The position numbers and the translations under genes are program-made. Below the pieces are notes generated by a model that made no database searches, had not been told where the DNA came from, and was given only the letters and a program-made list of their open reading frames with translations. A DNA stretch of 64,000 nucleotides from Flavipsychrobacter sp. (GTDB taxonomy: Bacteria > Bacteroidota > Bacteroidia > Chitinophagales > Chitinophagaceae), in NCBI GenBank assembly GCA_021155965.1, contig JAJNBJ010000024.1, positions 1 through 64,000 of the forward strand. Reading direction: 5' to 3'. Positions 1 through 64,000 of this stretch are shown piece after piece (the first letter of the stretch is position 1; every line of letters begins with the position of its first letter).

Positions 1-207
1 GGCTCGCTGGTAACGGCTGATAAAGAGGTAATGCTCCACATCACCAACATGCTGGGCCAGGCGGTGTATGCTATGCCATTGGAGGTAAAAGGCAATGAAG
101 TAAACGGCATGGTGCAATTACCATACGATGTGCCAAACGGTATGTACCTGGTAACCCTCCGCACCACCACCGGCACTAAGACCTTCCACCTGGTGATAGA
201 GAAGTAA
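1..207 (+). CDS. C-terminal fragment of a T9SS type A secreted protein
   Basis: The window opens inside a reading frame that runs to a TAA at 205-207; the start lies upstream of the window. The 68 visible residues have the shape of a type A sorting domain: a strand with ITNMLGQAVY, then PNGMYLVTLRT and the terminal TKTFHLVIEK. This domain directs secretion across the outer membrane by the type IX system and is normally cleaved off at the surface. The sequence closely resembles the tail of the giant adhesin at 12689-21010 (ITNVLGQIIY, NGMYLLNLRS, VFHLVVER), so the missing part may be another repeat adhesin; that is inference. Confidence 0.85.
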   Translation, partial: GSLVTADKEVMLHITNMLGQAVYAMPLEVKGNEVNGMVQLPYDVPNGMYLVTLRTTTGTKTFHLVIEK

Positions 208-226
208 ATAGTTGAACTATACACAT

Positions 227-261
227 AAAAACCTTGAAGGGCATATCCTTCAAGGTTTTTT
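227..261 (+). terminator. Rho-independent terminator of the T9SS gene
   Basis: A 14-bp perfect stem (AAAAACCTTGAAGG, 227-240, with its complement at 247-260) has a 6-nt loop and ends in a T-run. It lies 19 bases after the stop at 207. Confidence 0.85.
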
Positions 262-318
262 GTTTGTAAAAAATACGGGTCATGTTGGTGGCATGTTTTT
301 CCTAATTCAGCTATTGAA

Positions 319-1743
319 ATGAAATGTTTGACAAAAGGGAGCAAAAGATGTTTAAAGTGGCTCTCGGCCATTTTTTTTATTATACAGGCATATCCCTGTT
401 TTTCAATTTGTTATGAAAATGATTCCATCACGGTTGCTGCAAGCACCAAATATAAAAAGCCGGCAATAGTACGGCTGATACTGGGCGATAACTACCGCAA
501 AGACTGGCAAACTCCTGTAAAGATGCCTGTTTTTCATCTTGCAAAAGAAATGGGCGGGCTGACCATAACAAAACCGGCAGGCGGAAATCAAACAAAAAGC
601 CTCCAGATGGTAACTGCCGACAGCGTGGAAATGGCATTGCGTACTATTGATAAGGATACAAGAAAAGTGCTGCCGCCCATATTGCGCTACACATTTGTGC
701 GGGTACTTGCGCAGGATATTGTCTCAGCTGCACAGCCGTATGCCCCGTTAACAGTGTCTGTATTATCTGATGCCCTCGGTATAATGCCGCTCAGCCCGAA
801 GCTATTCTATGTGCCGCATGATTCCGCTCTTGGCAAGCACCAAAAAGACTTCGCCGGTAAAGTGTGTTTTTTGGAAGAGCGTAAGCCGTTACGACCCGGC
901 ACTAAGTCGGAAGACATGGAAGACCTTTTAGAAAGTTTAAAGAAAGAGAACGACATAGTCATTTCACAAAAAGAAATGCTGCGTGCCCGCCTCCTGGATA
1001 TGGTGATAGGTGACTGGGACAGGCATCAAAGCCAGTGGCGTTGGGGTAAGTATGATTCGGCGGGCAGGACTTTTTACTATTGCATTCCACTGGACCGCGA
1101 CCAGGCGTTTTTTTATTCAGACGGGCTGCATTTAAAATTCCTGCGGCTTTTTACATTGCAGTACCTCGCGGGATTTGACAGGAAGATAACCAACATACGC
1201 AAGCTCAATGCCGTGGCGAGAGACGTTGATCTTGTGTTTTTAAATGAGCTTGCCGCAAGCGATTGGCACGAAGTTGTTGGCAATGTGCAGCATGGCCTTA
1301 CCGACCATATAATTGACTCAGCTATAAACCAATTGCCGCCTGAAATACTTGCTGTAAGGGGCAATGAGCTGAAGGCCAAACTGAAAAGCAGGCGGGACGG
1401 ATTGTACCCTGCCGCCATGGAGTATTACTCGTACCTGGCAAAGAGGGTATCTGTAATTGCTACAGAGAGGCACGAAGTATTTAAAGTGACCAATGCAGGT
1501 GGCAATACGCGGATCACGGTATATAACAGCAATAAAAAAAAGGAAAGGAATATTATTTACGAGCGCATTTTTGATGAGGTGCAAACCAAAACAGTTTACC
1601 TGGTTGGTGTGGATGACAATGACATTATAGAAATACCCGAAAAGCTGAAGATCAATATTGAGGTACTTAAAGCAGGCAAGAAAAAAACGGACAAGCACGA
1701 CCTGAGGCAAAAAGTGCTGAACCGCCTTAGAAAGAATAAGTAG
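319..1743 (+). CDS. Secreted protein with HipA/FAM20-like kinase motifs
   Basis: This encodes 474 aa with an N-terminal hydrophobic signal segment (about residues 13-29). It resembles the middle part of a Bacteroidota family in which this region is fused between an N-terminal calcineurin-type phosphoesterase and a C-terminal outer-membrane barrel. Shared features recalled from that family are LGDNYRKDW (55-63), the TKSL segment, LRTIDKD, AARLLDMVIGDWDRH-type and DRDQAF motifs. GDWDRHQSQW (231-240) followed by DRDQAF (259-264) looks like the catalytic and metal-binding Asp pair of HipA/CotH/FAM20-fold kinases. Here neither the phosphoesterase nor a full barrel is present; the C-terminus ends in a basic tail. 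Function is not known; a secreted kinase or pseudokinase is inference. A terminator hairpin follows 30 bases after the stop. Confidence 0.7.
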   Translation: MKCLTKGSKRCLKWLSAIFFIIQAYPCFSICYENDSITVAASTKYKKPAIVRLILGDNYRKDWQTPVKMPVFHLAKEMGGLTITKPAGGNQTKSLQMVTADSVEMALRTIDKDTRKVLPPILRYTFVRVLAQDIVSAAQPYAPLTVSVLSDALGIMPLSPKLFYVPHDSALGKHQKDFAGKVCFLEERKPLRPGTKSEDMEDLLESLKKENDIVISQKEMLRARLLDMVIGDWDRHQSQWRWGKYDSAGRTFYYCIPLDRDQAFFYSDGLHLKFLRLFTLQYLAGFDRKITNIRKLNAVARDVDLVFLNELAASDWHEVVGNVQHGLTDHIIDSAINQLPPEILAVRGNELKAKLKSRRDGLYPAAMEYYSYLAKRVSVIATERHEVFKVTNAGGNTRITVYNSNKKKERNIIYERIFDEVQTKTVYLVGVDDNDIIEIPEKLKINIEVLKAGKKKTDKHDLRQKVLNRLRKNK

Positions 1744-1772
1744 GCTTTGATGGGGATTAAACGATGTACTCA

Positions 1773-1793
1773 AGTGTAGATACAATCTACACT
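1773..1793 (+). terminator. Terminator hairpin after the kinase-like gene
   Basis: A 9-bp perfect stem (AGTGTAGAT / ATCTACACT) with a 3-nt loop is followed 11 bases later by a run of eight T. It lies 30 bases after the stop codon at 1743. Confidence 0.65.
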
Positions 1794-1836
1794 CATCATT
1801 TCTATTTTTTTTGAAACACTACGGATAGGATGGGTG

Positions 1837-1863
1837 GGTTCCGTTCCCGGTGGGAACAGAACC
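1837..1863. repeat. 12-bp hairpin with GTTCCCGGTGGGAAC core
   Basis: The arms GGTTCCGTTCCC and GGGAACAGAACC pair with one mismatch around a 3-nt loop. The core CCGTTCCCGGYGGG is also the opening of the dispersed palindromic repeat at 3163, so this may be a minimal relative of that family. No T-run follows on either strand, which argues against a terminator. Confidence 0.55.
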
Positions 1864-1960
1864 TAACGGCTATTTATATTGTAAACCAATAAGATAGAAG
1901 AACCTTGAACCCTTTACTCTCGAATTTCGCTCTAAACGAAATGCCGCGAAAGAACTATTG

Positions 1961-1990
1961 CAAAGATACAAATTTGTTAGGTAGAAACAA
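1961..1990 (-). promoter_or_regulatory. Orphan Bacteroidota-type promoter pointing left
   Basis: Read on the minus strand this is TTG, 19 bases, then TATCTTTG: a very good match to the Bacteroidota -33/-7 consensus (TTG-N19-TAnnTTTG). Initiation would fall near 1955. No minus-strand gene lies downstream before the convergent gene ending at 1743. It is either a leftover promoter or drives a short non-coding RNA. The rest of 1744-2051 shows only the two hairpins described and no plausible protein. Confidence 0.5.
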
Positions 1991-2051
1991 TAAGAAAAGC
2001 TGTCTAGCTGGACATGTTGGGAGATGTGTTCGTATATCCAGTGCCAGGTCT

Positions 2052-2765
2052 CTAAAAGCTTGTAGAAATCATGATTCCGTATTGGAAACCGGGACCACTT
2101 TTTTTGATGCTTTTGATTTGTCCATCATACCAGTATGCTCCAATCTCCGGTAGTATTGAAATATTTGGCCGGATATCTCTTTTTAGCCCAATAGAGATAC
2201 CCGCAATATTTACGAAATTTCCTTTTGCACCATCGGTCGCTGTTGGAATGGAAAGGCTTACATACCGCCCCATTCCTGTTAGATGTGTTTTTTGATTTAC
2301 ATTATATGTCATCAAGATAGCTCCGTTAGGACTGTAGGCTAATCTTGTATTCCCTTCTATCAGAACATGCGCGCCCCCTACACCTGCTACCAAAGCAAAA
2401 TCGATTTTGCTTTGAGGTCGTGTGAGACAATATTTCACATCGAGATTAACTCCGAATCCTGGCCCTACCGTTGAAAACGGAAGTGGGATCGGGGCCAGGC
2501 GAAGACCAGCATCCATTCTGTTACTTAACCCGAACCTAAACCCTGCATGCGGGATGGTAAAAAACCCACTTGCCATTCTCGGTTCTCCTAAAAAAACCAT
2601 TTGCCCACCAAGCCCGGCGGCAAAACCAATTCGTTTACTGGCTAATGTCCGGGCGGTGCCAAAATTAACAACCCAGAAAGCCGACGTCTGTAAGGGTAGA
2701 AACGTTAATAAAAACAACTTAAAGGCAACCTGCACTTTCTTAAAAGTTAGTATCTGTATATTCAT
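2052..2765 (-). CDS. Putative outer-membrane beta-barrel protein
   Basis: This encodes 237 aa from the ATG at 2765; the ORF is open a further 11 codons, but the start at 2765 places a good signal peptide (hydrophobic FKLFLLTFLPLQTSAFW) at the N-terminus. The mature part alternates short amphipathic strands and Gly/Asn turns (GFRFGLSNRMDAGLRLAP, YVSLSIPTA, GISIGLKRD) and ends in a C-terminal hydrophobic residue (ISTSF), as porin-like barrels do. I do not recognise a named family; function is unknown. It is isolated, with the non-coding 1744-2051 on one side and a decayed gene on the other. Confidence 0.6.
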   Translation of the reverse strand: MNIQILTFKKVQVAFKLFLLTFLPLQTSAFWVVNFGTARTLASKRIGFAAGLGGQMVFLGEPRMASGFFTIPHAGFRFGLSNRMDAGLRLAPIPLPFSTVGPGFGVNLDVKYCLTRPQSKIDFALVAGVGGAHVLIEGNTRLAYSPNGAILMTYNVNQKTHLTGMGRYVSLSIPTATDGAKGNFVNIAGISIGLKRDIRPNISILPEIGAYWYDGQIKSIKKSGPGFQYGIMISTSF

Positions 2766-2835
2766 TAGTTGCAAAGCTAAGGCAACAAAGCGTACCATTT
2801 AGCAGTAGCCGCTTCAATGCACTTTGAAAATTTGG

Positions 2836-3160
2836 TTAGAAATGGCGGGTATCTGGGATCTTTATTACATTGAATTCATGATTGGTAGCATGATGGCAAT
2901 TATTGCAGGTATTTGTTAATAGAATGAAACTACTCTTGAATAATTAAGGATTCTTCTGCTGAATTGCATTTGTCATGCTATCAAGAACAGGCTCTATCAC
3001 CGGCAGCGATCTTGCTTTTGCCTATTACTGTTATATTGTTTGATACCATCTAAAGCCTCCTTTATTTCACTTATCTCAAATCAGCTAATTTCCAGTTCTG
3101 AGCCCCACTGGCAAACCAAAGTTTTTCAATCCATATTTGCACAATAGGGTTAAAATTAAG
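2836..3160 (-). pseudogene. Decayed cytochrome-c-like (CxxCH) gene
   Basis: Conceptual minus-strand translation in three successive frames gives a continuous protein-like text: PIVQIWIEKLWFASGAQNW and KLAD, then (frameshift near 3077) EISEIKEALDGIKQYNSN, then (second frameshift near 3020) LPVIEPVLDSMTNAIQQKNP. An in-frame TAA at about 2945 follows, then LLTNTCNNCHHATNHEF ending in RHF-stop at 2836. CNNCH is a c-type heme attachment motif. From memory this matches a small periplasmic Bacteroidota family with an LWFAG...NW...EI.EI segment and a C-terminal TCNNCH.ATN motif. Two frameshifts, one stop and a missing N-terminus, which is cut off exactly where the repeat at 3161 begins, make it a pseudogene. 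Confidence 0.75.
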
Positions 3161-3235
3161 TGTCCGTTCCCGGCGGGTCTCCCATAGCATAGCCCGTGCG
3201 TTAGCGGGGACCCGCAGGCATCAGGGCACTGTAGT
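3161..3235. repeat. Dispersed palindromic repeat, module beta, copy 1
   Basis: It starts TCCGTTCCCGGCGGGTCTCC and closes GGGGACCCGC then AGGCATCAGGGC. The arms GCGGGTCTCC and GGGGACCCGC form a long-loop stem (9 of 10 pairs). Related copies lie at 61884-61950 and 63802-63884, with a decayed one at 61556-61620. Its left edge coincides with the truncation point of the cytochrome-like pseudogene. Confidence 0.75.
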
Positions 3236-3389
3236 TGATGCGCAATAGCTTACCCTGCCCCCGGTGTGCGTTGTGTTCCAAAAGTAAAAATGAACGTCTA
3301 CCATATGTCTCCGACTACGGTTTAGCGGGTGGCAATCTCCTGGTTGCCGATTGTAGTAATACCATTTAAACATTAAAAAACGGCATGGA

Positions 3390-3430
3390 CTTTGCGTGCT
3401 TTGCGTATCCTTTGCGCCTTTGCGTGAAAA
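3390..3430. repeat. CTTTGCG heptad cluster
   Basis: CTTTGCG occurs at 3390, 3399, 3410 and 3418. Similar clusters lie at 48105-48191 and, in inverted pairs, at 54188-54244. Between 3236 and 3570 I otherwise see nothing: the open frames there read like translated repeat (SRKGAK-type strings) and not protein. Confidence 0.7.
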
Positions 3431-3571
3431 TTTCAATGCCGGTTTTTTATGGTCAAAACATTGATTATTGATGGGGCTCCCACCCGCTCCGTTAACCCTC
3501 GCCGCATTATCGAACGCGGTCCCGGGCCTGCTGAAGGCATTCTGAACCTGCAAAAGAACCCAAAAGATGAT

Positions 3572-3690
3572 ATTGATAATCAATCGCTCAGTGCGCAAAC
3601 GATGCGCAAATAGTGCGCAAAATTAAATGTACAAATACATTGAAGCAGAATAGATTACAGATAGAAGTGTTGCTACAAAAAAAATGTCAA
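3572..3690. repeat. Module epsilon, copy 1: palindrome plus three 11-bp-phased TGCGCAAA
   Basis: ATTGATAATCAAT (an imperfect palindrome) is followed by TGCGCAAA at 3592, 3603 and 3614, spaced exactly 11 bp. About 50 bases later comes TGTTGCTACAAAAAAAA. The same arrangement, with the same spacing, is at 48220-48330. The remainder up to 3774 has no feature. Confidence 0.75.
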
Positions 3691-3774
3691 AAATGAACCA
3701 AAAAAAACTCACTTTTCGCTGCCAAATATCCGGTGTCAGGCATCAGGTATAATGCATCTATTATCTATTATGAC

Positions 3775-5538
3775 TCACGACCTCAACCCCAACTCCTTCA
3801 TCTGTGCCTCATCAATTGCTGATGGGGCATCGAGCATCATATCGCGGCCCATGTTGTTTTTGGGGAAAGCTATAAAGTCGCGTATGCCTTCCTGGCCGCC
3901 CAGTAGTGCACACAGCCTGTCGAAGCCAAGCGCTATGCCTCCATGCGGCGGTGCACCATATTCAAATGCCCCCATCAGGAAGCCGAATTTATCCTGCGCT
4001 TCTTCCTTGCTCATACCTAATGCAGCAAACATCTTTTCCTGCAAGCCACGCTGGAAGATACGTATAGAACCACCGCCAACCTCAGTGCCGTTCAGCACCA
4101 GGTCGTACGCATTGGCCTTTATCTCTCCGTACCTGCTTCTATCATCCATCAGCGCTATCTGCTCCGGCTTCGGCGATGTGAACGGATGGTGCTTTGCCAT
4201 CCAGTGGTCAGTCTCTTCATCATACTCAAACAGCGGAAAGTCTATCACCCATAGCGGTTTGTATACATCAGGATTGCGTAAGCCCAGGCGGTTGCCCATT
4301 TCCAGTCGCAGTTCGCTCATGGCTTTGCGGCTGCGTGTTTCAGCGCCCGCCAGTATTAATATAAGATCACCTTTTCCTGCATTGCAGAAGGTTGCTATCT
4401 CGCGCAGCTTCTCCTCGTTAAAGAATTTATCTACGCTGCTCTTTACGGTGCCATCAGCATTGCATTTTATGTTCACTACCCCGCTCATGCCTATCTGCGG
4501 GCGTTTCACCCATTCGGTAAGCTCATCAGTTTGTTTGCGGGTATATTCTGCTGCACCCGGCACGGCTATCGCCAACACGGTCTCTGCATCATTAAATACT
4601 TTGAATTCGCTATTGTTCAGCGCATCGCAATATACTTTACCCGCAGCCTTCATATTCGCTATCTTCATCCCGAAACGTATATCCGGCTTATCGTTGCCAT
4701 ATTGCCACATGGCATCATCATACGTCATCCGCGGAAAAGCTTCAGTTATCTCCCTACCCTTCACATCTTTGAAAACATGCTTAAACAACCCTTCGAACGT
4801 ATTGAGGATATCCTCCTGCTCCACAAAGCACATCTCGCAGTCTATCTGCGTGAACTCAGGCTGGCGGTCGGCACGCAGGTCCTCATCACGGAAGCATTTC
4901 ACCACCTGGTAGTAGCGGTCGTAGCCGCTCACCATCAGCAGTTGCTTAAAGGTTTGCGGGCTCTGCGGCAGTGCATAGAACTGCCCCTGGTTCATGCGCG
5001 ATGGCACAACGAAGTCTCGCGCGCCCTCCGGTGTACTGCGGATAAGGAAGGGAGTTTCTATATCCCAGAAGCCTTGTGTATCCAGGTAGTTGCGCACAGA
5101 TCGGTTCACTTTGTAGCGCAATTCAATATTGCGCTTCAGCGTTGGGCGGCGCAGGTCAAGATAGCGGTACTTCATACGCAGTTCATCGCCGCCATCAGTT
5201 TCTTCTTCTATGGTAAACGGTGGCGTTTGTGCGCCATTAAGAATAGTAAATTCAGCTACACCTATTTCAATATCACCAGTAGGGATCTTAGCATTCTTAC
5301 TGGTACGTTCCAGTACTTTGCCTTTCACCTGTATCACAAACTCACGGCCAAGCGGGTTGGCATCGAGGCGCGTATTCAACTGCTCATCAAAATACAATTG
5401 GGTGATACCATAGCGGTCGCGCAGGTCAATGAAAGTAATGCTGCCAAATTTGCGGATGGTCTGCACCCATCCTGCAAGGGTTACTTCAGTGCCTTTATGC
5501 TCAATTCTCAGCGCTCCGCATGTGTGTGTACGATACAT
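3775..5538 (-). CDS. aspS: Aspartate--tRNA ligase
   Basis: This is the class II aminoacyl-tRNA synthetase that charges tRNA-Asp. I start it at the ATG at 5538 ([11 protein letters not shown]), giving 587 aa, the usual bacterial length; four upstream in-frame codons are unlikely to be used. Visible are the N-terminal OB-fold anticodon-binding domain ([19 protein letters not shown]), motif 2 [18 protein letters not shown] (about 215-235), the GAD insertion domain, GGGSIRI and motif 3 GIALGFDRL near the C-terminus. A near-consensus -7 element (TATCTTCG read on the minus strand, 5561-5568) lies 22 bases upstream. It stands alone, 57 bases from the next minus-strand gene's stop. Confidence 0.97.
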
Positions 5539-5595
5539 AATATGATCCAAAAATGGAGTGCGAAGATAATCAGGAATGGTGAAATAACCTTTGTT

Positions 5596-6960
5596 CTACC
5601 GGACGACGGCCCGCTGCACCGCCCTTTGCCCCCCGGAAATATATTGAACAATATATATGCCGGCAGGCAAGCCCTGCAGGTCTACATCTGTTTGATGGCC
5701 CTGAACAGTGGTACTATATATGATTTGCCCTATGGCATTATACACTTCAATAACGGCATCACTGGTAAATTCAGCAGAAATGGTGAACTTGCCGGAAGAT
5801 GGATTGGGATATATATTGAACGTAATTGGGTTTACTTTTTCCAAACCAACTTTAGATATAGACTCTTCTGTAAAAGTATCTACCGGCTGCATTTTGCGGA
5901 TAACAGAATTATCCCCGTCGGCAATATAGATGTAGAGCGAATCATCAACAAACACCGCCGATGGGCCACGGAAAGTGGCTGCAGTAGCAGGGCCGCCATC
6001 GCCGGTATAGCCTACCCCACCCGTACCTGCGATAGTACTCATGATACCCTTGGGGTGAATGGCACGGATAACGTTATTGTTGAAATCGGAGATGTATACA
6101 TAGCCGAACTTGTCCACAAATACGCAATTGGGCTGGTTAAGCGTTGCGCCAATGGCAAGCGAACCATCGCCTGTATAACCAGCAGTGGTAGTGCCCGCAA
6201 TAGTTGTTATAACACCAGTGGCAGCATTTATCTTCCGTATAGTGTGGTTGCCGAATTCAGAGATGTACAGATTGCCGTAACGGTCTATAGCTACACTGCT
6301 GGGATAATACAACTTGGCGGCAGTAGCAGGGCCATAATCGCCATAAAACCCGGGCAGGCCATTGCCAGCTATGGTGCTGATGATACCTGTGGCGGCAGTG
6401 AATTTGCGCACACGGTGGTTCTCGTAATCTGCTATATAGATATTGCCAGCAAGGTCAACACAGCCCTTGTAGGGCGACTGGAACTGAGCAGCAGTAGCAG
6501 GGCCACCATTGCCACTGTAACCTGCGGTGCCATTACCACATATTGTAGTGATAACTTTTGTAGCAGCATTTACCTTCCGGATGGTATTATTGTAAAATTC
6601 GGTGATATACATGTTGCCCGCAGTATCCATACAAATACCATCGGGATTACCGAGCTCTGCAGCAGATGCCGGGCCACCATCGCCGCTATAGCCTTGGATA
6701 CCTGTACCCACTACCGTACTGATAGTATCATGAAAGATCTTACGGATGCGCTCGTTAAAGTAATCGGCTACATAAACTTCCCCCTTCTTATTTACATAAA
6801 TACTACGCGGGAAGGCAAGGGAATAAGCCGTTGCCGGGGAACCGTCGCCAATATATTGTGTAACACCATCGCCTGCTATAGTTTTTATTGTTTGGCCATT
6901 AGCATTAATACCCAGAAAAAAAACTAATAATGAGCAACATAATAGTTTAGAGGTATTCAT
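5596..6960 (-). CDS. Secreted six-bladed NHL-repeat protein, T9SS type A
   Basis: From the ATG at 6960 this encodes 454 aa with signal peptide LLCCSLLVFFLGINANG. Six NHL repeats of about 57 residues follow, each with TIAGNGxxGYxGDGGPATAA, a PxxVxVDxxGNxYIAD strand and NxxIRKI. This is the count for one closed propeller, a fold used for protein or ligand binding. The C-terminal 80 residues are a type A sorting domain (YPNPSSGKFTI, IEVYNAIGQIIY, PAGIYIVQY). It is a paralogue of the next gene (7040-8506), and the two lie in tandem. A -7 element TATTTTTG lies 22 bases upstream, overlapping the terminator of its neighbour. The binding partner is not known. Confidence 0.88.
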   Translation of the reverse strand: MNTSKLLCCSLLVFFLGINANGQTIKTIAGDGVTQYIGDGSPATAYSLAFPRSIYVNKKGEVYVADYFNERIRKIFHDTISTVVGTGIQGYSGDGGPASAAELGNPDGICMDTAGNMYITEFYNNTIRKVNAATKVITTICGNGTAGYSGNGGPATAAQFQSPYKGCVDLAGNIYIADYENHRVRKFTAATGIISTIAGNGLPGFYGDYGPATAAKLYYPSSVAIDRYGNLYISEFGNHTIRKINAATGVITTIAGTTTAGYTGDGSLAIGATLNQPNCVFVDKFGYVYISDFNNNVIRAIHPKGIMSTIAGTGGVGYTGDGGPATAATFRGPSAVFVDDSLYIYIADGDNSVIRKMQPVDTFTEESISKVGLEKVNPITFNIYPNPSSGKFTISAEFTSDAVIEVYNAIGQIIYSTTVQGHQTDVDLQGLPAGIYIVQYISGGQRAVQRAVVR

Positions 6961-6981
6961 AGTTGTGAATTTGGCGCTATA

Positions 6982-6989
6982 CAAAAATA
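6982..6989 (-). promoter_or_regulatory. -7 element of the NHL gene
   Basis: On the minus strand this reads TATTTTTG, an exact TAnnTTTG, 22 bases before the ATG at 6960. It is also the U-tract of the terminator at 6990-7017. Confidence 0.55.
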
Positions 6990-7017
6990 CGAAATGCTCC
7001 TCAAAAGGAGCATTTCG
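6990..7017 (-). terminator. Terminator of the 7040-8506 NHL gene
   Basis: An 11-bp perfect stem (CGAAATGCTCC / GGAGCATTTCG) with a 6-nt loop, followed on the minus strand by TATTTTTG. It lies 22 bases after that gene's stop. Confidence 0.75.
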
Positions 7018-7039
7018 CTGAAAAATATCAGTTAAAATG

Positions 7040-8506
7040 TTAGTTATTGATCACTATTTGCCTGCTTGTAGTGCCACCAGGAGATGATATAACCACAGAA
7101 TAGATACCTGCCGGCTGGTTAATACTAACACTGGTCTGAGGAGTTATTACCGGTGTAGTACTAACTCTCTGGCCAAATATGTTGTACACTTCAATGGTAG
7201 TATTTGCAGGCATAGCGCCTGTAAGCACAGTAAATGAGCCCTGCGATGGGTTTGGATAAATAACAATGCCGTTATCTGCAGAGGTATTTACCAGTCCGTT
7301 CACGTTCTTATAGCCGGAACCCTCTATGCTGCGGATCCTTTGGTTACCCATGTCGGCAATATAAATAGTGCCTGATGCAGCATCCACCCACACACCAGAT
7401 GGCTGGTTAAGACGGGATGCATTTGCGGGGCCGCCATCGCCTGAGAACCCTAATACACCGGTACCTGCCACTGTTTTGATCGTAGAGGCGTTGCTATATA
7501 CATTCATTACGCGAACAGTATGGTTACCTGCATCGCAAATGAACAGGTTACCTGCACTATTCACGAACAGGCAGCCGGGAGTATGTAACTGTGCCATAGT
7601 GGGAATACCATTATCGCCGGAATAGCCTAAAGTGCCATTACCTGCTATGGTATGAACCAGGCCTGTTGCAATGCTTATCTTGCGCACAACGTGGTTGGCG
7701 CCATCAGAAATATAAATGTTGCCCACCTCGTCGGCACAAACACCTGTAATACTGCCCCACGCACAGGATGCAGGAGGCGTGCCGTTAGGCGAGAAGCCAT
7801 AGGTGCCGCCTGTAAGCGTGCTTACAATATGTGCTGTGTTCACCATGCGAACCCTGTTATTGCCATAATCAGCGATGTATTTATTGCCCCACTTGTCCTT
7901 CCACATACCTTTGGGAATTTTCATTGTAGCAAAACTGGCATCGCCACCATCACCGGTGCAGCCTTGGTTGTTGTTGCCACAATCGTTGTCGCAATCATCA
8001 TCGTTATGATCTCCATGCCCGTGACCATGTCCATGACCACCACCACCACCATGTCCTCCTCCTCCACCGTGACCACCGCCGCCGCCATGGCCTCTCCTGC
8101 TGAATTCATACATTGCATCAGCAAAATGATCTGTAGCATAATAGCCGCAATCAGCATCTACAAAAACGGAGTTAGGATACCTGAGGCCCGCATTGATCGC
8201 CAATCCGCCCATTCCTGAGTAGGTGGCAGTTCCATTGCCGGCAATTGTATAGATATTGCCATCTGCGGCATCTATAAAGCGGATACGGTGGTTCATGTAA
8301 TCTGCTATGTAAATGTTTCCCGCAACGTCTGTAGCTACTCCGCTCGGGTTGGAAAAGGTAGCACTGATGGCCGGACCGCCATCACCGCTAAAAGATGCAA
8401 GGCCTGAGCCTGCAATGGTCCTGATGGTACCTTGCCCATAGGACGAAATGCTTAACGCCATCAGCACTGATGCGCATAAAAGCCTGGTAAGTGTGCATTG
8501 TTTCAT
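7040..8506 (-). CDS. Secreted NHL-repeat protein with Gly/His/Asp-rich insertion, T9SS type A
   Basis: Starting at the ATG at 8506 (MKQCTLTRLLCASVLMALS) this encodes 488 aa. Six NHL repeats (TIAGNGTLGYSGD, GNIYISDGANHVVRKI and similar) make a propeller like that of the downstream paralogue. After the second repeat there is a low-complexity stretch at about residues 135-180: blocks of GGGGGH, then (GH) repeats, then DHNDDDCDNDCGNNNQGC. A His/Asp/Cys-rich loop of this kind could bind metal ions (Zn, Ni, Ca), but this is inference. The C-terminus is a type A sorting domain (YPNPSQGSFTV, IEVYNIFGQRV, PAGIYSVVI). The second blade near the insertion is degenerate (CGYYATDHFADAMYEF). Confidence 0.87.
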   Translation of the reverse strand: MKQCTLTRLLCASVLMALSISSYGQGTIRTIAGSGLASFSGDGGPAISATFSNPSGVATDVAGNIYIADYMNHRIRFIDAADGNIYTIAGNGTATYSGMGGLAINAGLRYPNSVFVDADCGYYATDHFADAMYEFSRRGHGGGGGHGGGGGHGGGGGHGHGHGHGDHNDDDCDNDCGNNNQGCTGDGGDASFATMKIPKGMWKDKWGNKYIADYGNNRVRMVNTAHIVSTLTGGTYGFSPNGTPPASCAWGSITGVCADEVGNIYISDGANHVVRKISIATGLVHTIAGNGTLGYSGDNGIPTMAQLHTPGCLFVNSAGNLFICDAGNHTVRVMNVYSNASTIKTVAGTGVLGFSGDGGPANASRLNQPSGVWVDAASGTIYIADMGNQRIRSIEGSGYKNVNGLVNTSADNGIVIYPNPSQGSFTVLTGAMPANTTIEVYNIFGQRVSTTPVITPQTSVSINQPAGIYSVVISSPGGTTSRQIVINN

Positions 8507-8610
8507 AACTACCATTTTTTTGTTTACATAAATTTAACAAATTATTTTTCAAATATTTCAAGTAGTTATAGATTTATTTTTGGCATAATATTTGTGGTAA
8601 AACAGGACTT

Positions 8611-9387
8611 TTATAGTGTTTTTTTAAGAGTAACCTGAGTCACTTTGCTACTTTCCAGTTCACCCTGAAGCTCTTCGGTTGATAACAAATAAGGATCGTA
8701 GCCTCTGAAACGAACGCCGGGTGCGTTCTTCACTTTTTTGCCCGAAGAAGGGAATGTGACAAACGCCCTGGCATAATAAGTGTTGCCAAATTTTACATTT
8801 ATCGAAAGAGGTTTTGCGGTTTCGGGACTACCCGCTGCCAACGCATAAGCTCCTTCGTGTGTCAGCTTAATGATATATTTGGTATATGCTTTCATTTCAA
8901 GGCCGATAGTATCATTGATGAAAACACTGAAATTTATTTCATCATTGTGCCCCTTAGTGTAGGCTGGCCTGTAAATTACAAGATACGCACAGGTGTTGTT
9001 TTCGTATTTTTTGTTTTTTGCAGCCAGGTATGACGCTTTTAACAGATCAAGATCAGGTGCATGGTAAGCGTGCCCGGTTATATAATATAACCCAAACTGC
9101 TTACGGTCTTTTATCCTGTCTACAATAAAAATATTACCACCCCTGGCTGATGTAGTATGAATAACATCTTCTAATTGCGTATTGAATTCCCTGAATTGAA
9201 TGAATATGCCATTTTTCTTGTTTTTAATACGTCCCATGTCTTTCCATGAACTGTCAGCTTTAGTATATGCCGGAAGCAATAGTACTTCTTTAGCTGAGCC
9301 ACCAGCTTGTTTTACAGAATATGGTATTTGCGCATAAGCATGCGAAAGAATCATCTTAAAAAGAAACAAGTACAAATATCGGGGCAT
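8611..9387 (-). CDS. Secreted hypothetical protein, DUF2846-like C-terminal half
   Basis: This encodes 258 aa with a short N-terminal signal segment (YLYLFLFKMILSHAYAQ). The second half has the layout of DUF2846-type domains: a strand with YLVIYRPAY, then INDTIGLEMKAYTKYIIKL, then a Gly-turn, then SINVKFGNTYYARAFV. Such domains are small beta-sandwiches found in envelope lipoproteins, but there is no lipobox Cys here. The first half (residues 20-110) is unrecognised. It lies downstream of the ABC exporter gene on the same strand (41-base gap), so the two may be co-transcribed. No function is assigned. Confidence 0.6.
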   Translation of the reverse strand: MPRYLYLFLFKMILSHAYAQIPYSVKQAGGSAKEVLLLPAYTKADSSWKDMGRIKNKKNGIFIQFREFNTQLEDVIHTTSARGGNIFIVDRIKDRKQFGLYYITGHAYHAPDLDLLKASYLAAKNKKYENNTCAYLVIYRPAYTKGHNDEINFSVFINDTIGLEMKAYTKYIIKLTHEGAYALAAGSPETAKPLSINVKFGNTYYARAFVTFPSSGKKVKNAPGVRFRGYDPYLLSTEELQGELESSKVTQVTLKKTL

Positions 9388-9428
9388 GCATCCGGATTTT
9401 GTGTAAATCTAAGATAATAAGGGAATTA

Positions 9429-11252
9429 TTATGCCTCAAATAACTGGAGTTTGGTCATGTTCCTGTAAAGGCCTTCTTCAATAGTAACCAGTTCTTCGTG
9501 GGTGCCACTCTCTTTAACCATGCCATCTTCCAGCACTACTATTTTATCTGCCTTGCGTATTGTAGAGAGGCGGTGGGCTATTACAAATGATGTTCGGTTT
9601 TGCATGAGGTTCTGCAGGGCTTCCTGTACTAAAGATTCCGATTCGGAGTCGAGCGCACTGGTTGCTTCGTCAAGTAAAAGTATCACGGGGTCTTTGAGAA
9701 TAGCACGTGCTATTGCCACTCGCTGGCGCTGGCCGCCGGATAGTTTAGTGCCACGCTCACCAACTATTGTCTGGTAACCTTCAGGAAATTTCGTGATAAA
9801 GTCATGGGCGTTTGCTTTGCGTGCGGCAGCCGTAACTTCTTCCTGGCTTGCGCCCGGCTTTCCATAAGCAATATTTTCGAAAATCGTTCCGCCGAAAAGC
9901 AGGATGTCCTGTGGAACCAAAGCCATTTGCCTGCGCAGTTGAGAAAGAGGAATTGATGCCGCCTCCTTGCCATCAAATAATATCTTTCCGGCATCGGGTT
10001 CATAAAAACGAAGCAATAGCGAAACAAACGTACTCTTCCCCGCACCACTGGAGCCTACTATGGCAACCTGCTCACCACTCTTAGCCTCTATACTAATATC
10101 CTTTATAACGGTTATGTCTTTGCGGGAAGGATAGCTGAATTTAATATTGCAAATAGAGACATTGCCCTGTAACTTATATTCCTCCTGCAGGTTCTCAATT
10201 GCCTTAACAGCTACACTTTCTGTTTCTTCTTTCAGCAGTTCACGTACCCGTTGCGTAGCACCCAGAGTTTTCTGGAACTGGCTGTACAGGTCGGCAAAAC
10301 CAGCAAGCGTGCCGCCAACAAAGGCGGTGTAGACAACGAATGCTGTGAGGTCGCCATCTGATACTATACCCTGCTGCATCAACCCAACCCCATACCAAAA
10401 TACAAGAACGATGGAACTGAAAACAGTAAATATCATGGTAGAAACAAATACACCGCGATACTTGCCTGTTTTTATAGACAGGTTCACTACATCACGTATA
10501 CTCTTGTTATACCGGTTGATCTCGTACCATTCATTAGTGAAAGCCTTTACGTTGGTGATCCCCTGGAGCGTTTCCTGCACCACCGTTCCGGAATCTGCAA
10601 GCTGATCCTGCGCCTGGCGGGATACTTTACGAATGAATTTACTGAATATCAATGCGATCGCAACGATCAGCGGAACAACTCCCAACATCAAAAGTGTCAT
10701 TTTCAGGCTGATGAATAGTATCATAGCTATGCCTATAACAAACGTCAATATACCGCGAAGCAACTCTGCGATGACAGTGGTGACTGTATCCTGTATCTGC
10801 GAAACATCGGCTGTGATACGGCTTGACAGCTCGCCCACCCGTCTTTGTGCAAAGAAATCCATAGACATCGTTATCATGTGGCGGTAAATGTCTTTGCGCA
10901 TATCTGCAACAGTGTGCTCACCAACATAAGTAAAGAGGTAGATGCGCATATAAGAGATGACCAATTGCAGGCATAGTAATCCTATCATTACCGCGGCAAT
11001 TGTTCCTGGCGCAGCTGCAAAGGCCCCGGTTAAATTGCCATGGGCGCTATCAATAAGTTTTTTCAACAGGTAGGGAAAAGTCATTGTGTTGGCAGCAGAA
11101 AGCGAAATGAATATCATGCCGCCTATAAAATGCCCCCGGTAAGGACGCAGGTATTTAAATATCATCAGCCCTTCCTTCAGTGAATCCCTGCTAATTTTCA
11201 CTTTGGGTGATTCTTCCCTGTTGCTTGTACCCAGGTCCCTGTGTCTTGCCAT
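9429..11252 (-). CDS. ABC exporter, fused permease and ATPase (MsbA-like)
   Basis: This encodes 607 aa. An N-terminal transmembrane domain of about six helices (residues 35-340, ABC_membrane type) is followed by a nucleotide-binding domain: Walker A GSSGAGKST (about 400), Q-loop ALVPQDILLFGGTI, signature LSGGQRQR, Walker B VILLLDEATSALD and the H-loop IAHRLST. It would act as a homodimer at the inner membrane, exporting lipid, peptide or drug. Substrate cannot be told from sequence; MsbA-like lipid A export is the common assignment for single copies in this phylum. A -7 element lies 16 bases upstream. A divergent MFS transporter gene starts 140 bases away. Confidence 0.93.
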   Translation of the reverse strand: MARHRDLGTSNREESPKVKISRDSLKEGLMIFKYLRPYRGHFIGGMIFISLSAANTMTFPYLLKKLIDSAHGNLTGAFAAAPGTIAAVMIGLLCLQLVISYMRIYLFTYVGEHTVADMRKDIYRHMITMSMDFFAQRRVGELSSRITADVSQIQDTVTTVIAELLRGILTFVIGIAMILFISLKMTLLMLGVVPLIVAIALIFSKFIRKVSRQAQDQLADSGTVVQETLQGITNVKAFTNEWYEINRYNKSIRDVVNLSIKTGKYRGVFVSTMIFTVFSSIVLVFWYGVGLMQQGIVSDGDLTAFVVYTAFVGGTLAGFADLYSQFQKTLGATQRVRELLKEETESVAVKAIENLQEEYKLQGNVSICNIKFSYPSRKDITVIKDISIEAKSGEQVAIVGSSGAGKSTFVSLLLRFYEPDAGKILFDGKEAASIPLSQLRRQMALVPQDILLFGGTIFENIAYGKPGASQEEVTAAARKANAHDFITKFPEGYQTIVGERGTKLSGGQRQRVAIARAILKDPVILLLDEATSALDSESESLVQEALQNLMQNRTSFVIAHRLSTIRKADKIVVLEDGMVKESGTHEELVTIEEGLYRNMTKLQLFEA

Positions 11253-11267
11253 ATCTCAATTTCGTTA

Positions 11268-11275
11268 CAAAGTTA
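11268..11275 (-). promoter_or_regulatory. -7 element of the ABC exporter gene
   Basis: TAACTTTG on the minus strand, an exact TAnnTTTG, 16 bases before the start codon at 11252. Confidence 0.5.
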
Positions 11276-11360
11276 GGGAGGATATAATCCAATGTGCGAA
11301 TTATTCAGTAAACTATTCGCTTTAATCGGCTGATAAGTCAGTAAAAAACGTATAAAACTA

Positions 11361-11368
11361 TACATTTG
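11361..11368 (+). promoter_or_regulatory. -7 element of the MFS transporter gene
   Basis: TACATTTG, an exact TAnnTTTG, 25 bases before the ATG at 11393. It supports that start rather than the ATG at 11366, which lies inside the promoter. Confidence 0.6.
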
Positions 11369-11392
11369 CACCCCTCCAGCTATATATATATT

Positions 11393-12661
11393 ATGCCAGT
11401 ACAAAGAAATGCGGCCCTTGGTTTCATATTTATCACGATACTTATAGATGTTATCGGGTTCGGTATCATCATCCCTGTATTGCCCGCGCTTATCAAAGAC
11501 CTGACCAATGGAGATATTACCACAGCAGCCAAGTACGGCAGCTGGCTTATGTTTGCCTATGCGGTCATGCAATTCCTGTTCTCGCCTATAATTGGCGGAC
11601 TTAGTGACCGTTATGGCAGAAGGCCGGTACTGCTATTCTCATTATTGGGTTTAGGCATAGATTATGTGTTCCAGGCGTTTTCCCCCACAATTCTTCTTCT
11701 GTTCATAGGCAGAATAATAGCTGGTATAGCGGGAGCAAGCTTTACCACGGCTACTGCTTACATAGCAGATATCAGCACACCTGAAAAGCGCGCACAGAAT
11801 TTTGGGCTGGTAGGTGTAGCTTTCGGGCTTGGCTTTATCATCGGCCCAGGTATTGGCGGATTATGCGCCGAATGGGGCAAACATATGGGAAGTTCCGGAA
11901 ATTTTGACTGGACAGTGCGGTTGCCATTCATTGTTGCAGCCGTCTTCAGCCTGCTGAATGTATTGTATGGGTTCTTTGTATTACCCGAATCACTGCAAAA
12001 AGAGAACAGGCGTAAGTTTGAGTGGAAACGTGCAAATCCTATAGGGTCGCTAATGAATATCCGGCGCTACCCTATAGTATCAGGCCTGGCTGTTTCTTTC
12101 TTCCTGATCTACATTGCAGCACATGCGGTGCAATCGAACTGGGCTTATTATACCATTTATAAATTCAACTGGAGTAGCCTGATGGTGGGCATTTCATTGT
12201 CAGTGGTCGGCGTACTGATCGCTATAGTGCAAGGTGGGTTAATACGAATAACCATACCAAAACTGGGGGAGAAAAATTCTGTGTATGCAGGGCTATCGCT
12301 GAATATTTTAGGTATGATGCTGTTTGCATTTGCGGACCAGGGATGGATGATGTTCTTATTCCTGGTGCCTTACTGCCTGGGTGGTATTTGCGGCCCGGCA
12401 TTACAGGGAATTATCTCTAACCAGGTTCCGGCAAACGCACAAGGTGAATTGCAGGGAGCCCTTACCAGCCTGATGAGCATTACTTCGTTCATCGGGCCAT
12501 TAATAATGAACAACATTTTTGCTTACTTCACCGGCCCTAAAGCTCCTTTCATTTTTTCGGGGATGCCATTTATTTTGGGCTCTTTACTGATACTGTTATC
12601 TATAATTTTTGCTATCCCCTCGTTAAAGCATTATCATAGGACGAAGAAGTCTGAACTATAG
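11393..12661 (+). CDS. MFS transporter, TetA/TCR-like
   Basis: This encodes 422 aa from [11 protein letters not shown]. There are about twelve transmembrane segments, the first with the family pattern [19 protein letters not shown], and motif A between helices 2 and 3 ([19 protein letters not shown]). [25 protein letters not shown] is the conserved helix 4-5 region of the tetracycline/multidrug antiporter group. It is likely a proton-coupled efflux pump in the inner membrane; TetA-like chromosomal proteins of this type often do not confer tetracycline resistance, so substrate is open. It is divergent from the ABC exporter, with 140 bases shared between them. Confidence 0.9.
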
Positions 12662-12688
12662 CTGGGAGGCATAAAGATTACCATGAAA

Positions 12689-15600
12689 CTACCTTTCCAC
12701 TACCAAATGAAACACACGATTAGCAGACCCTGAACGAAGGTTCAGGAGATACATGCCATTAGCGAGTGCATTACTTAGTACCACCCGTTCATTCAGCATG
12801 CCATTTTTGGCGGTTATTGTACCATTGTAAATAATCTGCCCGAGCACATTGGTTATTTCCAGAACAACCTCTTCGTCATTTATAGTACCTAATGAGCCCT
12901 TTATGGTGAATACCCCCTTATTTGGATTAGGTATAACAACAAGGTCTCCAATTATACCTGTTTGGCCGATTCCTGTTGTTACTACATTGATGTAAACCCA
13001 TTGGTGTGTAATCACCTCACAAACATCATGACTGGTAACTTTGCACGAAACGGAATCCTGTTTCAGATAGCTGAATGACGAGCTGGCAAAAGTAGCATTG
13101 GTTGCACCAACAACAGGTATGCCATTTATATACCATTGATAGGTTGGCATTACGGCATTGACGACAGCAGCAGTAAGTGTCACGAGTTCACCCTTGTTTA
13201 CGGTGGTTCCCGGTATGGCATTAATGCTAACAATAGGCAGCACGGGATCCATCACAGTTGCCCGCACGTGCGCACTAGAGTCAATATTTGCCAGCCGGCA
13301 GGGGTGGTTGCTGTGGAGCACACAGAATATCTCATCGCCATGGTTAGCTACAAACGAATAAGATGAACCGGTATAACTTACCACCACCCCATTTTTGTAC
13401 CACGTGTGAGCAGGGGCACTTCCGGCATATGAAGTAATAGCGGCTGCGGTAACAGTTGTGCCTTTACATACGGTATCATTTGGCAATAGGGCAACCGACA
13501 CATGCGGATAACCAAAAGGCTGCACTTCCATAGTTATACTACGAGAAACAGTGGACGGAAATGCGCACTGTGCATTGCTCGCCATACTTACGGTTACCAC
13601 ATCACCATCTGCGGGTATAAATGCGTAGCCGCCCCCGACAGATACCGGGATACCGTTCACACGCCAACTGAAAACAGGGGCTGTGCCGCCATTTATGCCA
13701 ACTGCCGTAAATGTAGCAGTCGTGCCTACACATACCGTGTCATCCGGACTAACATTCAGGTTGACCACAGGTGTTACAGAAGGTATGACACCTACCGCCG
13801 CACTACCTACCATCATAACACTACAGAATGTTGAAGTACTTATTGCCCTTACCGTATAAATTCCGGCAAGCGTATGCAGGCCAAAGTCGAGTGGTGCACC
13901 TGTGCCGGGAAAAGCCCCAACTGCTGTTGCGCCGAGATACAGCATATAGTTTACCCCCACAGTTGAGCCGGAAAGCCCTATATGCACCCCTGTATCATGG
14001 GCACAATGATTGCCGCCACCTGTAACTGTAAATATTATGGGCAGCGGATATACCGTAACTGCCTTTGTAACAAAACAGCCTGTTGGCATTTCATAACGGA
14101 TGGTTGCAGCGCCCAGCGAAATGCCGGTTATCACCCCTGTCATCGAATCTACACGAACGATAGCAGGGCTATAACTATACCACTTACCTCCCGGCATAGA
14201 ATCTGTGAATGTATATGCACCACTGAGACAAACATTCGTTGGCCCTGTTATTACCGATGGCATAGGGTTTACGGTAACCGGCAATGTAGTGGAACAGCCA
14301 AGGCTATTCGTATAACTGATCAATACTGTACCTGCAGTGATGCCGGTTACAACACCCGAAGCAGACCCGATTGAAGCTACAGCAGGAATTGCACTGCTCC
14401 ATATACCACCAGGTGTGCCGGTGAATAAGGGTATGGTTTGTGTAACGCATACTTTATTGGCGCCAACAATTGGGAAAGGTGCAGGATCAACAACAATGTT
14501 CAGTGACACAGTACAACCTGTCCCCAGTGAATAGTAGATAGTTGCCATGCCCGCTGAAACACCGGTAACTAACCCTGTTCCCGGCCCCGAAGTAACAACA
14601 GAAGCAATAGTCGGGTTACTGCTGCTCCAGGTGCCGCCCACCACAGCATCGCTCAAGGTTATGGATGTGCCCACACATACATTTGCACCACCGGTTATAG
14701 GTGCCGGGAAAGGATTAACAAAAACAGGCTGGGTAACATAGCAACCTGAGCCGCCAACTGAATAAGTAATAATGGCCGTACCCAGTGCAGCGCCTGTTAC
14801 TACGCCAGTAATCATATCAACTGGTGCGATCGATGGATTGCTGCTGCTCCATGTGCCTCCGGGCGAACCACTGCTTAAAGATGTAGTGAGCCCGAGGCAA
14901 ATATTTGGTGTCCCTGTTATTGGCATAAGAGCAGGGTTAACTACCACAGGAACGGAAGTGAGGCAACCCGTAGCTAAAGTATAGCTAATGATAGCCGTTC
15001 CGGTTGATATCCCGACCACAAGCCCGCTTAAGGAACCTACAGATGCGGTTCCCGGAGCGCTGCTGCTCCATGTGCCGCCGGCAACTGAATTGCTTAATAG
15101 TGTAGTGTTACCAACGCAAATATTTGTACTGCCGCTGATGGCAGCCGGAAGAGGGTTAGTGATCACATTCATGGTAATGTTACAACCACCGGGCATAGTA
15201 TAGGCAATAGTAACAATACCAGGAGTAACACCTGTTAGAACACCTGTTACAGGATCAATAAATGCAATTCCAGGGCTACTGCTGCTCCAGGTGCCGCCTG
15301 ATGTTGCACTGCTATATGTTGCCGTAGCACCTGCACACACCTGCGGCGGGCCTGCAATAGGCGCAGGTATTGGATCAACATTTATCAGCTTAGTGGCTGC
15401 ACACCCACTGGTCAAGGCATAGGTAATAGTTGTGACGCCGGTGCTTATACCCCTCACCATACCTGTACTTGCAATACTACCTACAGCCGGGGTACTGCTG
15501 CTCCAAACACCACCCGGAAGTGGATTAGTGAGCGATACAGTATAACCGACACAAACGCCGGGCGGCCCCACTATTGCAGGAGGTGTACCATTAACTGTAA

Positions 15601-18600
15601 ATGTTACCGTTCTTGCACAACCCGTACCTAATGTATAGCTTATGGTCGTATATCCAACGGAGATGGCGGTTACTACCCCACTTGCATCAATTGTGCCAAC
15701 CGCAGGGGTACTGCTGCTCCATACCCCACCGGGTGTTGCATCGGCAAGCACACTCATCTGGCCTACACATGCAAACGGAAATCCTGTTATAGGAGCGGGT
15801 ATTGGGTTCACTGTTATTGCGTAGGTTGCCGAACAACCCGAACGTGCATACGTGATAGTAGTTGTACCTGAAGATATACCGGTCACCCATCCCGAGCTGC
15901 TGATAGTTGCAACAGACGGCGTACTGCTGCTCCATGTTCCTCCTAAAGCGGTATCACGGTACAAAGCAGTTTGCCCCACACATATTGAATTAGGCCCGGT
16001 TATGGGCGCCGTAGGATTAACAATCACTGGCATTATGCGGGTACAGCCTGTGCCCAGCGTGTAAGAAATAGCTACAGTGCCCGAGGCTATGCCGGTAACT
16101 ACACCCGTGCCTGACCCTGCAGTTGCAACAGTTGGATCGGTACTGCTCCATGTGCCGCCGGGCGTTGGATTAGAAAGTGTTATTGTATTGCCTATACATA
16201 CTGCCGGCAAACCAATTATTGCCCCGGGACTGGCTATCACCGTAGCTGTTGTAGTAACCCAGCATCCCCCGGCTGTATAGGTAATGGGAGCAATACCAAA
16301 TGCTATACCGGTAACAAGCCCGGTAGAAGAAACAGTTGCAATGCCGGACGCACCACTGGTCCATGTTCCACCTAGTGTAATATCACTTAGCAGTGAGGTC
16401 TGGGTAACACATATACTTGCCGAACCACTGATAGGCGCAGGTAGTGGATTAATTGTAACAACGCGCATTGTTGCGCAACCTGTAACAGGCAGTGTATAAT
16501 AAATTGTATCAAGCCCGGCGCTAATGCCTGTCACTACGCCTGCAGAAGAGATGGTACCAATTGAAGGTGTCGTTGTACTCCATGCACCTCCCGGTGTAGC
16601 GGTTAACGTAGTGGTCAAACCCACACATGCCTGTGTGCCCCCTCCTATGGCTGCAGGCAGTGGATTGACCGTTACCACTGCGGTTTTAGTACAGCCGCTT
16701 CCCAGCGAATAAGTAATTGTGGCTGTACCAGCTGACACACCAGTCACTACACCTGACGAAGTGCCGATTGTTGCAATACCCGGCGAACTACTTGTCCATG
16801 TTCCTCCGGGAATACCATTGGTCAGTGTAGTTGTGCTATTTACACATACCGTCAATGTGCCACCTATAGAGGTTGGTAATGGATTTACTGTAAGGGTTTT
16901 GGTAGCGTAGCATCCGGTTGTCATCAGTGAACAAATAATAGGCACAGTTCCTGTAGCAATGCCTGTAACAAGTCCTGATGACGAGCCTACTGTAGCTATG
17001 GTTACGTCCATGCTATACCATACGATGCCTGTTGTGGTAGTTGAATAAGTAGTTGATGCGCCGACGCAGATAGCAGAGGCCCCGCTTATAGGCGCAGGCG
17101 CAGGATTGATAGTAATAGCCTTGGTTACAGTACAACCCGAACCAAGAGAATAAGTAATAGTTGTAGTACCTGCCAGTACACCTGTAACCACACCGCTTAA
17201 AGAACCAATTATGGCAACTGATGGATTGCTGCTGCTCCATGCGCCACCCGGCACAGGATTGGTCAGATTCATCGTAGTCATTTCGCAGCCAACGGAAGGC
17301 CCGGCAATGGCTGCAGGGGCAGGGCTAACGGTAACAACCATCATTGCCTGGCAGCGTGTTGGCAGCGTGTACGTTATTGTTGTAGTACCTGTAGTAATAC
17401 CTGAAACTACGCCGGTAGTTGCACCAATAATTGCCACCGATGGTGTACTGCTCGACCAGCTGCCACCTGCGGTAGCATCTGTAAGCGTAATAGAAGAACC
17501 TGCGCATACGGCTGAGGGGCCGGAGATAGGTGCAGGAGGTGGGTCAACCGTGATGGTTGCACTGCCTGTCATTGCACGGCTGCACAAGGTTGCCGAATTG
17601 GTTGCTACAACCGTATAAGTGCCCGGCGCTGATATTAAGCCAAAATCAAGAATACCACCGGTTCCTGCTAACGGGCCACCCACCGGTGTAGTACCTAAGT
17701 ATAACTGGTAACTGATGCCGATAAATGAACAGCTCAACCCTATATGCCTGCCCGGCGCCCCGGCGCAAAAGTTTCCGCCGCCTGTTACTGTACACAAAGG
17801 AGGTAAAGGGTGCACGGTAACAGGCCGTGTGATCAGGCAGCCTGTGCCAATAGTATATGTAATTATTGCTACACCTGCAGCCGCGCCTGTTACTGCACCT
17901 GTGGTTGACCCAACTGTTGCAACTACGCTGCTGCTGCTTGTCCAGGTTCCGCCACCACTGGTACTGGTCAATGTGACCGTACTGCCAATACATACACTTG
18001 CCGGACCGGTAATTGCAGCGGGTACAGGATTTACTGTGATTGGTGTTGTCCTGCTGCATCCTGTTGGCAAAGTATACGTGATTGAAACCACTCCTGCACC
18101 CACGCCCGTTACTACGCCGGTAGTGGAACCAACAATAGCTATAGAGGTTGAACCACTAGCCCATGTACCGCCACCGGGAGAGGCCAAAGTTATACTTGCG
18201 CCAACACATACTGCTGTTGGGCCGGTAATAGCTGAAGGAAGAGGGTTTACGGTTATCGTTCTTGTTGCATAACAACTGGCGCCAATTGAATAAGTTATTG
18301 TTGCTACACCGGTAGCAATACCGTTTACAATGCCCGATGAGGAACCAACCGTTGCAACAGAAGGGTTGCTGCTGCTCCATACACCGCCTGCTACAGCATT
18401 ACTTAGCGGTATAGAGGCGCCAATGCATACCTGTGAAGGCCCTGTTATAGACGCAGGCGATATGGTCACCGTTACAATGTGCGTAATATAGCAACCTGTT
18501 GGCAAAGTATAGGTAACTGTTGCCGTTCCTACAGAAATACCTGTCACCGTTCCACCTGCTGTCACCGAGATAAGAGATGAAGCTGATGAGAATGTTCCAC

Positions 18601-21010
18601 CGGCGGTAGCATCAGTTAACGTAATGAACGTACCAACACATACGCTTGATGGGCCTGATATAGCTGCGGGTATTGGGTTGACGGTGATCAGTTTTGTTGC
18701 ATAACAACCTGAGGGCATAGTATAGCTGACAACGGCAGTGCCTGCAGCAACTCCTGTAACTACACCTGACAGGCTGATGGTGCCAACAGCAGGATTGCTG
18801 ATACTCCAGGTACCGCCACCAGAACTGAAATAAGATCCGTTCGATCCGGCACATATCGAGGAAGGGCCTGTTATGGTGCCTGGAGACGGATGTACCGTAA
18901 CAATTGCCGTTGCGGAACAGGAGCCTACTGTATAAGATATTGTTGCAGTGCCAACTGATATACCGGTATCAACACCTGCACCCGCATGTATATTAGCTAT
19001 AAATGTTGCCGAACTGCTCCATATACCACCTGTGGTGGCAGATGCCAGAGTATCCCGCAGGCCCACACATAAATTGAGGTCACCTGTAATTGGCGCAGGG
19101 GCAGGAAGTACTGTTATAGAGAATGTAACAAAACAACTGGTCGTTGCAGTAAATGTTATAGTTGCTGTACCTGCTGAAACACCTGTCACAGTGCCGGATA
19201 CACTTACTGACGCAACAGACGGGTTACTGCTGCTCCAGCTTCCGCTGCCCGAAGCAAATAAAGTGGTTGTCTGCCCGACACAAACAAAGGGTAAACCGGT
19301 TATACTGCCCGGCAATGGGACCACCGTGACCGTTTTTATGGAATAACATCCTCCGGGCAAAGTATAACTGATATTCACCGTTCCCCCTGCAATGCCGGTC
19401 ACAACTCCTGTAGAAGAGCCTGCTACAGCCACCGAGGGGTTACTGCTTGACCAGGAGCCACCGGTAGAGGTAGTGGTCATTAATATGGAAGAACCGACGC
19501 AAACCGTTGATGCGCCCGAAATAGCAGCAGGAGAAGCATTCACTGTTATACTCTTTGTAGCAGTGCATGCACCAACTGTATAGGTAATAGTAACTACACC
19601 TGTAGAAATGCCGCCTGCAACGCCCGATGATGCACCCACAGTGCCTATAGCTGTAGAACTGCTGCTCCATGTTCCGCCAGCCAGCGAATTGGTAAGTGTT
19701 ATCGTCTGGCCTACACATACGCTTGAAGGCCCTCCAATGGTCGATGGCGCTGCTACCACCGTGACAACTGCAGTAGCACTGCAACCCGTACTTAGCGTAT
19801 AGCTGATAATAGCCATGCCGGGAGACACCCCTGTGACGACGCCTGAAGATGAACCCACTGTGGCGATGCCGGTGCTGCCACTCGTCCATGTGCCGCCTGA
19901 TGTTGCTGAAGCAAGTGTTAATGTAGCGCCCACACAAATTGTACCTGTGCCGGTAATAGCTGCAGGAGGTGTGTTTAACACTAACTGAATGGGCGACGTA
20001 GCTGCCGAAAGGCCACTATTGGTGCAATATACCACGCACCTGTACCACAACGATGAGGTAACTGTAGCAGTATATGTGGAGTTCGTCGCCCCTGAAATAT
20101 TTGTCCATGAACCCGAGCTGGTCGGCGCCGACTGCCATTGAAAAGTAATACCCAGGGCAGTAGAATAGCCTGACAGCGTGAGCGTAGAGGTATATGAAGT
20201 ACAACCGGAAGTAGCAGAGGCCGAGACCGTTCCTGCTGTTGGTGTGCCCACGCATTGCGGAGACCAGCGGTAAACCTGGTTGGTTGAGGGTAAGCCGGTA
20301 AGGAACTTTGATTCCGTCGTCATACTCGGCGTAGGGGAACTACCTGTACTATTTAATGACCAATACCCGATTGTGCCGGTTACGGGATATGGACCTGAAC
20401 CATCAGTAATACCGATTGATAAATGCCCGGTACTTGTAGAGCCTGACGATATGTTTGAATAGGCAAAATCGATTATATTGGTGGTCTCATATAACTTTAT
20501 CTGTACGCTCTCTGCGGGTGAGGACGACGGGTATAATCCACAGTTACTCCACTCAATAGTGAATACCCTGTTGGGCGTAGTGCCGGTTGTTGCATAGCGA
20601 ACATTATTAGCGGTAACAAGTACGTCCAGCCATAATGCTGCTAAGATTGGCCTCGGAAGATTAAAATTCCCAAAACCACCTGTTGTCGTGTTTGATAAAT
20701 CACAATCATACGTATTGTAAAGTGTTGTTCCAAAAGTCTGCCCCAACATTATCCAGCAATTCTGAGAGGCAGATACAAAATTGTACGTGTTACCACAATA
20801 AACAAAATTGAACCCTATTGGTATATTATCGTAATAGCAATCATCGTAAATAGTTGACCCCCAAAAGGTACCTCCGGTGGAACTGATATACCCGCCGGAA
20901 ACCGTAGTATAAGTACTGCTAAAAGCGCTAAAGGCGTAATCGCTCAACGCCTGGCTAATGGCTTTGTTTCCAGCAATGACAAAAAGAAGAATAAGTAAAA
21001 GCTTCCTCAT
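12689..21010 (-). CDS. Giant T9SS adhesin with 26 BIG_2-type Ig-like repeats
   Basis: This encodes about 2773 aa, starting at the ATG at 21010 (MRKLLLILLFVIAGNKAIS, signal peptide). Domains in order: a nidogen-like N-terminal region (about 20-250, with AALWLDV...NRVFTIEWSN); an Ig-like domain; ten bacterial Ig-like repeats of about 72 residues; one 88-residue VTGGGNFC module; sixteen more Ig-like repeats; a second VTGGG module; three Ig/PKD-like domains (YQWYINGIPV type); and a type A sorting domain (IPNPNKGVFTI, ITNVLGQIIY, NGMYLLNLRS). Each repeat reads ITGPxxVCVGxTxTL, GGTWSSSNPSVATV, GVVTGVxAGTATITYT, TGC, VTVNPLPAP; the two Cys could form a disulfide. It is probably a long surface stalk for adhesion or matrix; the ligand is unknown. 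Confidence 0.93.
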   Translation of the reverse strand: MRKLLLILLFVIAGNKAISQALSDYAFSAFSSTYTTVSGGYISSTGGTFWGSTIYDDCYYDNIPIGFNFVYCGNTYNFVSASQNCWIMLGQTFGTTLYNTYDCDLSNTTTGGFGNFNLPRPILAALWLDVLVTANNVRYATTGTTPNRVFTIEWSNCGLYPSSSPAESVQIKLYETTNIIDFAYSNISSGSTSTGHLSIGITDGSGPYPVTGTIGYWSLNSTGSSPTPSMTTESKFLTGLPSTNQVYRWSPQCVGTPTAGTVSASATSGCTSYTSTLTLSGYSTALGITFQWQSAPTSSGSWTNISGATNSTYTATVTSSLWYRCVVYCTNSGLSAATSPIQLVLNTPPAAITGTGTICVGATLTLASATSGGTWTSGSTGIATVGSSSGVVTGVSPGMAIISYTLSTGCSATAVVTVVAAPSTIGGPSSVCVGQTITLTNSLAGGTWSSSSTAIGTVGASSGVAGGISTGVVTITYTVGACTATKSITVNASPAAISGASTVCVGSSILMTTTSTGGSWSSSNPSVAVAGSSTGVVTGIAGGTVNISYTLPGGCYSIKTVTVVPLPGSITGLPFVCVGQTTTLFASGSGSWSSSNPSVASVSVSGTVTGVSAGTATITFTATTSCFVTFSITVLPAPAPITGDLNLCVGLRDTLASATTGGIWSSSATFIANIHAGAGVDTGISVGTATISYTVGSCSATAIVTVHPSPGTITGPSSICAGSNGSYFSSGGGTWSISNPAVGTISLSGVVTGVAAGTAVVSYTMPSGCYATKLITVNPIPAAISGPSSVCVGTFITLTDATAGGTFSSASSLISVTAGGTVTGISVGTATVTYTLPTGCYITHIVTVTISPASITGPSQVCIGASIPLSNAVAGGVWSSSNPSVATVGSSSGIVNGIATGVATITYSIGASCYATRTITVNPLPSAITGPTAVCVGASITLASPGGGTWASGSTSIAIVGSTTGVVTGVGAGVVSITYTLPTGCSRTTPITVNPVPAAITGPASVCIGSTVTLTSTSGGGTWTSSSSVVATVGSTTGAVTGAAAGVAIITYTIGTGCLITRPVTVHPLPPLCTVTGGGNFCAGAPGRHIGLSCSFIGISYQLYLGTTPVGGPLAGTGGILDFGLISAPGTYTVVATNSATLCSRAMTGSATITVDPPPAPISGPSAVCAGSSITLTDATAGGSWSSSTPSVAIIGATTGVVSGITTGTTTITYTLPTRCQAMMVVTVSPAPAAIAGPSVGCEMTTMNLTNPVPGGAWSSSNPSVAIIGSLSGVVTGVLAGTTTITYSLGSGCTVTKAITINPAPAPISGASAICVGASTTYSTTTTGIVWYSMDVTIATVGSSSGLVTGIATGTVPIICSLMTTGCYATKTLTVNPLPTSIGGTLTVCVNSTTTLTNGIPGGTWTSSSPGIATIGTSSGVVTGVSAGTATITYSLGSGCTKTAVVTVNPLPAAIGGGTQACVGLTTTLTATPGGAWSTTTPSIGTISSAGVVTGISAGLDTIYYTLPVTGCATMRVVTINPLPAPISGSASICVTQTSLLSDITLGGTWTSGASGIATVSSTGLVTGIAFGIAPITYTAGGCWVTTTATVIASPGAIIGLPAVCIGNTITLSNPTPGGTWSSTDPTVATAGSGTGVVTGIASGTVAISYTLGTGCTRIMPVIVNPTAPITGPNSICVGQTALYRDTALGGTWSSSTPSVATISSSGWVTGISSGTTTITYARSGCSATYAITVNPIPAPITGFPFACVGQMSVLADATPGGVWSSSTPAVGTIDASGVVTAISVGYTTISYTLGTGCARTVTFTVNGTPPAIVGPPGVCVGYTVSLTNPLPGGVWSSSTPAVGSIASTGMVRGISTGVTTITYALTSGCAATKLINVDPIPAPIAGPPQVCAGATATYSSATSGGTWSSSSPGIAFIDPVTGVLTGVTPGIVTIAYTMPGGCNITMNVITNPLPAAISGSTNICVGNTTLLSNSVAGGTWSSSAPGTASVGSLSGLVVGISTGTAIISYTLATGCLTSVPVVVNPALMPITGTPNICLGLTTSLSSGSPGGTWSSSNPSIAPVDMITGVVTGAALGTAIITYSVGGSGCYVTQPVFVNPFPAPITGGANVCVGTSITLSDAVVGGTWSSSNPTIASVVTSGPGTGLVTGVSAGMATIYYSLGTGCTVSLNIVVDPAPFPIVGANKVCVTQTIPLFTGTPGGIWSSAIPAVASIGSASGVVTGITAGTVLISYTNSLGCSTTLPVTVNPMPSVITGPTNVCLSGAYTFTDSMPGGKWYSYSPAIVRVDSMTGVITGISLGAATIRYEMPTGCFVTKAVTVYPLPIIFTVTGGGNHCAHDTGVHIGLSGSTVGVNYMLYLGATAVGAFPGTGAPLDFGLHTLAGIYTVRAISTSTFCSVMMVGSAAVGVIPSVTPVVNLNVSPDDTVCVGTTATFTAVGINGGTAPVFSWRVNGIPVSVGGGYAFIPADGDVVTVSMASNAQCAFPSTVSRSITMEVQPFGYPHVSVALLPNDTVCKGTTVTAAAITSYAGSAPAHTWYKNGVVVSYTGSSYSFVANHGDEIFCVLHSNHPCRLANIDSSAHVRATVMDPVLPIVSINAIPGTTVNKGELVTLTAAVVNAVMPTYQWYINGIPVVGATNATFASSSFSYLKQDSVSCKVTSHDVCEVITHQWVYINVVTTGIGQTGIIGDLVVIPNPNKGVFTIKGSLGTINDEEVVLEITNVLGQIIYNGTITAKNGMLNERVVLSNALANGMYLLNLRSGSANRVFHLVVER

Positions 21011-21135
21011 ATTTAATGAATGCGATGTTTTGATAGGTATCATATAGGTATATATTTATTATAATGCTTACTTAAAGGTACTAATTTTTTTCAATAAAAT
21101 GGCATCCTGCCTAATTCTATTAACCCGTTATCTTT

Positions 21136-22233
21136 ATGCCCCAAATGGCTTCCAAACGAATCATATGCACTGTTACCAACGACCTGAATTACGACCAGCG
21201 TATGATACGTATATGCACATCGCTGGCACAGGCTGGTTACGATGTTACCCTGGTAGGTTTTCAGCGAAAGAACAGTAAACCATTGACTCAGAGGCCTTTC
21301 AACCAGGTGCGCCTGCCCATAATAGCCGAACAGGGTAAAGCAATGTATATCTTTTACTGGATCAGCCTCTTTTTCTTCCTCCTCCGCAGGGATGATGATA
21401 TACTTTGCGCCATTGATATAGATACTATTTTACCGGTCTATTATGCATCAAGGATACGTAAGAAAAAAAGGGTTTATGATGCGCACGAAATATTTACAGA
21501 ACTTAAAGAGGTCATTTCGCGGCCGGCAGTGCATAAAATGTGGTCATGGATAGCAAATCATTGTGTACCTCATTTTAAAACAGGATATACGATCGGTGAC
21601 AGTTATGCCGGATACTTTAAAAAGCAATATGGCGTTGAATATGGCGTGGTAAGAAATGCCACAATATTAAAGCCGTTACAGATACCTGACAAGCACGAAC
21701 GCATCATCCTGTACCAGGGATGGGTGAATGTTGGCAGGTGTTTTGAGCAGCTGATACCTGCCATGCAATATGTAAACGCACGGCTGGTAGTGTGTGGTGA
21801 GGGTAATTTTTACGAACAGGCACAGGCACTTACAAAGCAACATAATCTCGAAAATAAGATCACCTTCAAAGGCTATGTTCCTCCCGCCCAGCTTGGCGAC
21901 CATACCATCAGCGCTTATATAGGCATTACATTATTCGAAGACACTGCGTTAAGTAACCGGTTGTCCCTTGCCAACCGCTTCTTCGATTATATGCATTCAG
22001 GGGTGCCGCAATTATGCAATAAGTACCCTGAATATGAGCGGGTAAACGCTGAATATGAAGTTGCAGCGCTTGTTCCTGAACTGACACCGGAATGTATTGC
22101 TGAAAAACTGAACAAGCTGCTGAATGATGACGATTATTATAAACGGTTGCAGCAGAATTGCCTTGCAGCACGGAAAAAGTATTGCTGGCAGGAGGAAGAA
22201 AAAAAGTTGATCGCTATTTATAACAACCTATAA
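21136..22233 (+). CDS. Glycosyltransferase, GT4-like
   Basis: This encodes 365 aa of the GT-B fold. The N-terminal half shows the donor-side Rossmann pattern (RIICTVTNDLNYDQRMIRICTSLAQAGYDVTLVGF) and YDAHEIFTELKEVISRPAV. The C-terminal half has RLVVCGEGNFYEQAQAL and the acceptor-side AYIGITLFEDTALSNRLSLANRFFDYM with a Glu-rich tail. It is probably a cytoplasmic retaining transferase in surface polysaccharide synthesis; sugar donor unknown. A near -7 element (TATCTTTA, 21128-21135) directly abuts the first ATG, so the ATG at 21145 (MASKRII) may be the real, nearly leaderless start. The next gene overlaps by one base, so the two are translationally coupled. Confidence 0.85.
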   Translation: MPQMASKRIICTVTNDLNYDQRMIRICTSLAQAGYDVTLVGFQRKNSKPLTQRPFNQVRLPIIAEQGKAMYIFYWISLFFFLLRRDDDILCAIDIDTILPVYYASRIRKKKRVYDAHEIFTELKEVISRPAVHKMWSWIANHCVPHFKTGYTIGDSYAGYFKKQYGVEYGVVRNATILKPLQIPDKHERIILYQGWVNVGRCFEQLIPAMQYVNARLVVCGEGNFYEQAQALTKQHNLENKITFKGYVPPAQLGDHTISAYIGITLFEDTALSNRLSLANRFFDYMHSGVPQLCNKYPEYERVNAEYEVAALVPELTPECIAEKLNKLLNDDDYYKRLQQNCLAARKKYCWQEEEKKLIAIYNNL

Positions 22234-23024
22234 TGAGTGCTGGTAACATAAAAGATATAAAGTTCAGTGTTGTTATACCGGTATATAATGCCGCAGAAAC
22301 TATTTCAAGGGCGCTTGGTTCTGTGGTCGGCCAGTCCTACCCTGCCCATGAAATTATTGTGGTAGATGATGCCAGTACAGACAATACCTGCCAGTTACTT
22401 ACAGAAAAATATGGCGGGCAAATTAAAATAATACAGAAGGTAGTTAATGGCGGAGGGGCTATAGCCCGTAATTCAGGCATGGATATTGCAACAGGCGACT
22501 ATATCGCTTTTCTCGATGCTGATGATGTATGGCATCAAGACAAACTCATGTTGCTCAATACCATTCTATCGGCAAACCCGGGTATAAAACTGTTCTACCA
22601 TCCTTATACGCAGGAGCAGATATTGGATAAACGGTTGCCTGAAAATATCGTCGTGTTTAAACTGCCGTTCGTAAAATTGCTTCCCGGCAATGTTATAGCT
22701 ACATCTTGTGCCGTAATTTACAATGACCCTGCATTTCGTTTTGATACTGCCATGCGTTATACAGAAGATTATGACCTGTGGCTGCGGATAGGTTATAAGC
22801 ATAAACTGTATTTTATCAGTATTCCGCTCACACAGATATTCAGGCCATTTACATCGAAGGGAGGTGTGAGTGAAAAAAAATGGAAAATGCGCAAAGGTGA
22901 AATGCGCGCCTACCGTAAACTGGTGCGGCTGAACCCGTTGTTTATTTTCTTATTGCCATTCCTTATGGTCTCCAGTATTGGAAAGCATTTGTATAAAAAA
23001 GTGTTCCCGGCCGGAAAAACCTAA
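22233..23024 (+). CDS. Glycosyltransferase family 2
   Basis: This encodes 263 aa of the GT-A fold. The N-terminal motif VVIPVYNAAETISRALGSV, IIVVDDASTD (nucleotide-sugar binding) and AFLDADDVWH (the DXD-type metal site) are all present, with YTEDYDLWLRIG in the C-terminal half. A hydrophobic C-terminal segment (LFIFLLPFLMVSSIG) could anchor it to the membrane. It shares one base (TAATG) with the upstream GT4 gene. The pair probably adds successive sugars to a surface glycan. Its stop overlaps by four bases with the stop of the convergent ftsE gene. Confidence 0.9.
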   Translation: MSAGNIKDIKFSVVIPVYNAAETISRALGSVVGQSYPAHEIIVVDDASTDNTCQLLTEKYGGQIKIIQKVVNGGGAIARNSGMDIATGDYIAFLDADDVWHQDKLMLLNTILSANPGIKLFYHPYTQEQILDKRLPENIVVFKLPFVKLLPGNVIATSCAVIYNDPAFRFDTAMRYTEDYDLWLRIGYKHKLYFISIPLTQIFRPFTSKGGVSEKKWKMRKGEMRAYRKLVRLNPLFIFLLPFLMVSSIGKHLYKKVFPAGKT

Positions 23025-23707
23025 ACACCTGCCGCACTTATCTCCTTCACCATGCCATGCTCTATCCGCACTACCCTTGCAGGGTATTTTTGGATAATAC
23101 TGTAATCGTGCGTAGCCATGATGAACGCCGTTTGATAATCGCGGCATATGTTGAAAAGCAGTTGCATGATCTCATCCGTAGTATCAGGGTCCAGGTTGCC
23201 AGTGGGCTCATCGGCCAGTATCAGCTTAGGGTTGTTCAGCAATGCGCGGGCAATATCCACGCGCTGCTGTTCGCCGCCCGACATCTCATAGGGCATTTTG
23301 TTTCCTTTATTTTTTAATCCAACCTTAGATAAAACATTCTCTATCTTTTCCCTCATCAGGTTCTTGTCTTTCCATCCGGTTGCTTTCAGCACAAACTCCA
23401 GGTTCTGATAAACATTCCTGTCAGTAAGTAATCTGAAATCCTGGAACACTATGCCCAGGTTGCGCCTCAGCAATGGTATCTTCTGCCAGGCAAGTTCCTT
23501 AAGGTCAAAACCAGCCACATTCCCCTCACCCTCTTTCAGATACAGTTCTCCATATAGTGTTTTTAACAGGCTCGATTTACCGGTACCGGTCTTGCCTATC
23601 ATGTAAATAAACTCACCTTTGTCTACTTCCAGGTTTACATTGTTCAGTATCAATGTATTTCCCTGGTAAATGTTGGCATCCTTCAGCGAGACTATATTGT
23701 TATCCAT
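23021..23707 (-). CDS. ftsE: Cell division ATP-binding protein FtsE
   Basis: This encodes 228 aa, one ABC ATPase domain: Walker [10 protein letters not shown] (about 38-46), Q-loop [21 protein letters not shown] (a typical FtsE spelling), signature MSGGEQQRV, Walker [14 protein letters not shown] and MATHD. FtsE pairs with the membrane protein FtsX at the septum to activate peptidoglycan hydrolases. FtsX is not adjacent here, so LolD/MacB-type membership cannot be fully excluded, but the [11 protein letters not shown] and FRLL sequences favour FtsE. A -7 element lies 20 bases upstream. Confidence 0.85.
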
Positions 23708-23726
23708 ATCATCAGCACATTTGTAA

Positions 23727-23734
23727 CAAAGATA
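23727..23734 (-). promoter_or_regulatory. -7 element of ftsE
   Basis: TATCTTTG on the minus strand, an exact TAnnTTTG, 20 bases before the ATG at 23707. Confidence 0.55.
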
Positions 23735-23800
23735 AATGGTATTGCATTTAAAAAAAGCTTTGCCACCACAAAGTTCCGTTTCCTGTTGTTAATACTAAAA

Positions 23801-23830
23801 CAAAATGGCTGCCATCAGGCAGCCATTTTG
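23801..23830 (-). terminator. Terminator of the M43-type protease gene
   Basis: A 13-bp perfect stem (CAAAATGGCTGCC and its complement) with a 4-nt loop, followed on the minus strand by TTTTAG. It lies 22 bases after the stop at 23852. Confidence 0.8.
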
Positions 23831-23851
23831 TATACAATATTATTCAACTGG

Positions 23852-26164
23852 TTATTGCACAACCAGTTTCACTGTGTTTACATTGTTGCCAGTAACCACA
23901 TGAACCAGGTACATACCGCTTACAGATATAGCTGTTTGTGGTATCTCTATAGTAGTTTGGCTCACGTTCAATGGCTGGCTGGTAGTGTACACTACTTTGC
24001 CGGTAATGTCGGTTACGGAAACATCAGCAAATCCTGTAGCTGCGTCTTTCACCACTATGTAAGCATTGCCGCTTGTTGGGTTAGGCATTACAGCAACCTG
24101 TCCGTTCGCAAGGTTCAGGTTGTTGAAACCAGCAGGATATGGGCTGAAGGTAACCCTGTCCATGTAGAAATTATTACCACTGCTCTGCCAGCCTGGTACA
24201 TAAGTTGTACCATCATATGTCAGTGAAGTACCTGGTTTGTAGCGGAAACGGAATACGGTGTAGTTCGTCCGTGCAGCAGCCGGTACGTTCATACTGAACA
24301 ATTCCCAGTCATCTTTCGAGGTTGGAACAAAAGCATCAGCTACGGCACCAACATTGCAAAGTGCCCCCTTGGCGAGTGTAGCAAGTGTTGTCCACGCATT
24401 GGATTTACCAACCGAGTACTGGATAAGCAGGGTATCAGTAATGTTTATAGAACTTGCACTGCGCGATGCACCGCTGTAATAGAAGTTCATGCTGCATGGG
24501 CCGCTGTAACCAGAGAGGTCCATGGGTATGCTGAACATATCGTCATAATCGCCCCTTGGGTTGCCCGTGATCTGCAGCGAACGGTCATCATAACCTACAT
24601 ATTGCATACACTGGTTATCATGGTAACCTACGTTGGCGATCTTCCACTTAAGATTATTGTTGTAGTAATTGAACATAGGCCATTTAGCCGTATCCGCAGT
24701 TGAAAACTCCTGGAAGTAACCTATACCGGGTGTACCTGTTGCATCAGCTACAAACACAGCACGGTTCCATGTAGCAGTAGTGTCTCCGCTGCCGTTGCCG
24801 GTAGCTTTTAGGCTCAGGGTAACCCATCCCGGATCATTGAATTTGTTGACTACAGAAGCGGTGCCCATAACCGGATTAGGCTGTGTAGTTGTTGTAACAG
24901 TAGCCGAATTAGAGAATGTCCAGGTGATCGAAGTAACCGTATCGTTCCAGCTTTCATTTACAAATTTCACATCAACACCGGGGAAGCAGAAATAATAGTT
25001 CCTGTCCATGTAGTTTTGTTTGTTGATACTGCCGGTAGCAGGCGTGAGCATAGCTGCAAACGCTGGCCTGGGCTTGAGGTCTTTGCGCGCAAAAGGTGTA
25101 AATATTTTTGTGGCACGGTCAAGTGTGCCAATACCAGTGCTTGCAAGGTTAATGCTGTCGCACAGGGTTGAACGGAATGCCACAGAACTTTCAAGGGTAG
25201 CCTTCATACGCTCTACCTGCCCAATAGTGAGCATATTCGTACAGTTTGAATAGTCCATTATATTCTGGGTATTGGCTGTATCCGGGTAATTTACGAGGAG
25301 GAAGCTGCTGTCTGTCGGGTAGATCTTAAAATAGTTGATGGCACATGCAGTATCATACAAGGGGCAAGTACTGAAATGCCCTTTGGTCGGCGGGGTATCA
25401 TCAACTCCGTCATCACCGCAGGCTTCACCAACTTCTTTACCGCTGCTGTTCCATGGGTGCATCAGGTTCAGATAGTGGCCAGTTTCGTGCGGCATAGTAG
25501 TGCCATCATCTATGTAGTTATAACCAGATATTACGCCATCGTAGAACGGTGTGGCAACAGCCGAGGCAGGGAAGGTTGAGTATGCAAGGATAACGCCACT
25601 TGGCGGTTTTCTCCCAATGTGCTCCTCAAACCAGATGTTATAATAGCTTTCTGATGGCCACTGGTCCAGTTTTGCCTGGTCATCATAGCCATAAGTCAGA
25701 TAAGAGTGATGGCGCACGATACCATTGGTTGGGTTACCGGCAGGATCAGTACCAGCTAACACGAACCTGATACGGGCATTACCTATATACTTTTTGAAAG
25801 GCTGAATAACAGTAGAGAGATTGTTTTTGGCAGTGTAGAACGTATTCAGTTCCTTTATCATCTCATAGATCTTATTATCACTTAACTGCTCAGAACCATA
25901 GTTGTGGACTACATGCACCACAACCGGTATTATGAAGAAGTTAGTATCCGCAGTTGTGGCTGTGGTCCTTGCACCTTTAAAATGCTTGTAACTGATGTAA
26001 TTTTTAATACTTTCTTCGAGCCTTTTTTCATAAACGGCAACCTCGGGATGGGCCGATTTCAGCTCGCGGTAAACTTCATCAGTACCGCATACATGTTTCT
26101 GCGCATAACTGCTGCCGGCAAGGCAGGTCATCGCCAGTAAAATAGAGAGATAATTTTTCCTCAT
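23852..26164 (-). CDS. Secreted zinc metalloprotease (M43, pappalysin-like), T9SS type A
   Basis: This encodes 770 aa with signal peptide MRKNYLSILLAMTCLAGSSYA. The catalytic motif HETGHYLNLMHPW (226-238) is the HExxHxxxLxH zinc site of M43 metalloproteases, followed by CGDDGVDDTPPT and the Met-turn region NIMDYSNC. The propeptide-like region spans 22-75. After the catalytic domain come a PKD-like stretch (TWTFSNSATVTTTTQP) and a jelly-roll-like region with FYYSGAS. The last 80 residues are a type A sorting domain (MPNPTSGNAYI, SVTDITGKVVY, SGMYLVHVV). It should be exported to the cell surface or medium, and may cleave extracellular protein substrates. An exact -7 element lies 20 bases upstream. 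Confidence 0.92.
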   Translation of the reverse strand: MRKNYLSILLAMTCLAGSSYAQKHVCGTDEVYRELKSAHPEVAVYEKRLEESIKNYISYKHFKGARTTATTADTNFFIIPVVVHVVHNYGSEQLSDNKIYEMIKELNTFYTAKNNLSTVIQPFKKYIGNARIRFVLAGTDPAGNPTNGIVRHHSYLTYGYDDQAKLDQWPSESYYNIWFEEHIGRKPPSGVILAYSTFPASAVATPFYDGVISGYNYIDDGTTMPHETGHYLNLMHPWNSSGKEVGEACGDDGVDDTPPTKGHFSTCPLYDTACAINYFKIYPTDSSFLLVNYPDTANTQNIMDYSNCTNMLTIGQVERMKATLESSVAFRSTLCDSINLASTGIGTLDRATKIFTPFARKDLKPRPAFAAMLTPATGSINKQNYMDRNYYFCFPGVDVKFVNESWNDTVTSITWTFSNSATVTTTTQPNPVMGTASVVNKFNDPGWVTLSLKATGNGSGDTTATWNRAVFVADATGTPGIGYFQEFSTADTAKWPMFNYYNNNLKWKIANVGYHDNQCMQYVGYDDRSLQITGNPRGDYDDMFSIPMDLSGYSGPCSMNFYYSGASRSASSINITDTLLIQYSVGKSNAWTTLATLAKGALCNVGAVADAFVPTSKDDWELFSMNVPAAARTNYTVFRFRYKPGTSLTYDGTTYVPGWQSSGNNFYMDRVTFSPYPAGFNNLNLANGQVAVMPNPTSGNAYIVVKDAATGFADVSVTDITGKVVYTTSQPLNVSQTTIEIPQTAISVSGMYLVHVVTGNNVNTVKLVVQ

Positions 26165-26184
26165 TTGATATTAGTTAGAAGTTC

Positions 26185-26192
26185 CAAAAATA
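26185..26192 (-). promoter_or_regulatory. -7 element of the M43-type protease gene
   Basis: TATTTTTG on the minus strand, 20 bases before the ATG at 26164, in an AT-rich leader region. Confidence 0.5.
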
Positions 26193-26404
26193 ATAAAAAT
26201 AAAAAATACTACAAAGTATTTGCCGCTAAAATCCAAATAAAGGCGAAAATACCTTTGATAGCTATATAGACGTATTTTTTTATTTAAACCTTGGGTTTTT
26301 AAAAAAATATTTTTTAAGAATGAAAAAGATCACCTGCAAACTTCCTCTTTTGTGCGGCATCTGCTTAAAACATAAAAATGCCCCACATTCCTTTGAGGCA
26401 CATG

Positions 26405-26477
26405 AGCGGGAAACGAGACTCGAACCCGCGACCCTCAGCTTGGGAAGCTGATGCTCTACCAACTGAGCTATTCCCGC
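26405..26477 (-). tRNA. tRNA-Gly (CCC anticodon)
   Basis: The minus strand folds as a complete 73-nt tRNA: acceptor GCGGGAA/TTCCCGC with discriminator T, D arm GCTCAGTTGGTAGAGC, anticodon arm TCAGC-TTCCCAA-GCTGA giving CCC, a 5-nt variable loop, and a T arm with TTCGAGT. CCA is not encoded. It lies just downstream of the terminator of the large repeat gene. Confidence 0.95.
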
Positions 26478-26501
26478 TTATATAGGTAAAAATAGAAAAA
26501 T

Positions 26502-26536
26502 AAGCAGAATTCGGCAAACATCACCGAATTCTGCTT
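26502..26536 (-). terminator. Terminator of the 1489-aa repeat protein gene
   Basis: A 13-bp perfect stem (AAGCAGAATTCGG and its complement) with a 9-nt loop, followed on the minus strand by ATTTTTCTATTTTT. It starts 5 bases after the stop codon. Confidence 0.8.
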
Positions 26537-26541
26537 AATAA

Positions 26542-29500
26542 TTATTCTTTTACAAAACGCAATTGTGTGGCACCTGTTTCAGTCCGCACCGACAGGATAT
26601 ACATGCCCGGAGCAGCATTTTTCAGCTCAATGTGTTCGTTCAACTGATCATTATTAACTACAACTTTATCGCTGTAAACAACCTGCCCGATCGCATTTAC
26701 GATTTCGATGAACACTTCTTTGCCCTGGTTAGATGCAAAAGTACCAGCAAGGTCAAATGCCCCGTTATTCGGGTTAGGTACAAGTGTTAATGTTACATTT
26801 CCGGCTACACCGCTAACTCCCAGGTTTGGATTTACCGTAACATCAAACATATCGCGGCATCCGGTTGGAAGTGTGTAAGTGATTGTCGTCCTGCCATGCC
26901 CAACGCCTGTTACCACACCTGAAGAATTTACGGTGGCAACTGCTGGTGTGCTGCTCGTCCAGGTTCCGCCGGCTGGTGTTACATTAAGCGTTGTGCTGGT
27001 ATGGCGCACTATCAGATAGGAGCCGCCAGAAATTACCGGCGTCGGGTTGATGGATACTGTTGCGGTACCTGACATAGTATCCGAACAGCCTGTAATTGAA
27101 TTTGTGCTGGTTACTGTGTACACCCCCGGAGTAGTAAACAGGCCGAAGTCGAGCGCAGTTCCTAAACCTATCAAAGATGGAGCCATAGGCGTACTGCCTA
27201 TATAAACTCCATAGCGCATACCTATCTGGGACCCGATGATACCAATATGGACCCCGGTACCACCCTCACAATATACGCCGCCGCCGGTAACTGTAAAGAT
27301 CGGGGGCGTAGGCAGGATATTAACTGAAGCGCTTCCTGTCATATCAGTTACACAATCCATTCCGGCATTAACACCTGTAACGGTGTAAGTTCCGGGAATA
27401 GTATGTAACCCAAAGTCGAGGGATGTGCCAGAACCGCTAACCGGGGTGTCTATTGCAATAGTATCACGATACAATTGGTAAAGCACGCCGGTAACAGAAC
27501 CTCCCAGGCCAATATGCACGCCCGGGGCATCAGGACAATAACCGCCACCTCCGGTCACAGGTAATGCAACAGGGCCCCGGTTTATAGTGATGCCCGCTCC
27601 GCCAGACATTGTGTCTGTGCAACTGGTAGCGAGGTTTGTAGCCCTGATAGTGTAAAACCCTGCTGTTCCCGGATGGCCAAAATCAAGGGCCGAACCTGTG
27701 CCTGTCCTTGTAATACCTGCATATAAAGGACCAACGAACAGTTCATAATGAATGCCGCCTTGCGACCCGGCAAGGCCAACGGGAACACCGATGTCTCCTG
27801 CACAAAAAGTACCGCCGCCTGTTACCGCATATACACTTGGCAGCGAATTAACGTTTACATTCAATGTTGCAGTATTGGTGCAACCATACGGGCTGGTCCC
27901 TGTTACCGTATATACCGTGCTTGTTGATGGGCTTGCACTAACGCTGCTGCCCACTGTTGATGATAACCCTGTTGCAGGTGCCCACGAGTAAGTGCTTGCC
28001 CCGGAAGCAGATAAGGTAGCAGAAGATCGGTCACAGATCGTCACCGTTGGCCCTGTGGTTACTGCAGGCGTCAGGTTCACCAGTACCGTTGAGATCACCT
28101 TCTTTACACAACCATTGGCATCTGTACCTGTCACAGTGTAATTGGTGTTTGCTGTCGGACTCGCAGATACCGTGCTACCTGCAACGGCCGATAAACCAGT
28201 AGCAGGCGCCCATGTATACGACACGCCGCCACTTGCTGTAAGCGTTGCCGATTGCCCCATGCATATAGTTGCACCGGGTGCAGTAATGGCTGGCAGCGGA
28301 TTCACAGTTACTGTTATCGTCGCGCTGTTTACGCAGCGGTCAATACCCGTTATAGTATAAGTAGTGGTAGTACGCGGATTGGCCATAACTGTACTTCCAG
28401 CGACAGTGGATAATCCATATCCAGGTGCCCACGTATACGTAATTGCCCCTGTAGCTGTTAAAGTTGTAGATGAACCATCACATATAGCCACTCCGGGCCC
28501 TGCTGTTATTGGCGGCAAAGGATGTACGGTTACAGTGATCATAGCTGTACCGGTACAGCCATATCCATTAGTGCCGGTTACTGTATATATCGTTGTAGAG
28601 ACAGGATTTGCGATCACCATAGTGCCGACAGTTGAAGATAAACCTGCAGCCGGCATCCATGTATAAGCTATTGCTCCGCTACCTGAAATTGCCGTTGTTG
28701 TTCCGGGGCAGATCCAGCCACCGGTGCCGCCAACTACCGGCAGTGGATTGACCACAACGCTAGTAGTGGTCCTGTTCACGCAACCATTCATGTCGGTACC
28801 AGTAACGGTATATGTGGTTGTCGCAGTTGGCGTAGCAACTACAAAACTACCTATGCTCGATGACAAACTTGAAGCAGGCGTCCACATATAATCTACCGCA
28901 CCGGTAGCCATTAAGCTGGCTGATGCGCCGTAGCATATAGACGTGGTGGTTCCGGCACTTATTGCCGGCAAGGAATTTACAGTTACAGTTACACTAGCCC
29001 TGTTCACACAACCGTTCATATCAGATCCTACAACTGTATAAGTTATTGTTGATGTTGGGCGTGCTGTAACACTGCTTCCTGCTATCGGCGTAAGCCCTGT
29101 GCTGGGGAACCAGACATAAGTATTGGCGCCACTGGCGGTAAGCCCTGTTGATGTACCATTACAAATGGCAACATCGGGGCTGGCAGTTACGGTTGGTAGC
29201 AGGTTAACCGTAACTGTATTAGTCATGGTATTTGTACAGCCAAAACTGTTGTTGCCTGTTATTGTATACGTTGTAGTGCTGGTAGGGCTTGCAGTAACAG
29301 GGCTGCCTACTGTTGAAGACAGGCCAGTAGCGGGAGCCCATGTATATGAAATACCTCCGCTTGCAGCAAGATTGGTTGATGAGCCTATGCATATTGCCAC
29401 TTGCGTACCGGTACTGATTATCGGTAACGGATTTACATTCACTGCCTGCACACCATAATTGCTGCAGCCATTAATATCAGTACCTGTAACAGTAAATACG

Positions 29501-31011
29501 GTAGTAACCGTTGGGCTTGCTACAACACTGGCGCCTGTAGATGAAGCAAGTGCAGCAGCCGGCGACCAGCTATAGTTCAGCGTACCCCCGGCAGTCAATA
29601 CTGCCGATTGCCCTCTGCATATACTTATTCCCGACCCGCTTGTAGTTACAGTTGGCAAAGGGTTTACAAGTATCGTAACATTATAAGAATAGGTCTGTGT
29701 TATTTGTCCATCAGTTGCGCTGATCACGGTAAAGGTAGTATTAGCGGTTAAAGCCCCTGTATTGAAGGTTGCAATACCTGATGCAGTAATCGTGACAGGC
29801 AATTGCGTAACACCGGCTTTTTGGTAGGTTACCACTGTACCGGGATTACCTGAGACAGTTATGGTTGTACCGGAATTCATGCATACAGCAGATGTACCGC
29901 TGGCTATGCCTGTAACGCTGAAAGGAACGAATGTGATACCGTGTAGCGCAGTATTTGATGTAGGCCCTACGATCGTTGTTCCTACTACAGATCCGGTGAT
30001 AACAGTAGATGCAGCCGTCGCATCGGAGAATGAAATTATCCTGCTGTTTGACCCGGCTATATTAGTAGTTGTGGCATAGAGGCGCACAACACCGCCAACA
30101 ACAGTTCCGGTTATGCCGTAAAGGCCGGTTGCCACGCCACCTACAGTGACAGATACTGCACCCGCCGCAAACCATGAGCCGCTCGATTGAAAATACTTGC
30201 GCACTAATTTGTTTGCATGGTCAGCTACATACATTACCGGGAGGCCATTAGTTACAAATGCAAAACAGTGCGGGTCTCCCGTTATGCCTGCGGTAGCCAC
30301 TGGTGTCATAATGCTACCTGCCGTTGTGGGCAAACCTGTACCCACCTGGTAAATACCATTGCTTACGCCAGTGTTCGCAGCAATGTAGAGCTGGCTGCCA
30401 GCTATCATAATGCCCCTGTTATCCATGTTGGTGCCCGAAACTTCCGTACCGGAAACAGCGGTTGTATTTCCCTGGTGCGCAACATAAACCGGGCCGGTAC
30501 CGGTACCTGATAACCAGTACTCGCTTCCATCAGTTGTTGCAACTCCCCTGAAACTATTAGAAGGAAAAGCAGACGCATCCGTCACAACCGTGCTTGCAAA
30601 ACCACCATTGCCATCTACCCTGGTAATCACTTTGTTAGCTGCAGAACTCGCTACAGATGGAGTACCGGGCGCGGCGTCATATCCGGGCACAACCAACCAC
30701 TTGCCATCCACTGAACGGGTCATAAAACCTTCGGACACGCCTGTTCCGCTGGCAACCGTTCTGTTCACCGACGCCACATTTACTGTTGGCAACGCTAACG
30801 ATATACCTGCAATACCGGTCGTAGTATATTCATCAAGAAATATCTGTGTGCCTGCAGGTGATTGCGGGTTGCCATCGCCAACACGTTCTACCACCAGGCG
30901 GCCCGCTGTAAATTGCTGAGCTGATACAGAATTACAATATGCCTGTGCTAAAAGCAGCATTCCGGCAAAGACAGTTCCTCCCTTTACAATAAAATTGTAA
31001 AATCTTAACAT
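26542..31011 (-). CDS. Large T9SS surface protein with Ig-like and VTGGG-module repeats
   Basis: This encodes 1489 aa. The signal peptide runs to about residue 32 (GMLLLAQAYCNSVSAQ). Residues 33-365 form a propeller-like domain (GNPQSPAGTQIFLDEYT, LYGITGTVVGG). An Ig-like domain is followed by eight repeats of about 75 residues with SICxGxSATLTASG, YTWAPATGLSSTVG, TTTYTVTGTDxNGC and VTVNPLP. Then come three 88-residue VTGGGxYC modules, one BIG_2 repeat and the type A sorting domain (VPNPNNGAFDL, IEIVNAIGQVVY, APGMYILSVRT). The module order resembles the giant adhesin and the 655-aa protein, so they form one paralogous surface family. An adhesive or structural role is inference; ligand unknown. 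Confidence 0.92.
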   Translation of the reverse strand: MLRFYNFIVKGGTVFAGMLLLAQAYCNSVSAQQFTAGRLVVERVGDGNPQSPAGTQIFLDEYTTTGIAGISLALPTVNVASVNRTVASGTGVSEGFMTRSVDGKWLVVPGYDAAPGTPSVASSAANKVITRVDGNGGFASTVVTDASAFPSNSFRGVATTDGSEYWLSGTGTGPVYVAHQGNTTAVSGTEVSGTNMDNRGIMIAGSQLYIAANTGVSNGIYQVGTGLPTTAGSIMTPVATAGITGDPHCFAFVTNGLPVMYVADHANKLVRKYFQSSGSWFAAGAVSVTVGGVATGLYGITGTVVGGVVRLYATTTNIAGSNSRIISFSDATAASTVITGSVVGTTIVGPTSNTALHGITFVPFSVTGIASGTSAVCMNSGTTITVSGNPGTVVTYQKAGVTQLPVTITASGIATFNTGALTANTTFTVISATDGQITQTYSYNVTILVNPLPTVTTSGSGISICRGQSAVLTAGGTLNYSWSPAAALASSTGASVVASPTVTTVFTVTGTDINGCSNYGVQAVNVNPLPIISTGTQVAICIGSSTNLAASGGISYTWAPATGLSSTVGSPVTASPTSTTTYTITGNNSFGCTNTMTNTVTVNLLPTVTASPDVAICNGTSTGLTASGANTYVWFPSTGLTPIAGSSVTARPTSTITYTVVGSDMNGCVNRASVTVTVNSLPAISAGTTTSICYGASASLMATGAVDYMWTPASSLSSSIGSFVVATPTATTTYTVTGTDMNGCVNRTTTSVVVNPLPVVGGTGGWICPGTTTAISGSGAIAYTWMPAAGLSSTVGTMVIANPVSTTIYTVTGTNGYGCTGTAMITVTVHPLPPITAGPGVAICDGSSTTLTATGAITYTWAPGYGLSTVAGSTVMANPRTTTTYTITGIDRCVNSATITVTVNPLPAITAPGATICMGQSATLTASGGVSYTWAPATGLSAVAGSTVSASPTANTNYTVTGTDANGCVKKVISTVLVNLTPAVTTGPTVTICDRSSATLSASGASTYSWAPATGLSSTVGSSVSASPSTSTVYTVTGTSPYGCTNTATLNVNVNSLPSVYAVTGGGTFCAGDIGVPVGLAGSQGGIHYELFVGPLYAGITRTGTGSALDFGHPGTAGFYTIRATNLATSCTDTMSGGAGITINRGPVALPVTGGGGYCPDAPGVHIGLGGSVTGVLYQLYRDTIAIDTPVSGSGTSLDFGLHTIPGTYTVTGVNAGMDCVTDMTGSASVNILPTPPIFTVTGGGVYCEGGTGVHIGIIGSQIGMRYGVYIGSTPMAPSLIGLGTALDFGLFTTPGVYTVTSTNSITGCSDTMSGTATVSINPTPVISGGSYLIVRHTSTTLNVTPAGGTWTSSTPAVATVNSSGVVTGVGHGRTTITYTLPTGCRDMFDVTVNPNLGVSGVAGNVTLTLVPNPNNGAFDLAGTFASNQGKEVFIEIVNAIGQVVYSDKVVVNNDQLNEHIELKNAAPGMYILSVRTETGATQLRFVKE

Positions 31012-31015
31012 ATAG

Positions 31016-31023
31016 CAAATTTA
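31016..31023 (-). promoter_or_regulatory. -7 element directly before the 1489-aa gene
   Basis: TAAATTTG on the minus strand lies only 4 bases from the ATG at 31011. Transcription would start at or near the start codon, so the message may be leaderless or the true start may be further in. Confidence 0.35.
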
Positions 31024-31146
31024 AATGGTGTAAATATACGGGTACAATATTACCAAAATATAATGGAAATATTGCAGAGGTACTAAAAAAATAACTGATT
31101 AGGAGAACATTATACTCCAATGCCGTTTACATAAAGAAGAAGTCGG

Positions 31147-31725
31147 CTATTTCATCGACCTGGCTAAAAGTCTTATTGTTTCATCTTTATCTATCCGGCA
31201 ATCCTTTACTGATTTCTTAATATATTCAAGTTCAGTAGCATTTTTTGCATACTCCAGCGCTGTTTTGCCACTCGCATCTTTAGCATTTGGATTGGCCCCC
31301 TTTTTCAATAATAGTTCCACCACATCCAGTTTTGCGCTTTGCGCAGCAACCATTAATGGTGTACTGCAATCCTGGGCAGCAACGTTCACATCCGCGCCCC
31401 TGTCTATCAACATATTGCAAATGGATTTACCACTATAATATGCACAGGCTACCATCAAAGGTGTCCTCCCTTTAGGGGATTTAGGCTTGTCTACCGTAGC
31501 TCCATGCCTTAATAGAAAACTCACGGCAGTATCATCAGCCCATCGGCAGGCGTTCATCAAAGCGCTTGTCCCATAGTTATCAACAGCATTCACATCCGCC
31601 CCCGACTTAATCAATTTAACGGCTGCAACAGTATCTCTTTTAGATATTGCTTCACTTAACGTTTGAGAAAAGCAAACAACCGTATTCACTAAAACTACTA
31701 AAACTAATCCTGTCTTTTTTATCAT
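31147..31725 (-). CDS. Secreted ankyrin-repeat protein
   Basis: This encodes 192 aa with a signal peptide (MIKKTGLVLVVLVNTVVCFS). Four ankyrin repeats follow, recognisable by SGADVNAVDNYGTSALMNAC, GRTPLMVACAYYSG, CSTPLMVAAQSAKLDVVELLL and KGANPNAKDASGKTALEYA. Ankyrin repeats bind proteins; the partner here is unknown. The gene starts 20 bases after the stop of the DUF5117-type metalloprotease gene, without a terminator between them, so they are probably one operon and the ankyrin protein may act on the protease or its substrate. That link is inference from position only. Confidence 0.85.
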   Translation of the reverse strand: MIKKTGLVLVVLVNTVVCFSQTLSEAISKRDTVAAVKLIKSGADVNAVDNYGTSALMNACRWADDTAVSFLLRHGATVDKPKSPKGRTPLMVACAYYSGKSICNMLIDRGADVNVAAQDCSTPLMVAAQSAKLDVVELLLKKGANPNAKDASGKTALEYAKNATELEYIKKSVKDCRIDKDETIRLLARSMK

Positions 31726-31745
31726 AAAATCACTTTAGCTGCGCA

Positions 31746-34301
31746 CTATCCCTTTGGATCTAATGCTTTCTTTATCCTGAATGACACATCCTGCAAATGA
31801 TACTTGCTCATTTTGTCAGATGTTCCGGCTATTGCCGCATTTACCTGTGTTTGTAAAGCCGCTAACTCGGCCCGCGCTACAGAAGTTACGTCTGTATTTT
31901 TTGTGTTCACGTTCATCATTGAAGCAAAACCACCTGTTGATGTTAGTCCGGGCTGTGATGGTGCTATATTAATGATGTTAATTAATGCCTCTACGTGGGC
32001 CTTCTGTAAATTGCGGCGATAGCCATCAATCGGTTTTTTCGTTGACAGTTCACTCCATATCCCTTTTCTCACATCGCCCATCATATTATCCAGGGAGTAA
32101 GTATTTTGCGTACCATACCTGTTGCAGCAGGTGGCCAGTCTATTAAGGCGCGAACCTGAAAGCAGGCTGTTCAGAATATTCACCTGCACATTGCTCACTA
32201 ATTCAGATGAGTATGGATTACTGATCTTATTCAGTATGTCGCCATTCAGTATCCATGATGGCGTTTCAAACAGTTGCTTATGTAAAAATGTTATTGCTTC
32301 CTGCTGGATAGCTTTTGGAGTAGGCTCATAAACATCTTCACCTGTTTGTTCCACACTTTTCGGCGTTTCATATATGCCACCCACATTCTTCACCACATGG
32401 CCCATGTAACGGTTATACTGTCCCACAAGTGCAGAATACATGTCTTTCAGGTTTTCATACTTGTCTGCATCTTCTTTTGTCCACTCAGTTAGTTTTTCAC
32501 ATATCCGCTTCAGGTTCTTTATACCATATTCACTCGCTTTCATACTGTTATCACCAAGGTCTTCGGTTTGCGAACGGGGATCAATAGGGTTTGTTTCTGT
32601 TCCAAACCATAAACGCGGATTGGCTTTCAGGCTATCCACGATCCATTTGTTCACTATTTTTACATCTTCTTTTTCATCCTTCGCATTAGTGGCCTTATAC
32701 CCCCATTGTATAGCCCACATGTCATACTCCCCTATTCTCGGGAACAATCCTACTTCACTGATATTATCTTCCGGCTGAGCTACATAGTTGAAACGTGCAT
32801 AGTCCATAATGGAAGCAGTGTGCCCGTGAGCTTCTACCCACTTCTTATCCCGCAGTTTCTCAACAGGTGTGCGACTGCTGCTGCCCATATTATGACGCAA
32901 GCCAAGCGTGTGCCCCACCTCATGCGACGATACAAAGCGGATGAGCTGCCCCATCAGTTCATCGTCAAATTCCATTTTCCTTGCTTTCGGGTCCACTGCT
33001 GCCGCCTGTATCATATACCAGTCGTGTACCAGTTTCATTACGTTATGATACCAGCCTATGTGGCTCTCTATAATTTCACCGCTTCTTGGGTCATGTACAT
33101 TTGGCCCATAAGCATTGGCAATATCCGACGGCAGGTAGCGCATAACAGAATAACGTGCATCCTCCAGGTTCATGGAAGGATCTTTTTCATCCCATTCTTT
33201 GGCCATAATAGCATTTTTAAAGCCCGCATGCTCAAATGCTTTTTGCCAGTCGTTAACACCTTGTATCAAGTACTTCCTCCATTTTTTAGGTGTTGCAGGA
33301 TCTATATAATACACTATAGGTTTCTTAGGTTCAACCGGTTCACCACGCTTCCACTTTTCTACGTCTTCATCTTTCGGCTCCAGCCTCCAGCGCACAATAA
33401 ATACCTGGTTATCCACTTTTTGCTGGTTATCATTATACACTGAGTAATCATCAGCAAAAAAACCTACGCGGGGGTCGAACATGCGCTTTTTCATTGGCAC
33501 TTTTGGCAGCAATACAAAAGAGTTGTTCATTTCAAGTGTTACTGCACCAGCGGTGTAAGCGGCCGGCAGTGTAACTGACGGGAAGGGATTGGGAGAACTT
33601 GGCGGCATGAAAGAAGGAGTAGAATTGAACGTGCGCACTACCCTCACCTCTGTATTGATAGGATAGGTATTGATATTCTGAATATAGCTGCGGTCAGATA
33701 TCTGGCTGGAGAGGTTAAATTTTTTCTTAGTAAAATCGCCAAGGCTTATCGGATGATTATCCCCTTTAAAGAAATCTGTCACATCAATTACTACAGACGA
33801 TGAATCTTTGCCTATTGCCTTTATCTCAAATGCACCCGCAATAGGGTTAAGGTTCGAGTTGGTGACTGCTTTATATATTTCATTGGTTGAATCAGCCATG
33901 CTGATGACAGTGACCACTCTTAAAAATATATTGTTACTGGGTCCTTTTTCCCACATAATAGTCTGGTTATTCACTATTTCCCCGGCATATACACCGCCGC
34001 CGCCGGCAGTTTTGCTGTAACGTGTGGTGACGATCATTTCCCGCCTAAGCAGGGAGTCAGGAATTTCAAAGTACCATTTCTCATCCACCTTATGCACTGT
34101 AAACAAACCTTTCTTCGTGATGGCTTTATCAGTGATCACTTTGTCGTATGCTTTCGGCCCTTTTCTTGATGAAGCGCTGTCCGGCTTTGCCGGTGTTGCA
34201 GCAACCGGTTGGGTAGTGCCCTTGTTATCTTTCTTTTTATCTTTTGCGGTTACAGCTAGGGCAAGGCATAACAACGCCGGAATAGCCAAATACTTTTTCA
34301 T
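31746..34301 (-). CDS. Zinc-dependent metalloprotease, DUF5117/DUF5118 type
   Basis: I start this at the ATG at 34301 (MKKYLAIPALLCLALAVTA, signal peptide), giving 851 aa; the open frame extends 24 codons further without a reason to use it. The zinc motif HEVGHTLGLRHN is near residue 470, with the metzincin-like SIMDYARFNYVAQP (Met-turn) after it. Upstream are the DUF5118/DUF5117 regions (DVTDFFKGDN, VGFFADDYSVY, YIDPATPKKW). This family is common in Bacteroidota as periplasmic or surface proteases; no T9SS domain or lipobox is seen here. It is transcribed divergently from a Crp/Fnr-type regulator gene 115 bases away. Confidence 0.92.
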   Translation of the reverse strand: MKKYLAIPALLCLALAVTAKDKKKDNKGTTQPVAATPAKPDSASSRKGPKAYDKVITDKAITKKGLFTVHKVDEKWYFEIPDSLLRREMIVTTRYSKTAGGGGVYAGEIVNNQTIMWEKGPSNNIFLRVVTVISMADSTNEIYKAVTNSNLNPIAGAFEIKAIGKDSSSVVIDVTDFFKGDNHPISLGDFTKKKFNLSSQISDRSYIQNINTYPINTEVRVVRTFNSTPSFMPPSSPNPFPSVTLPAAYTAGAVTLEMNNSFVLLPKVPMKKRMFDPRVGFFADDYSVYNDNQQKVDNQVFIVRWRLEPKDEDVEKWKRGEPVEPKKPIVYYIDPATPKKWRKYLIQGVNDWQKAFEHAGFKNAIMAKEWDEKDPSMNLEDARYSVMRYLPSDIANAYGPNVHDPRSGEIIESHIGWYHNVMKLVHDWYMIQAAAVDPKARKMEFDDELMGQLIRFVSSHEVGHTLGLRHNMGSSSRTPVEKLRDKKWVEAHGHTASIMDYARFNYVAQPEDNISEVGLFPRIGEYDMWAIQWGYKATNAKDEKEDVKIVNKWIVDSLKANPRLWFGTETNPIDPRSQTEDLGDNSMKASEYGIKNLKRICEKLTEWTKEDADKYENLKDMYSALVGQYNRYMGHVVKNVGGIYETPKSVEQTGEDVYEPTPKAIQQEAITFLHKQLFETPSWILNGDILNKISNPYSSELVSNVQVNILNSLLSGSRLNRLATCCNRYGTQNTYSLDNMMGDVRKGIWSELSTKKPIDGYRRNLQKAHVEALINIINIAPSQPGLTSTGGFASMMNVNTKNTDVTSVARAELAALQTQVNAAIAGTSDKMSKYHLQDVSFRIKKALDPKG

Positions 34302-34416
34302 TAAATAGATTATTTGAGAGGTACAAAGTAGTAAACTTAGTGCTATCAATAGTCGTCTTAGGAAAAATTTCACTAAAAAAATACCCCTTCATATAAAATA
34401 GTATTAAGTTTAAAGT

Positions 34417-35013
34417 ATGTATAGTGAGCCCATATACGTCAATCTCAGGAAACACCTCTCTGAAATGATGCATTTCAGTGATGAAGAGTTTGAGCAATTA
34501 TGTGCTTACTTCACATTCACCCATTTAAGAAAAAAAGAATTTTTCTCGGTACAGGGGCAGATCTGTAAGTACTTTGCTTTCGTAAACTCAGGTTGCGTAC
34601 GTGCATTTAATACTAACGATAAAGGCGATGAGTTTACAATATACTTTGCTTTTCAAAACTGGTGGATAGGGGATAAAACCAGTCTGTATTCCCAAACACC
34701 ATCCAGGTTCAGTTGCCAGGCACTGGAAGACTGTGAACTCCTGCGTGCCGATAAAGTGAACTTTGAAGGTGCCGTAGACAATGTACCAACATTCGGTAAA
34801 TGGTACCAGGTAAAAGCAAGAAAATCTTATGAGGCTGCACAACAGAAACTCATAGACGCGCAAACAGAAACCGCAGAAGAAAAATATCTGAAATTGCTCA
34901 AAAATGCCCCTGATATAGTGCAGAACATTCCGCAGCACTATATCGCCTCATATCTCAACATTAAGCCGCAATCGCTCAGCCGCATCCGGAAAAATATTTC
35001 TTCGCGGAAGTGA
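34417..35013 (+). CDS. Crp/Fnr-family transcriptional regulator
   Basis: This encodes 198 aa. An N-terminal cyclic-nucleotide-binding-like domain (residues 10-115: HLRKKEFFSVQGQICKYFAFVNSGCVRAF, then EFTIYFAFQNWWIGDKTSLY) leads to a central helix and a short C-terminal winged helix (IPQHYIASYLNIKPQSLSRIRKNI). The recognition helix ends in SRIRK, as in the Bacteroidota Crp subgroup. The cAMP phosphate-binding Arg motif is not evident, so the ligand is unknown. It lies between a divergent metalloprotease gene and a cupin gene; a 15-bp palindrome in front of the cupin gene could be its operator (inference). Confidence 0.88.
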   Translation: MYSEPIYVNLRKHLSEMMHFSDEEFEQLCAYFTFTHLRKKEFFSVQGQICKYFAFVNSGCVRAFNTNDKGDEFTIYFAFQNWWIGDKTSLYSQTPSRFSCQALEDCELLRADKVNFEGAVDNVPTFGKWYQVKARKSYEAAQQKLIDAQTETAEEKYLKLLKNAPDIVQNIPQHYIASYLNIKPQSLSRIRKNISSRK

Positions 35014-35037
35014 ATTAGTTAACATAGGTGAATGGAT

Positions 35038-35063
35038 TGAGGGCAGCCCTCATCATAGTTTTG
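35038..35063 (+). promoter_or_regulatory. Cupin promoter with 15-bp palindromic operator candidate
   Basis: The palindrome TGAGGGCAGCCCTCA (35038-35052) ends 3 bases before TAGTTTTG (35056-35063), an exact TAnnTTTG. The palindrome therefore covers part of the -33 to -7 spacer, where a repressor or activator would act. The ATG of the cupin gene is at 35102. Confidence 0.5.
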
Positions 35064-35101
35064 CATGGTAGGTCATCATTCACATTTAAAAACCAAAAAA
35101 A

Positions 35102-35569
35102 ATGCAAACTACTAATTCGATCGCTGCAGTAGTAGCTGCCGCAGAAGGCAAGAAACTCAATGTTATGGGACATTCTGTTACTGTAAAGCTTTCCCGGAAA
35201 GAAACAGAAGGCAACCATTATGTATTCGAGGTTGTAACTCCTCCCGGCCATGGCATTCCGCCGCATGTACACGACCGAGAAGATGAACTTATTTATGTTG
35301 TAGAGGGCGAATATGCAGTGATGCTTGGCGACAAACAATTTGTTGCAAAACAGGGAGATGAAATTTATTTTCCTAAGTATATTCCGCATGCATTCCAGAA
35401 TATAGGCAACAAGGCAGGAAAAACATTGTGGACAGTGATACCGGGAGGAAGTTTTGAAGAATTCTTTGAAGAACTTGCAGCATTGCCCGTCGGTGAACCC
35501 AACTTGCAGGTTGTAGCCGCAATTTTCGCCAAATATGGAATGGAAGTGTTGGTGAACGCACCCGCATAG
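35102..35569 (+). CDS. Cupin-domain protein
   Basis: This encodes 155 aa, a single small beta-barrel. Cupin motif 1 is PPGHGIPPHVHDREDELIYVVEG (metal ligands HxH...E), motif 2 is GDEIYFPKYIPHAFQNIG (with the fourth ligand His). These four residues normally hold Fe, Mn or Zn. No signal peptide is seen, so it is cytoplasmic. Cupins range from dioxygenases to sugar binding; nothing in the sequence narrows this. The C-terminal part (EEFFEELAAL...FAKYGMEVL) is a helical segment common in quercetinase-like single-domain cupins. It follows the Crp/Fnr-type regulator gene by 88 bases and has its own promoter. Confidence 0.87.
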   Translation: MQTTNSIAAVVAAAEGKKLNVMGHSVTVKLSRKETEGNHYVFEVVTPPGHGIPPHVHDREDELIYVVEGEYAVMLGDKQFVAKQGDEIYFPKYIPHAFQNIGNKAGKTLWTVIPGGSFEEFFEELAALPVGEPNLQVVAAIFAKYGMEVLVNAPA

Positions 35570-35589
35570 CAACTTTAAGTTATGCTGAC

Positions 35590-35627
35590 AACATAAGCCT
35601 TAGTACCCTGCTGGGGCTTATGTTTTT
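35590..35627 (+). terminator. Terminator of the cupin gene
   Basis: A 10-bp stem (AACATAAGCC and its complement at 35615-35624) is followed by TTTT. It starts 20 bases after the stop. Confidence 0.75.
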
Positions 35628-35633
35628 GAGGCC

Positions 35634-36062
35634 TTATTCAACAGTATCCAATCCCATTTTCTTGTTCAGCACGTTAACTATGAGCATAATAGACTCTTTT
35701 GTCAGCGGTTTGATCAGGTAATATTCAACATTGGGATTTGTCTGCGCCCTCATCATATCATTTTTATTGATAGAAGAAGAGAGGATATGAACTTTTACGC
35801 GGCTTTTAAGTTCCGGGGGCAACGTATCAAAAGCATCAAGGAATTCCCAGGCATTCATAATAGGCATACTTATGTCCAGCAGTACTATTACCTTCTCATC
35901 ACTATTCTTTGTACATTTATCAATAATAAAATCTAAGCCTTCACGCGCATTCGTGAAGTCAGTTATCTGTACATCTGGATATGTCTTTTCTATAATTTTC
36001 CGACAAAGCTTATTGTTGATAATATCATCATCAATAATTACAAAGTCTTTAAAATAACTCAT
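35634..36062 (-). CDS. Single-domain response regulator
   Basis: This encodes 142 aa, a receiver domain only. It has the acidic pocket (IIDDDIINNK), phosphoacceptor Asp in VIVLLDISMP, conserved Ser/Thr in HILSSSI and the Lys in YLIKPL. There is no output domain, so it must act by protein contact or as a phosphotransfer step. It is closely similar to the receiver at 42008-42436 (both begin with MSxFxxFxIIDDDxINNKxC and end with the LIKPLTKESI segment), so the two are paralogues from a duplication. It is not next to a kinase; the PAS kinases 4-8 kb away are candidate partners. Confidence 0.9.
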   Translation of the reverse strand: MSYFKDFVIIDDDIINNKLCRKIIEKTYPDVQITDFTNAREGLDFIIDKCTKNSDEKVIVLLDISMPIMNAWEFLDAFDTLPPELKSRVKVHILSSSINKNDMMRAQTNPNVEYYLIKPLTKESIMLIVNVLNKKMGLDTVE

Positions 36063-36187
36063 CTCTAAGGCCCGAAACTTTTGTTAAAAGTAACTAATTA
36101 TGGTCTATTTTTTACCGTTTTTACAAAGTGTTGAAACACCCCTTAAAATGCTCCACGAAATTAATTGTTTTTCAGCCTAATACAAAA

Positions 36188-36219
36188 AGAAAAAGCTACC
36201 GGATCCGGTAGCTTTTTCT
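36188..36219 (-). terminator. Terminator of the CHU_C protein gene
   Basis: A 16-bp perfect palindrome arm pair (AGAAAAAGCTACCGGA and its complement) followed on the minus strand by TTTTTGTA. It lies 18 bases after the stop at 36238. Confidence 0.85.
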
Positions 36220-36237
36220 CTATAATTTAGTATAGCA

Positions 36238-39200
36238 TCATCGCAACAAGGTCACATTACCTTGGTGATGTTCTTTCTGACCATCTTTGAACGTAGCATC
36301 GATCACGTAAACAAACACTCCCTGGGGTTGTTCCTTTCCATTGAATCTGCCATCCCAACCCCTGCCGTCAAGCGAAGTGCTGGAGAATATCAGTTCACCC
36401 CAACGGTTGTAGATATTCATGCTGAACCCGATCAATCCGCTCGTCAGCAACTGGCGTGGGAAGAAGAAATCATTCATACCATCGCCATTAGGTGTAAACA
36501 CATTCGGCAGATTAATATAGCAATCATTCAGGATGTGTACGGTGTCTGTTGAATAACAACCATCAAGATATACCTTTACGAAGTAGGTACCTGGCTGTGT
36601 TACGCGGATATATGAGGCAGAAGAACCTGTACTCCATTTCCATTTTGCTGCTGTGTTGCCGGAGTTTGCACCATCGCTAAGCAATATTGCTACACCACCG
36701 GGGCATATCGTGGTATCTCCACCAAGGTACACATGCTCAGGGGCCTGGTAAACCTTAATTGTCCTTGAGACAGTTTTGGGCGGGCAAACTTTATAATAGG
36801 CCGTTGCAAATACATCATAGTTACCGGGCTGTGTATAGGAATGCAGTACAGGATTATCCCCGCCGGTGCTATCGCCATCGCTGAAGTACCAGTTTATGCG
36901 GTTCATATTATCCCCAACATCCAATGCGGTGAATTTAATTTGTGTAGACCTGCAGATCACACTGTCACTTACGGTAAGTCTCGGTGTTGCAAAATATTCA
37001 ACATCTACTGTGATGGGTATCCTTGGCCCTTCACAACCTTCAGCAGATGTCTGGGTAACATACCATGTATTCTTTCCGGGCATTTGAGTTGATGGTATAG
37101 GTGCAGTTGAAGTACCTGTCCCTCCTATTGCCGCAGTATACCAGCGGAGATTTGTGCCGGTAGCAGTAAGCGCAGGAACATTATCAAACTGGCAATACTC
37201 CAGGTTTGTAACAACTGGCGCGGCAGGCGTTTGATTTACTACAACGTCGGTAGTTGTAGTAGCAAAACAGCCGTTTAATGACACCGTAACAGTATAGGTA
37301 CCGGTGCTTACAACCTCTGCATGATCTACGAACGGATTTTGTGCGTATGAATAGAACCCGGCCGGGCCAAACCATGTGAATGACGATGCGCCATTTGATG
37401 ATGATCCCGCCAGGAATAATGTGTCGCCTGAGCATATAGGGCCGTTATTAACTGCAGCAGGGAATGGTAATGGTTTCACCCTTGTCCTGATACTGTCATA
37501 CGTAAAGCAATTCTTACGTTCGAGGGTAAGTACATACAGACCTGAATCAGCGTAGCTGGCTGGTACCCTTACAAATGTTGGCGCACTGGAAGTAAAGCCA
37601 CCCGGGCCTGTCCAGCTATGGGTAGTACTGTCAGACGCTGTCGTTCCGGAAACACTCAATGTAGCGCCAAGGCAAACAGGGCTATTGGTAACCATTGTAG
37701 GAACTGCCGGTACTGGCGGATCAATCAATATCACCGGTCCGGCAATGTTGTATGGGCAGTAAAACGGAGGCTTGGAATAAACACTGATATTTGTATACAC
37801 TCCTTTTTTCAAACCTCCCAATATAACAGTACCTGCTCCGGAAGCTGTAACTGTCTGTGTTTTAAAAACGCCATCATGCAGATAATGGAAAGTAAACGAG
37901 CTATCCGGGACAAGGCCCCTTATAGTTATAGTTCCGTTAGAGTCCAGGCACCTGGTCGGGTTGCCGGCGCCAATAATTGTTATTGTTGTTGAATCCCCAT
38001 CCATTACGGTTGCGGTCCTCACATTCTGGCATCCTGATATATCTGTTACAGTAACGGTATATGTAGTACCGGTTGTAGGGGCGCCTGTCAGCCCGGTTGC
38101 TATTGGCGTTGATGCACCTGTTGACCATGCATAAGTAAACGGAGGCTGGCCTGTTAATACGGTTACCGTTGCGCTCCCGTTATTATACCCTGCACAAGTG
38201 GCGTCTACATGGCTTATACTGGTTGTTACCTGGCCAACCGCAACACGTATAGTGGTATCCTTAACACAGCCCACAGCATTTGTAACGGTAACGGTATACA
38301 CTGTTACAGTGGTGGGAGAAGCGACTGGGCTTGCGCATGTAGTGCAACTCAATCCTGTAGCAGGCGACCAGCTATAGGTCAACGGCGTTGCAATATCTGT
38401 GGCCCCTGCAGTGATCGTTCCGCCAAAACCATTACATATTAATGTATCGGGTGTAGGATTGAGTTGAAGATTCGATGGGGATAGTTTGGTATATAACGTA
38501 TCCGGGCATCCGTAACCTGCATAAGGCGTCAGGATAACCGCATATGTTGTTGGCCCTGTTGGAATAGGAATAGTAATGGTCCTGGTAGTACCATACAAGG
38601 TACTGAACGTAAGCGAATCGACCCAACGATAAAATTCATACCCGATAGGAGCGCTAAGGGTAGCAGTTGTTGCGGTATCATCACAGGTGATACCGGCAAC
38701 CTGGAAAAGCCCGCAGCTCATATCAAAGTAACCATAACCAAAGTGGCCTCCGTAATCACAGTCGCCGGTTGCAAAATCTATCCTGACTGTTGTTCCGCCC
38801 AAACCGGATAAATTGATCGTTGCAGTCGTCCATGATTTATAATAAACATCGCTTCCTATCGGCGAACGAAGAAAACCTGGCAGGGAAGATGTTGCTACAT
38901 AAGTGTAGCTGGCGCAGGGAACGGTTATGCCGGTTATGGAATCAACGGCATTAACTTCAAACCTGGGCTGTGCATCTTCTGCATGTAAGGGATCCTGGAA
39001 CACCACTGCATAGCGGTAAACAAGTGCATAGTTTGTTGCACCGGAAGGCACACGCACAAAATAACGCGCCTTTTCAGCCTGGGCGCCGGTACCATTATTA
39101 CCAAGTTTCATAGAAAAAGACCCTCCGCCGGGAGCTACCACCGGGAAGCCCCCATACATATCGGTTCCTGCGCCAAATGTCAACTCATGCCTTCCGGGCA

Positions 39201-39393
39201 AAGCAGCAGTAGAAGTAGTTGCCGAAATAGCGCCAGCAGGACAACAGGTACCAGTGAAAAAGTACCAATTGGCCACTGTGCCTTCTTCAAAATCGATGTT
39301 TGGTGGACATGGGTTTGATGCAGTTTGTGCATTAGACCTGATGATCAAACATAGGAAAACCAAAGACGTTAATAGAGTAATTTTTCCTCTCAT
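36238..39393 (-). CDS. Gliding-type (CHU_C) T9SS type B surface protein
   Basis: This encodes 1051 aa with signal peptide ITLLTSLVFLCLIIRSNAQ. Residues 25-235 form a jelly-roll-like domain with NIDFEEGTVANW, GTDMYGGFPVV and GGHFGYGYFD; the same domain occurs in the 314-aa protein at 60482-61426. Several Ig/SprB-like repeats follow (SWSPATGLSCTTC, ATCAGYNNGSATVTV...PPFTYAWSTG), then a PKD domain (INWYFSDGDSTGGDNPVLHS). The C-terminus is the type B sorting domain (LPNVFTPNGDGMNDFF, NIYNRWGELIF, PQGVFVYVI). Type B substrates are secreted by T9SS and often stay on the surface as adhesins for gliding or biofilm. Its specific role is not known. Confidence 0.93.
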   Translation of the reverse strand: MRGKITLLTSLVFLCLIIRSNAQTASNPCPPNIDFEEGTVANWYFFTGTCCPAGAISATTSTAALPGRHELTFGAGTDMYGGFPVVAPGGGSFSMKLGNNGTGAQAEKARYFVRVPSGATNYALVYRYAVVFQDPLHAEDAQPRFEVNAVDSITGITVPCASYTYVATSSLPGFLRSPIGSDVYYKSWTTATINLSGLGGTTVRIDFATGDCDYGGHFGYGYFDMSCGLFQVAGITCDDTATTATLSAPIGYEFYRWVDSLTFSTLYGTTRTITIPIPTGPTTYAVILTPYAGYGCPDTLYTKLSPSNLQLNPTPDTLICNGFGGTITAGATDIATPLTYSWSPATGLSCTTCASPVASPTTVTVYTVTVTNAVGCVKDTTIRVAVGQVTTSISHVDATCAGYNNGSATVTVLTGQPPFTYAWSTGASTPIATGLTGAPTTGTTYTVTVTDISGCQNVRTATVMDGDSTTITIIGAGNPTRCLDSNGTITIRGLVPDSSFTFHYLHDGVFKTQTVTASGAGTVILGGLKKGVYTNISVYSKPPFYCPYNIAGPVILIDPPVPAVPTMVTNSPVCLGATLSVSGTTASDSTTHSWTGPGGFTSSAPTFVRVPASYADSGLYVLTLERKNCFTYDSIRTRVKPLPFPAAVNNGPICSGDTLFLAGSSSNGASSFTWFGPAGFYSYAQNPFVDHAEVVSTGTYTVTVSLNGCFATTTTDVVVNQTPAAPVVTNLEYCQFDNVPALTATGTNLRWYTAAIGGTGTSTAPIPSTQMPGKNTWYVTQTSAEGCEGPRIPITVDVEYFATPRLTVSDSVICRSTQIKFTALDVGDNMNRINWYFSDGDSTGGDNPVLHSYTQPGNYDVFATAYYKVCPPKTVSRTIKVYQAPEHVYLGGDTTICPGGVAILLSDGANSGNTAAKWKWSTGSSASYIRVTQPGTYFVKVYLDGCYSTDTVHILNDCYINLPNVFTPNGDGMNDFFFPRQLLTSGLIGFSMNIYNRWGELIFSSTSLDGRGWDGRFNGKEQPQGVFVYVIDATFKDGQKEHHQGNVTLLR

Positions 39394-39572
39394 AATGTAA
39401 CTTTTGTAGTGGGCTTTAAAAATATGGTTATCATTTTGCTTATAGACAGCCTGAAAATTAAAAAGGTTAGGGCAATTTACGATTTTTTGTTTGATATTTT
39501 AATATAATTATTCACATATATTAATACATTATGCATTTTATTGCTATAAGTTAATATTTGGCGTTTTATTAT

Positions 39573-40016
39573 TTAATTTTTGGGCGGCTGGTTCAGCAAC
39601 AGCCAATACATGCCCAGTTCGGAAACTGCTTTTAGAAATCCTTCAAAGCCCACGGGTTTTACAATATAACTGTTCACCCCAAGCTCATAACATTTGCTTA
39701 CATCCGGGTCCTCATTAGATGAAGTAAGCACTATGACCGGAATAAACTTAGTGCGCTCGTCCGACTTTACCCTCCTGAGTACCTCAATGCCATTCACCTT
39801 CGGCATTTTCAGGTCCAGCAGGATGGCTTTAGGTTTAGGAAATGTTTCCTCGCCTGCATAAATACCCTCATTAAAAAGGTAGTCAATTGCTTCCGACCCA
39901 TCTTTGAGGTGGATAATGTTGTTAGCCAGGTTATTTTTTTTCAACGCGCGTATTGTCAATTCTGCATCATGCGGGTTATCTTCTACAAGAAGTATTTCTA
40001 TTGCTTCGTGTGACAT
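39573..40016 (-). CDS. Rcp1-like response regulator
   Basis: This encodes 147 aa. The receiver starts with [20 protein letters not shown], the spelling of the Rcp1 subgroup that partners phytochrome-like kinases, and has the phosphoacceptor in [13 protein letters not shown], Thr/Ser in VLTSSNED and Lys in YIVKPV. A C-terminal [12 protein letters not shown] extension is typical of the subgroup. It is 17 bases downstream of the PAS kinase gene on the same strand, and that kinase is its likely phosphodonor. Confidence 0.93.
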
Positions 40017-40033
40017 AAATAATAATTGTGTGG

Positions 40034-41947
40034 TTAATGAATTAATACAGGTAATGTAAAATAAAATTGCGCTCCTTCGTTTACGTTCCCTTCAGCCCAT
40101 ACCCTGCCATCATGTTTGTGTATTATCCGCTGCACAATTGCAAGCCCGACACCCGTGCCCGGGAACTCACTATTTGAATGTAACCGCTGAAAAACCCCGA
40201 ATAGTTTGTCCACATAACGCATATCAAACCCAACGCCATTATCTTTTATTGAGAATATTATTTCGTTGCCCGACAGCACAGAACTTATTTCAATAATTGC
40301 GTGTTCTTTTTTAGATGAATATTTCAATGCGTTACTGACAAGATTTATCAATACCTGTTTTATTAATGCTGCATCACACCTTACCCTGGGCAGCTCGCCT
40401 GCATTAATTACAGCATTAGACCTGGCAGTTTTATTAACTTCCGCAACAACACTTTTAACCAGTTCGTTCATGTCTACCTCTGCTTTCTGCAAGTCTTTTC
40501 TTCCAAGGCGTGAGAAAGACAACAGGTCATCAATAAGCACTCCCATCCGCTCCGCATTATTACTTATCGTAGTTAACAACCTTTTACCTTCATCATCCAG
40601 TACATGGGTATAATCTTCTTCCAGTATCCTGGCAAAACCGGTAACTGCCCTAAGCGGTGCCCGGAGGTCATGCGATACAGAATAGGTAAATGCTTCCAGT
40701 TCCCTGTTTACTGCTGTTAGGTCAGCTTCAGCTTTTTTGCGTTTTGTAATATCATACGAAACGCCGATAGCGTACTTTTCGCCATTAAGCAAAATTGTGT
40801 CCATTGAGAAAAGGATACTTACCAATCTTCCGGACTTATGGCGAAGGGTAATTTCATAGTGCCTTATCGAACCTGTATCTCTTACTACTTTAAGCGCATC
40901 TTCCCTGTCGCCTGGGTCAGCCACAATATTCAGGTCTAAAGAAGTGCGGCCAAGCAGTTCCTTTCTTGAGTAACCTGTCATTTCGCAATAAGCGTCATTT
41001 GCATCAAGATATACATTGTCTGAAAGACGTGTAATAGTTATTCCGGCTGCACTTCCTTTAAATGCTTTCTGAAATTTCTCTTCGCTCTCCCGCAACTTTT
41101 GGTTATTACGTTTGATCTCATCTTCCATTTTCTTCCTCTCCGTAATATCTACCAGCGCAACCAAAAAACATTTCCGGCCATCCATTTCCACTGTTTCGGT
41201 CGACAACAGCATACTCTTCATGTCCCCGTTGCTAATGCGTAAAGAAACTTCAAGTTCCACAGCCCTGCCTCCCTTTGCTTCTATTTCCTTTATTACATTG
41301 GCACGTGTCTGCTCATCGGTTATATTTAATTCTACAAAGGTTTTACCTACAGCGTCTTCAATACTCATCTGGAATAAAGCTTCAAAAGCTTTATTTACAT
41401 ACAACAAACTTCCATCCTTTATGTCGGTCATGTATATAGCAACCGGGCACAGGTTAAAGATCTTGTGGAAACGGTCTTCACCTTCTTTTATCTTCTTTTT
41501 GTTGAGCCTTTCAGATTCTTCCAGTGCTTTTTTGGCACGAACCAGTTCAGTTACATCTTCAACCCGGTGAATGATATAGATAACCTCATTTCGTTCATCA
41601 AGCACGGGAGTGTTTAAGGGACTCCAGTAGCGTTCTTCAAAAACGCCGTCAGCGTTCCTTATATCATATTTCTGGATCGACATGATATGCGGCTGCTTCC
41701 TGGTGAGTACAGTATTTAAGGAATGTGTCAGATTTGATACCCCATCGGCAGAAGGGTCATCGGGATTATCAGGGAAAACCTCGAACAGCCCCCTGCCCAC
41801 TATATCATCACGCCTGGTGAGCGTTGCATTCATGTAAGCATCGCTCCCCCCAACAATGGTCAGATCGGGAGATAACAGGAGATACAGGTTAGGGGATGCT
41901 TCAAAAACTTTATGAAAATCGACAAGGATATGTTTGGCAGTACTCAT
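40034..41947 (-). CDS. PAS-domain sensor histidine kinase
   Basis: This encodes 637 aa, with no signal peptide or membrane helices, so it is cytoplasmic. Three PAS domains (about 1-140, 155-275, 290-405; each closes with a DITERKK-like linker) are followed by HisKA with [11 protein letters not shown] (phosphorylated His, about 432) and a HATPase_c domain: N-box [12 protein letters not shown]1 DNGVGFD, F-box LFGVFQRLH and G2 GTGVGLAIV. This is the architecture of phytochrome-like kinases without the GAF/PHY domains. The ligand of the PAS domains is unknown; no heme or flavin motif was identified. It forms an operon with the Rcp1-like receiver that follows. Confidence 0.93.
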
Positions 41948-42007
41948 TATACATTTGGTGATGGGCGGAAAAGTTTGTACTCCTTTCTTGTATAACTTCA
42001 GTGCATG

Positions 42008-42436
42008 CTACATAGCATTTATGCCTAACCTTCTCTCCAATACATGCACTATCAACCGGATAGACTCTTTTGTAAGTGGCTTGATCAGGTAATATTCAAC
42101 ATTCTTGTTCGACTGCGCCCTCGACATGTCATCCTTATTGACCGAGGATGAGAGGATATGTATCTTCACCCTGCTCTTGGTATTGGCGTCCAGTTTATCG
42201 AAAAGCTCCAGGAAATCCCAGGCATCCATTACCGGCATAGTTATATCCAGCAACAGTATAGCTTTTTTATTGCCACCTTTTTGGGCATAGTTAGTTACAA
42301 CATAGTTGAAACCTTCCTGGGGGTCAATAAAATCCGATATTTCTATGTCAGGGTATGTTTTCTCTATGATCTTACGACATATTTTATTATTTATAGCGTC
42401 ATCATCTATAATAATAAACTCCTGGAAAAAGCTCAT
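42008..42436 (-). CDS. Single-domain response regulator, paralogue of 35634-36062
   Basis: I start this at the ATG at 42436 (MSFFQEFIIIDDD), which matches the paralogue's start and gives the same length, 142 aa; an ATG two codons upstream exists. Receiver motifs: IIDDDAINNK, phosphoacceptor Asp in AILLLDITMP, Ser in HILSSSV and Lys in YLIKPL. No output domain. It lies between the two histidine kinase genes on the same strand (60 and 48 bases), which makes it a shared or alternative target for them. Confidence 0.9.
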   Translation of the reverse strand: MSFFQEFIIIDDDAINNKICRKIIEKTYPDIEISDFIDPQEGFNYVVTNYAQKGGNKKAILLLDITMPVMDAWDFLELFDKLDANTKSRVKIHILSSSVNKDDMSRAQSNKNVEYYLIKPLTKESIRLIVHVLERRLGINAM

Positions 42437-42484
42437 ACGCAAATGTTTGGGAATGTAAAATACTATTAAAAATCAGTTTTTTCA

Positions 42485-43996
42485 CTATTGCTCGGTAATA
42501 TTTTGTGATTCAAATTCTATCCTGAATTCTGAACCTTCATTCACTTTGCTTTTAAGGCTTATCTTTCCGCCAAGTGCTTCTACCTGTGTCTTTACCATAA
42601 ACAGCCCCATACCCTTGCCCTCAGCATAATCCGGGTGAAACCGTTTATATAAACCAAAAATATAGTGCCCTTTCTTTTCAACATCAAATCCAATACAGTT
42701 ATCCCTGAAAATAAGCCCGATCTTGTCTTTTTCCCGGTAACTCTTTATCTCGATCACCGGCTTAACGCCCGGACGCCTGAATTTAATACTGTTGGAAATA
42801 AGGTTATAAAATATGCTGTGCATATAGCTCTTCAGGGTCTGCATACCGGGCACCTGCTCAAAATCATAGTTGATGGTAACATTATTTTCCTGTACAGCCG
42901 CCCCTATACCGGCAACTACTTCATTAACCAGTTGCGAGAATAATATGGGTTGCTTGTTCTCGTTAATATTACTCTTTACATGGATAATATTATTCAGGTC
43001 AATGATCACATCGTCCAGCTTCCGGATAGATGATGATATCGCCCCGATAAAACCTTCTTTTTCATCCTCACTTAAATTATTGTCCAGTATCGCCTGCGAC
43101 AGCCCCGTGATATTTGCTACCGGGCCTCGTAAATTATGCGAGATGATATAAGCGAACTGCTCCAGGTCTTTATTTCTTTGCAAAAGGTCTGCGGTGATCT
43201 TCTTTTCTTTCAGGTCTGCCTCCACCACTTTTGATATATCTTTTATGAACCCGTTTATCCGGGTTATATTACCACTATCATCTATTGTTGAAGCCATCTC
43301 TGCCGCAATATGTTTCACAACGCCCCCCTTATCTACTACCCGGCATTCAAATTGTTGCCTTTCTGTACTTTCATACGTTTTCTCAAACGCAGCCCTTACT
43401 ATGGCGGCATCCTCAGCATGTACCATTGCGAGGAAATTCTCGAACGACGGTTTTATTTCCCCTGGCATATACCCGAGAATGCTGTATTGCTCATCAGACC
43501 ATCTCTCTGAATTATTGGCAATATCTTTTTCCCAGCTTCCAAAACTGGCCATTCGCGCTGTTTCTTTCAACAGCGATTCATTGGCCATCAGCTCATCGAG
43601 ATATTTCTTCTTTTCTTTTTCCAGTTTCGACTTATCAAGAGCGCTGATTAATGCATTGGGAAGGCGCTGCAGCCGGTCTTTAAGGATATAGTCAGAAACA
43701 CCGTCTTTTATCATTTTTACAGCAAACTCCTCGGAAGTGGAACCGGTGACCAATATGATTGGTATTTCGATCTTCTTGGTTTTCAGTATTTCCAGTGCAT
43801 CTACCGCATTGAACTGGGGCAGCGAATTATCAGCAAGGATCGCATCAAAATCTTCCCTGCCTATTGCATTTAAAAATTCGTCTTTGTTTTGAGCTACAAC
43901 AGCTTGAAAATCCAGGCCCGAACGCTTCAGTACAATTTTGATCAGGTCGGCATCTGTAGCCATATCCTCCAGCAATAACAGGTGTATTTTTTTCAT
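42485..43996 (-). CDS. Hybrid receiver-PAS histidine kinase
   Basis: Starting at the ATG at 43996 (MKKIHLLLLED) this encodes 503 aa. An N-terminal receiver (AILADNSLP phosphoacceptor, LVTGSTSEE, ILKDRLQR) is followed by a PAS domain (about 150-265, MASFGSWEKD, YSILGYMPGEIKP) and a kinase core: His in YIISHNLRGPVANI (about 297), N-box FYNLISNSIKFR, G2 GKGMGLFMVK. The G1 box reads DNCIGFD where family members nearly always have DNGIGFD; Gly to Cys here could reduce ATP binding or make it redox-sensitive (inference). A receiver at the N-terminus suggests a phosphorelay input. Two palindromic sites lie about 130-170 bases upstream. Confidence 0.9.
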   Translation of the reverse strand: MKKIHLLLLEDMATDADLIKIVLKRSGLDFQAVVAQNKDEFLNAIGREDFDAILADNSLPQFNAVDALEILKTKKIEIPIILVTGSTSEEFAVKMIKDGVSDYILKDRLQRLPNALISALDKSKLEKEKKKYLDELMANESLLKETARMASFGSWEKDIANNSERWSDEQYSILGYMPGEIKPSFENFLAMVHAEDAAIVRAAFEKTYESTERQQFECRVVDKGGVVKHIAAEMASTIDDSGNITRINGFIKDISKVVEADLKEKKITADLLQRNKDLEQFAYIISHNLRGPVANITGLSQAILDNNLSEDEKEGFIGAISSSIRKLDDVIIDLNNIIHVKSNINENKQPILFSQLVNEVVAGIGAAVQENNVTINYDFEQVPGMQTLKSYMHSIFYNLISNSIKFRRPGVKPVIEIKSYREKDKIGLIFRDNCIGFDVEKKGHYIFGLYKRFHPDYAEGKGMGLFMVKTQVEALGGKISLKSKVNEGSEFRIEFESQNITEQ

Positions 43997-44122
43997 AATA
44001 AAACTAGCTATATTATACTTTTCATACAAAAAATATCACATACAAAATAACCAGATAAGGTATATATATCAGCATCCCGGATAAATGCCATGTAAATTTA
44101 AGAAACTTTTTATTTAAAAAGA

Positions 44123-44164
44123 TACCGTTAAATAACGGTATTTTCATACCGTTATTTAACGGTA
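44123..44164. promoter_or_regulatory. Twin palindromes TACCGTTA-N2-TAACGGTA
   Basis: Two 18-bp sites (44123-44140 and 44147-44164), each with perfect 8-bp arms, are 24 bp apart centre to centre and are exact reverse complements of each other. They lie upstream of the hybrid kinase gene and downstream of the terminator of the 655-aa T9SS gene. They look like a double operator; a single 18-bp hairpin is the alternative. A looser version occurs at 53000-53017. Confidence 0.55.
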
Positions 44165-44184
44165 CGCATTGGAAAATCCACATA

Positions 44185-44218
44185 AAAAAGATCCCGGGCG
44201 TACACCCGGGATCTTTTT
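44185..44218 (-). terminator. Terminator of the 655-aa T9SS gene
   Basis: A 14-bp perfect stem (AAAAAGATCCCGGG and its complement) with a 6-nt loop, ending in TTTTT on both strands, 32 bases after the stop. Confidence 0.85.
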
Positions 44219-44250
44219 ACATAAATTATTTTTATAGATAAAAATAATTA

Positions 44251-46218
44251 TTACTCAATTACGATCTGGTTGATAATATTTTCTGTTTCAGAAACAAGGT
44301 TTAAGATATAAAGCCCCTTGGAAACGGTAGCAGGTATTTGAATGGTAGTATTTATCTGTCCATTATTTGCAGGGATAGCTGTAGCGTAGACTAACCTACC
44401 GGTAACATCCAATACTTTCAAGTTTACATCCTGTGAGCCGGTTCCAATTGCACCATTGATCGTAAATGTACCATTGCTGGGGTTTGGTGCAACGCTGATA
44501 CGGCCTGAATTACCTGTTTCCATAATACCTGCACGTGGAAATACACGCATCACAACATACCCCGAGCCCGGAGTAGCCGCACAACCCATTACCCTGGCCT
44601 CAACAGTGTCATTATTCTTAAAGGCGTTGCTGATGAATTTATTACTTGTTGCACCTGCAACAAGTACCCCATTTACATACCACTGGAAAGTGGGGTTCAC
44701 ACCACCATTTACCGGAATAGCAGTGATCGTGTCGTACGTACCATTGATGATTGTGGTACCTGGATATGCATTCACTACAACCGTTGGTACTATTGCAGCT
44801 TTCACAACCATGAACAAACCTTCGTCAAGAATACTTGGCACAGCGCATGTCGCATCGCTTGTCATCGTCACTTCCACATAGTCAGAATTGGCAGCAACAT
44901 AGGAAAAAGTAGCGCCAGTGCCCGCAAACGCACCATTTACTGTCCATGTATAAGTTGGGTTAGGGCCCGGGTATACAGGATTGGCAGTAAACATTGTTGT
45001 ATGTCCTTCGCACACTGCATTTCCTGGAGCAGCATCATTTGTTATCGTCACATCAGGAATAACAACAGCCATCAACGAGATGTATGCTGTATCATCCATG
45101 TTGGCCGTGCAGCCATATACCGAATTCTGTGCTACAACTGTATACACTCCTGCAGGAGTGTACAGCCCAAAATCAAGCGGTGCACCGGTTCCCGGCATTG
45201 AGCCAATGTAAGTTCCGGCATGGAACAACTTGTACGCTATCCCAACATTTGACCCGCCAAGTCCAATATGTACACCATGGCTGCCAGCACAATAGTTGCC
45301 TCCGCCTGTAACAGAAAATGCCGTTGGGGCAGGTATTACGTTTATTGAAGCGCTGCCGGTCATGTTTGCAGTGCATCCGCTGGCTGTATCTTCTGCCACT
45401 ACAGTGTATATACCGGTAGTAGTATGCGGGCCGAAGTCGATTGCCATGCCCAGCCCATGTATTGGGGAACCCACCATAACGCCGGCACGGTATAACTGGT
45501 ATTGTGTACCAAAGGTAGAGCCTGTTATGCCAATTGGCAGGCCAACGCCGCCAACACAATAATTACCACCTCCTGTCACCGAAACTACGGCTGGAGAAGG
45601 TAACGTAGAAATGGTAGTGCTGCCGCTCATATTCACTGAACAAAGTGTTACTGCATTCCTTGCTGTGATGGTATAAGTACCTATTGTTGTGAATACACCA
45701 AAATCCAGGGCAGCACCCGTACCCCATAATGAAGAACCGATAGCAACACCGCCACGGTTCAATTGGTAGATAACTCCGCCATCAGATCCGCTGAGGCCTA
45801 CATTTACACCGCTTGTGCCAACGCAGTATGGGCCGCCTCCGGTTATTGTTTCCACGGTTGGCAAGCCATTAACGGTAATGCTGATAGCCATCGGTGCGCT
45901 TGACCCGGAAACATTTGAAACCACGATAGTACCATTATAGGTTCCTGTGAGCGCATTGCTGTTCACTATGATTGGGATAGACGTTAATGGCAGGATCGTT
46001 CCTGGAGGAACATCTGGAAGGCCTACCGGCGACCCTGTCCATGTAATATTGTAAGTGGTTGGCGAACCGGTTGATGAATACGGCAACGTAGAATATGTGC
46101 CCGCACATACTGTGGGTATAGAACCCGGTGATATGGTTGGGACTGCTGCAAATACGCTGTTCTGGAAGCCACATACCAATGCCGTAAGGAAAAGGATACC
46201 CAGTAGATTTCTTTTCAT
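44251..46218 (-). CDS. T9SS surface protein with three VTGGG modules
   Basis: This encodes 655 aa. The signal peptide is LLGILFLTALVCGFQNSVFA. An Ig-like domain (25-115) is followed by three 88-residue modules with TGGGxYCxG, VGLSGS, YQLxRxGxxxG, GTGAxLDFG, TxGxYTVxA and a C-xxx-M ending; the same module occurs twice in the giant adhesin and three times in the 1489-aa protein. Two Ig/PKD-like domains with PTYTWTVNG and PTFQWYVNG come next. The last 75 residues are a type A sorting domain (APNPSNGTFTI, LKVLDVTGRLVY, SKGLYILNL). It should be a surface protein. No ligand is known. Confidence 0.9.
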   Translation of the reverse strand: MKRNLLGILFLTALVCGFQNSVFAAVPTISPGSIPTVCAGTYSTLPYSSTGSPTTYNITWTGSPVGLPDVPPGTILPLTSIPIIVNSNALTGTYNGTIVVSNVSGSSAPMAISITVNGLPTVETITGGGPYCVGTSGVNVGLSGSDGGVIYQLNRGGVAIGSSLWGTGAALDFGVFTTIGTYTITARNAVTLCSVNMSGSTTISTLPSPAVVSVTGGGNYCVGGVGLPIGITGSTFGTQYQLYRAGVMVGSPIHGLGMAIDFGPHTTTGIYTVVAEDTASGCTANMTGSASINVIPAPTAFSVTGGGNYCAGSHGVHIGLGGSNVGIAYKLFHAGTYIGSMPGTGAPLDFGLYTPAGVYTVVAQNSVYGCTANMDDTAYISLMAVVIPDVTITNDAAPGNAVCEGHTTMFTANPVYPGPNPTYTWTVNGAFAGTGATFSYVAANSDYVEVTMTSDATCAVPSILDEGLFMVVKAAIVPTVVVNAYPGTTIINGTYDTITAIPVNGGVNPTFQWYVNGVLVAGATSNKFISNAFKNNDTVEARVMGCAATPGSGYVVMRVFPRAGIMETGNSGRISVAPNPSNGTFTINGAIGTGSQDVNLKVLDVTGRLVYATAIPANNGQINTTIQIPATVSKGLYILNLVSETENIINQIVIE

Positions 46219-46483
46219 AAATGACGTTTTATGATGTTATTTAACTTCTTGGATTTCGTTTAGAAAATGTTAATGCATCAAAATTACTTAAAAAGTTTTA
46301 AATATTCAACTTACAAAAGCGCATTAATTCATATTTAATACTGTTTTTCGGGATATGTGGAAAACTAAGGTTTGAATGGTGATGAATAGCGTTTCTCGTA
46401 TATACATGTTAATTTAAGAGAGTATTAACAGCTGTTGGCATAATAGTACTTCAGCATTTCTCTTAAAACCAAAATCATAACTC

Positions 46484-47269
46484 ATGAGAGCTAAATATTT
46501 TATTACTGCGGGTTTATTACTTGCAACGGTCTGCTGTCTTTTCTCCTGTTCAAAAAGCAATAATTCCAATAATCAAACCCAAAATGCCCAGGTTAGCATG
46601 CGCCTTACGGATGCTCCCGGTGACTATGATGCAGTCTACATAGATATTCAGCAGATAGTTTTTAAAGTAGCCGGCCGCGCCGAAGTAGTATTGATACCAA
46701 ACCGCCCGGGTATATACAACTTGTTAACCTTCAGGAACGGGCTTGATACTTTGCTGGTGAACGCAACAGTGCCGGCGGGAACCGTAGAACAGATAAGGCT
46801 TGTATTAGGCAGCAACAGTTCAATTGTTGTTGATGGTATCAGCTACCCCCTCAATACTCCATCTGCACAGGAAAGCGGGCTGAAACTGAATTTCCACACC
46901 ACACTTGATGTAAATGCATCCTATACCATTTGGCTGGATTTTGATGCCGGCAAATCAATACTGCAAACAGGTAGCGGGACTTATAAGCTGAAACCGGTGA
47001 TACGCGCCTACAGCGCTTTGACCAATGGCAGGATAGAGGGTTATGTATTGCCTGCTGCTGCCCTGGCCACGGTATATGCAATACAGGGAACAGATACTGC
47101 AGCCGCAATACCTAACAGCATAGATGGGCACTTTGTCATCAGTGGCCTGCCGCAAGGTTCTTACCAGCTTTTAGTAGAACCGGCGCTCACCGCTTACCTG
47201 TCCTACAGCACTACAGTAAACGTAAGTTTTGGCACCATCACTAATGTTGGGACTATCACATTGCCCTAG
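46484..47269 (+). CDS. DUF4382 lipoprotein
   Basis: This encodes 261 aa. The N-terminus MRAKYFITAGLLLATVCCLFSCSKSNNS is a lipoprotein signal with the lipobox Cys at about 22 followed by Ser-Lys. Residues 35-170 match the DUF4382 pattern (VSMRLTDAPGDYDAVYIDIQQI, PAGTVEQIRLVLGSNSSIVVDG, YTIWLDFDAGKSI). The C-terminal 75 residues form a carboxypeptidase-regulatory-like beta-sandwich (GRIEGYVLPAAA, FVISGLPQGSYQLLVEP). It is probably anchored to the outer membrane. The role of DUF4382 is not established. It is convergent with the receiver gene and shares its terminator. Confidence 0.9.
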   Translation: MRAKYFITAGLLLATVCCLFSCSKSNNSNNQTQNAQVSMRLTDAPGDYDAVYIDIQQIVFKVAGRAEVVLIPNRPGIYNLLTFRNGLDTLLVNATVPAGTVEQIRLVLGSNSSIVVDGISYPLNTPSAQESGLKLNFHTTLDVNASYTIWLDFDAGKSILQTGSGTYKLKPVIRAYSALTNGRIEGYVLPAAALATVYAIQGTDTAAAIPNSIDGHFVISGLPQGSYQLLVEPALTAYLSYSTTVNVSFGTITNVGTITLP

Positions 47270-47291
47270 GTATCACCAGCCTCTATATAAG

Positions 47292-47321
47292 AAAAATGCC
47301 TTCCAAATGGAAGGCATTTTT
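47292..47321. terminator. Bidirectional terminator between DUF4382 and CheY-like genes
   Basis: A 13-bp perfect stem (AAAAATGCCTTCC and its complement) with a 4-nt loop carries A/T runs on both flanks. It lies 22 bases after the DUF4382 stop and overlaps the stop of the convergent receiver gene at 47320. Confidence 0.85.
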
Positions 47322-47697
47322 AGTTTGTTGTTTTCTTTTGTATAAGCCGTTTCACAGTATCACGCAGTTCATCAACTATTATAGGTTTATGAAGAAAATA
47401 ATCTGCCCCCATCTGCATAGCATCTGCCATAGTATTTTTATTCTTCACCATTGACACAATAATAATTCCCAATGTCCTGTTTTGTTGGCTGCCCTTTAGT
47501 TTCGATATCAGTTCCATCCCGTCCATACGGGGCATTCGCAGGTCGGTGATAACAACATCATACATCGAATAATCCAGCAGTTCATATGCCTCCCTGCCAT
47601 CGGTTGCTGTAACAACATTATAGCCATCCTTATTCAGGATATATTGGATGGTTTTAAGCATTATCGTATCGTCATCTATTACAAGTATGTTTGGCAT
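47320..47697 (-). CDS. CheY-like response regulator
   Basis: This encodes 125 aa, one receiver: ILVIDDDTIMLKTI, phosphoacceptor in DVVITDLRMPRMDG, the T/S position in IIIVSMVKNK and Lys in FLHKPI. It has no output domain. It differs clearly from the paralogous pair at 35634 and 42008. The stop codon lies in the stem of the bidirectional terminator. A neighbouring kinase is not visible; partners may be the PAS kinases 4-7 kb away. Confidence 0.9.
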   Translation of the reverse strand: MPNILVIDDDTIMLKTIQYILNKDGYNVVTATDGREAYELLDYSMYDVVITDLRMPRMDGMELISKLKGSQQNRTLGIIIVSMVKNKNTMADAMQMGADYFLHKPIIVDELRDTVKRLIQKKTTN

Positions 47698-47756
47698 AGA
47701 GAATCACTATTGCGGTTGTGGAGTAAAGATAGGTAATAAATGCTACCGTGTGCGCG

Positions 47757-47822
47757 GCTTGTCTGCAAAAAACTCCCCTCCTGTGGTGAGCTTTTCATGA
47801 ACCATTAGGAGGGGACAGACGG
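47757..47822. repeat. Long-loop hairpin CCCCTCCT / AGGAGGGG
   Basis: Arms CCCCTCCT and AGGAGGGG, extended by GTCTG (47761) and CAGAC (47816) further out, give a long-loop stem similar in plan to repeat module beta. It opens a 978-base stretch (47698-48675) that has no credible gene. Confidence 0.5.
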
Positions 47823-47899
47823 CATGAGGCGAATGCCGAATAAAGTCAGGGGTGGTTGATTCGCTCATCCTATATCCTGAGATCCTTAAATCCTGCTCA

Positions 47900-48005
47900 A
47901 TTTTCGCGTTAAAAAAACAAATATTTAACAATCAAACCCACTGCCATAGCGGCTTTCAAAAAGTCAAAATGCCGTCACGGTACAGTTTCAGTACCGTCAA
48001 GGATC
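47900..48005. repeat. Modules gamma (diverged) and delta, copy at 47.9 kb
   Basis: CAATCAAACCCACTGCC and GGCTTTCAAAAAGTCAAAA are a diverged form of module gamma. Module delta follows: GTCACGGTACAGTTTCAGTA and CCGTCAAGGA (47974-48002), whose arms ACGGTAC and GTACCGT enclose a 7-nt loop. The same delta sequence, base for base, occurs at 61731-61760. Confidence 0.75.
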
Positions 48006-48104
48006 TTTTATTTTTTCACCCCAAAAACCTTGCAGAACTTTACTTGCCCGCCATAGCTTTTTTCAAGGCGAAGGAGGACATAGTATTGGCCCGCAACATA
48101 AGTG

Positions 48105-48191
48105 CTTTGCGAAATTCTTTGCGGACTCTGCGACCTTTGCGGTTAAACTTTAACGCGCTGAGCAAAAATCACACAGTCTTTACCCTTTGCG
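48105..48191. repeat. CTTTGCG heptad cluster
   Basis: CTTTGCG occurs at 48105, 48117, 48135 and 48185, with a CTCTGCG variant at 48126. It corresponds to the clusters at 3390-3424 and 54188-54244. Confidence 0.7.
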
Positions 48192-48217
48192 GTAAGTGGT
48201 TAACAAAAAAGCGGTGT

Positions 48218-48330
48218 TATTGATAATCAATCACTAAGTGCGCAAACAATGTGCAAAAAGTGCGCAAATAAAAATATGCAGAAACTATGAAAATCAATGA
48301 AATATACATACCACTGTTGTTACAAAAAAA
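48218..48330. repeat. Module epsilon, copy 2: palindrome plus three 11-bp-phased TGYGCAAA
   Basis: ATTGATAATCAAT is followed by TGCGCAAA at 48239, TGTGCAAA at 48250 and TGCGCAAA at 48261, again exactly 11 bp apart, and about 50 bases later TGTTGTTACAAAAAAAAA. The layout matches the copy at 3572. From 48330 to 48675 I see nothing further apart from a 28-codon frame that overlaps the coaBC start. Confidence 0.75.
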
Positions 48331-48675
48331 AATTGCACACTCCTTTGCCAACGATGTTTCACCCACCGTTCTCAATAGTCGTAGTTTTTTTGACAGCCAT
48401 AGTTTTAACGACGGCCATAGCTTTTTCAGCGAAGGAGGGCATTCCGGGGCACAGATTATATGTTCAGCCACGACCTCTCAAAATTCCTTCGTAACTTGCA
48501 TTAGTGATGATGACAAAATAAATGTTACTAAATGGCGCAGTTATTTTTCTTTTTTTCAAGGAATAAAAGCTGCGAATATCAGGCATATTTAAAGATTTTA
48601 TGACATAGAAAAAATGGAAAAGAACAAGCCAGTTAATAATACTTATTGGGTCATCGCCACTAAATTTTCAGAACC

Positions 48676-49884
48676 ATGTCTTTGCAGGGTAAAAAAATAG
48701 TATTGGCGGTAACCGGCAGCATTGCTGCTTATAAAACACCACACTTCGTGCGCCTGCTTATTAAAGCCGGGGCAGAGGTCAGGGTGCTGATAACTGATTC
48801 GGCTACCCAGTTTGTTACCCCACTCTCTCTTTCTACCGTTTCCAAACACACGGTTTTAGGCAATCTTACTGAAGGAGATAACTGGAATAATCATGTAGAA
48901 CTTGGCCTGTGGGCTGATGCAATGGTGATAGCCCCATGCTCAGCAAATACTTTAGGTAAATTATCTAATGGGCTGTGCGACAATCTGGTATGCGCAGTTT
49001 ACCTTTCTGCACGTTGCCCCGTATTTATCGCCCCTGCAATGGATGAGGATATGTGGCTGCATGCATCTACCCAGGCTAATATTCTGAAGGTAAGAGGGGT
49101 TGGCAACCAGGTAATACCGGTAGCGCATGGCGAGCTTGCCAGCGGCCTGGTAGGTGAAGGCAGGATGGCGGAACCGGAAGATATAGTAAATTTTCTTACA
49201 CTTTTTTTTTCGGCAAATAAGCCCCTGGAGGGTGTAAAAGCACTTGTTACAGCCGGGCCTACTTATGAACAGATAGACCCTGTACGGTTCATTGGCAACT
49301 ACTCCTCGGGCAAAATGGGCATTGCAATTGCCGAAGCGCTGGCTGATAAAGGCGCCCAGGTAACCCTTGTGTTAGGTCCGTCGAACGAGCGCACTTTCCA
49401 TGCAAATATTACTACCGTGCATGTGCATAGTGCAGCGGATATGTATAGTGCCTGCACCGAAACTTATAAGGAGGCTAAAATAGCAGTACTGGCCGCTGCA
49501 GTGGCTGATTACCGTCCGGCTGAGACAGCTACCGAGAAAATAAAGAAAAAAGAGGTGGAACTGGACCTGAAACTTGTAAAGACCAATGATATTCTGGCTA
49601 TGCTTGGCAAAATAAAACAGCCCTGGCAAACGTTAGTAGGTTTTGCATTGGAGACCAATAACGAGCTGGAAAATGCCAAAGAAAAACTACAGGCAAAAAA
49701 TGCGGATATGATCGTGCTTAACTCACTGAAGGATGAAGGGGCCGGTTTTGGTGTGGATACTAATAAGATCACAATAATCACCCGTGAAAAACAATCGGGC
49801 CTGCCATTGCAAAGTAAGACAGATGCCGCAAAAGCTATTGTTGACCATATTTTAGAAATGACTCATGCTGAAACGACTGCTTAG
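48676..49884 (+). CDS. coaBC: Bifunctional phosphopantothenoylcysteine decarboxylase / synthase
   Basis: This encodes 402 aa. The CoaC half (1-185) decarboxylates phosphopantothenoylcysteine: FMN-binding GSIAAYKTPHFVRLL, the catalytic His in NWNNHVEL, SANTLGKLSNGLCDNL and the PAMDEDMW motif. The CoaB half (195-400) joins cysteine to phosphopantothenate: VTAGPTYEQIDPVRFIGNYSSGKMG, AAAVADYRP, EKIKKK and KTNDIL. Both steps make coenzyme A in the cytoplasm. The gene overlaps the next (DUF4835) by 20 bases, and DUF4296 follows; this order is familiar from Bacteroidota genomes. Confidence 0.96.
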   Translation: MSLQGKKIVLAVTGSIAAYKTPHFVRLLIKAGAEVRVLITDSATQFVTPLSLSTVSKHTVLGNLTEGDNWNNHVELGLWADAMVIAPCSANTLGKLSNGLCDNLVCAVYLSARCPVFIAPAMDEDMWLHASTQANILKVRGVGNQVIPVAHGELASGLVGEGRMAEPEDIVNFLTLFFSANKPLEGVKALVTAGPTYEQIDPVRFIGNYSSGKMGIAIAEALADKGAQVTLVLGPSNERTFHANITTVHVHSAADMYSACTETYKEAKIAVLAAAVADYRPAETATEKIKKKEVELDLKLVKTNDILAMLGKIKQPWQTLVGFALETNNELENAKEKLQAKNADMIVLNSLKDEGAGFGVDTNKITIITREKQSGLPLQSKTDAAKAIVDHILEMTHAETTA

Positions 49885-50785
49885 GATTTTACTGATAGGA
49901 TGGAGCGTAACCAGCCAGGCGCAGGAGTTTAACTGCAAAGTAACCGTGCGCCATGATAAGATAAACAATGTGGACAATGCCGTATTCACCGGCATGGAGA
50001 AGTCGCTGAACGAGTTCATCAACAACCGTAAATGGAGCCCGGATGACTTTGCCGCAACCGAAAAAATAGACTGCAACATCCTGCTGAATGTTACCGGCAA
50101 TAATGTTGGCGGCAACCCGGATGCCTATAGTGCCACCCTGAACATACAGGCTACAAGACCGGTTTATAATGCAAGCTACACTACCAACATCATCAATTTT
50201 ATAGACAAGGATATCGTATTTCAGTATTCTCTTGCTATCCCTTTGTATTTTGATGATAACCAGGTTGTCGGAACTGTACCGCTGGCATCCAACCTGTCGG
50301 CTGTTGTTGCATTTTATGCCTATATAGTACTGGCGCTGGACTACGACAGCTTTTCACCCAATGGTGGCACCAACTTTCTTAAAAAGGCACAAAATGTAGT
50401 GAACAATGCCCCTGAGGGCAAAGGAATAAGCGGCTGGAAAGCTATGGAAAGCAATAAGAACCGCTATTGGCTTGCCGATCAGCTGCTGAGTCCGCGCTTT
50501 TCTGAAGTGCGCAACTTCTGGTATATGATGCACCGGGAAGGGCTTGACAGCATGACGCAAAAGCCAGCCGATGCGCGCGGCAAAATACTGACCAACCTGA
50601 GAAAACTGTATAACGTGAACAGGGAAAATCCTAACTCTATTTTACTGCAATTCTTCTTTAATGCAAAAACCGATGAAATGCAGCATTTTCTCGCGCAAGC
50701 CCCCAAACAGGAGCGTGCGCAATATATAACCCTGCTTACTGCAATGGATGTGCCTAATGCTGCTAAATACAATGCTTACAGGTGA
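49865..50785 (+). CDS. DUF4835 family protein
   Basis: This encodes 306 aa with an N-terminal signal (LLRILLIGWSVTSQAQEFNCKV). The family text is clear: VTVRHDKINNVDNAVFTGMEKSLNEFINNRKW, then ATRPVYNASYTTNIINFIDKDIVFQYS and NLSAVVAFYAYIVLALDYDSFSPNGG. DUF4835 proteins are periplasmic or outer-membrane-associated in Bacteroidota and usually sit beside coaBC; their function is not known to me. The start overlaps the end of coaBC by 20 bases, so translation is coupled. Confidence 0.93.
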   Translation: MLKRLLRILLIGWSVTSQAQEFNCKVTVRHDKINNVDNAVFTGMEKSLNEFINNRKWSPDDFAATEKIDCNILLNVTGNNVGGNPDAYSATLNIQATRPVYNASYTTNIINFIDKDIVFQYSLAIPLYFDDNQVVGTVPLASNLSAVVAFYAYIVLALDYDSFSPNGGTNFLKKAQNVVNNAPEGKGISGWKAMESNKNRYWLADQLLSPRFSEVRNFWYMMHREGLDSMTQKPADARGKILTNLRKLYNVNRENPNSILLQFFFNAKTDEMQHFLAQAPKQERAQYITLLTAMDVPNAAKYNAYR

Positions 50786-51213
50786 TGCGGCAATTCGATA
50801 ATCCGACAATTCGGCAAGGTAGAAATTTGGTTATCATAGCCCTGGTTGGGTTGTGGTTAGCTACAGGATGTGAAGACAAAAGTAAGCACCTGCCTTCGGA
50901 CGTTATGGAGAAAGTGCTGACCGATATAACACTGGCGGAAGGATATGCTACATTGATACGGGATAGTTTACATCCTCCGGGAACGAAGAATTACGATTCA
51001 CTCGGAGTGCTATACAAACATGTTTTTGCCCATTATAAAATAACAGAGAAACAATTTAATGAAAGCCTTAAATGGTACAGGGACCACCCAAATGAGCTGG
51101 ATAGTATTTTTACACGCATGCAGGTTGTGATCACGCAGAAAAGCCCGCCGGTTAAACAAACCGCGCCACAAATACCACCACCAATGCCATCGTTGCCGGC
51201 ACCGGTTAATTAA
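50785..51213 (+). CDS. DUF4296 lipoprotein
   Basis: I start at the ATG at 50785, which shares one base with the preceding stop (TGATG); a GTG at 50782 is the alternative. The 142 aa carry a lipobox-like signal (VIIALVGLWLATGCEDKS) and the DUF4296 pattern LPSDVMEKVLTDITLAEGYA, then YKHVFAHYKITEKQFNESLKWY and PNELDSIFTRM. The C-terminal 25 residues are Pro-rich. It is probably an outer-membrane or periplasmic lipoprotein of unknown role, in operon with DUF4835 and coaBC. It is convergent with the aminotransferase gene, whose stop begins at the next base (51214). Confidence 0.88.
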   Translation: MRQFDNPTIRQGRNLVIIALVGLWLATGCEDKSKHLPSDVMEKVLTDITLAEGYATLIRDSLHPPGTKNYDSLGVLYKHVFAHYKITEKQFNESLKWYRDHPNELDSIFTRMQVVITQKSPPVKQTAPQIPPPMPSLPAPVN

Positions 51214-52404
51214 TTATTGCAGCTTTGCCAGGGCAGGTGCGATCCGCTCCATTGCCTCCATAAGATTGGTCATAGATGTGGCGAAAGAGATACGTATGCA
51301 ATTGTTATCGCCAAAGGCGCTGCCGCATACTGTAGCCACATGGGCCTCGTGCAGCAGGTACATGCTCAGGTCTGAGTCGTCATTAATTACATGCTCTCCG
51401 TTTTTCTTGCCAAAAAATGAGCTGATATCAGGGAAAGCATAGAATGCGCCCTGTGGATTATTGCTTTTTACCCCTGGCATTTTCTTAAGCGCACCTATTA
51501 TGTAGTCGCGCCGCTGTCTGAAAGCTTCCACCATTTTATGGGTGGGCGCAAGGTCTTCGCACATAGCCGCAATAGACGCCCTTTGCGCTATGGAATTAGT
51601 GCCGGAAGTAACCTGTCCCTGCAGCTTTTCACAAGCCTGTACCAACTCGCGGGGGGCAGCCATATAGCCTATCCTCCAACCCGTCATGGAAAACCCTTTA
51701 GCCATCCCGTTTATCAGCACCACCCTGTTCCTCAGTTCTTCAAACTGGGCTATGCTTTCATGACGGCCTGTATAGTTGATGTACTCATATATCTCGTCAC
51801 TTATAATGGTTACCTGTGGGTGCCTCTTGAATACTTCTGCCAACCCTTCCAGTTCCTCACGTGTATAAAAGCTGCCTGTGGGATTACAGGGAGATGAATA
51901 AATAAAAAGCTTGGTATTAGGTGATATGTTTGCCTCTAGTTGTTCGGGCGTCAATTTAAACTCTGTATCTATCCCGCAATGGATGGTCTTTACTATGCCG
52001 CCAGCCAACTGTACCTGCGCAGCATAAGTTACCCAATATGGTGTTGGTATCAATACCTCGTCACCAGGATTAACAAGGCACATAATAGCATTATACAACG
52101 ATTGCTTGGCGCCTGTAGATACCATTATCTCGCTGGTTGCATAGGTAAGATTGTTATCCCTTTTCAACTTTAAACTGATCGCTTCCAGCAGGTCGGCAAA
52201 GCCAACCACCGGGGTATATTTAGTATATCCATCGTTCAGCGCTTTAACTGCGGCATTGCAAATATGTTCCGGGGTCCTGAAGTCGGGTTCGCCGAGGCTG
52301 AGGTCTATGATGTTGATGCCTTTTGCTTTCAATTCGCGGCTCAACTTCGCCATTTTTATCGTCTGGGGCTCTATTACTGAATTTAACCGTTGTGCTAGCT
52401 GCAT
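51214..52404 (-). CDS. Pyridoxal-phosphate aspartate aminotransferase
   Basis: This encodes 396 aa of fold type I. Visible are LSLGEPDFRTPEHI near the N-terminus, STGAKQSLYNAIMCLVNPGDEV, PTPYWVTY, YSSPCNPTGSFY, ISDEIYEYINY and the PLP lysine in NGMAKGFSMTGWRIGY (about residue 235). These are the class Ib aspartate aminotransferase signatures; this group interconverts aspartate/oxaloacetate and glutamate/oxoglutarate, and some members also accept prephenate. An exact -7 element (52429-52436) lies 24 bases upstream. Confidence 0.93.
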   Translation of the reverse strand: MQLAQRLNSVIEPQTIKMAKLSRELKAKGINIIDLSLGEPDFRTPEHICNAAVKALNDGYTKYTPVVGFADLLEAISLKLKRDNNLTYATSEIMVSTGAKQSLYNAIMCLVNPGDEVLIPTPYWVTYAAQVQLAGGIVKTIHCGIDTEFKLTPEQLEANISPNTKLFIYSSPCNPTGSFYTREELEGLAEVFKRHPQVTIISDEIYEYINYTGRHESIAQFEELRNRVVLINGMAKGFSMTGWRIGYMAAPRELVQACEKLQGQVTSGTNSIAQRASIAAMCEDLAPTHKMVEAFRQRRDYIIGALKKMPGVKSNNPQGAFYAFPDISSFFGKKNGEHVINDDSDLSMYLLHEAHVATVCGSAFGDNNCIRISFATSMTNLMEAMERIAPALAKLQ

Positions 52405-52428
52405 TCTTCTCTAAGGTGTTGGCTGCTA

Positions 52429-52436
52429 CAAATATA
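52429..52436 (-). promoter_or_regulatory. -7 element of the aminotransferase gene
   Basis: TATATTTG on the minus strand, an exact TAnnTTTG, 24 bases before the ATG at 52404. Confidence 0.5.
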
Positions 52437-52593
52437 GGCAAATTATTTTTTATGGGTATTTTAGAGACAGAAAACTAGAAAAATAAGTAAGGGTACAGGG
52501 GTATATGAGATAAAGGCTACTCATAATCGGCAATATGTATGCAAATTATAAATAACCTTTAAAACGAAGTATTCCTATAGTAACTTTATGAAA

Positions 52594-52836
52594 TTATGCC
52601 AGGATGCAAGGCTCCAACTCCCTGACAGCCTTTTGTGCCCTCAGCTCTATTTCGCCAAAAACCCTGATATTTTGAGGAATACCGCTGGTAATAGCAGCAT
52701 CAGCCAGCCTCATCTCTTTGATTCGGTTAATATCATTCAGGATAGTACCTGGCGTACGGAAATAAGTAAAGGTTTCCATATCCCTGGTAACATTGAATTC
52801 AAGCAATTCATCGATTGTAAAAGAGACATTTTTCAT
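52594..52836 (-). CDS. Small hypothetical protein
   Basis: This encodes 80 aa (MKNVSFTIDELLEFNVTRD...), mostly helical by composition and acidic, with no signal peptide and no recognised domain. Codon use looks coding, and the frame spans most of the gap between the aminotransferase promoter and the AT-rich region at 52840-53057. I cannot assign a family. It could be a small regulatory or adaptor protein linked to the neighbouring receiver; that is a guess from position only. Confidence 0.45.
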   Translation of the reverse strand: MKNVSFTIDELLEFNVTRDMETFTYFRTPGTILNDINRIKEMRLADAAITSGIPQNIRVFGEIELRAQKAVRELEPCILA

Positions 52837-52999
52837 TGCGTATAAAAGATTTGTTTGAGTAAGTTCCTTTTGCGTGGAATAAATGTAGAACCCTTTTAAG
52901 TAATAACTCTTTATAATCTTTTAAAGCAATTGTTATTTGCGAAACAACAACTTAACCAATTGTTATTGACAACAAATCGTTAACCGCTTGTTTGCAAAA

Positions 53000-53017
53000 T
53001 ACCGTTGTTTAACGGTT
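53000..53017. promoter_or_regulatory. Imperfect copy of the TACCGTTA palindrome
   Basis: TACCGTTG-TT-TAACGGTT matches the 44123 site at 16 of 18 positions. It lies in an AT-rich region (52840-53057) with several AATTGTTATT repeats, upstream of the 80-aa gene and just past the stop of the receiver at 53058. Confidence 0.35.
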
Positions 53018-53057
53018 GGTAAATTCAATTATTATCTTACGATTAAGGCTGAATTGG

Positions 53058-53516
53058 CTATAGTGGCTGAAAAGAGAGGTCTTTGATCTCGGGCAATTCC
53101 ACAACATTGAACCAGTAATCAACGAAGGCATCAATTGTCTTGGCAGTCAGTTCGCTGTTATGGGGCTTAATGATAAAAGAATTAACGCCTAGCTGGTAGC
53201 TTTCATTAATGTCTTTCGGGAACATGTTGCCACTGATCATAACTACAGGTATAAAGCTGAATAATGGGTGCTGTTTCACCTGCCTGAGCGCTTCAATACC
53301 GCTTACAGAGGGTATGTTCTTATCCAGAAGTATAAGCCGTGGCAGTAGCTGATTGTTTTCTATGCAATTTTGCAGATATGGCACCACATCATTAGCCACT
53401 GTTAGAAACCTGAGCCCGATATTGTACCCCCTGTCAGAAAAGAAAGTCTGGGTAAAATAACGGTCATCTTCGTCATCCTCGAGCATAAGGATGTAAGGGT
53501 ATTCTTGATCCATCAT
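53058..53516 (-). CDS. Response regulator, Rcp1-like
   Basis: This encodes 152 aa. The receiver has the acidic pair LMLEDDEDDRYFTQTFF, the phosphoacceptor in RLILLDKNIPSVSG, Ser in VVMISGNMF and Lys in FIIKPH. KNIPSVSG in place of xMPxxxG is a slight departure but typical of this subgroup. The C-terminus (VDYWFNVVELPEI) resembles the kinase-partnered Rcp1 tail. It is not adjacent to a kinase gene; engB begins upstream on the same strand and ends 36 bases before this start. Confidence 0.88.
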   Translation of the reverse strand: MMDQEYPYILMLEDDEDDRYFTQTFFSDRGYNIGLRFLTVANDVVPYLQNCIENNQLLPRLILLDKNIPSVSGIEALRQVKQHPLFSFIPVVMISGNMFPKDINESYQLGVNSFIIKPHNSELTAKTIDAFVDYWFNVVELPEIKDLSFQPL

Positions 53517-53552
53517 ATGATTTCTATGTACAAACTGTTTTACACATAAAAA

Positions 53553-54173
53553 TCATTCCACGGCCTTTTTTTGTGTTGTAAAGTCGTTATTTAGTTCCCC
53601 GATATATGCCAATATCTCCTTACGCCCAAGGAACTTAACTGCGCTGGTCATAAAGCTGCGGGGAATGAATTCCCATTCCTTCTTCATAGCCTCAATGAAC
53701 TGCCGTGAATTTTTGGAAGCTTCCCGCTGAGTGGTTTTATCAGCTTTTGTAAATACCATATTGAAGGGAATACCCCACTCTCCCAGTTTCCGGAGAAATG
53801 CGAGGTCAATATTCTGTGGTTCATGGCGGCTATCTATGAGTACAAACACCGTAACAAGATTTTCCCGTTTTCTAAGGTAATTCTCAATCATTTTCTCCCA
53901 TTTTGCACGCTGTGATTGTGACACTTTAGCAAAGCCATAGCCAGGGAGATCTACTATATAGAAATTATTATTTATAATAAAATGGTTGATCATTTGCGTC
54001 TTGCCGGGGGTATTGGATGTTTTGGCAAGCTTTGTTTTGCCTGTGATCATATTGATAAGGGATGATTTGCCCACATTGGAACGGCCGATGAAAGCATATT
54101 CAGGCTTATCAGTTTTGGGGCAGCCATCCACATTGGGGCTGCTTATGAGGTATTCTGCTTTAGTGATATCCAT
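53553..54173 (-). CDS. engB: Ribosome biogenesis GTP-binding protein EngB/YsxC
   Basis: This encodes 206 aa. All GTPase boxes are visible: G1 GRSNVGKSSL (30-39), G2 with SNTPGKT, G3 DLPGYGFAKV, G4 VFTKADKTT and the G5-like MTSAVKF. The length is normal for the family. EngB is essential in several bacteria for 50S subunit assembly. A divergent gene (menG) starts 105 bases away; the shared region holds the CTTTGCG hairpin. Confidence 0.95.
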   Translation of the reverse strand: MDITKAEYLISSPNVDGCPKTDKPEYAFIGRSNVGKSSLINMITGKTKLAKTSNTPGKTQMINHFIINNNFYIVDLPGYGFAKVSQSQRAKWEKMIENYLRKRENLVTVFVLIDSRHEPQNIDLAFLRKLGEWGIPFNMVFTKADKTTQREASKNSRQFIEAMKKEWEFIPRSFMTSAVKFLGRKEILAYIGELNNDFTTQKKAVE

Positions 54174-54187
54174 TTTAAAAAGCCTCC

Positions 54188-54244
54188 CGCAAAGGCGCCA
54201 AGACGCAAAGAAACTACAATATTCCGCGCCTTTGCGTCTTTGCG
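54188..54244. repeat. Inverted CTTTGCG/CGCAAAG hairpin between engB and menG
   Basis: CGCAAAG occurs at 54188 and 54204 and CTTTGCG at 54230 and 54238. The arms AAGACGCAAAG (54200-54210) and CTTTGCGTCTT (54230-54240) form an 11-bp perfect stem with a 19-nt loop. It lies in the divergent promoter region. Confidence 0.75.
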
Positions 54245-54265
54245 TGAAACATTTGACTTAAACCG

Positions 54266-54273
54266 TATTTTTG
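54266..54273 (+). promoter_or_regulatory. -7 element of menG
   Basis: TATTTTTG, an exact TAnnTTTG, ends 5 bases before the ATG at 54279. Initiation would be close to the start codon, implying a leaderless or almost leaderless message. Confidence 0.5.
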
Positions 54274-54278
54274 CACTA

Positions 54279-55028
54279 ATGCAAACAATACCAGAAAACC
54301 CGGCGGCTAAAGTAGTACCGGATAAGGCATCAAATTTAAGCAAGAAAGCCCAAGTTGCAGAGATGTTCAACAATATAGCCGGGCGGTATGATTTCCTGAA
54401 CCATTTTTTATCGCTGGGTATAGACAAGGGCTGGCGCAAAAAAGCAATAGCAGAAGTAGTTAAAAACAAGCCTAATACCGTGCTGGATGTGGCAACCGGA
54501 ACCGGTGACATGGCGATTGCCACCGTCACAGCCCATCCCTGCAAAATAACAGGTGTGGATATTGCCGAGCAAATGATGGAAATAGGCAGGAAGAAGGTAG
54601 CTGAAAGGAACTTACAACAGTCAATAACCTTTCAATTAGCTGATAGCGAGCAACTACCCTTTCCTGATAATAGCTTTGATGCAGTAATGTGCGCCTATGG
54701 CGTGCGCAATTTTGAACACCTGGAACTGGGACTCGCAGAAATGCTCCGTGTACTGCGCCCCGGGGGTAAAGTAGTGATACTCGAATTCTCACAACCGTCT
54801 GCATTTGCGGTTAAGCAGTTGTACATGTTCTATTGCCGGAACATCATGCCTACTATTGGAAGATGGGTATCTAAAAGCGATCGCGCGTACACGTATTTGA
54901 ATAAATCTGCCGAGGCATTTCCTTACGGTAAACAATTCTTAGGAATATTGGCTAAATGTGGCTTTAAGGAGACCAATGCAAGGCCGTTAACTTTTGGGGC
55001 TACTACGATATATACAGCTATGAAATAA
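54279..55028 (+). CDS. menG: Demethylmenaquinone methyltransferase MenG/UbiE
   Basis: This encodes 249 aa from MQTIPENPAAKVV; the open frame begins 13 codons earlier but that would put the promoter inside the coding region. It is a class I SAM methyltransferase with AQVAEMFNNIAGRYDFLNHFLSLGIDKGWR (family signature), the SAM loop VLDVATGTGDMA (about 70-81), and PDNSFDAVMCAYGVRNFE. It performs the last step of menaquinone synthesis, C-methylation of the naphthoquinone ring, as expected in a Bacteroidota member. It is divergent from engB. Confidence 0.95.
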   Translation: MQTIPENPAAKVVPDKASNLSKKAQVAEMFNNIAGRYDFLNHFLSLGIDKGWRKKAIAEVVKNKPNTVLDVATGTGDMAIATVTAHPCKITGVDIAEQMMEIGRKKVAERNLQQSITFQLADSEQLPFPDNSFDAVMCAYGVRNFEHLELGLAEMLRVLRPGGKVVILEFSQPSAFAVKQLYMFYCRNIMPTIGRWVSKSDRAYTYLNKSAEAFPYGKQFLGILAKCGFKETNARPLTFGATTIYTAMK

Positions 55029-55031
55029 CTA

Positions 55032-55601
55032 TTATTTCTTTTCTCTCATAGCCTTTAATGCTTCCGCCCATTTGTAAAGTTCGTCCAACATGCTGTTGGC
55101 GGATTTGTCAATGTGTTCGTCCGTGACGAATTTGCTGTTCTCATCCACGTGTTTAGCGATGAACGGAATATTCACATTGTCGGTAAGCGCGACCATTTTC
55201 AAAGCATTTACAACCTGCTTCAGCATCTGAACGGAGCGTGTACCTGCAGCTATGCCACCATAGCTTACGAAACCCACAGGTTTATAGTTCCACTCCTGGT
55301 ATATAAAATCAAGCGCATTCTTCAATGGTGCAGGATAACCATAATTATATTCCGGCGTTACGATTACAACGGCATCAGCAGGTTCTATTGTAGCACTCCA
55401 TTCTTTTGTATGCTGGTGCTCATACTTTTTAAGCCTCGGGTGTTGCGGCTCATCCAGGAATGGCAGGTTTATTTTAGCAAGGTCAAGTAGCTCTGTCCTG
55501 AATTTTGCGTGCTTTATAGCCATATCATAAAACCAGTTAGCTACGGGTTCACCCTTTCTGCCGGGACGGGTACTGCCAAGAATTATTTTCAGGTTAAGCA
55601 T
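55032..55601 (-). CDS. NADPH-dependent FMN reductase family protein
   Basis: This encodes 189 aa of the flavodoxin-like fold. The FMN phosphate loop is GSTRPGRKGEPVANWF (9-24), with TPEYNYGYPAPLKNALDFIY (the loop that holds the isoalloxazine ring) and SYGGIAAGTRSVQML. This group reduces FMN, quinones or azo dyes with NAD(P)H as a dimer in the cytoplasm. Substrate not determined. Its stop begins 3 bases past the end of menG (convergent, no terminator visible between them). Confidence 0.9.
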   Translation of the reverse strand: MLNLKIILGSTRPGRKGEPVANWFYDMAIKHAKFRTELLDLAKINLPFLDEPQHPRLKKYEHQHTKEWSATIEPADAVVIVTPEYNYGYPAPLKNALDFIYQEWNYKPVGFVSYGGIAAGTRSVQMLKQVVNALKMVALTDNVNIPFIAKHVDENSKFVTDEHIDKSANSMLDELYKWAEALKAMREKK

Positions 55602-55655
55602 ATCTAAAGCTAAATTATGACTTGAAAATCAATGGACAAAAATCAGACCATAAAA

Positions 55656-55676
55656 AAGCCCGGCATTGCCAGGCTT
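55656..55676 (-). terminator. Terminator of the Bax-inhibitor-1-like gene
   Basis: On the minus strand AAGCCTGGCA-A-TGCCGGGCTT is followed by TTTTTATGG: an imperfect (9 of 10) stem, 22 bases after the stop at 55699. Confidence 0.7.
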
Positions 55677-55698
55677 AAATAAATCAAACAACATATTC

Positions 55699-56454
55699 TT
55701 AGTCTTTTCTGCCGCCGAATAACCTCAGGAGCATGAGGAAAAGGTTAAGAAAATCGAGGTAGAGGCTTAATGCACCAAGTATGGCCAGCTTCTTGGAATC
55801 TTCGGTTGAAGTACCGTCGAATTCAAGGCCTGCACCTATACGTTTCAGTTTCTGTGTATCATAAGCTGTGAGGCCAGTGAATACCGCCACACCAACGATA
55901 CTAATGATGTAGCCAAGGCCTGAGCTACCTATAAAGAAGTTAATGAACATGGCTACAAGCATACCTATAAGGCCCATGCCCAGCAACCTGCCAAAGGACG
56001 TAAGGTCTTTATCGGTTGTATAGCCCATTATTGCCATGATACCGAACATAACCGCCGATGCAGCAAAACAACCAACTACAGAACTTGCAGTATACACCAG
56101 CAATATAAAGCTAAGGCTCATGCCTGTTATTGCTGCGTAGAAAATGAACAATAAAGTGAGTGAGGTTGCAGAAAGCTTGCTATACCCGAAATTCATCAAC
56201 AATACGAGGCCAAGAGGTGCAAATGTCACGATCCACCCAAGCATGCTTGGGCGCATTACGCCATCAGATATTGTATAAAGCTCAGAAAGTAATGACTGGT
56301 TAGTTGCATACAGGTATGCCATAAAAGTAGATACCCCCAGCGCCACAAACATCCACATAAAGACGTTTGCCATAAATTTTTTAGCTACAGTACCGGAAGA
56401 GGCCTGGCTATCGATCACTGTGTAATCGGAAAAATTCTGATTGTAATTATCCAT
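55699..56454 (-). CDS. Bax inhibitor-1/YccA family membrane protein
   Basis: This encodes 251 aa. About seven transmembrane helices are visible, starting with FMANVFMWMFVALGVSTFMAYLY. The signature GFGRLLGMGLIGMLVAMFIN and the C-terminal AILGALSLYLDFLNLFLMLLRLFG are typical of the BI-1 family. Bacterial members are thought to be pH-gated Ca2+ leak channels or partners of FtsH (YccA); which applies here is unknown. The gene stands alone. Confidence 0.9.
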   Translation of the reverse strand: MDNYNQNFSDYTVIDSQASSGTVAKKFMANVFMWMFVALGVSTFMAYLYATNQSLLSELYTISDGVMRPSMLGWIVTFAPLGLVLLMNFGYSKLSATSLTLLFIFYAAITGMSLSFILLVYTASSVVGCFAASAVMFGIMAIMGYTTDKDLTSFGRLLGMGLIGMLVAMFINFFIGSSGLGYIISIVGVAVFTGLTAYDTQKLKRIGAGLEFDGTSTEDSKKLAILGALSLYLDFLNLFLMLLRLFGGRKD

Positions 56455-56543
56455 GTTTTTGATAAAATGTTTCGTAAAACTAATGATTTAATTGCAAATA
56501 TTTTGTGAAACACATAATTTTCCTGCTACTACTTATGTGCTAT

Positions 56544-57470
56544 TTAGTAGGTAACATCAATTGTAAACCTGACCCGTTCACGTTTTTTGGTGAGTATGTG
56601 CCAGTTGCCATCGTACTCAATCCTGGTAGGATATAGCTTACCGTTAATATTCCTTGTCCGGACTTTCATGCGCACGTCAAAATCGTACACCAGCGTACTA
56701 TACGATAGTGAATAATCACGGGCAATAATGCTGTAGTCGCTCTGCCTGAACCAGGTTGTAAGCTCATTATACAGCGCTTTGCGTTCATAGCCCTTTTTAG
56801 GCGTGATGCGAAACACAAAGCAATCCTGCCCATCATAATTTTTTGAAGTGATTTTAAAATCATACTTTTTCGCCTCATCCTGGTCAAAAATAGACTCCCT
56901 GTCGCCCATAAAAGGCACACCTTTTACAGGCGCGCCGGGGTTAAAAATAAGCTGCTTCAATTCAAACTTACTTTTTTCCATCTGCCCCTTGCCGCGTGTG
57001 TTAATAGATACAGCTACAATATCGGTTTCATTACATACTGGTTTTTTAGCAAAGAACAAATACGCATATAATTCGGCAGTATAGTAGCGGTATTCACCAT
57101 TCCGCATATAAAAATCTCCCGTGGCCTGTTCTTCTATCACTTTGGTAGAACGGCATTTGCTCTCATATATCTGGCGGGTCTTGCTGTGTAATGTAGCTGT
57201 AGCCCGGTTGTTTTTATCAAGCACCTGTATATCATTAACAGCATCGTAAGGCACAAAACGCATATTCTTGAATGCCTTATAAAAGGTAGTATCGGCTTTT
57301 ATGCGGCGGATGAATGCATTTACATCAAAGCCGCTGCTCACCACAAAAGAATCGAGCTGGATGGGCAGTTTAAAAACACTTGCCGTATCATATTGCTGAG
57401 CTTTTGCAACAGGCATTAAACCTGCAACTCCTAAAAAGAAAAAAAGCGTTCTATAACACCAGGCGTGCAT
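56544..57470 (-). CDS. Secreted hypothetical protein, LolA-like region suspected
   Basis: This encodes 308 aa with signal peptide TLFFFLGVAGLMPVAKAQ. The rest is mainly beta by pattern (QDCFVFRITPKKGYERKALYNELTTWFRQSDYSIIARDY, LYPTRIEYDGNWHILTKKRERVRFTID). The alternation of strands with an xxxIxxxxxxGxxxPTRIxxD stretch recalls outer-membrane lipoprotein-sorting (LolA/LolB-fold) proteins, but I cannot confirm it. The gene begins 2 bases after the stop of ispD on the same strand, so the two form an operon. No function is assigned. Confidence 0.65.
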   Translation of the reverse strand: MHAWCYRTLFFFLGVAGLMPVAKAQQYDTASVFKLPIQLDSFVVSSGFDVNAFIRRIKADTTFYKAFKNMRFVPYDAVNDIQVLDKNNRATATLHSKTRQIYESKCRSTKVIEEQATGDFYMRNGEYRYYTAELYAYLFFAKKPVCNETDIVAVSINTRGKGQMEKSKFELKQLIFNPGAPVKGVPFMGDRESIFDQDEAKKYDFKITSKNYDGQDCFVFRITPKKGYERKALYNELTTWFRQSDYSIIARDYSLSYSTLVYDFDVRMKVRTRNINGKLYPTRIEYDGNWHILTKKRERVRFTIDVTY

Positions 57471-57472
57471 AG

Positions 57473-58165
57473 CTAAGCATGTTCATGAACACGAGCATTA
57501 AGCAGTGCCTCTGCAACAACCAGGTCGTTGGGGGTGGTCACTTTTATATTGTCTGGCCTGCCATCAACCAAATGAACCGCAGTACCAAACGCCTCAAGCA
57601 CCGTAGCCTCATCTGTGAAAGAAGGTGTATACTCTTGTTTAAACGCAGGCAAAATAACTTCCGTACGGAATGTTTGAGGTGTTTGCACGATACGCAGGTT
57701 ATCCCTGTTCAATGGCTTTGATGTGCTTTCGTCTACCGCGCGTACGCTCTCTGCCAATGGTATGACCGGTATGGCACTACCCTTCTCAATGGCCTGCTCA
57801 TAACAACGTAAGATGAGTTCTTCCGAGATCAACGGCCTTGCCCCATCATGCACAAATACTATTCCCTCGCCTTTTATTTCCTTAAGCCCGTTCCGCACAC
57901 TATGGTAGCGGGTTTCGCCGCCTGCAACAGTGGTTACGTCTATATTGCCTATGTATGACCGCAGCACAGTTTGCGCGCTGCCTACCTGGCTTTCCGGAAG
58001 CACCAGTATTAATTCTATATCTTTCACCGCGTGTGCAAATGCTTCAATGGCATGGCACAGCATTGGTTTGCCGAGTAAGGGTAAAAATTGTTTAGGTATA
58101 TCAGAATTCATTCTTATTCCACGGCCACCTGCCACAATTACCGCATATTTCTTAATTTCACTCAT
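57473..58165 (-). CDS. ispD: 2-C-methyl-D-erythritol 4-phosphate cytidylyltransferase
   Basis: This encodes 230 aa of the nucleotidyltransferase fold. The N-terminal CTP loop is VIVAGGRGIRMNSDIPKQFLPLLGKPML. VHDGARPLISEE, VQTPQTF and FTDEATVLEAFG are the family's other motifs. It transfers CMP to methylerythritol 4-phosphate in the MEP isoprenoid pathway. The length is normal. It is the first gene of an operon with the hypothetical protein at 56544, and divergent from the DUF6150 gene 53 bases away. Confidence 0.95.
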   Translation of the reverse strand: MSEIKKYAVIVAGGRGIRMNSDIPKQFLPLLGKPMLCHAIEAFAHAVKDIELILVLPESQVGSAQTVLRSYIGNIDVTTVAGGETRYHSVRNGLKEIKGEGIVFVHDGARPLISEELILRCYEQAIEKGSAIPVIPLAESVRAVDESTSKPLNRDNLRIVQTPQTFRTEVILPAFKQEYTPSFTDEATVLEAFGTAVHLVDGRPDNIKVTTPNDLVVAEALLNARVHEHA

Positions 58166-58218
58166 AATAATTGTTTTTATAACATCACCTGTTACGGCTG
58201 CAAAACAACACTATTCTT

Positions 58219-58569
58219 ATGGCACTGCAAAGAAAGTTGAGGGTATTAACGTTTCTGATAACGTTTTCGCTTATCGCATCCACCACAGGCGCACAGGTTG
58301 TTTATTCAACCAATTATGCCAGCGAGGGGGTGAAGGTCTTTGTATCTAAATACAAAAGTGATGCTGACCTGGTGGTCTACAAGTCGAAATATAAGAGTGA
58401 TGCAGACGGCAATGAGGGCGTTTGGTTCTTTACAAATTATAAAAGCGATGCAAAGAAGATCATCTATTTTACCAGCTACAAGAGTGATGCAGACATCATT
58501 ATCTTCTTCTCAGAATATAAAAGCGATGCCGGTTGGCGCAATAAAAACAAACAGCACGTCATGTACTAA
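58219..58569 (+). CDS. DUF6150-like secreted repeat protein
   Basis: This encodes 116 aa. A signal peptide (LRVLTFLITFSLIASTTGAQ) precedes five copies of a short repeat with core YKSDAD, each preceded by a hydrophobic strand (VFVS, VVYKS, VWFFTN, IIYFTS, IIFFSE): V-Y/F-x-S/T-x-YKSDAD. This layout is that of DUF6150. A stacked solenoid or small beta structure is plausible (inference). It stands apart from its neighbours, with ispD divergent at one side and the convergent MGMT-like gene at the other; their stops are 19 bases apart. Confidence 0.7.
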   Translation: MALQRKLRVLTFLITFSLIASTTGAQVVYSTNYASEGVKVFVSKYKSDADLVVYKSKYKSDADGNEGVWFFTNYKSDAKKIIYFTSYKSDADIIIFFSEYKSDAGWRNKNKQHVMY

Positions 58570-58588
58570 AGGGATGCTGGATGTCGTA

Positions 58589-59008
58589 TTAAAAAGAAAG
58601 TCCTTCTTTTTGCCTTTGTTCTTTTATAAAGTCTGTACCGAATGATAATTTCTTAGCCACCGGTGCTTTGCTGTCTATCATACGCCAGAACGGAGTGATA
58701 TTTTTTAGTGGCTTACCTGCAGCTACCTCTTCATATGCAGCTTCTGATGCTATACGCAGGAAAATACCGGATGTTATGGGGCAACAATATTCAGCGTTAT
58801 GCTCAGCAGCAAGGTCTTTGCGCATCTGCTGCAGGCTGGTATGGGTACCTTTAGGAATATTGCGGATATAGGCATCAACGATTTTGGGTGTTGCAATATA
58901 CATAGATGCCCCTGCAGGAATATCTGCAAACTTTTTATCAACCACCTCCACTTTTTCAGGGTGGTTGTTGTTCAGTTTTTCATGCCAGGTTTTACGCTTA
59001 TATGCCAT
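58589..59008 (-). CDS. MGMT-like (alkyltransferase-fold) protein
   Basis: This encodes 139 aa. The text KTWHEKLN, IRNIPKGTHTSLQQMRKDLAAEHNAE, CCPITSGIFLRIASEAAYEE and ITPFWRMID matches proteins annotated as MGMT family. The middle part resembles the C-terminal DNA-binding half of O6-alkylguanine alkyltransferases. The usual acceptor motif PCHR is not present; CPIT occurs in that area. It may therefore be an alkyltransferase-like protein without transferase activity (inference). No signal peptide, so cytoplasmic. Confidence 0.7.
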   Translation of the reverse strand: MAYKRKTWHEKLNNNHPEKVEVVDKKFADIPAGASMYIATPKIVDAYIRNIPKGTHTSLQQMRKDLAAEHNAEYCCPITSGIFLRIASEAAYEEVAAGKPLKNITPFWRMIDSKAPVAKKLSFGTDFIKEQRQKEGLSF

Positions 59009-59078
59009 GATCGGATCATTCTAATGACAAATGTAAGGGAGCCACAGCAAAAGAAAAACAGTTAAATTGCATCCTGAA

Positions 59079-59906
59079 ATGTCGCTGTATATCGCATCGC
59101 TGAATTCGGGGAGTAATGGAAATTGCTATTATGTGGGTAATGACAGCGAAGCTGTGCTGATCGATGCCGGCATATCTTGCCGGGAAATAGAGCGGAGGTT
59201 GCGGCGGCTAAATCTTTCCATCAATAAAATAAAAGCTGTTTTCATATCGCATGAGCATATAGACCATGTGCGTGGCATGCAAGTGATAGCAACCAAGCAC
59301 CAGGTACCTATTTACATTACGGCCGCTACCCTGCAAAACAGCAGGATGAGGATAGACAGCCACCTGGTACGAACCTTCAAACCACATGAACCGGTACAGG
59401 TGGGCGGACTAGCGATAAATGCTTTTCCTAAAGAGCATGATGCGATAGACCCTTATAGCTTTGTAATAGAAGGTAACGGTGTGCATGTGGGTGTATTCAC
59501 AGATATAGGTATCACATGCGAACACCTGATAAGCAACTTCAAAAAATGCCATGCAGCTTTCCTGGAGGCTAATTATGACGAGGTGATGTTGGAAGAGGGC
59601 AACTACCCCATTCACCTGAAAAGGCGGATACGCGGTGGCAAAGGGCACCTATCTAACAAACAGGCACTGGAACTGTTCATGGGGCACAGACCAAGCCATA
59701 TGAGCCACCTGGTACTATCCCACCTTTCAAAGAATAACAATCGGCCAGAGATAGTGAGTGAACTGTTTAGCCCTTATAATAATGAACTGAATATTGTGGT
59801 TGCATCACGTTATAACGAAAGCGAAGTATTCAAGGTATTTTCAGACCCTGCAAATATGCTTAAGAGGAATGCAAAACAAGAAGTGGTACAAGTTTCTTTG
59901 TTTTAA
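59079..59906 (+). CDS. MBL-fold metallo-hydrolase (YycJ-like)
   Basis: I start at the ATG at 59079; a TTG four codons upstream is the alternative. The 275 aa contain the metallo-beta-lactamase signature: SLNSGSNGNCYYVGN at the N-terminus, ISHEHIDHVRGM (HxHxDH, about 57-68), the GVFTDIGITCEHL strand and a late HLVLSHLSKNNN with a metal His. It belongs to the YycJ/WalJ-like group of two-metal phosphodiesterase-type nucleases; the real substrate is unknown. The region downstream begins the tRNA-Pro cassette, and the tRNA-type promoter at 59919 is 12 bases past the stop. Confidence 0.88.
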   Translation: MSLYIASLNSGSNGNCYYVGNDSEAVLIDAGISCREIERRLRRLNLSINKIKAVFISHEHIDHVRGMQVIATKHQVPIYITAATLQNSRMRIDSHLVRTFKPHEPVQVGGLAINAFPKEHDAIDPYSFVIEGNGVHVGVFTDIGITCEHLISNFKKCHAAFLEANYDEVMLEEGNYPIHLKRRIRGGKGHLSNKQALELFMGHRPSHMSHLVLSHLSKNNNRPEIVSELFSPYNNELNIVVASRYNESEVFKVFSDPANMLKRNAKQEVVQVSLF

Positions 59907-59926
59907 TCTCACTTTTCTTAAATTTG
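59897..59926 (+). promoter_or_regulatory. Promoter of the degenerate tRNA-Pro copy
   Basis: TTTG (59897-59900), 18 bases, then TAAATTTG (59919-59926): an exact -33/-7 arrangement. It lies 28 bases before the tRNA-like sequence. The promoter region is itself repeated in front of the intact tRNA-Pro at 60285. Confidence 0.65.
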
Positions 59927-59953
59927 TCATCCAACTTTTATAACCGGAGAATA

Positions 59954-60024
59954 CGGGATGTAGCGCAGCCCGGTAGCGTATCCCGACGCGTCGGGAGGGT
60001 CGCTGGTTCGGATCCAATCATGCT
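59954..60024 (+). pseudogene. Degenerate tRNA-Pro copy
   Basis: The first 23 bases (CGGGATGTAGCGCAGCCCGG, TAG) are identical to the intact tRNA-Pro at 60321. The anticodon arm is replaced by a perfect 16-bp palindrome TCCCGACGCGTCGGGA (59981-59996), so no Pro anticodon remains. The T arm reads CTGGTTCGGATCCAATC with two changes, and the acceptor 3' strand CATGCTA does not pair with CGGGATG. The GIY-YIG gene starts at 60025, the base directly after it. Confidence 0.8.
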
Positions 60025-60282
60025 ATGTTTCACGTTTACATCATAGAATCCGAATCGTCTGGGAAATGGTACTACGGATATACGCAACGAATTCATGAAC
60101 GTATAAGCGACCACAATACAAATCACAGTCATCATACTGGCGGCAAAGGCCCTTGGAAATTAATATTCCAAAGATCATTCGAAGATCAATCTGAAGCATT
60201 GCAGTTTGAAAAGAAACTTAAATCATTAAGGAACAAAGCATATTTACAAAGGGAATACGCTGAGTATTTTTTAAAAATATAG
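60025..60282 (+). CDS. Small GIY-YIG nuclease-family protein
   Basis: This encodes 85 aa. The GIY-YIG core is present as VYIIESESSGKWYYGYT (4-20), with Arg residues in QRIHERISDHN and a Glu in ALQFEKKLKSLRN as the other catalytic candidates. The length equals the stand-alone UPF0213-type members. GIY-YIG domains cut DNA in homing endonucleases and repair nucleases; the function of small members is not settled. It starts at the 3' end of a degenerate tRNA-Pro copy and ends 38 bases before an intact one. It could be read from the tRNA promoter at 59897. No other nuclease or integrase gene is near. Confidence 0.85.
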   Translation: MFHVYIIESESSGKWYYGYTQRIHERISDHNTNHSHHTGGKGPWKLIFQRSFEDQSEALQFEKKLKSLRNKAYLQREYAEYFLKI

Positions 60283-60284
60283 TT

Positions 60285-60292
60285 TACATTTG
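60285..60292 (+). promoter_or_regulatory. -7 element of the intact tRNA-Pro gene
   Basis: TACATTTG, an exact TAnnTTTG, ends 28 bases before the tRNA. The following TTATCCA-TTTTAT-ACCGGA-AATACGGG corresponds base for base to the leader of the degenerate copy, with small changes. Confidence 0.6.
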
Positions 60293-60320
60293 TTATCCAT
60301 TTTTATTTATACCGGAAATA

Positions 60321-60394
60321 CGGGATGTAGCGCAGCCCGGTAGCGCACTACGTTCGGGACGTAGGGGTCGCTGGTTCGAATCCAGTCATCCCGA
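60321..60394 (+). tRNA. tRNA-Pro (CGG anticodon)
   Basis: It folds completely in 74 nt: acceptor CGGGATG/CATCCCG with discriminator A, D arm GCGCAGCCCGGTAGCGC, anticodon arm CTACG-TTCGGGA-CGTAG (CGG), variable loop GGGTC and a T arm with TTCGAAT. CCA is not encoded. A terminator hairpin starts two bases later. Confidence 0.95.
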
Positions 60395-60396
60395 CT

Positions 60397-60421
60397 AAGC
60401 AGGTCAGAAAGGCCTGCTTTT
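60397..60421 (+). terminator. Terminator of tRNA-Pro
   Basis: AAGCAGG (60397-60403) pairs with CCTGCTT (60413-60419), with TTTTC following. Confidence 0.7.
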
Positions 60422-60434
60422 CGTTCTATATAAT

Positions 60435-60461
60435 AAAAACTCCCGCAAACCGGGAGTTTTT
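60435..60461. terminator. Terminator of the 314-aa T9SS gene
   Basis: An 11-bp perfect stem (AAAAACTCCCG and its complement) with a 5-nt loop, flanked by A/T runs. It lies 20 bases after the minus-strand stop at 60482. Confidence 0.8.
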
Positions 60462-60481
60462 ATTGAAGTGTATTTGTATTT

Positions 60482-61426
60482 CTATTTCTGGACAACTACT
60501 CTACAGGTATAATTGATCTGTTCAGACCTGATGGCAACGAAATATATACCATTATTCAGCCCGTCTAAATTCAGTTGTGTTTCGCCGGATGGTGTATCCA
60601 GGTCTAATACAGACCGGCTAACTACCCGGCCGGTTACATCAATGATCTGCAAATCTGCTGATCCGGTTTGCTGGTTTGTCCACTGAATTTTCAGCGCGTC
60701 TGATGCGGGATTAGGATACATATTAATTGCTCCATTAGCAATAGCAACTGAGGCAACGCCGATTGATGAAGGATCATAGAATATGCTGTCCGCATCAATA
60801 TAGGCATATCCAAAATGCCCGCCAGTGGCACAGCCGGCAACCATGAATTTAACGATAACAGTATGGCCCCCATACCCTGCAAGGTTAATGCGGGCTGCGG
60901 TCCATGGTTTGTAAAGCACGTTAGAACCCGTTGATGCCAAAGAGAACAGTGGCATAGATGGCAGGAGGCCAAAATAATCTATCACTGTACCCGTAGCGGA
61001 GTCAACCGCTGTAACTACCATTATAGGCATGTCGCCGGATGGGTGTGAGGGGTCCTGTAGCACAGCTGCATACCGATAATCAAAGTGATAGATGCCACCT
61101 GCCGGAACATGTATGTTGTAACTTGCTGCATCAGCATTATTATCTGCAGTGTCATGTGCCAATTTAAGGGAGTAGAGCCCGCTGCCAACAACCGGAAAAC
61201 CACCATAGGCATCTGTGCCTGAGCCCGATATTAGGGTATGCAATCCAGTTACCGGCGCGGATGGCGTAAGTGAGAACACATGGCTTGAAATAACAGTACC
61301 ACGATAATAGGCCCAGTTGGCAGTAGTGCCCAATTCAAAATCCATATTTGGCGGAACAAAACTCTGAGCATAGGACTGGCTGCTTAACAATAAAATGGCA
61401 GATAACAATACATTTTTTAGGCACAT
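60482..61426 (-). CDS. Secreted jelly-roll-like protein, T9SS type A
   Basis: This encodes 314 aa with signal peptide VLLSAILLLSSQSYAQ. Residues 22-225 are a domain with PPNMDFELGTTANW, GSGTDAYGGFPVVGSGLYSLKL, YRYAAVLQDPSHPSGDMP, YKPWTAARINLAGYGGHTV and GCATGGHFGYAYIDAD. The same domain is the N-terminal region of the 1051-aa CHU_C protein. It resembles carbohydrate-binding jelly rolls in plan but a ligand is not known. A type A sorting domain ends the protein (YPNPASDALKI, LQIIDVTGRVV, NNGIYFVAI). It is a lone gene upstream of a repeat-rich region. Confidence 0.88.
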   Translation of the reverse strand: MCLKNVLLSAILLLSSQSYAQSFVPPNMDFELGTTANWAYYRGTVISSHVFSLTPSAPVTGLHTLISGSGTDAYGGFPVVGSGLYSLKLAHDTADNNADAASYNIHVPAGGIYHFDYRYAAVLQDPSHPSGDMPIMVVTAVDSATGTVIDYFGLLPSMPLFSLASTGSNVLYKPWTAARINLAGYGGHTVIVKFMVAGCATGGHFGYAYIDADSIFYDPSSIGVASVAIANGAINMYPNPASDALKIQWTNQQTGSADLQIIDVTGRVVSRSVLDLDTPSGETQLNLDGLNNGIYFVAIRSEQINYTCRVVVQK

Positions 61427-61555
61427 AAGAACAGGTTGAGTGAAACAATAGAATAAATATACGCAATTAAAAAATCACTCTTTTAAACAAAATATTTCTA
61501 AACAGGTTATCTTTAAAGTTCTATGAAAAACAGTAATTGTAAATTTTTTACTGAT

Positions 61556-61761
61556 GTTCCGTCCTAGGCCAGTCTCATAGCCTCGCCGTCATCAAGGCAA
61601 TGCAGATAATGGCTAGCCTTTCTGCAAATCATTTCTTCAACAAAAAAAATGGTTCAGATAATGCATCTCAAAAACAAATCTTCAAAACCCAAACCCGCCA
61701 CCACAGCCACTTTCAAAAACCCAAAAAACCGTCACGGTACAGTTTCAGTACCGTCAAGGAA
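61556..61761. repeat. Repeat block: modules beta (decayed), gamma, delta
   Basis: A decayed beta copy (61556-61620, right arm lost) is followed by gamma (61621-61730: GCAAATCATTTCTTCAAC, then ATGGTTCAGATAATGCATC, then GCCACCACAGCCACTTTC) and delta (61731-61760: TCACGGTACAGTTTCAGTA then CCGTC). Gamma recurs almost unchanged at 63889-63997 and delta unchanged at 47974. The region 61427-61555 before it holds the AT-rich upstream of the 314-aa gene and nothing else. Confidence 0.8.
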
Positions 61762-61849
61762 AATAGATTTGGAAGCCCCTGGCCTCATTTCGTACCTTTA
61801 CTCAGATCCCGAAAATTTCGGAAGCTCTTTGACAGATTGGACAGTAATA

Positions 61850-61952
61850 CCCTCTGGCGCGAGTTTGTCGATTGGCCTTGTGCTCCGTCCCTGGCGGGTC
61901 TCCCATAGCATAGCCGAGTGCGTTGGCGGGGACCCGCAGATATCAGGGCTCT
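61850..61952. repeat. Repeat block: modules alpha and beta
   Basis: Alpha is CTCTGGCGCGAGTTTGTCG then ATTGGCCTTGTGC (61852-61883); it recurs unchanged at 63706-63737. Beta follows at 61884-61950 with arms GCGGGTCTCC and GGGGACCCGC. The stretch to 62067 that follows has GC-rich low-complexity sequence and no gene. Confidence 0.8.
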
Positions 61953-62067
61953 GCTGTTGAGGTTCCCTGCCGGGCAACATTGCTCACCGCGCACTCCACA
62001 TCCTGAAAATTCTCCGCCGTTGTTAGTCCCCACTGGCAACCTCGCAATCACTGGCACGCCACGTTTT

Positions 62068-62472
62068 CTATATCTTCAGAATTTTATATCCCACTCCTAT
62101 TGTGCCCACCCAGGTATTATTCGAAGCGCGGTAATAAAATGGCATTGTAAAAACAAACCTATTGTGATAATACTGCAGGGCAATTCCCACTGCAGTTACA
62201 GCGTGTAAGGGCCGGTCTCCCGAGGGTTTGGTGATCCGCGAAATGCCAATGGACGGGAACATATTAACGCTGAATTGGTGTTTCTGCAGGGTAAACGACA
62301 CGCCCGGCCCTCCCATGTTAAAATAAAAAAGTTTACCATTGGTAGAAAGGGCAACGGAGCCATCAATTTCAAATTTTGTCTTAGGCGTCCTTTTAAAGTT
62401 ATCTTGTGCGTATAATTTATGGGCACAAACTATCATGGCGGTAATTGCAAAGCAGGTAATTACTTTATTCAT
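62068..62472 (-). CDS. Small secreted barrel-like protein
   Basis: Starting at the ATG at 62472 (MNKVITCFAITAMIVCAHKLYA, signal peptide) this encodes 134 aa. The mature part has strands FEIDGSVALSTNGKLFYFNMGGPGVSFTL, HAVTAVGIALQYYHNRFVFTMPFYYRA and TWVGTIGVGYKILKI, the pattern of a small outer-membrane barrel or a half of one. I do not recognise a family. The start codon overlaps the end of the preceding gene (its ATG lies within GATGAATAA), so it is the last gene of a three-gene operon (63576 to 62068). Confidence 0.6.
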   Translation of the reverse strand: MNKVITCFAITAMIVCAHKLYAQDNFKRTPKTKFEIDGSVALSTNGKLFYFNMGGPGVSFTLQKHQFSVNMFPSIGISRITKPSGDRPLHAVTAVGIALQYYHNRFVFTMPFYYRASNNTWVGTIGVGYKILKI

Positions 62473-63028
62473 CGTTTTTATTTTTAGATATATAAGCCAA
62501 TCCAAGAAGCCCCCAGCCACTCACCCATGCCAGGGATGACAAAGTAAACAGCACCATAAGCAATATTCCTGCGCCATACACACTCCACCTGGGCCATATC
62601 ACAAACACATTTTCCCTGGTAATGCTCACGCATAACAAGATGTCTTCCTTAGCATTACCGCATAATTTACTGGCAATGATATGCCTCGCTTTGTCGGTAA
62701 TGCTCCAGTCACTCAGCCCGAAACCGATCTGTAGGCATGAGGTGTTATTGCCGGCAAAAGTGACAGTTGTATAGTCGAAAAGCAACAGGTAGGAAACCAG
62801 GCACGCTATGGCCAATACCATGAGCCACCACCCTCTTTTGGTGCTGGCAGTTTTCCTGTTCTTTACAAAATGTACAAGCAATCCCATGCATAGCGCCGAA
62901 ACGATCAGTGCTATTCCGGGGAAAAGTGGCGGGGATTTTTGTATAAAATAACTGAAGCCCGGTATTGCTACACCAATACCCGCTGTAAGCCCATAAATAT
63001 TTTTAAAAAAAGTGAAAAGCTGTTTCAT
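62465..63028 (-). CDS. Four-helix membrane protein, unknown
   Basis: This encodes 187 aa. Transmembrane segments are visible at about 10-28 (GLTAGIGVAIPGFSYFI), 35-54 (GIALIVSALCMGLLVHFV), 67-86 (WWLMVLAIACLVSYLLLF) and 150-178 (GAGILLMVLFTLSSLAWVSGWGLLGLAYI). Between the third and fourth lies an outside or inside loop with two Cys (TSCLQIG, SKLCGNAKEDILLCVS). No family recognised. It overlaps the downstream gene by 8 bases and follows the upstream one by 14 bases. Confidence 0.65.
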   Translation of the reverse strand: MKQLFTFFKNIYGLTAGIGVAIPGFSYFIQKSPPLFPGIALIVSALCMGLLVHFVKNRKTASTKRGWWLMVLAIACLVSYLLLFDYTTVTFAGNNTSCLQIGFGLSDWSITDKARHIIASKLCGNAKEDILLCVSITRENVFVIWPRWSVYGAGILLMVLFTLSSLAWVSGWGLLGLAYISKNKNDE

Positions 63029-63042
63029 GGTATAGTTTGCGC

Positions 63043-63576
63043 TTATTCCTGCAATATGATCTTTTGCGCCCCCGAAATGAATAACCGTTTAGTTGTGTCG
63101 CTCGTCGGTTTATTATTCCGCTCCGTCCACACATAATAATACCCCAGGGGCCATTGATTGATACAGTTATTGGTAGGATTGTTGCACTCCATGGGGCTCA
63201 CTTTTTCGATCCTGTTGAACACTGTCTGGTATTTAACCCGCGCGCCGGGTTTATCTGTAATGATCTCAACTTTACAGAAGATGCCATTATCTATCGACTC
63301 ATTGGTTATTCGTTGTGTGAACTCATTAAAATAGGGCTGGTTCCTGCAATCTTTCATATCCTTTTTAAACCAGCCATAGCCCTGTTTCAGCGACGAGGGG
63401 ACATCTCCGGAATTAGTTTTTTTTCGTATTTGTTTTAAGCTGGATTCAATAAAATCAATAGTAGAATCCTGCCCGGTAACTTGTGCGGAAACATTGCGTG
63501 CGTTTGAGGCAAAAAGCGCTAACAACATGGCAAAGATGCACGTTAGGCGTAGCTTTTCGCATAATATGTTTGTCAT
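63043..63576 (-). CDS. Secreted hypothetical protein
   Basis: I start at the ATG at 63576 (MTNILCEKLRLTCIFAMLLALFASNARNVSAQ); the frame is open 16 codons further. The 177 aa have a signal peptide and a mature domain with DKPGARVKYQTVFNRIEK, NNPTNNCINQWPLGYYYVWTERNNKPTSDTTKRLFISGAQKIIL. The second half reads like a small beta-sandwich with a Cys pair (CNNPTNNC). No family named. It is the first gene of the three-gene operon; a -7 element lies 45 bases upstream. Confidence 0.6.
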   Translation of the reverse strand: MTNILCEKLRLTCIFAMLLALFASNARNVSAQVTGQDSTIDFIESSLKQIRKKTNSGDVPSSLKQGYGWFKKDMKDCRNQPYFNEFTQRITNESIDNGIFCKVEIITDKPGARVKYQTVFNRIEKVSPMECNNPTNNCINQWPLGYYYVWTERNNKPTSDTTKRLFISGAQKIILQE

Positions 63577-63601
63577 AAAATAACTATGGGTATTACAAGT
63601 T

Positions 63602-63640
63602 AATTCATTAAAAAGGTAAAACAAACATAATTAATGAATT
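63602..63640 (-). promoter_or_regulatory. Promoter flanked by a 10-bp inverted repeat
   Basis: The -7 element TATGTTTG (63622-63629 on the minus strand, exact TAnnTTTG) sits in the loop between arms AATTCATTAA (63602-63611) and TTAATGAATT (63631-63640). The arms could be an operator of the operon 63576 to 62068. Confidence 0.4.
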
Positions 63641-63702
63641 TTACAATTCATAACTCATATGAACATATGCCGCATCCTGCAAATCCTTGAATCTTTAAAT
63701 CC

Positions 63703-64000
63703 CCCTCTGGCGCGAGTTTGTCGATTGGCCTTGTGCATAGCAAACTCGTGTCTTTGGCAATACCTCCGGTTTGAAACCGGCATTCCGGGAACAAAAGCCC
63801 ATCCGTCCCAGGCGAGTCTCATAGCCTTGCCGTGCGGGTAGCATGGACTCGCCGCCATCAGGGCAATGCAGCTGATGCCTAGCCTCTCTGCAAATCGTTT
63901 CTTCAACAAAAAAAATGGTTCAGATAATGCATCTCAAAAACAAATCTTCAAAACCAAAACCCGCCACCACAGCCACTTTCAAAAACCCAAAAAACCTTGA
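63703..64000. repeat. Repeat block alpha-beta-gamma at the window end
   Basis: Alpha (63706-63737) is unchanged from 61852. A 64-base spacer follows, with CCTCCGGTTTGAAACCGG. Beta (63802-63884) has arms GGCGAGTC and GACTCGCC, a covariant version of GGCGGGTC / GACCCGC. Gamma (63889-63997) matches 61621-61730 with very few changes. The block runs past the window edge. From 63641 to 63702 only a TCCTTGAATCTTTAAATCC stretch, also seen near 47885, is notable. Confidence 0.8.

Follow-up and report, generated by a model that had tools for sequence, protein, structure and literature searches.

A hairpin-bearing tRNA copy and a minimal GIY-YIG nuclease form a recurrent tRNA-linked unit in Bacteroidota

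We found that a tRNA-linked nuclease unit, seen in a 64,000-nucleotide stretch of DNA from a Flavipsychrobacter species (contig JAJNBJ010000024.1, positions 1 to 64,000; hereafter the window), is not a single occurrence but is widespread in the phylum Bacteroidota. The unit would comprise a defective tRNA copy that carries a hairpin (tRNA*), a minimal GIY-YIG gene and a duplicated tRNA half with either the promoter or the terminator side. We consider it rather probable that this is a selfish element with a nuclease as its only gene, housed in tRNA genes, in which the working tRNA is rebuilt from the native and the duplicated halves. The original prediction, made on the window alone, had pictured a small mobile cassette that brings its own tRNA-like structure, uses the tRNA promoter and leaves a functional tRNA behind; our data bear it out in part.

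The features of the window are listed in Table 1. As had been predicted, the promoter, the leader and the 5' half of tRNA-Pro occur twice: the two 29-bp direct repeats are identical, and each copy has its own -7 element, for which we assumed a TAnnTTTG-type consensus. From repeat to repeat the unit measures 367 bp. Its tRNA* has kept the 5' acceptor strand, the D arm and the T arm (positions 59997-60021 align with tRNA-Pro positions 45-69 with 92% matches), while the anticodon arm is replaced and the 3' acceptor strand is lost; the ATG of the nuclease gene follows directly on its end. ARAGORN and Rfam gave no tRNA call for this first copy. On the palindrome of 16 bp, the GIY-YIG gene and the intact tRNA-Pro 38 bases behind it, sequence, ARAGORN, Rfam and alignment agree. 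The pattern TCCCGACGN{0,12}CGTCGGGA occurs once in the 4.25-Mb genome, at the palindrome of the window. Folded alone, the first copy does no better than its shuffles (z 0.56), and its structure is therefore argued here from the comparison across loci, where the pairing of the hairpin is kept. Further upstream in the window, a small ORF (58219-58569) consists mostly of repeated YKSDA peptide motifs.

Table 1. Features of the window, and of four loci with tandem units that lack the nuclease (in coordinates of the locus).
Feature	Position	Strand	Basis or remark
Left flanking gene, metallo-beta-lactamase-like by eye, synteny marker	59067..59906	+	ORF
-7-type promoter element TAAATTTG, first tRNA copy	59919..59926	+	by eye
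29-bp direct repeat, 5' copy (leader end and tRNA-Pro nucleotides 1-25)	59950..59978	+	identical to 60317-60345
tRNA*, hairpin-bearing defective tRNA-Pro copy	59954..60024	+	sequence, alignment
Perfect 16-bp palindrome TCCCGACGCGTCGGGA, stands for the anticodon arm	59981..59996	+	like hairpins at other loci
GIY-YIG nuclease gene, 85 aa, single catalytic domain	60025..60282	+	ORF; PF01541, E 2.2e-16
-7-type promoter element TACATTTG, intact tRNA, right behind the nuclease stop codon	60285..60292	+	by eye
29-bp direct repeat, 3' copy	60317..60345	+	identity with the 5' copy
Intact tRNA-Pro(CGG)	60321..60395	+	ARAGORN; Rfam, 64.8 bits
Terminator-like hairpin and T run behind the intact tRNA	60397..60421	+	by eye
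Nuclease-less tandem units, L033	1034-1390		
Nuclease-less tandem units, L031	977-1383		
Nuclease-less tandem units, L036	2740-2890		
Nuclease-less tandem units, L236	from about 1120		

A protein search detected relatives of the window protein in 167 of 294 genomes of the same family. The family loci were taken from the matches listed, minus the 12 lowest-ranking places; a search of genome contigs added one locus (L036), and removal of 11 overlapping loci by sequence reduced the collection from 158 to 147. It holds 108 distinct family loci, among them one (L179) that was picked for its hairpins and not for a protein match. An intact tRNA on the same strand lies within 500 bp in 100 of these 108 loci, within 200 bp in 97 and within 60 bp in 81, with 121 tRNA calls on the same strand and 0 on the opposite one. 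By our own arithmetic (34 tRNA genes in 4.25 Mb), a same-strand tRNA within 200 bp would be met by chance in about 0.3% of cases. The partner tRNAs belong to 13 isotypes, confirming that the tRNA type beside the nuclease varies. Eight ARAGORN calls were set aside by rule as hairpin copies, although one of them, for Arg in L015, could be genuine. Among the eight family loci without an intact tRNA, four (L012, L055, L084 and L106) are close to the end of the sequence stretch (1-409 bases away), two (L015 and L026) have as their sole tRNA call one that was set aside by this rule, and in L016 a hairpin copy adjoins (G087:C2:120703); at L079 neither a locus end nor a hairpin copy explains the absence. 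A profile search across the phylum gave matches in 250 of 395 genomes. The best 30 loci include 27 from other families, and 24 of these 27 have a tRNA; the remaining three start at the edge of their locus, 8-53 bases from its end. The association is general, as had been suggested. When the arrays picked as arrays are included, the other families contribute 39 loci, 34 of them with a tRNA, and a single opposite-strand tRNA (L195) appears among them.

The first copy in the window had been described as degenerate. The comparison speaks against random decay, and we regard it instead as one case of a recurrent hairpin-bearing tRNA copy. Such a copy was found in 108 of 134 loci, and a short search gave none in the other 26. 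Aligned to its own tRNA, the piece inserted into tRNA* is mostly a palindrome of the form T...A or of the CCTGCC...GGCAGG type. Its site varies with the lineage: it lies in the anticodon arm or its loop in the Ala, Lys, Val and Pro loci, around positions 39-50 or in the T arm in Asp, in the T loop in Glu, Leu and Asn, and in the D loop in most Arg(tct) loci. At the hairpin no base of the tRNA is lost in the Glu, Leu and several Arg loci. Perfect arms of at least six bases are present in 98 of the 108 copies versus 43 of 134 intact tRNAs, and arms of at least seven bases in 84 of 108 versus 17 of 134. As only 48 of the 108 copies beat all 40 shuffles of their own sequence, single loci are weak evidence and the set is strong evidence. 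The hairpin sequence changes while its pairing is kept. When the right halves were dealt anew, the outer six bases were fully paired in 10.8 cases on average and in 18 at most, compared with 49 of 70 in the real set. Additionally, among 105 distinct strings the sixth and the seventh pairs are Watson-Crick in 100 and 90, respectively, with three types of pair each, and the eighth is Watson-Crick in 35 of 75 strings. For both the re-dealing and the sixth- and seventh-pair tests, the loci were not chosen on the pairing tested.

The string pattern with which we searched for tRNA* fixes only the outer five pairs and includes the tRNA flanks. It occurs in 77 of 294 genomes, with one match for the reversed control. 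A typed tRNA on the same strand lies within 600 bp in 28 of 30 pattern loci; at the remaining two there is only an untyped tRNA call, which is perhaps the copy itself. The nuclease is present in 12 of these 30 loci, and 18 have none in the 3-kb locus. That tRNA copies could be older than the nuclease gene had been named as a finding that would speak against the cassette, and these 18 loci leave room for it.

The unit comes in two layouts. In 99 of 134 loci the intact tRNA stands upstream of the nuclease gene, and in 35, including the window, downstream. The order of the window, tRNA-like sequence, nuclease, intact tRNA, is the minority arrangement. In 29 of the 35 loci with the nuclease first, the nuclease stop codon falls within the tRNA or precedes it by no more than 7 bases. 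This geometry is what speaks for the proposed use of the tRNA promoter by the nuclease, and the window departs from it with its 38-base spacer and the second -7 element. A terminator-like hairpin separates the tRNA from the nuclease in 43 of the 99 tRNA-first loci, so that nuclease expression there may be low. Of the 108 family loci, 25 contain two or more nuclease matches. The largest array has 15.5 copies with a period of 360 bp and 99% matches beside one tRNA-Asp; across the arrays the unit length is about 300-400 bp. The intact tRNA is at the 5' end in 14 of 15 multi-copy loci examined (two of them in L051) and at the 3' end in L047, and arrays anchored at the 3' end also occur in other families (L181, L182, L183 and L186). 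Of these, L182 has the design and the isotype of the window, with a 5' tRNA-Pro part, the hairpin, a short stretch and the ATG.

Each nuclease lineage is tied to one or a few tRNA isotypes. On a tree of 147 nuclease proteins, the isotype (134 rows) requires 26 changes versus 83-96 when shuffled, the layout 14 versus 25-34, the hairpin class (98 rows) 30 versus 50-56, and the host genus 118 versus 129-137. A smaller tree of 105 proteins, of low resolution with 9 of its 102 inner branches starred, gave 20 isotype changes versus 59-72. Physical linkage alone could produce this fidelity.

GIY-YIG is the only Pfam match of the window protein, which has Tyr, Tyr, Arg, His and Glu at the positions expected for the superfamily; we take Y5, Y16, R26, H30 and E62 to be the catalytic ones. 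In 23 aligned nuclease sequences Y5, I6, Y16, G18, R26, H30, E62 and K66 are invariant. The nearest solved structures are of UPF0213 and SLX1 proteins (1zg2, E 6e-16; 1ywl, E 2.3e-14; 7cq2, E 3.5e-9), which score far better than the weak matches to homing endonucleases (phrog_314, E 1.7e-4; I-TevI, E 0.003). The 85 residues include no separate DNA-binding domain. Judged from dN/dS values of about 0.02-0.19 in the five closest pairs of the same isotype, the nuclease gene is under purifying selection; more distant pairs are near or past saturation. The genome of the window encodes four further GIY-YIG domains, and none of their 3-kb loci contains a tRNA; two small GIY-YIG genes of this genome are at L004 and L005, likewise without a tRNA in the 3-kb locus. 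A plasmid search returned one yazA relative, on a Bacillus plasmid among genes of housekeeping type, and a phage search two weak matches. We dismissed a viral origin, as scans of viral contigs gave two matches of 19 residues (L213 and L214). In both of these contigs, the match is to an Asp-type nuclease.

Occupied and empty alleles stand at one and the same site, as is typical for homing genes. We compared an orthologous tRNA-Pro(ggg) locus within one genus: of 14 genomes, four (L198, L199, L204 and L208) carry the nuclease and seven have an intact tRNA without it; of the remaining three, two are cut short by the contig end and the third, L211, has neither tRNA nor nuclease. L208 reaches the contig end, with the start of a second unit visible. 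The L198 insert follows tRNA nucleotide 27 and opens with the hairpin, and removal of 316 bp, bounded by 30-bp direct repeats, yields the empty allele across the promoter and the tRNA. The insert consists of the GIY-YIG gene and little else. Downstream of this locus the flanks differ between the species. On the opposite side of the tRNA, several of the tRNA-Pro(ggg) loci bear hairpin copies that are decayed or lack the nuclease, and an empty site therefore need not be one that was never invaded. For the window itself, we compared 29 congeneric loci: L119 (genome G296) has the same left gene and a tRNA-Pro(cgg) but no nuclease, and the other 28 have no tRNA behind the left gene, partly due to short flanks. 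The checks proposed with the original prediction thus came out largely in its favor.

How such a unit could spread is suggested by its anatomy. The nuclease would break an uninvaded tRNA gene, or branched DNA of the kind that the palindrome can form; we propose this initiating step on the model of SegB from phage T6. Homologous recombination across the tRNA half that both share would then repair the break and copy the unit in, presumably also on its way between genomes, or amplify it in tandem. A crossover to the left of the hairpin would give the order tRNA*, nuclease, intact tRNA as in the window, and one to its right the order intact tRNA, nuclease, tRNA*; in either case the native half and the duplicated half would make up one intact tRNA. 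If the tRNA overlaps the end of the nuclease gene or starts directly behind it, its production by the host would hardly be possible without transcription of the nuclease. Several observations weigh against a selfish element. With an intact tRNA beside the gene, an enzyme that cleaves tRNA genes would be expected to put its own copy at risk. The closest proteins are UPF0213 and SLX1 and not homing enzymes, and the small protein has no DNA-binding domain apart from the catalytic one. Finally, there are the tRNA* loci without a nuclease (18 of 30), the loci without a hairpin copy (26 of 134) and those without an intact tRNA (8 of 108), and the fact that only 48 of 108 copies do better than all their shuffles.

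Four known systems invite comparison. Integrative elements with tRNA genes as their targets bring along a replacement for the tRNA end, and here, too, sequence borne by the element would keep the host tRNA whole. They encode an integrase, in contrast to the present unit of about 300-400 bp with its single nuclease gene (we found no integrase or recombinase in the 316-bp insert), and here the duplication may concern either half of the tRNA. REP palindromes go with RAYT transposases, which have a Y1 (HUH) domain; the combination of a single nuclease-type gene with palindromes, and of palindromic copies without the gene, is similar, but the domain here is GIY-YIG and the palindromes lie inside tRNA copies. 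For the GIY-YIG proteins of the UPF0213 and SLX1 groups we know of no linkage to tRNA genes. In behavior, the closest of these systems is SegB of phages, a longer protein than the 85-residue nuclease. According to the part of the SegB paper available, SegB is a free-standing GIY-YIG homing endonuclease of T-even phages that cuts in tRNA genes and is required for the tandem amplification of the tRNA-segB segment (PMC13096335). The likeness is that of a GIY-YIG nuclease beside tRNA genes of many isotypes (PMC13096335, same part), and the reverse complement of the SegB motif RAWTSGAAC given there is, in our own reading, the T-loop sequence, the site of the Glu and Leu hairpins. SegB differs in that it belongs to phage genomes, and that part of the paper describes no hairpin-bearing tRNA copy, no lineages tied to isotypes and no rebuilt host tRNA. 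A paper on the GIY-YIG superfamily (PMC1564403), searched by keyword, mentions tRNA in three places: for an Slx1-like fusion and in two references. A literature search, with subscription journals mostly outside its reach, gave among the papers listed no description of a chromosomal tRNA/GIY-YIG element. Because a defining feature of integrase elements and one of REP/RAYT systems are absent and the likeness to homing is one of anatomy, the unit may be a new kind of element in its anatomy that works like a homing endonuclease. We give an even chance to the further view that it represents a new class of mobile element, with tRNA* as its core, a UPF0213/SLX1-like GIY-YIG protein as the mobiliser, nuclease-less arrays as non-autonomous forms, and a host held by the transcription-dependent supply of an essential tRNA.

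The same observations can be read without a selfish element. The nuclease or tRNA* could be a domesticated host device that helps to express or process tRNA, in such roles as a tRNA-like leader or a regulator RNA, with the arrays tuning dosage. Both the hairpin pairing and the nuclease sequence look selected, tRNA* without a nuclease stands beside intact tRNAs in 18 of 30 loci, and in 29 of 35 loci of the window layout the nuclease leaves no space behind it for a tRNA promoter. A host function should be steadier, however, than a gene that is present in 167 of 294 family genomes and in 4 of 14 at one locus, and the 13 isotypes and two layouts do not fit well either, which makes this reading unlikely in our view. 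We see still less in favor of a toxin-antitoxin-like pair, in which the GIY-YIG protein attacks tRNA and tRNA*, in repeated copies, acts as a cleavage-resistant decoy. It would account for the missing normal anticodon arm in tRNA* of many isotypes, for the repeats of tRNA* and for nuclease lineages that go with isotypes; yet the hairpins also lie in D or T loops, tRNA* often stands without a nuclease, and to our knowledge RNA would be an unusual substrate for a GIY-YIG enzyme, so that we hold such a pair to be very improbable.

Passive accumulation, already weakened by the data, is to our mind just as improbable as the decoy. Here tandem duplication of tRNA genes would have left dead copies into which REP-like palindromes settled, with the nuclease hitch-hiking. 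In 16 of 17 genomes the string TCCCGN{0,8}CGGGA is indeed commoner than its reversed control, though terminators add to its count, and tandem tRNA* units without a nuclease exist. But in genomes with two scored elements, the hairpin class clearly differs in 8 of 11 by our own reading (same in 1, unsure in 2), the class follows the nuclease tree (30 changes versus 50-56), and the hairpin sites within the tRNA recur. A reading as dispersed REP sequences appears improbable: the exact window palindrome occurs once in the genome of the window and hairpin classes mostly differ within a genome, although the bare palindrome type is common.

If the reading as a selfish element is correct, many families of one phylum harbor elements that measure about 300-400 bp, reside in genes among the most strongly constrained in the cell, and have no evident parts other than a nuclease of about 85 residues and a hairpin. 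Tandem repeats and pseudo-tRNAs next to tRNA genes would then have an explanation, and there would be a route to new tRNA copies (compare the tRNA-Asp bodies with a GCC anticodon described below). It would also extend nuclease-driven tRNA amplification from phages to bacterial chromosomes.

Some further loci are worth recording. At L178 (G055:C1:5403500-5418500), tandem repeats of 283-370 bp lie in a region with TCCCGATGCAATCGGGA-type hairpins, where the searches used for the other loci found neither a GIY-YIG nuclease nor a tRNA; this locus was set aside. Nuclease-less tandem hairpin-tRNA units of about 73-117 bp stand upstream of an intact tRNA at L033, L031, L036 and L236 (Table 1); some units of this group stop in the T loop after GGTTC, and those of L031 have two hairpins. 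In four genomes (L216, L217, L219 and L226), hairpin copies without a nuclease lie beside a Thr-Tyr-Gly tRNA cluster. Finally, L176 contains a long array of tRNA-Asp copies (121-1434), many at a spacing of 101 bp and with hairpin copies interspersed, in which three tRNA-Asp bodies have a GCC anticodon and are called as tRNA-Gly.
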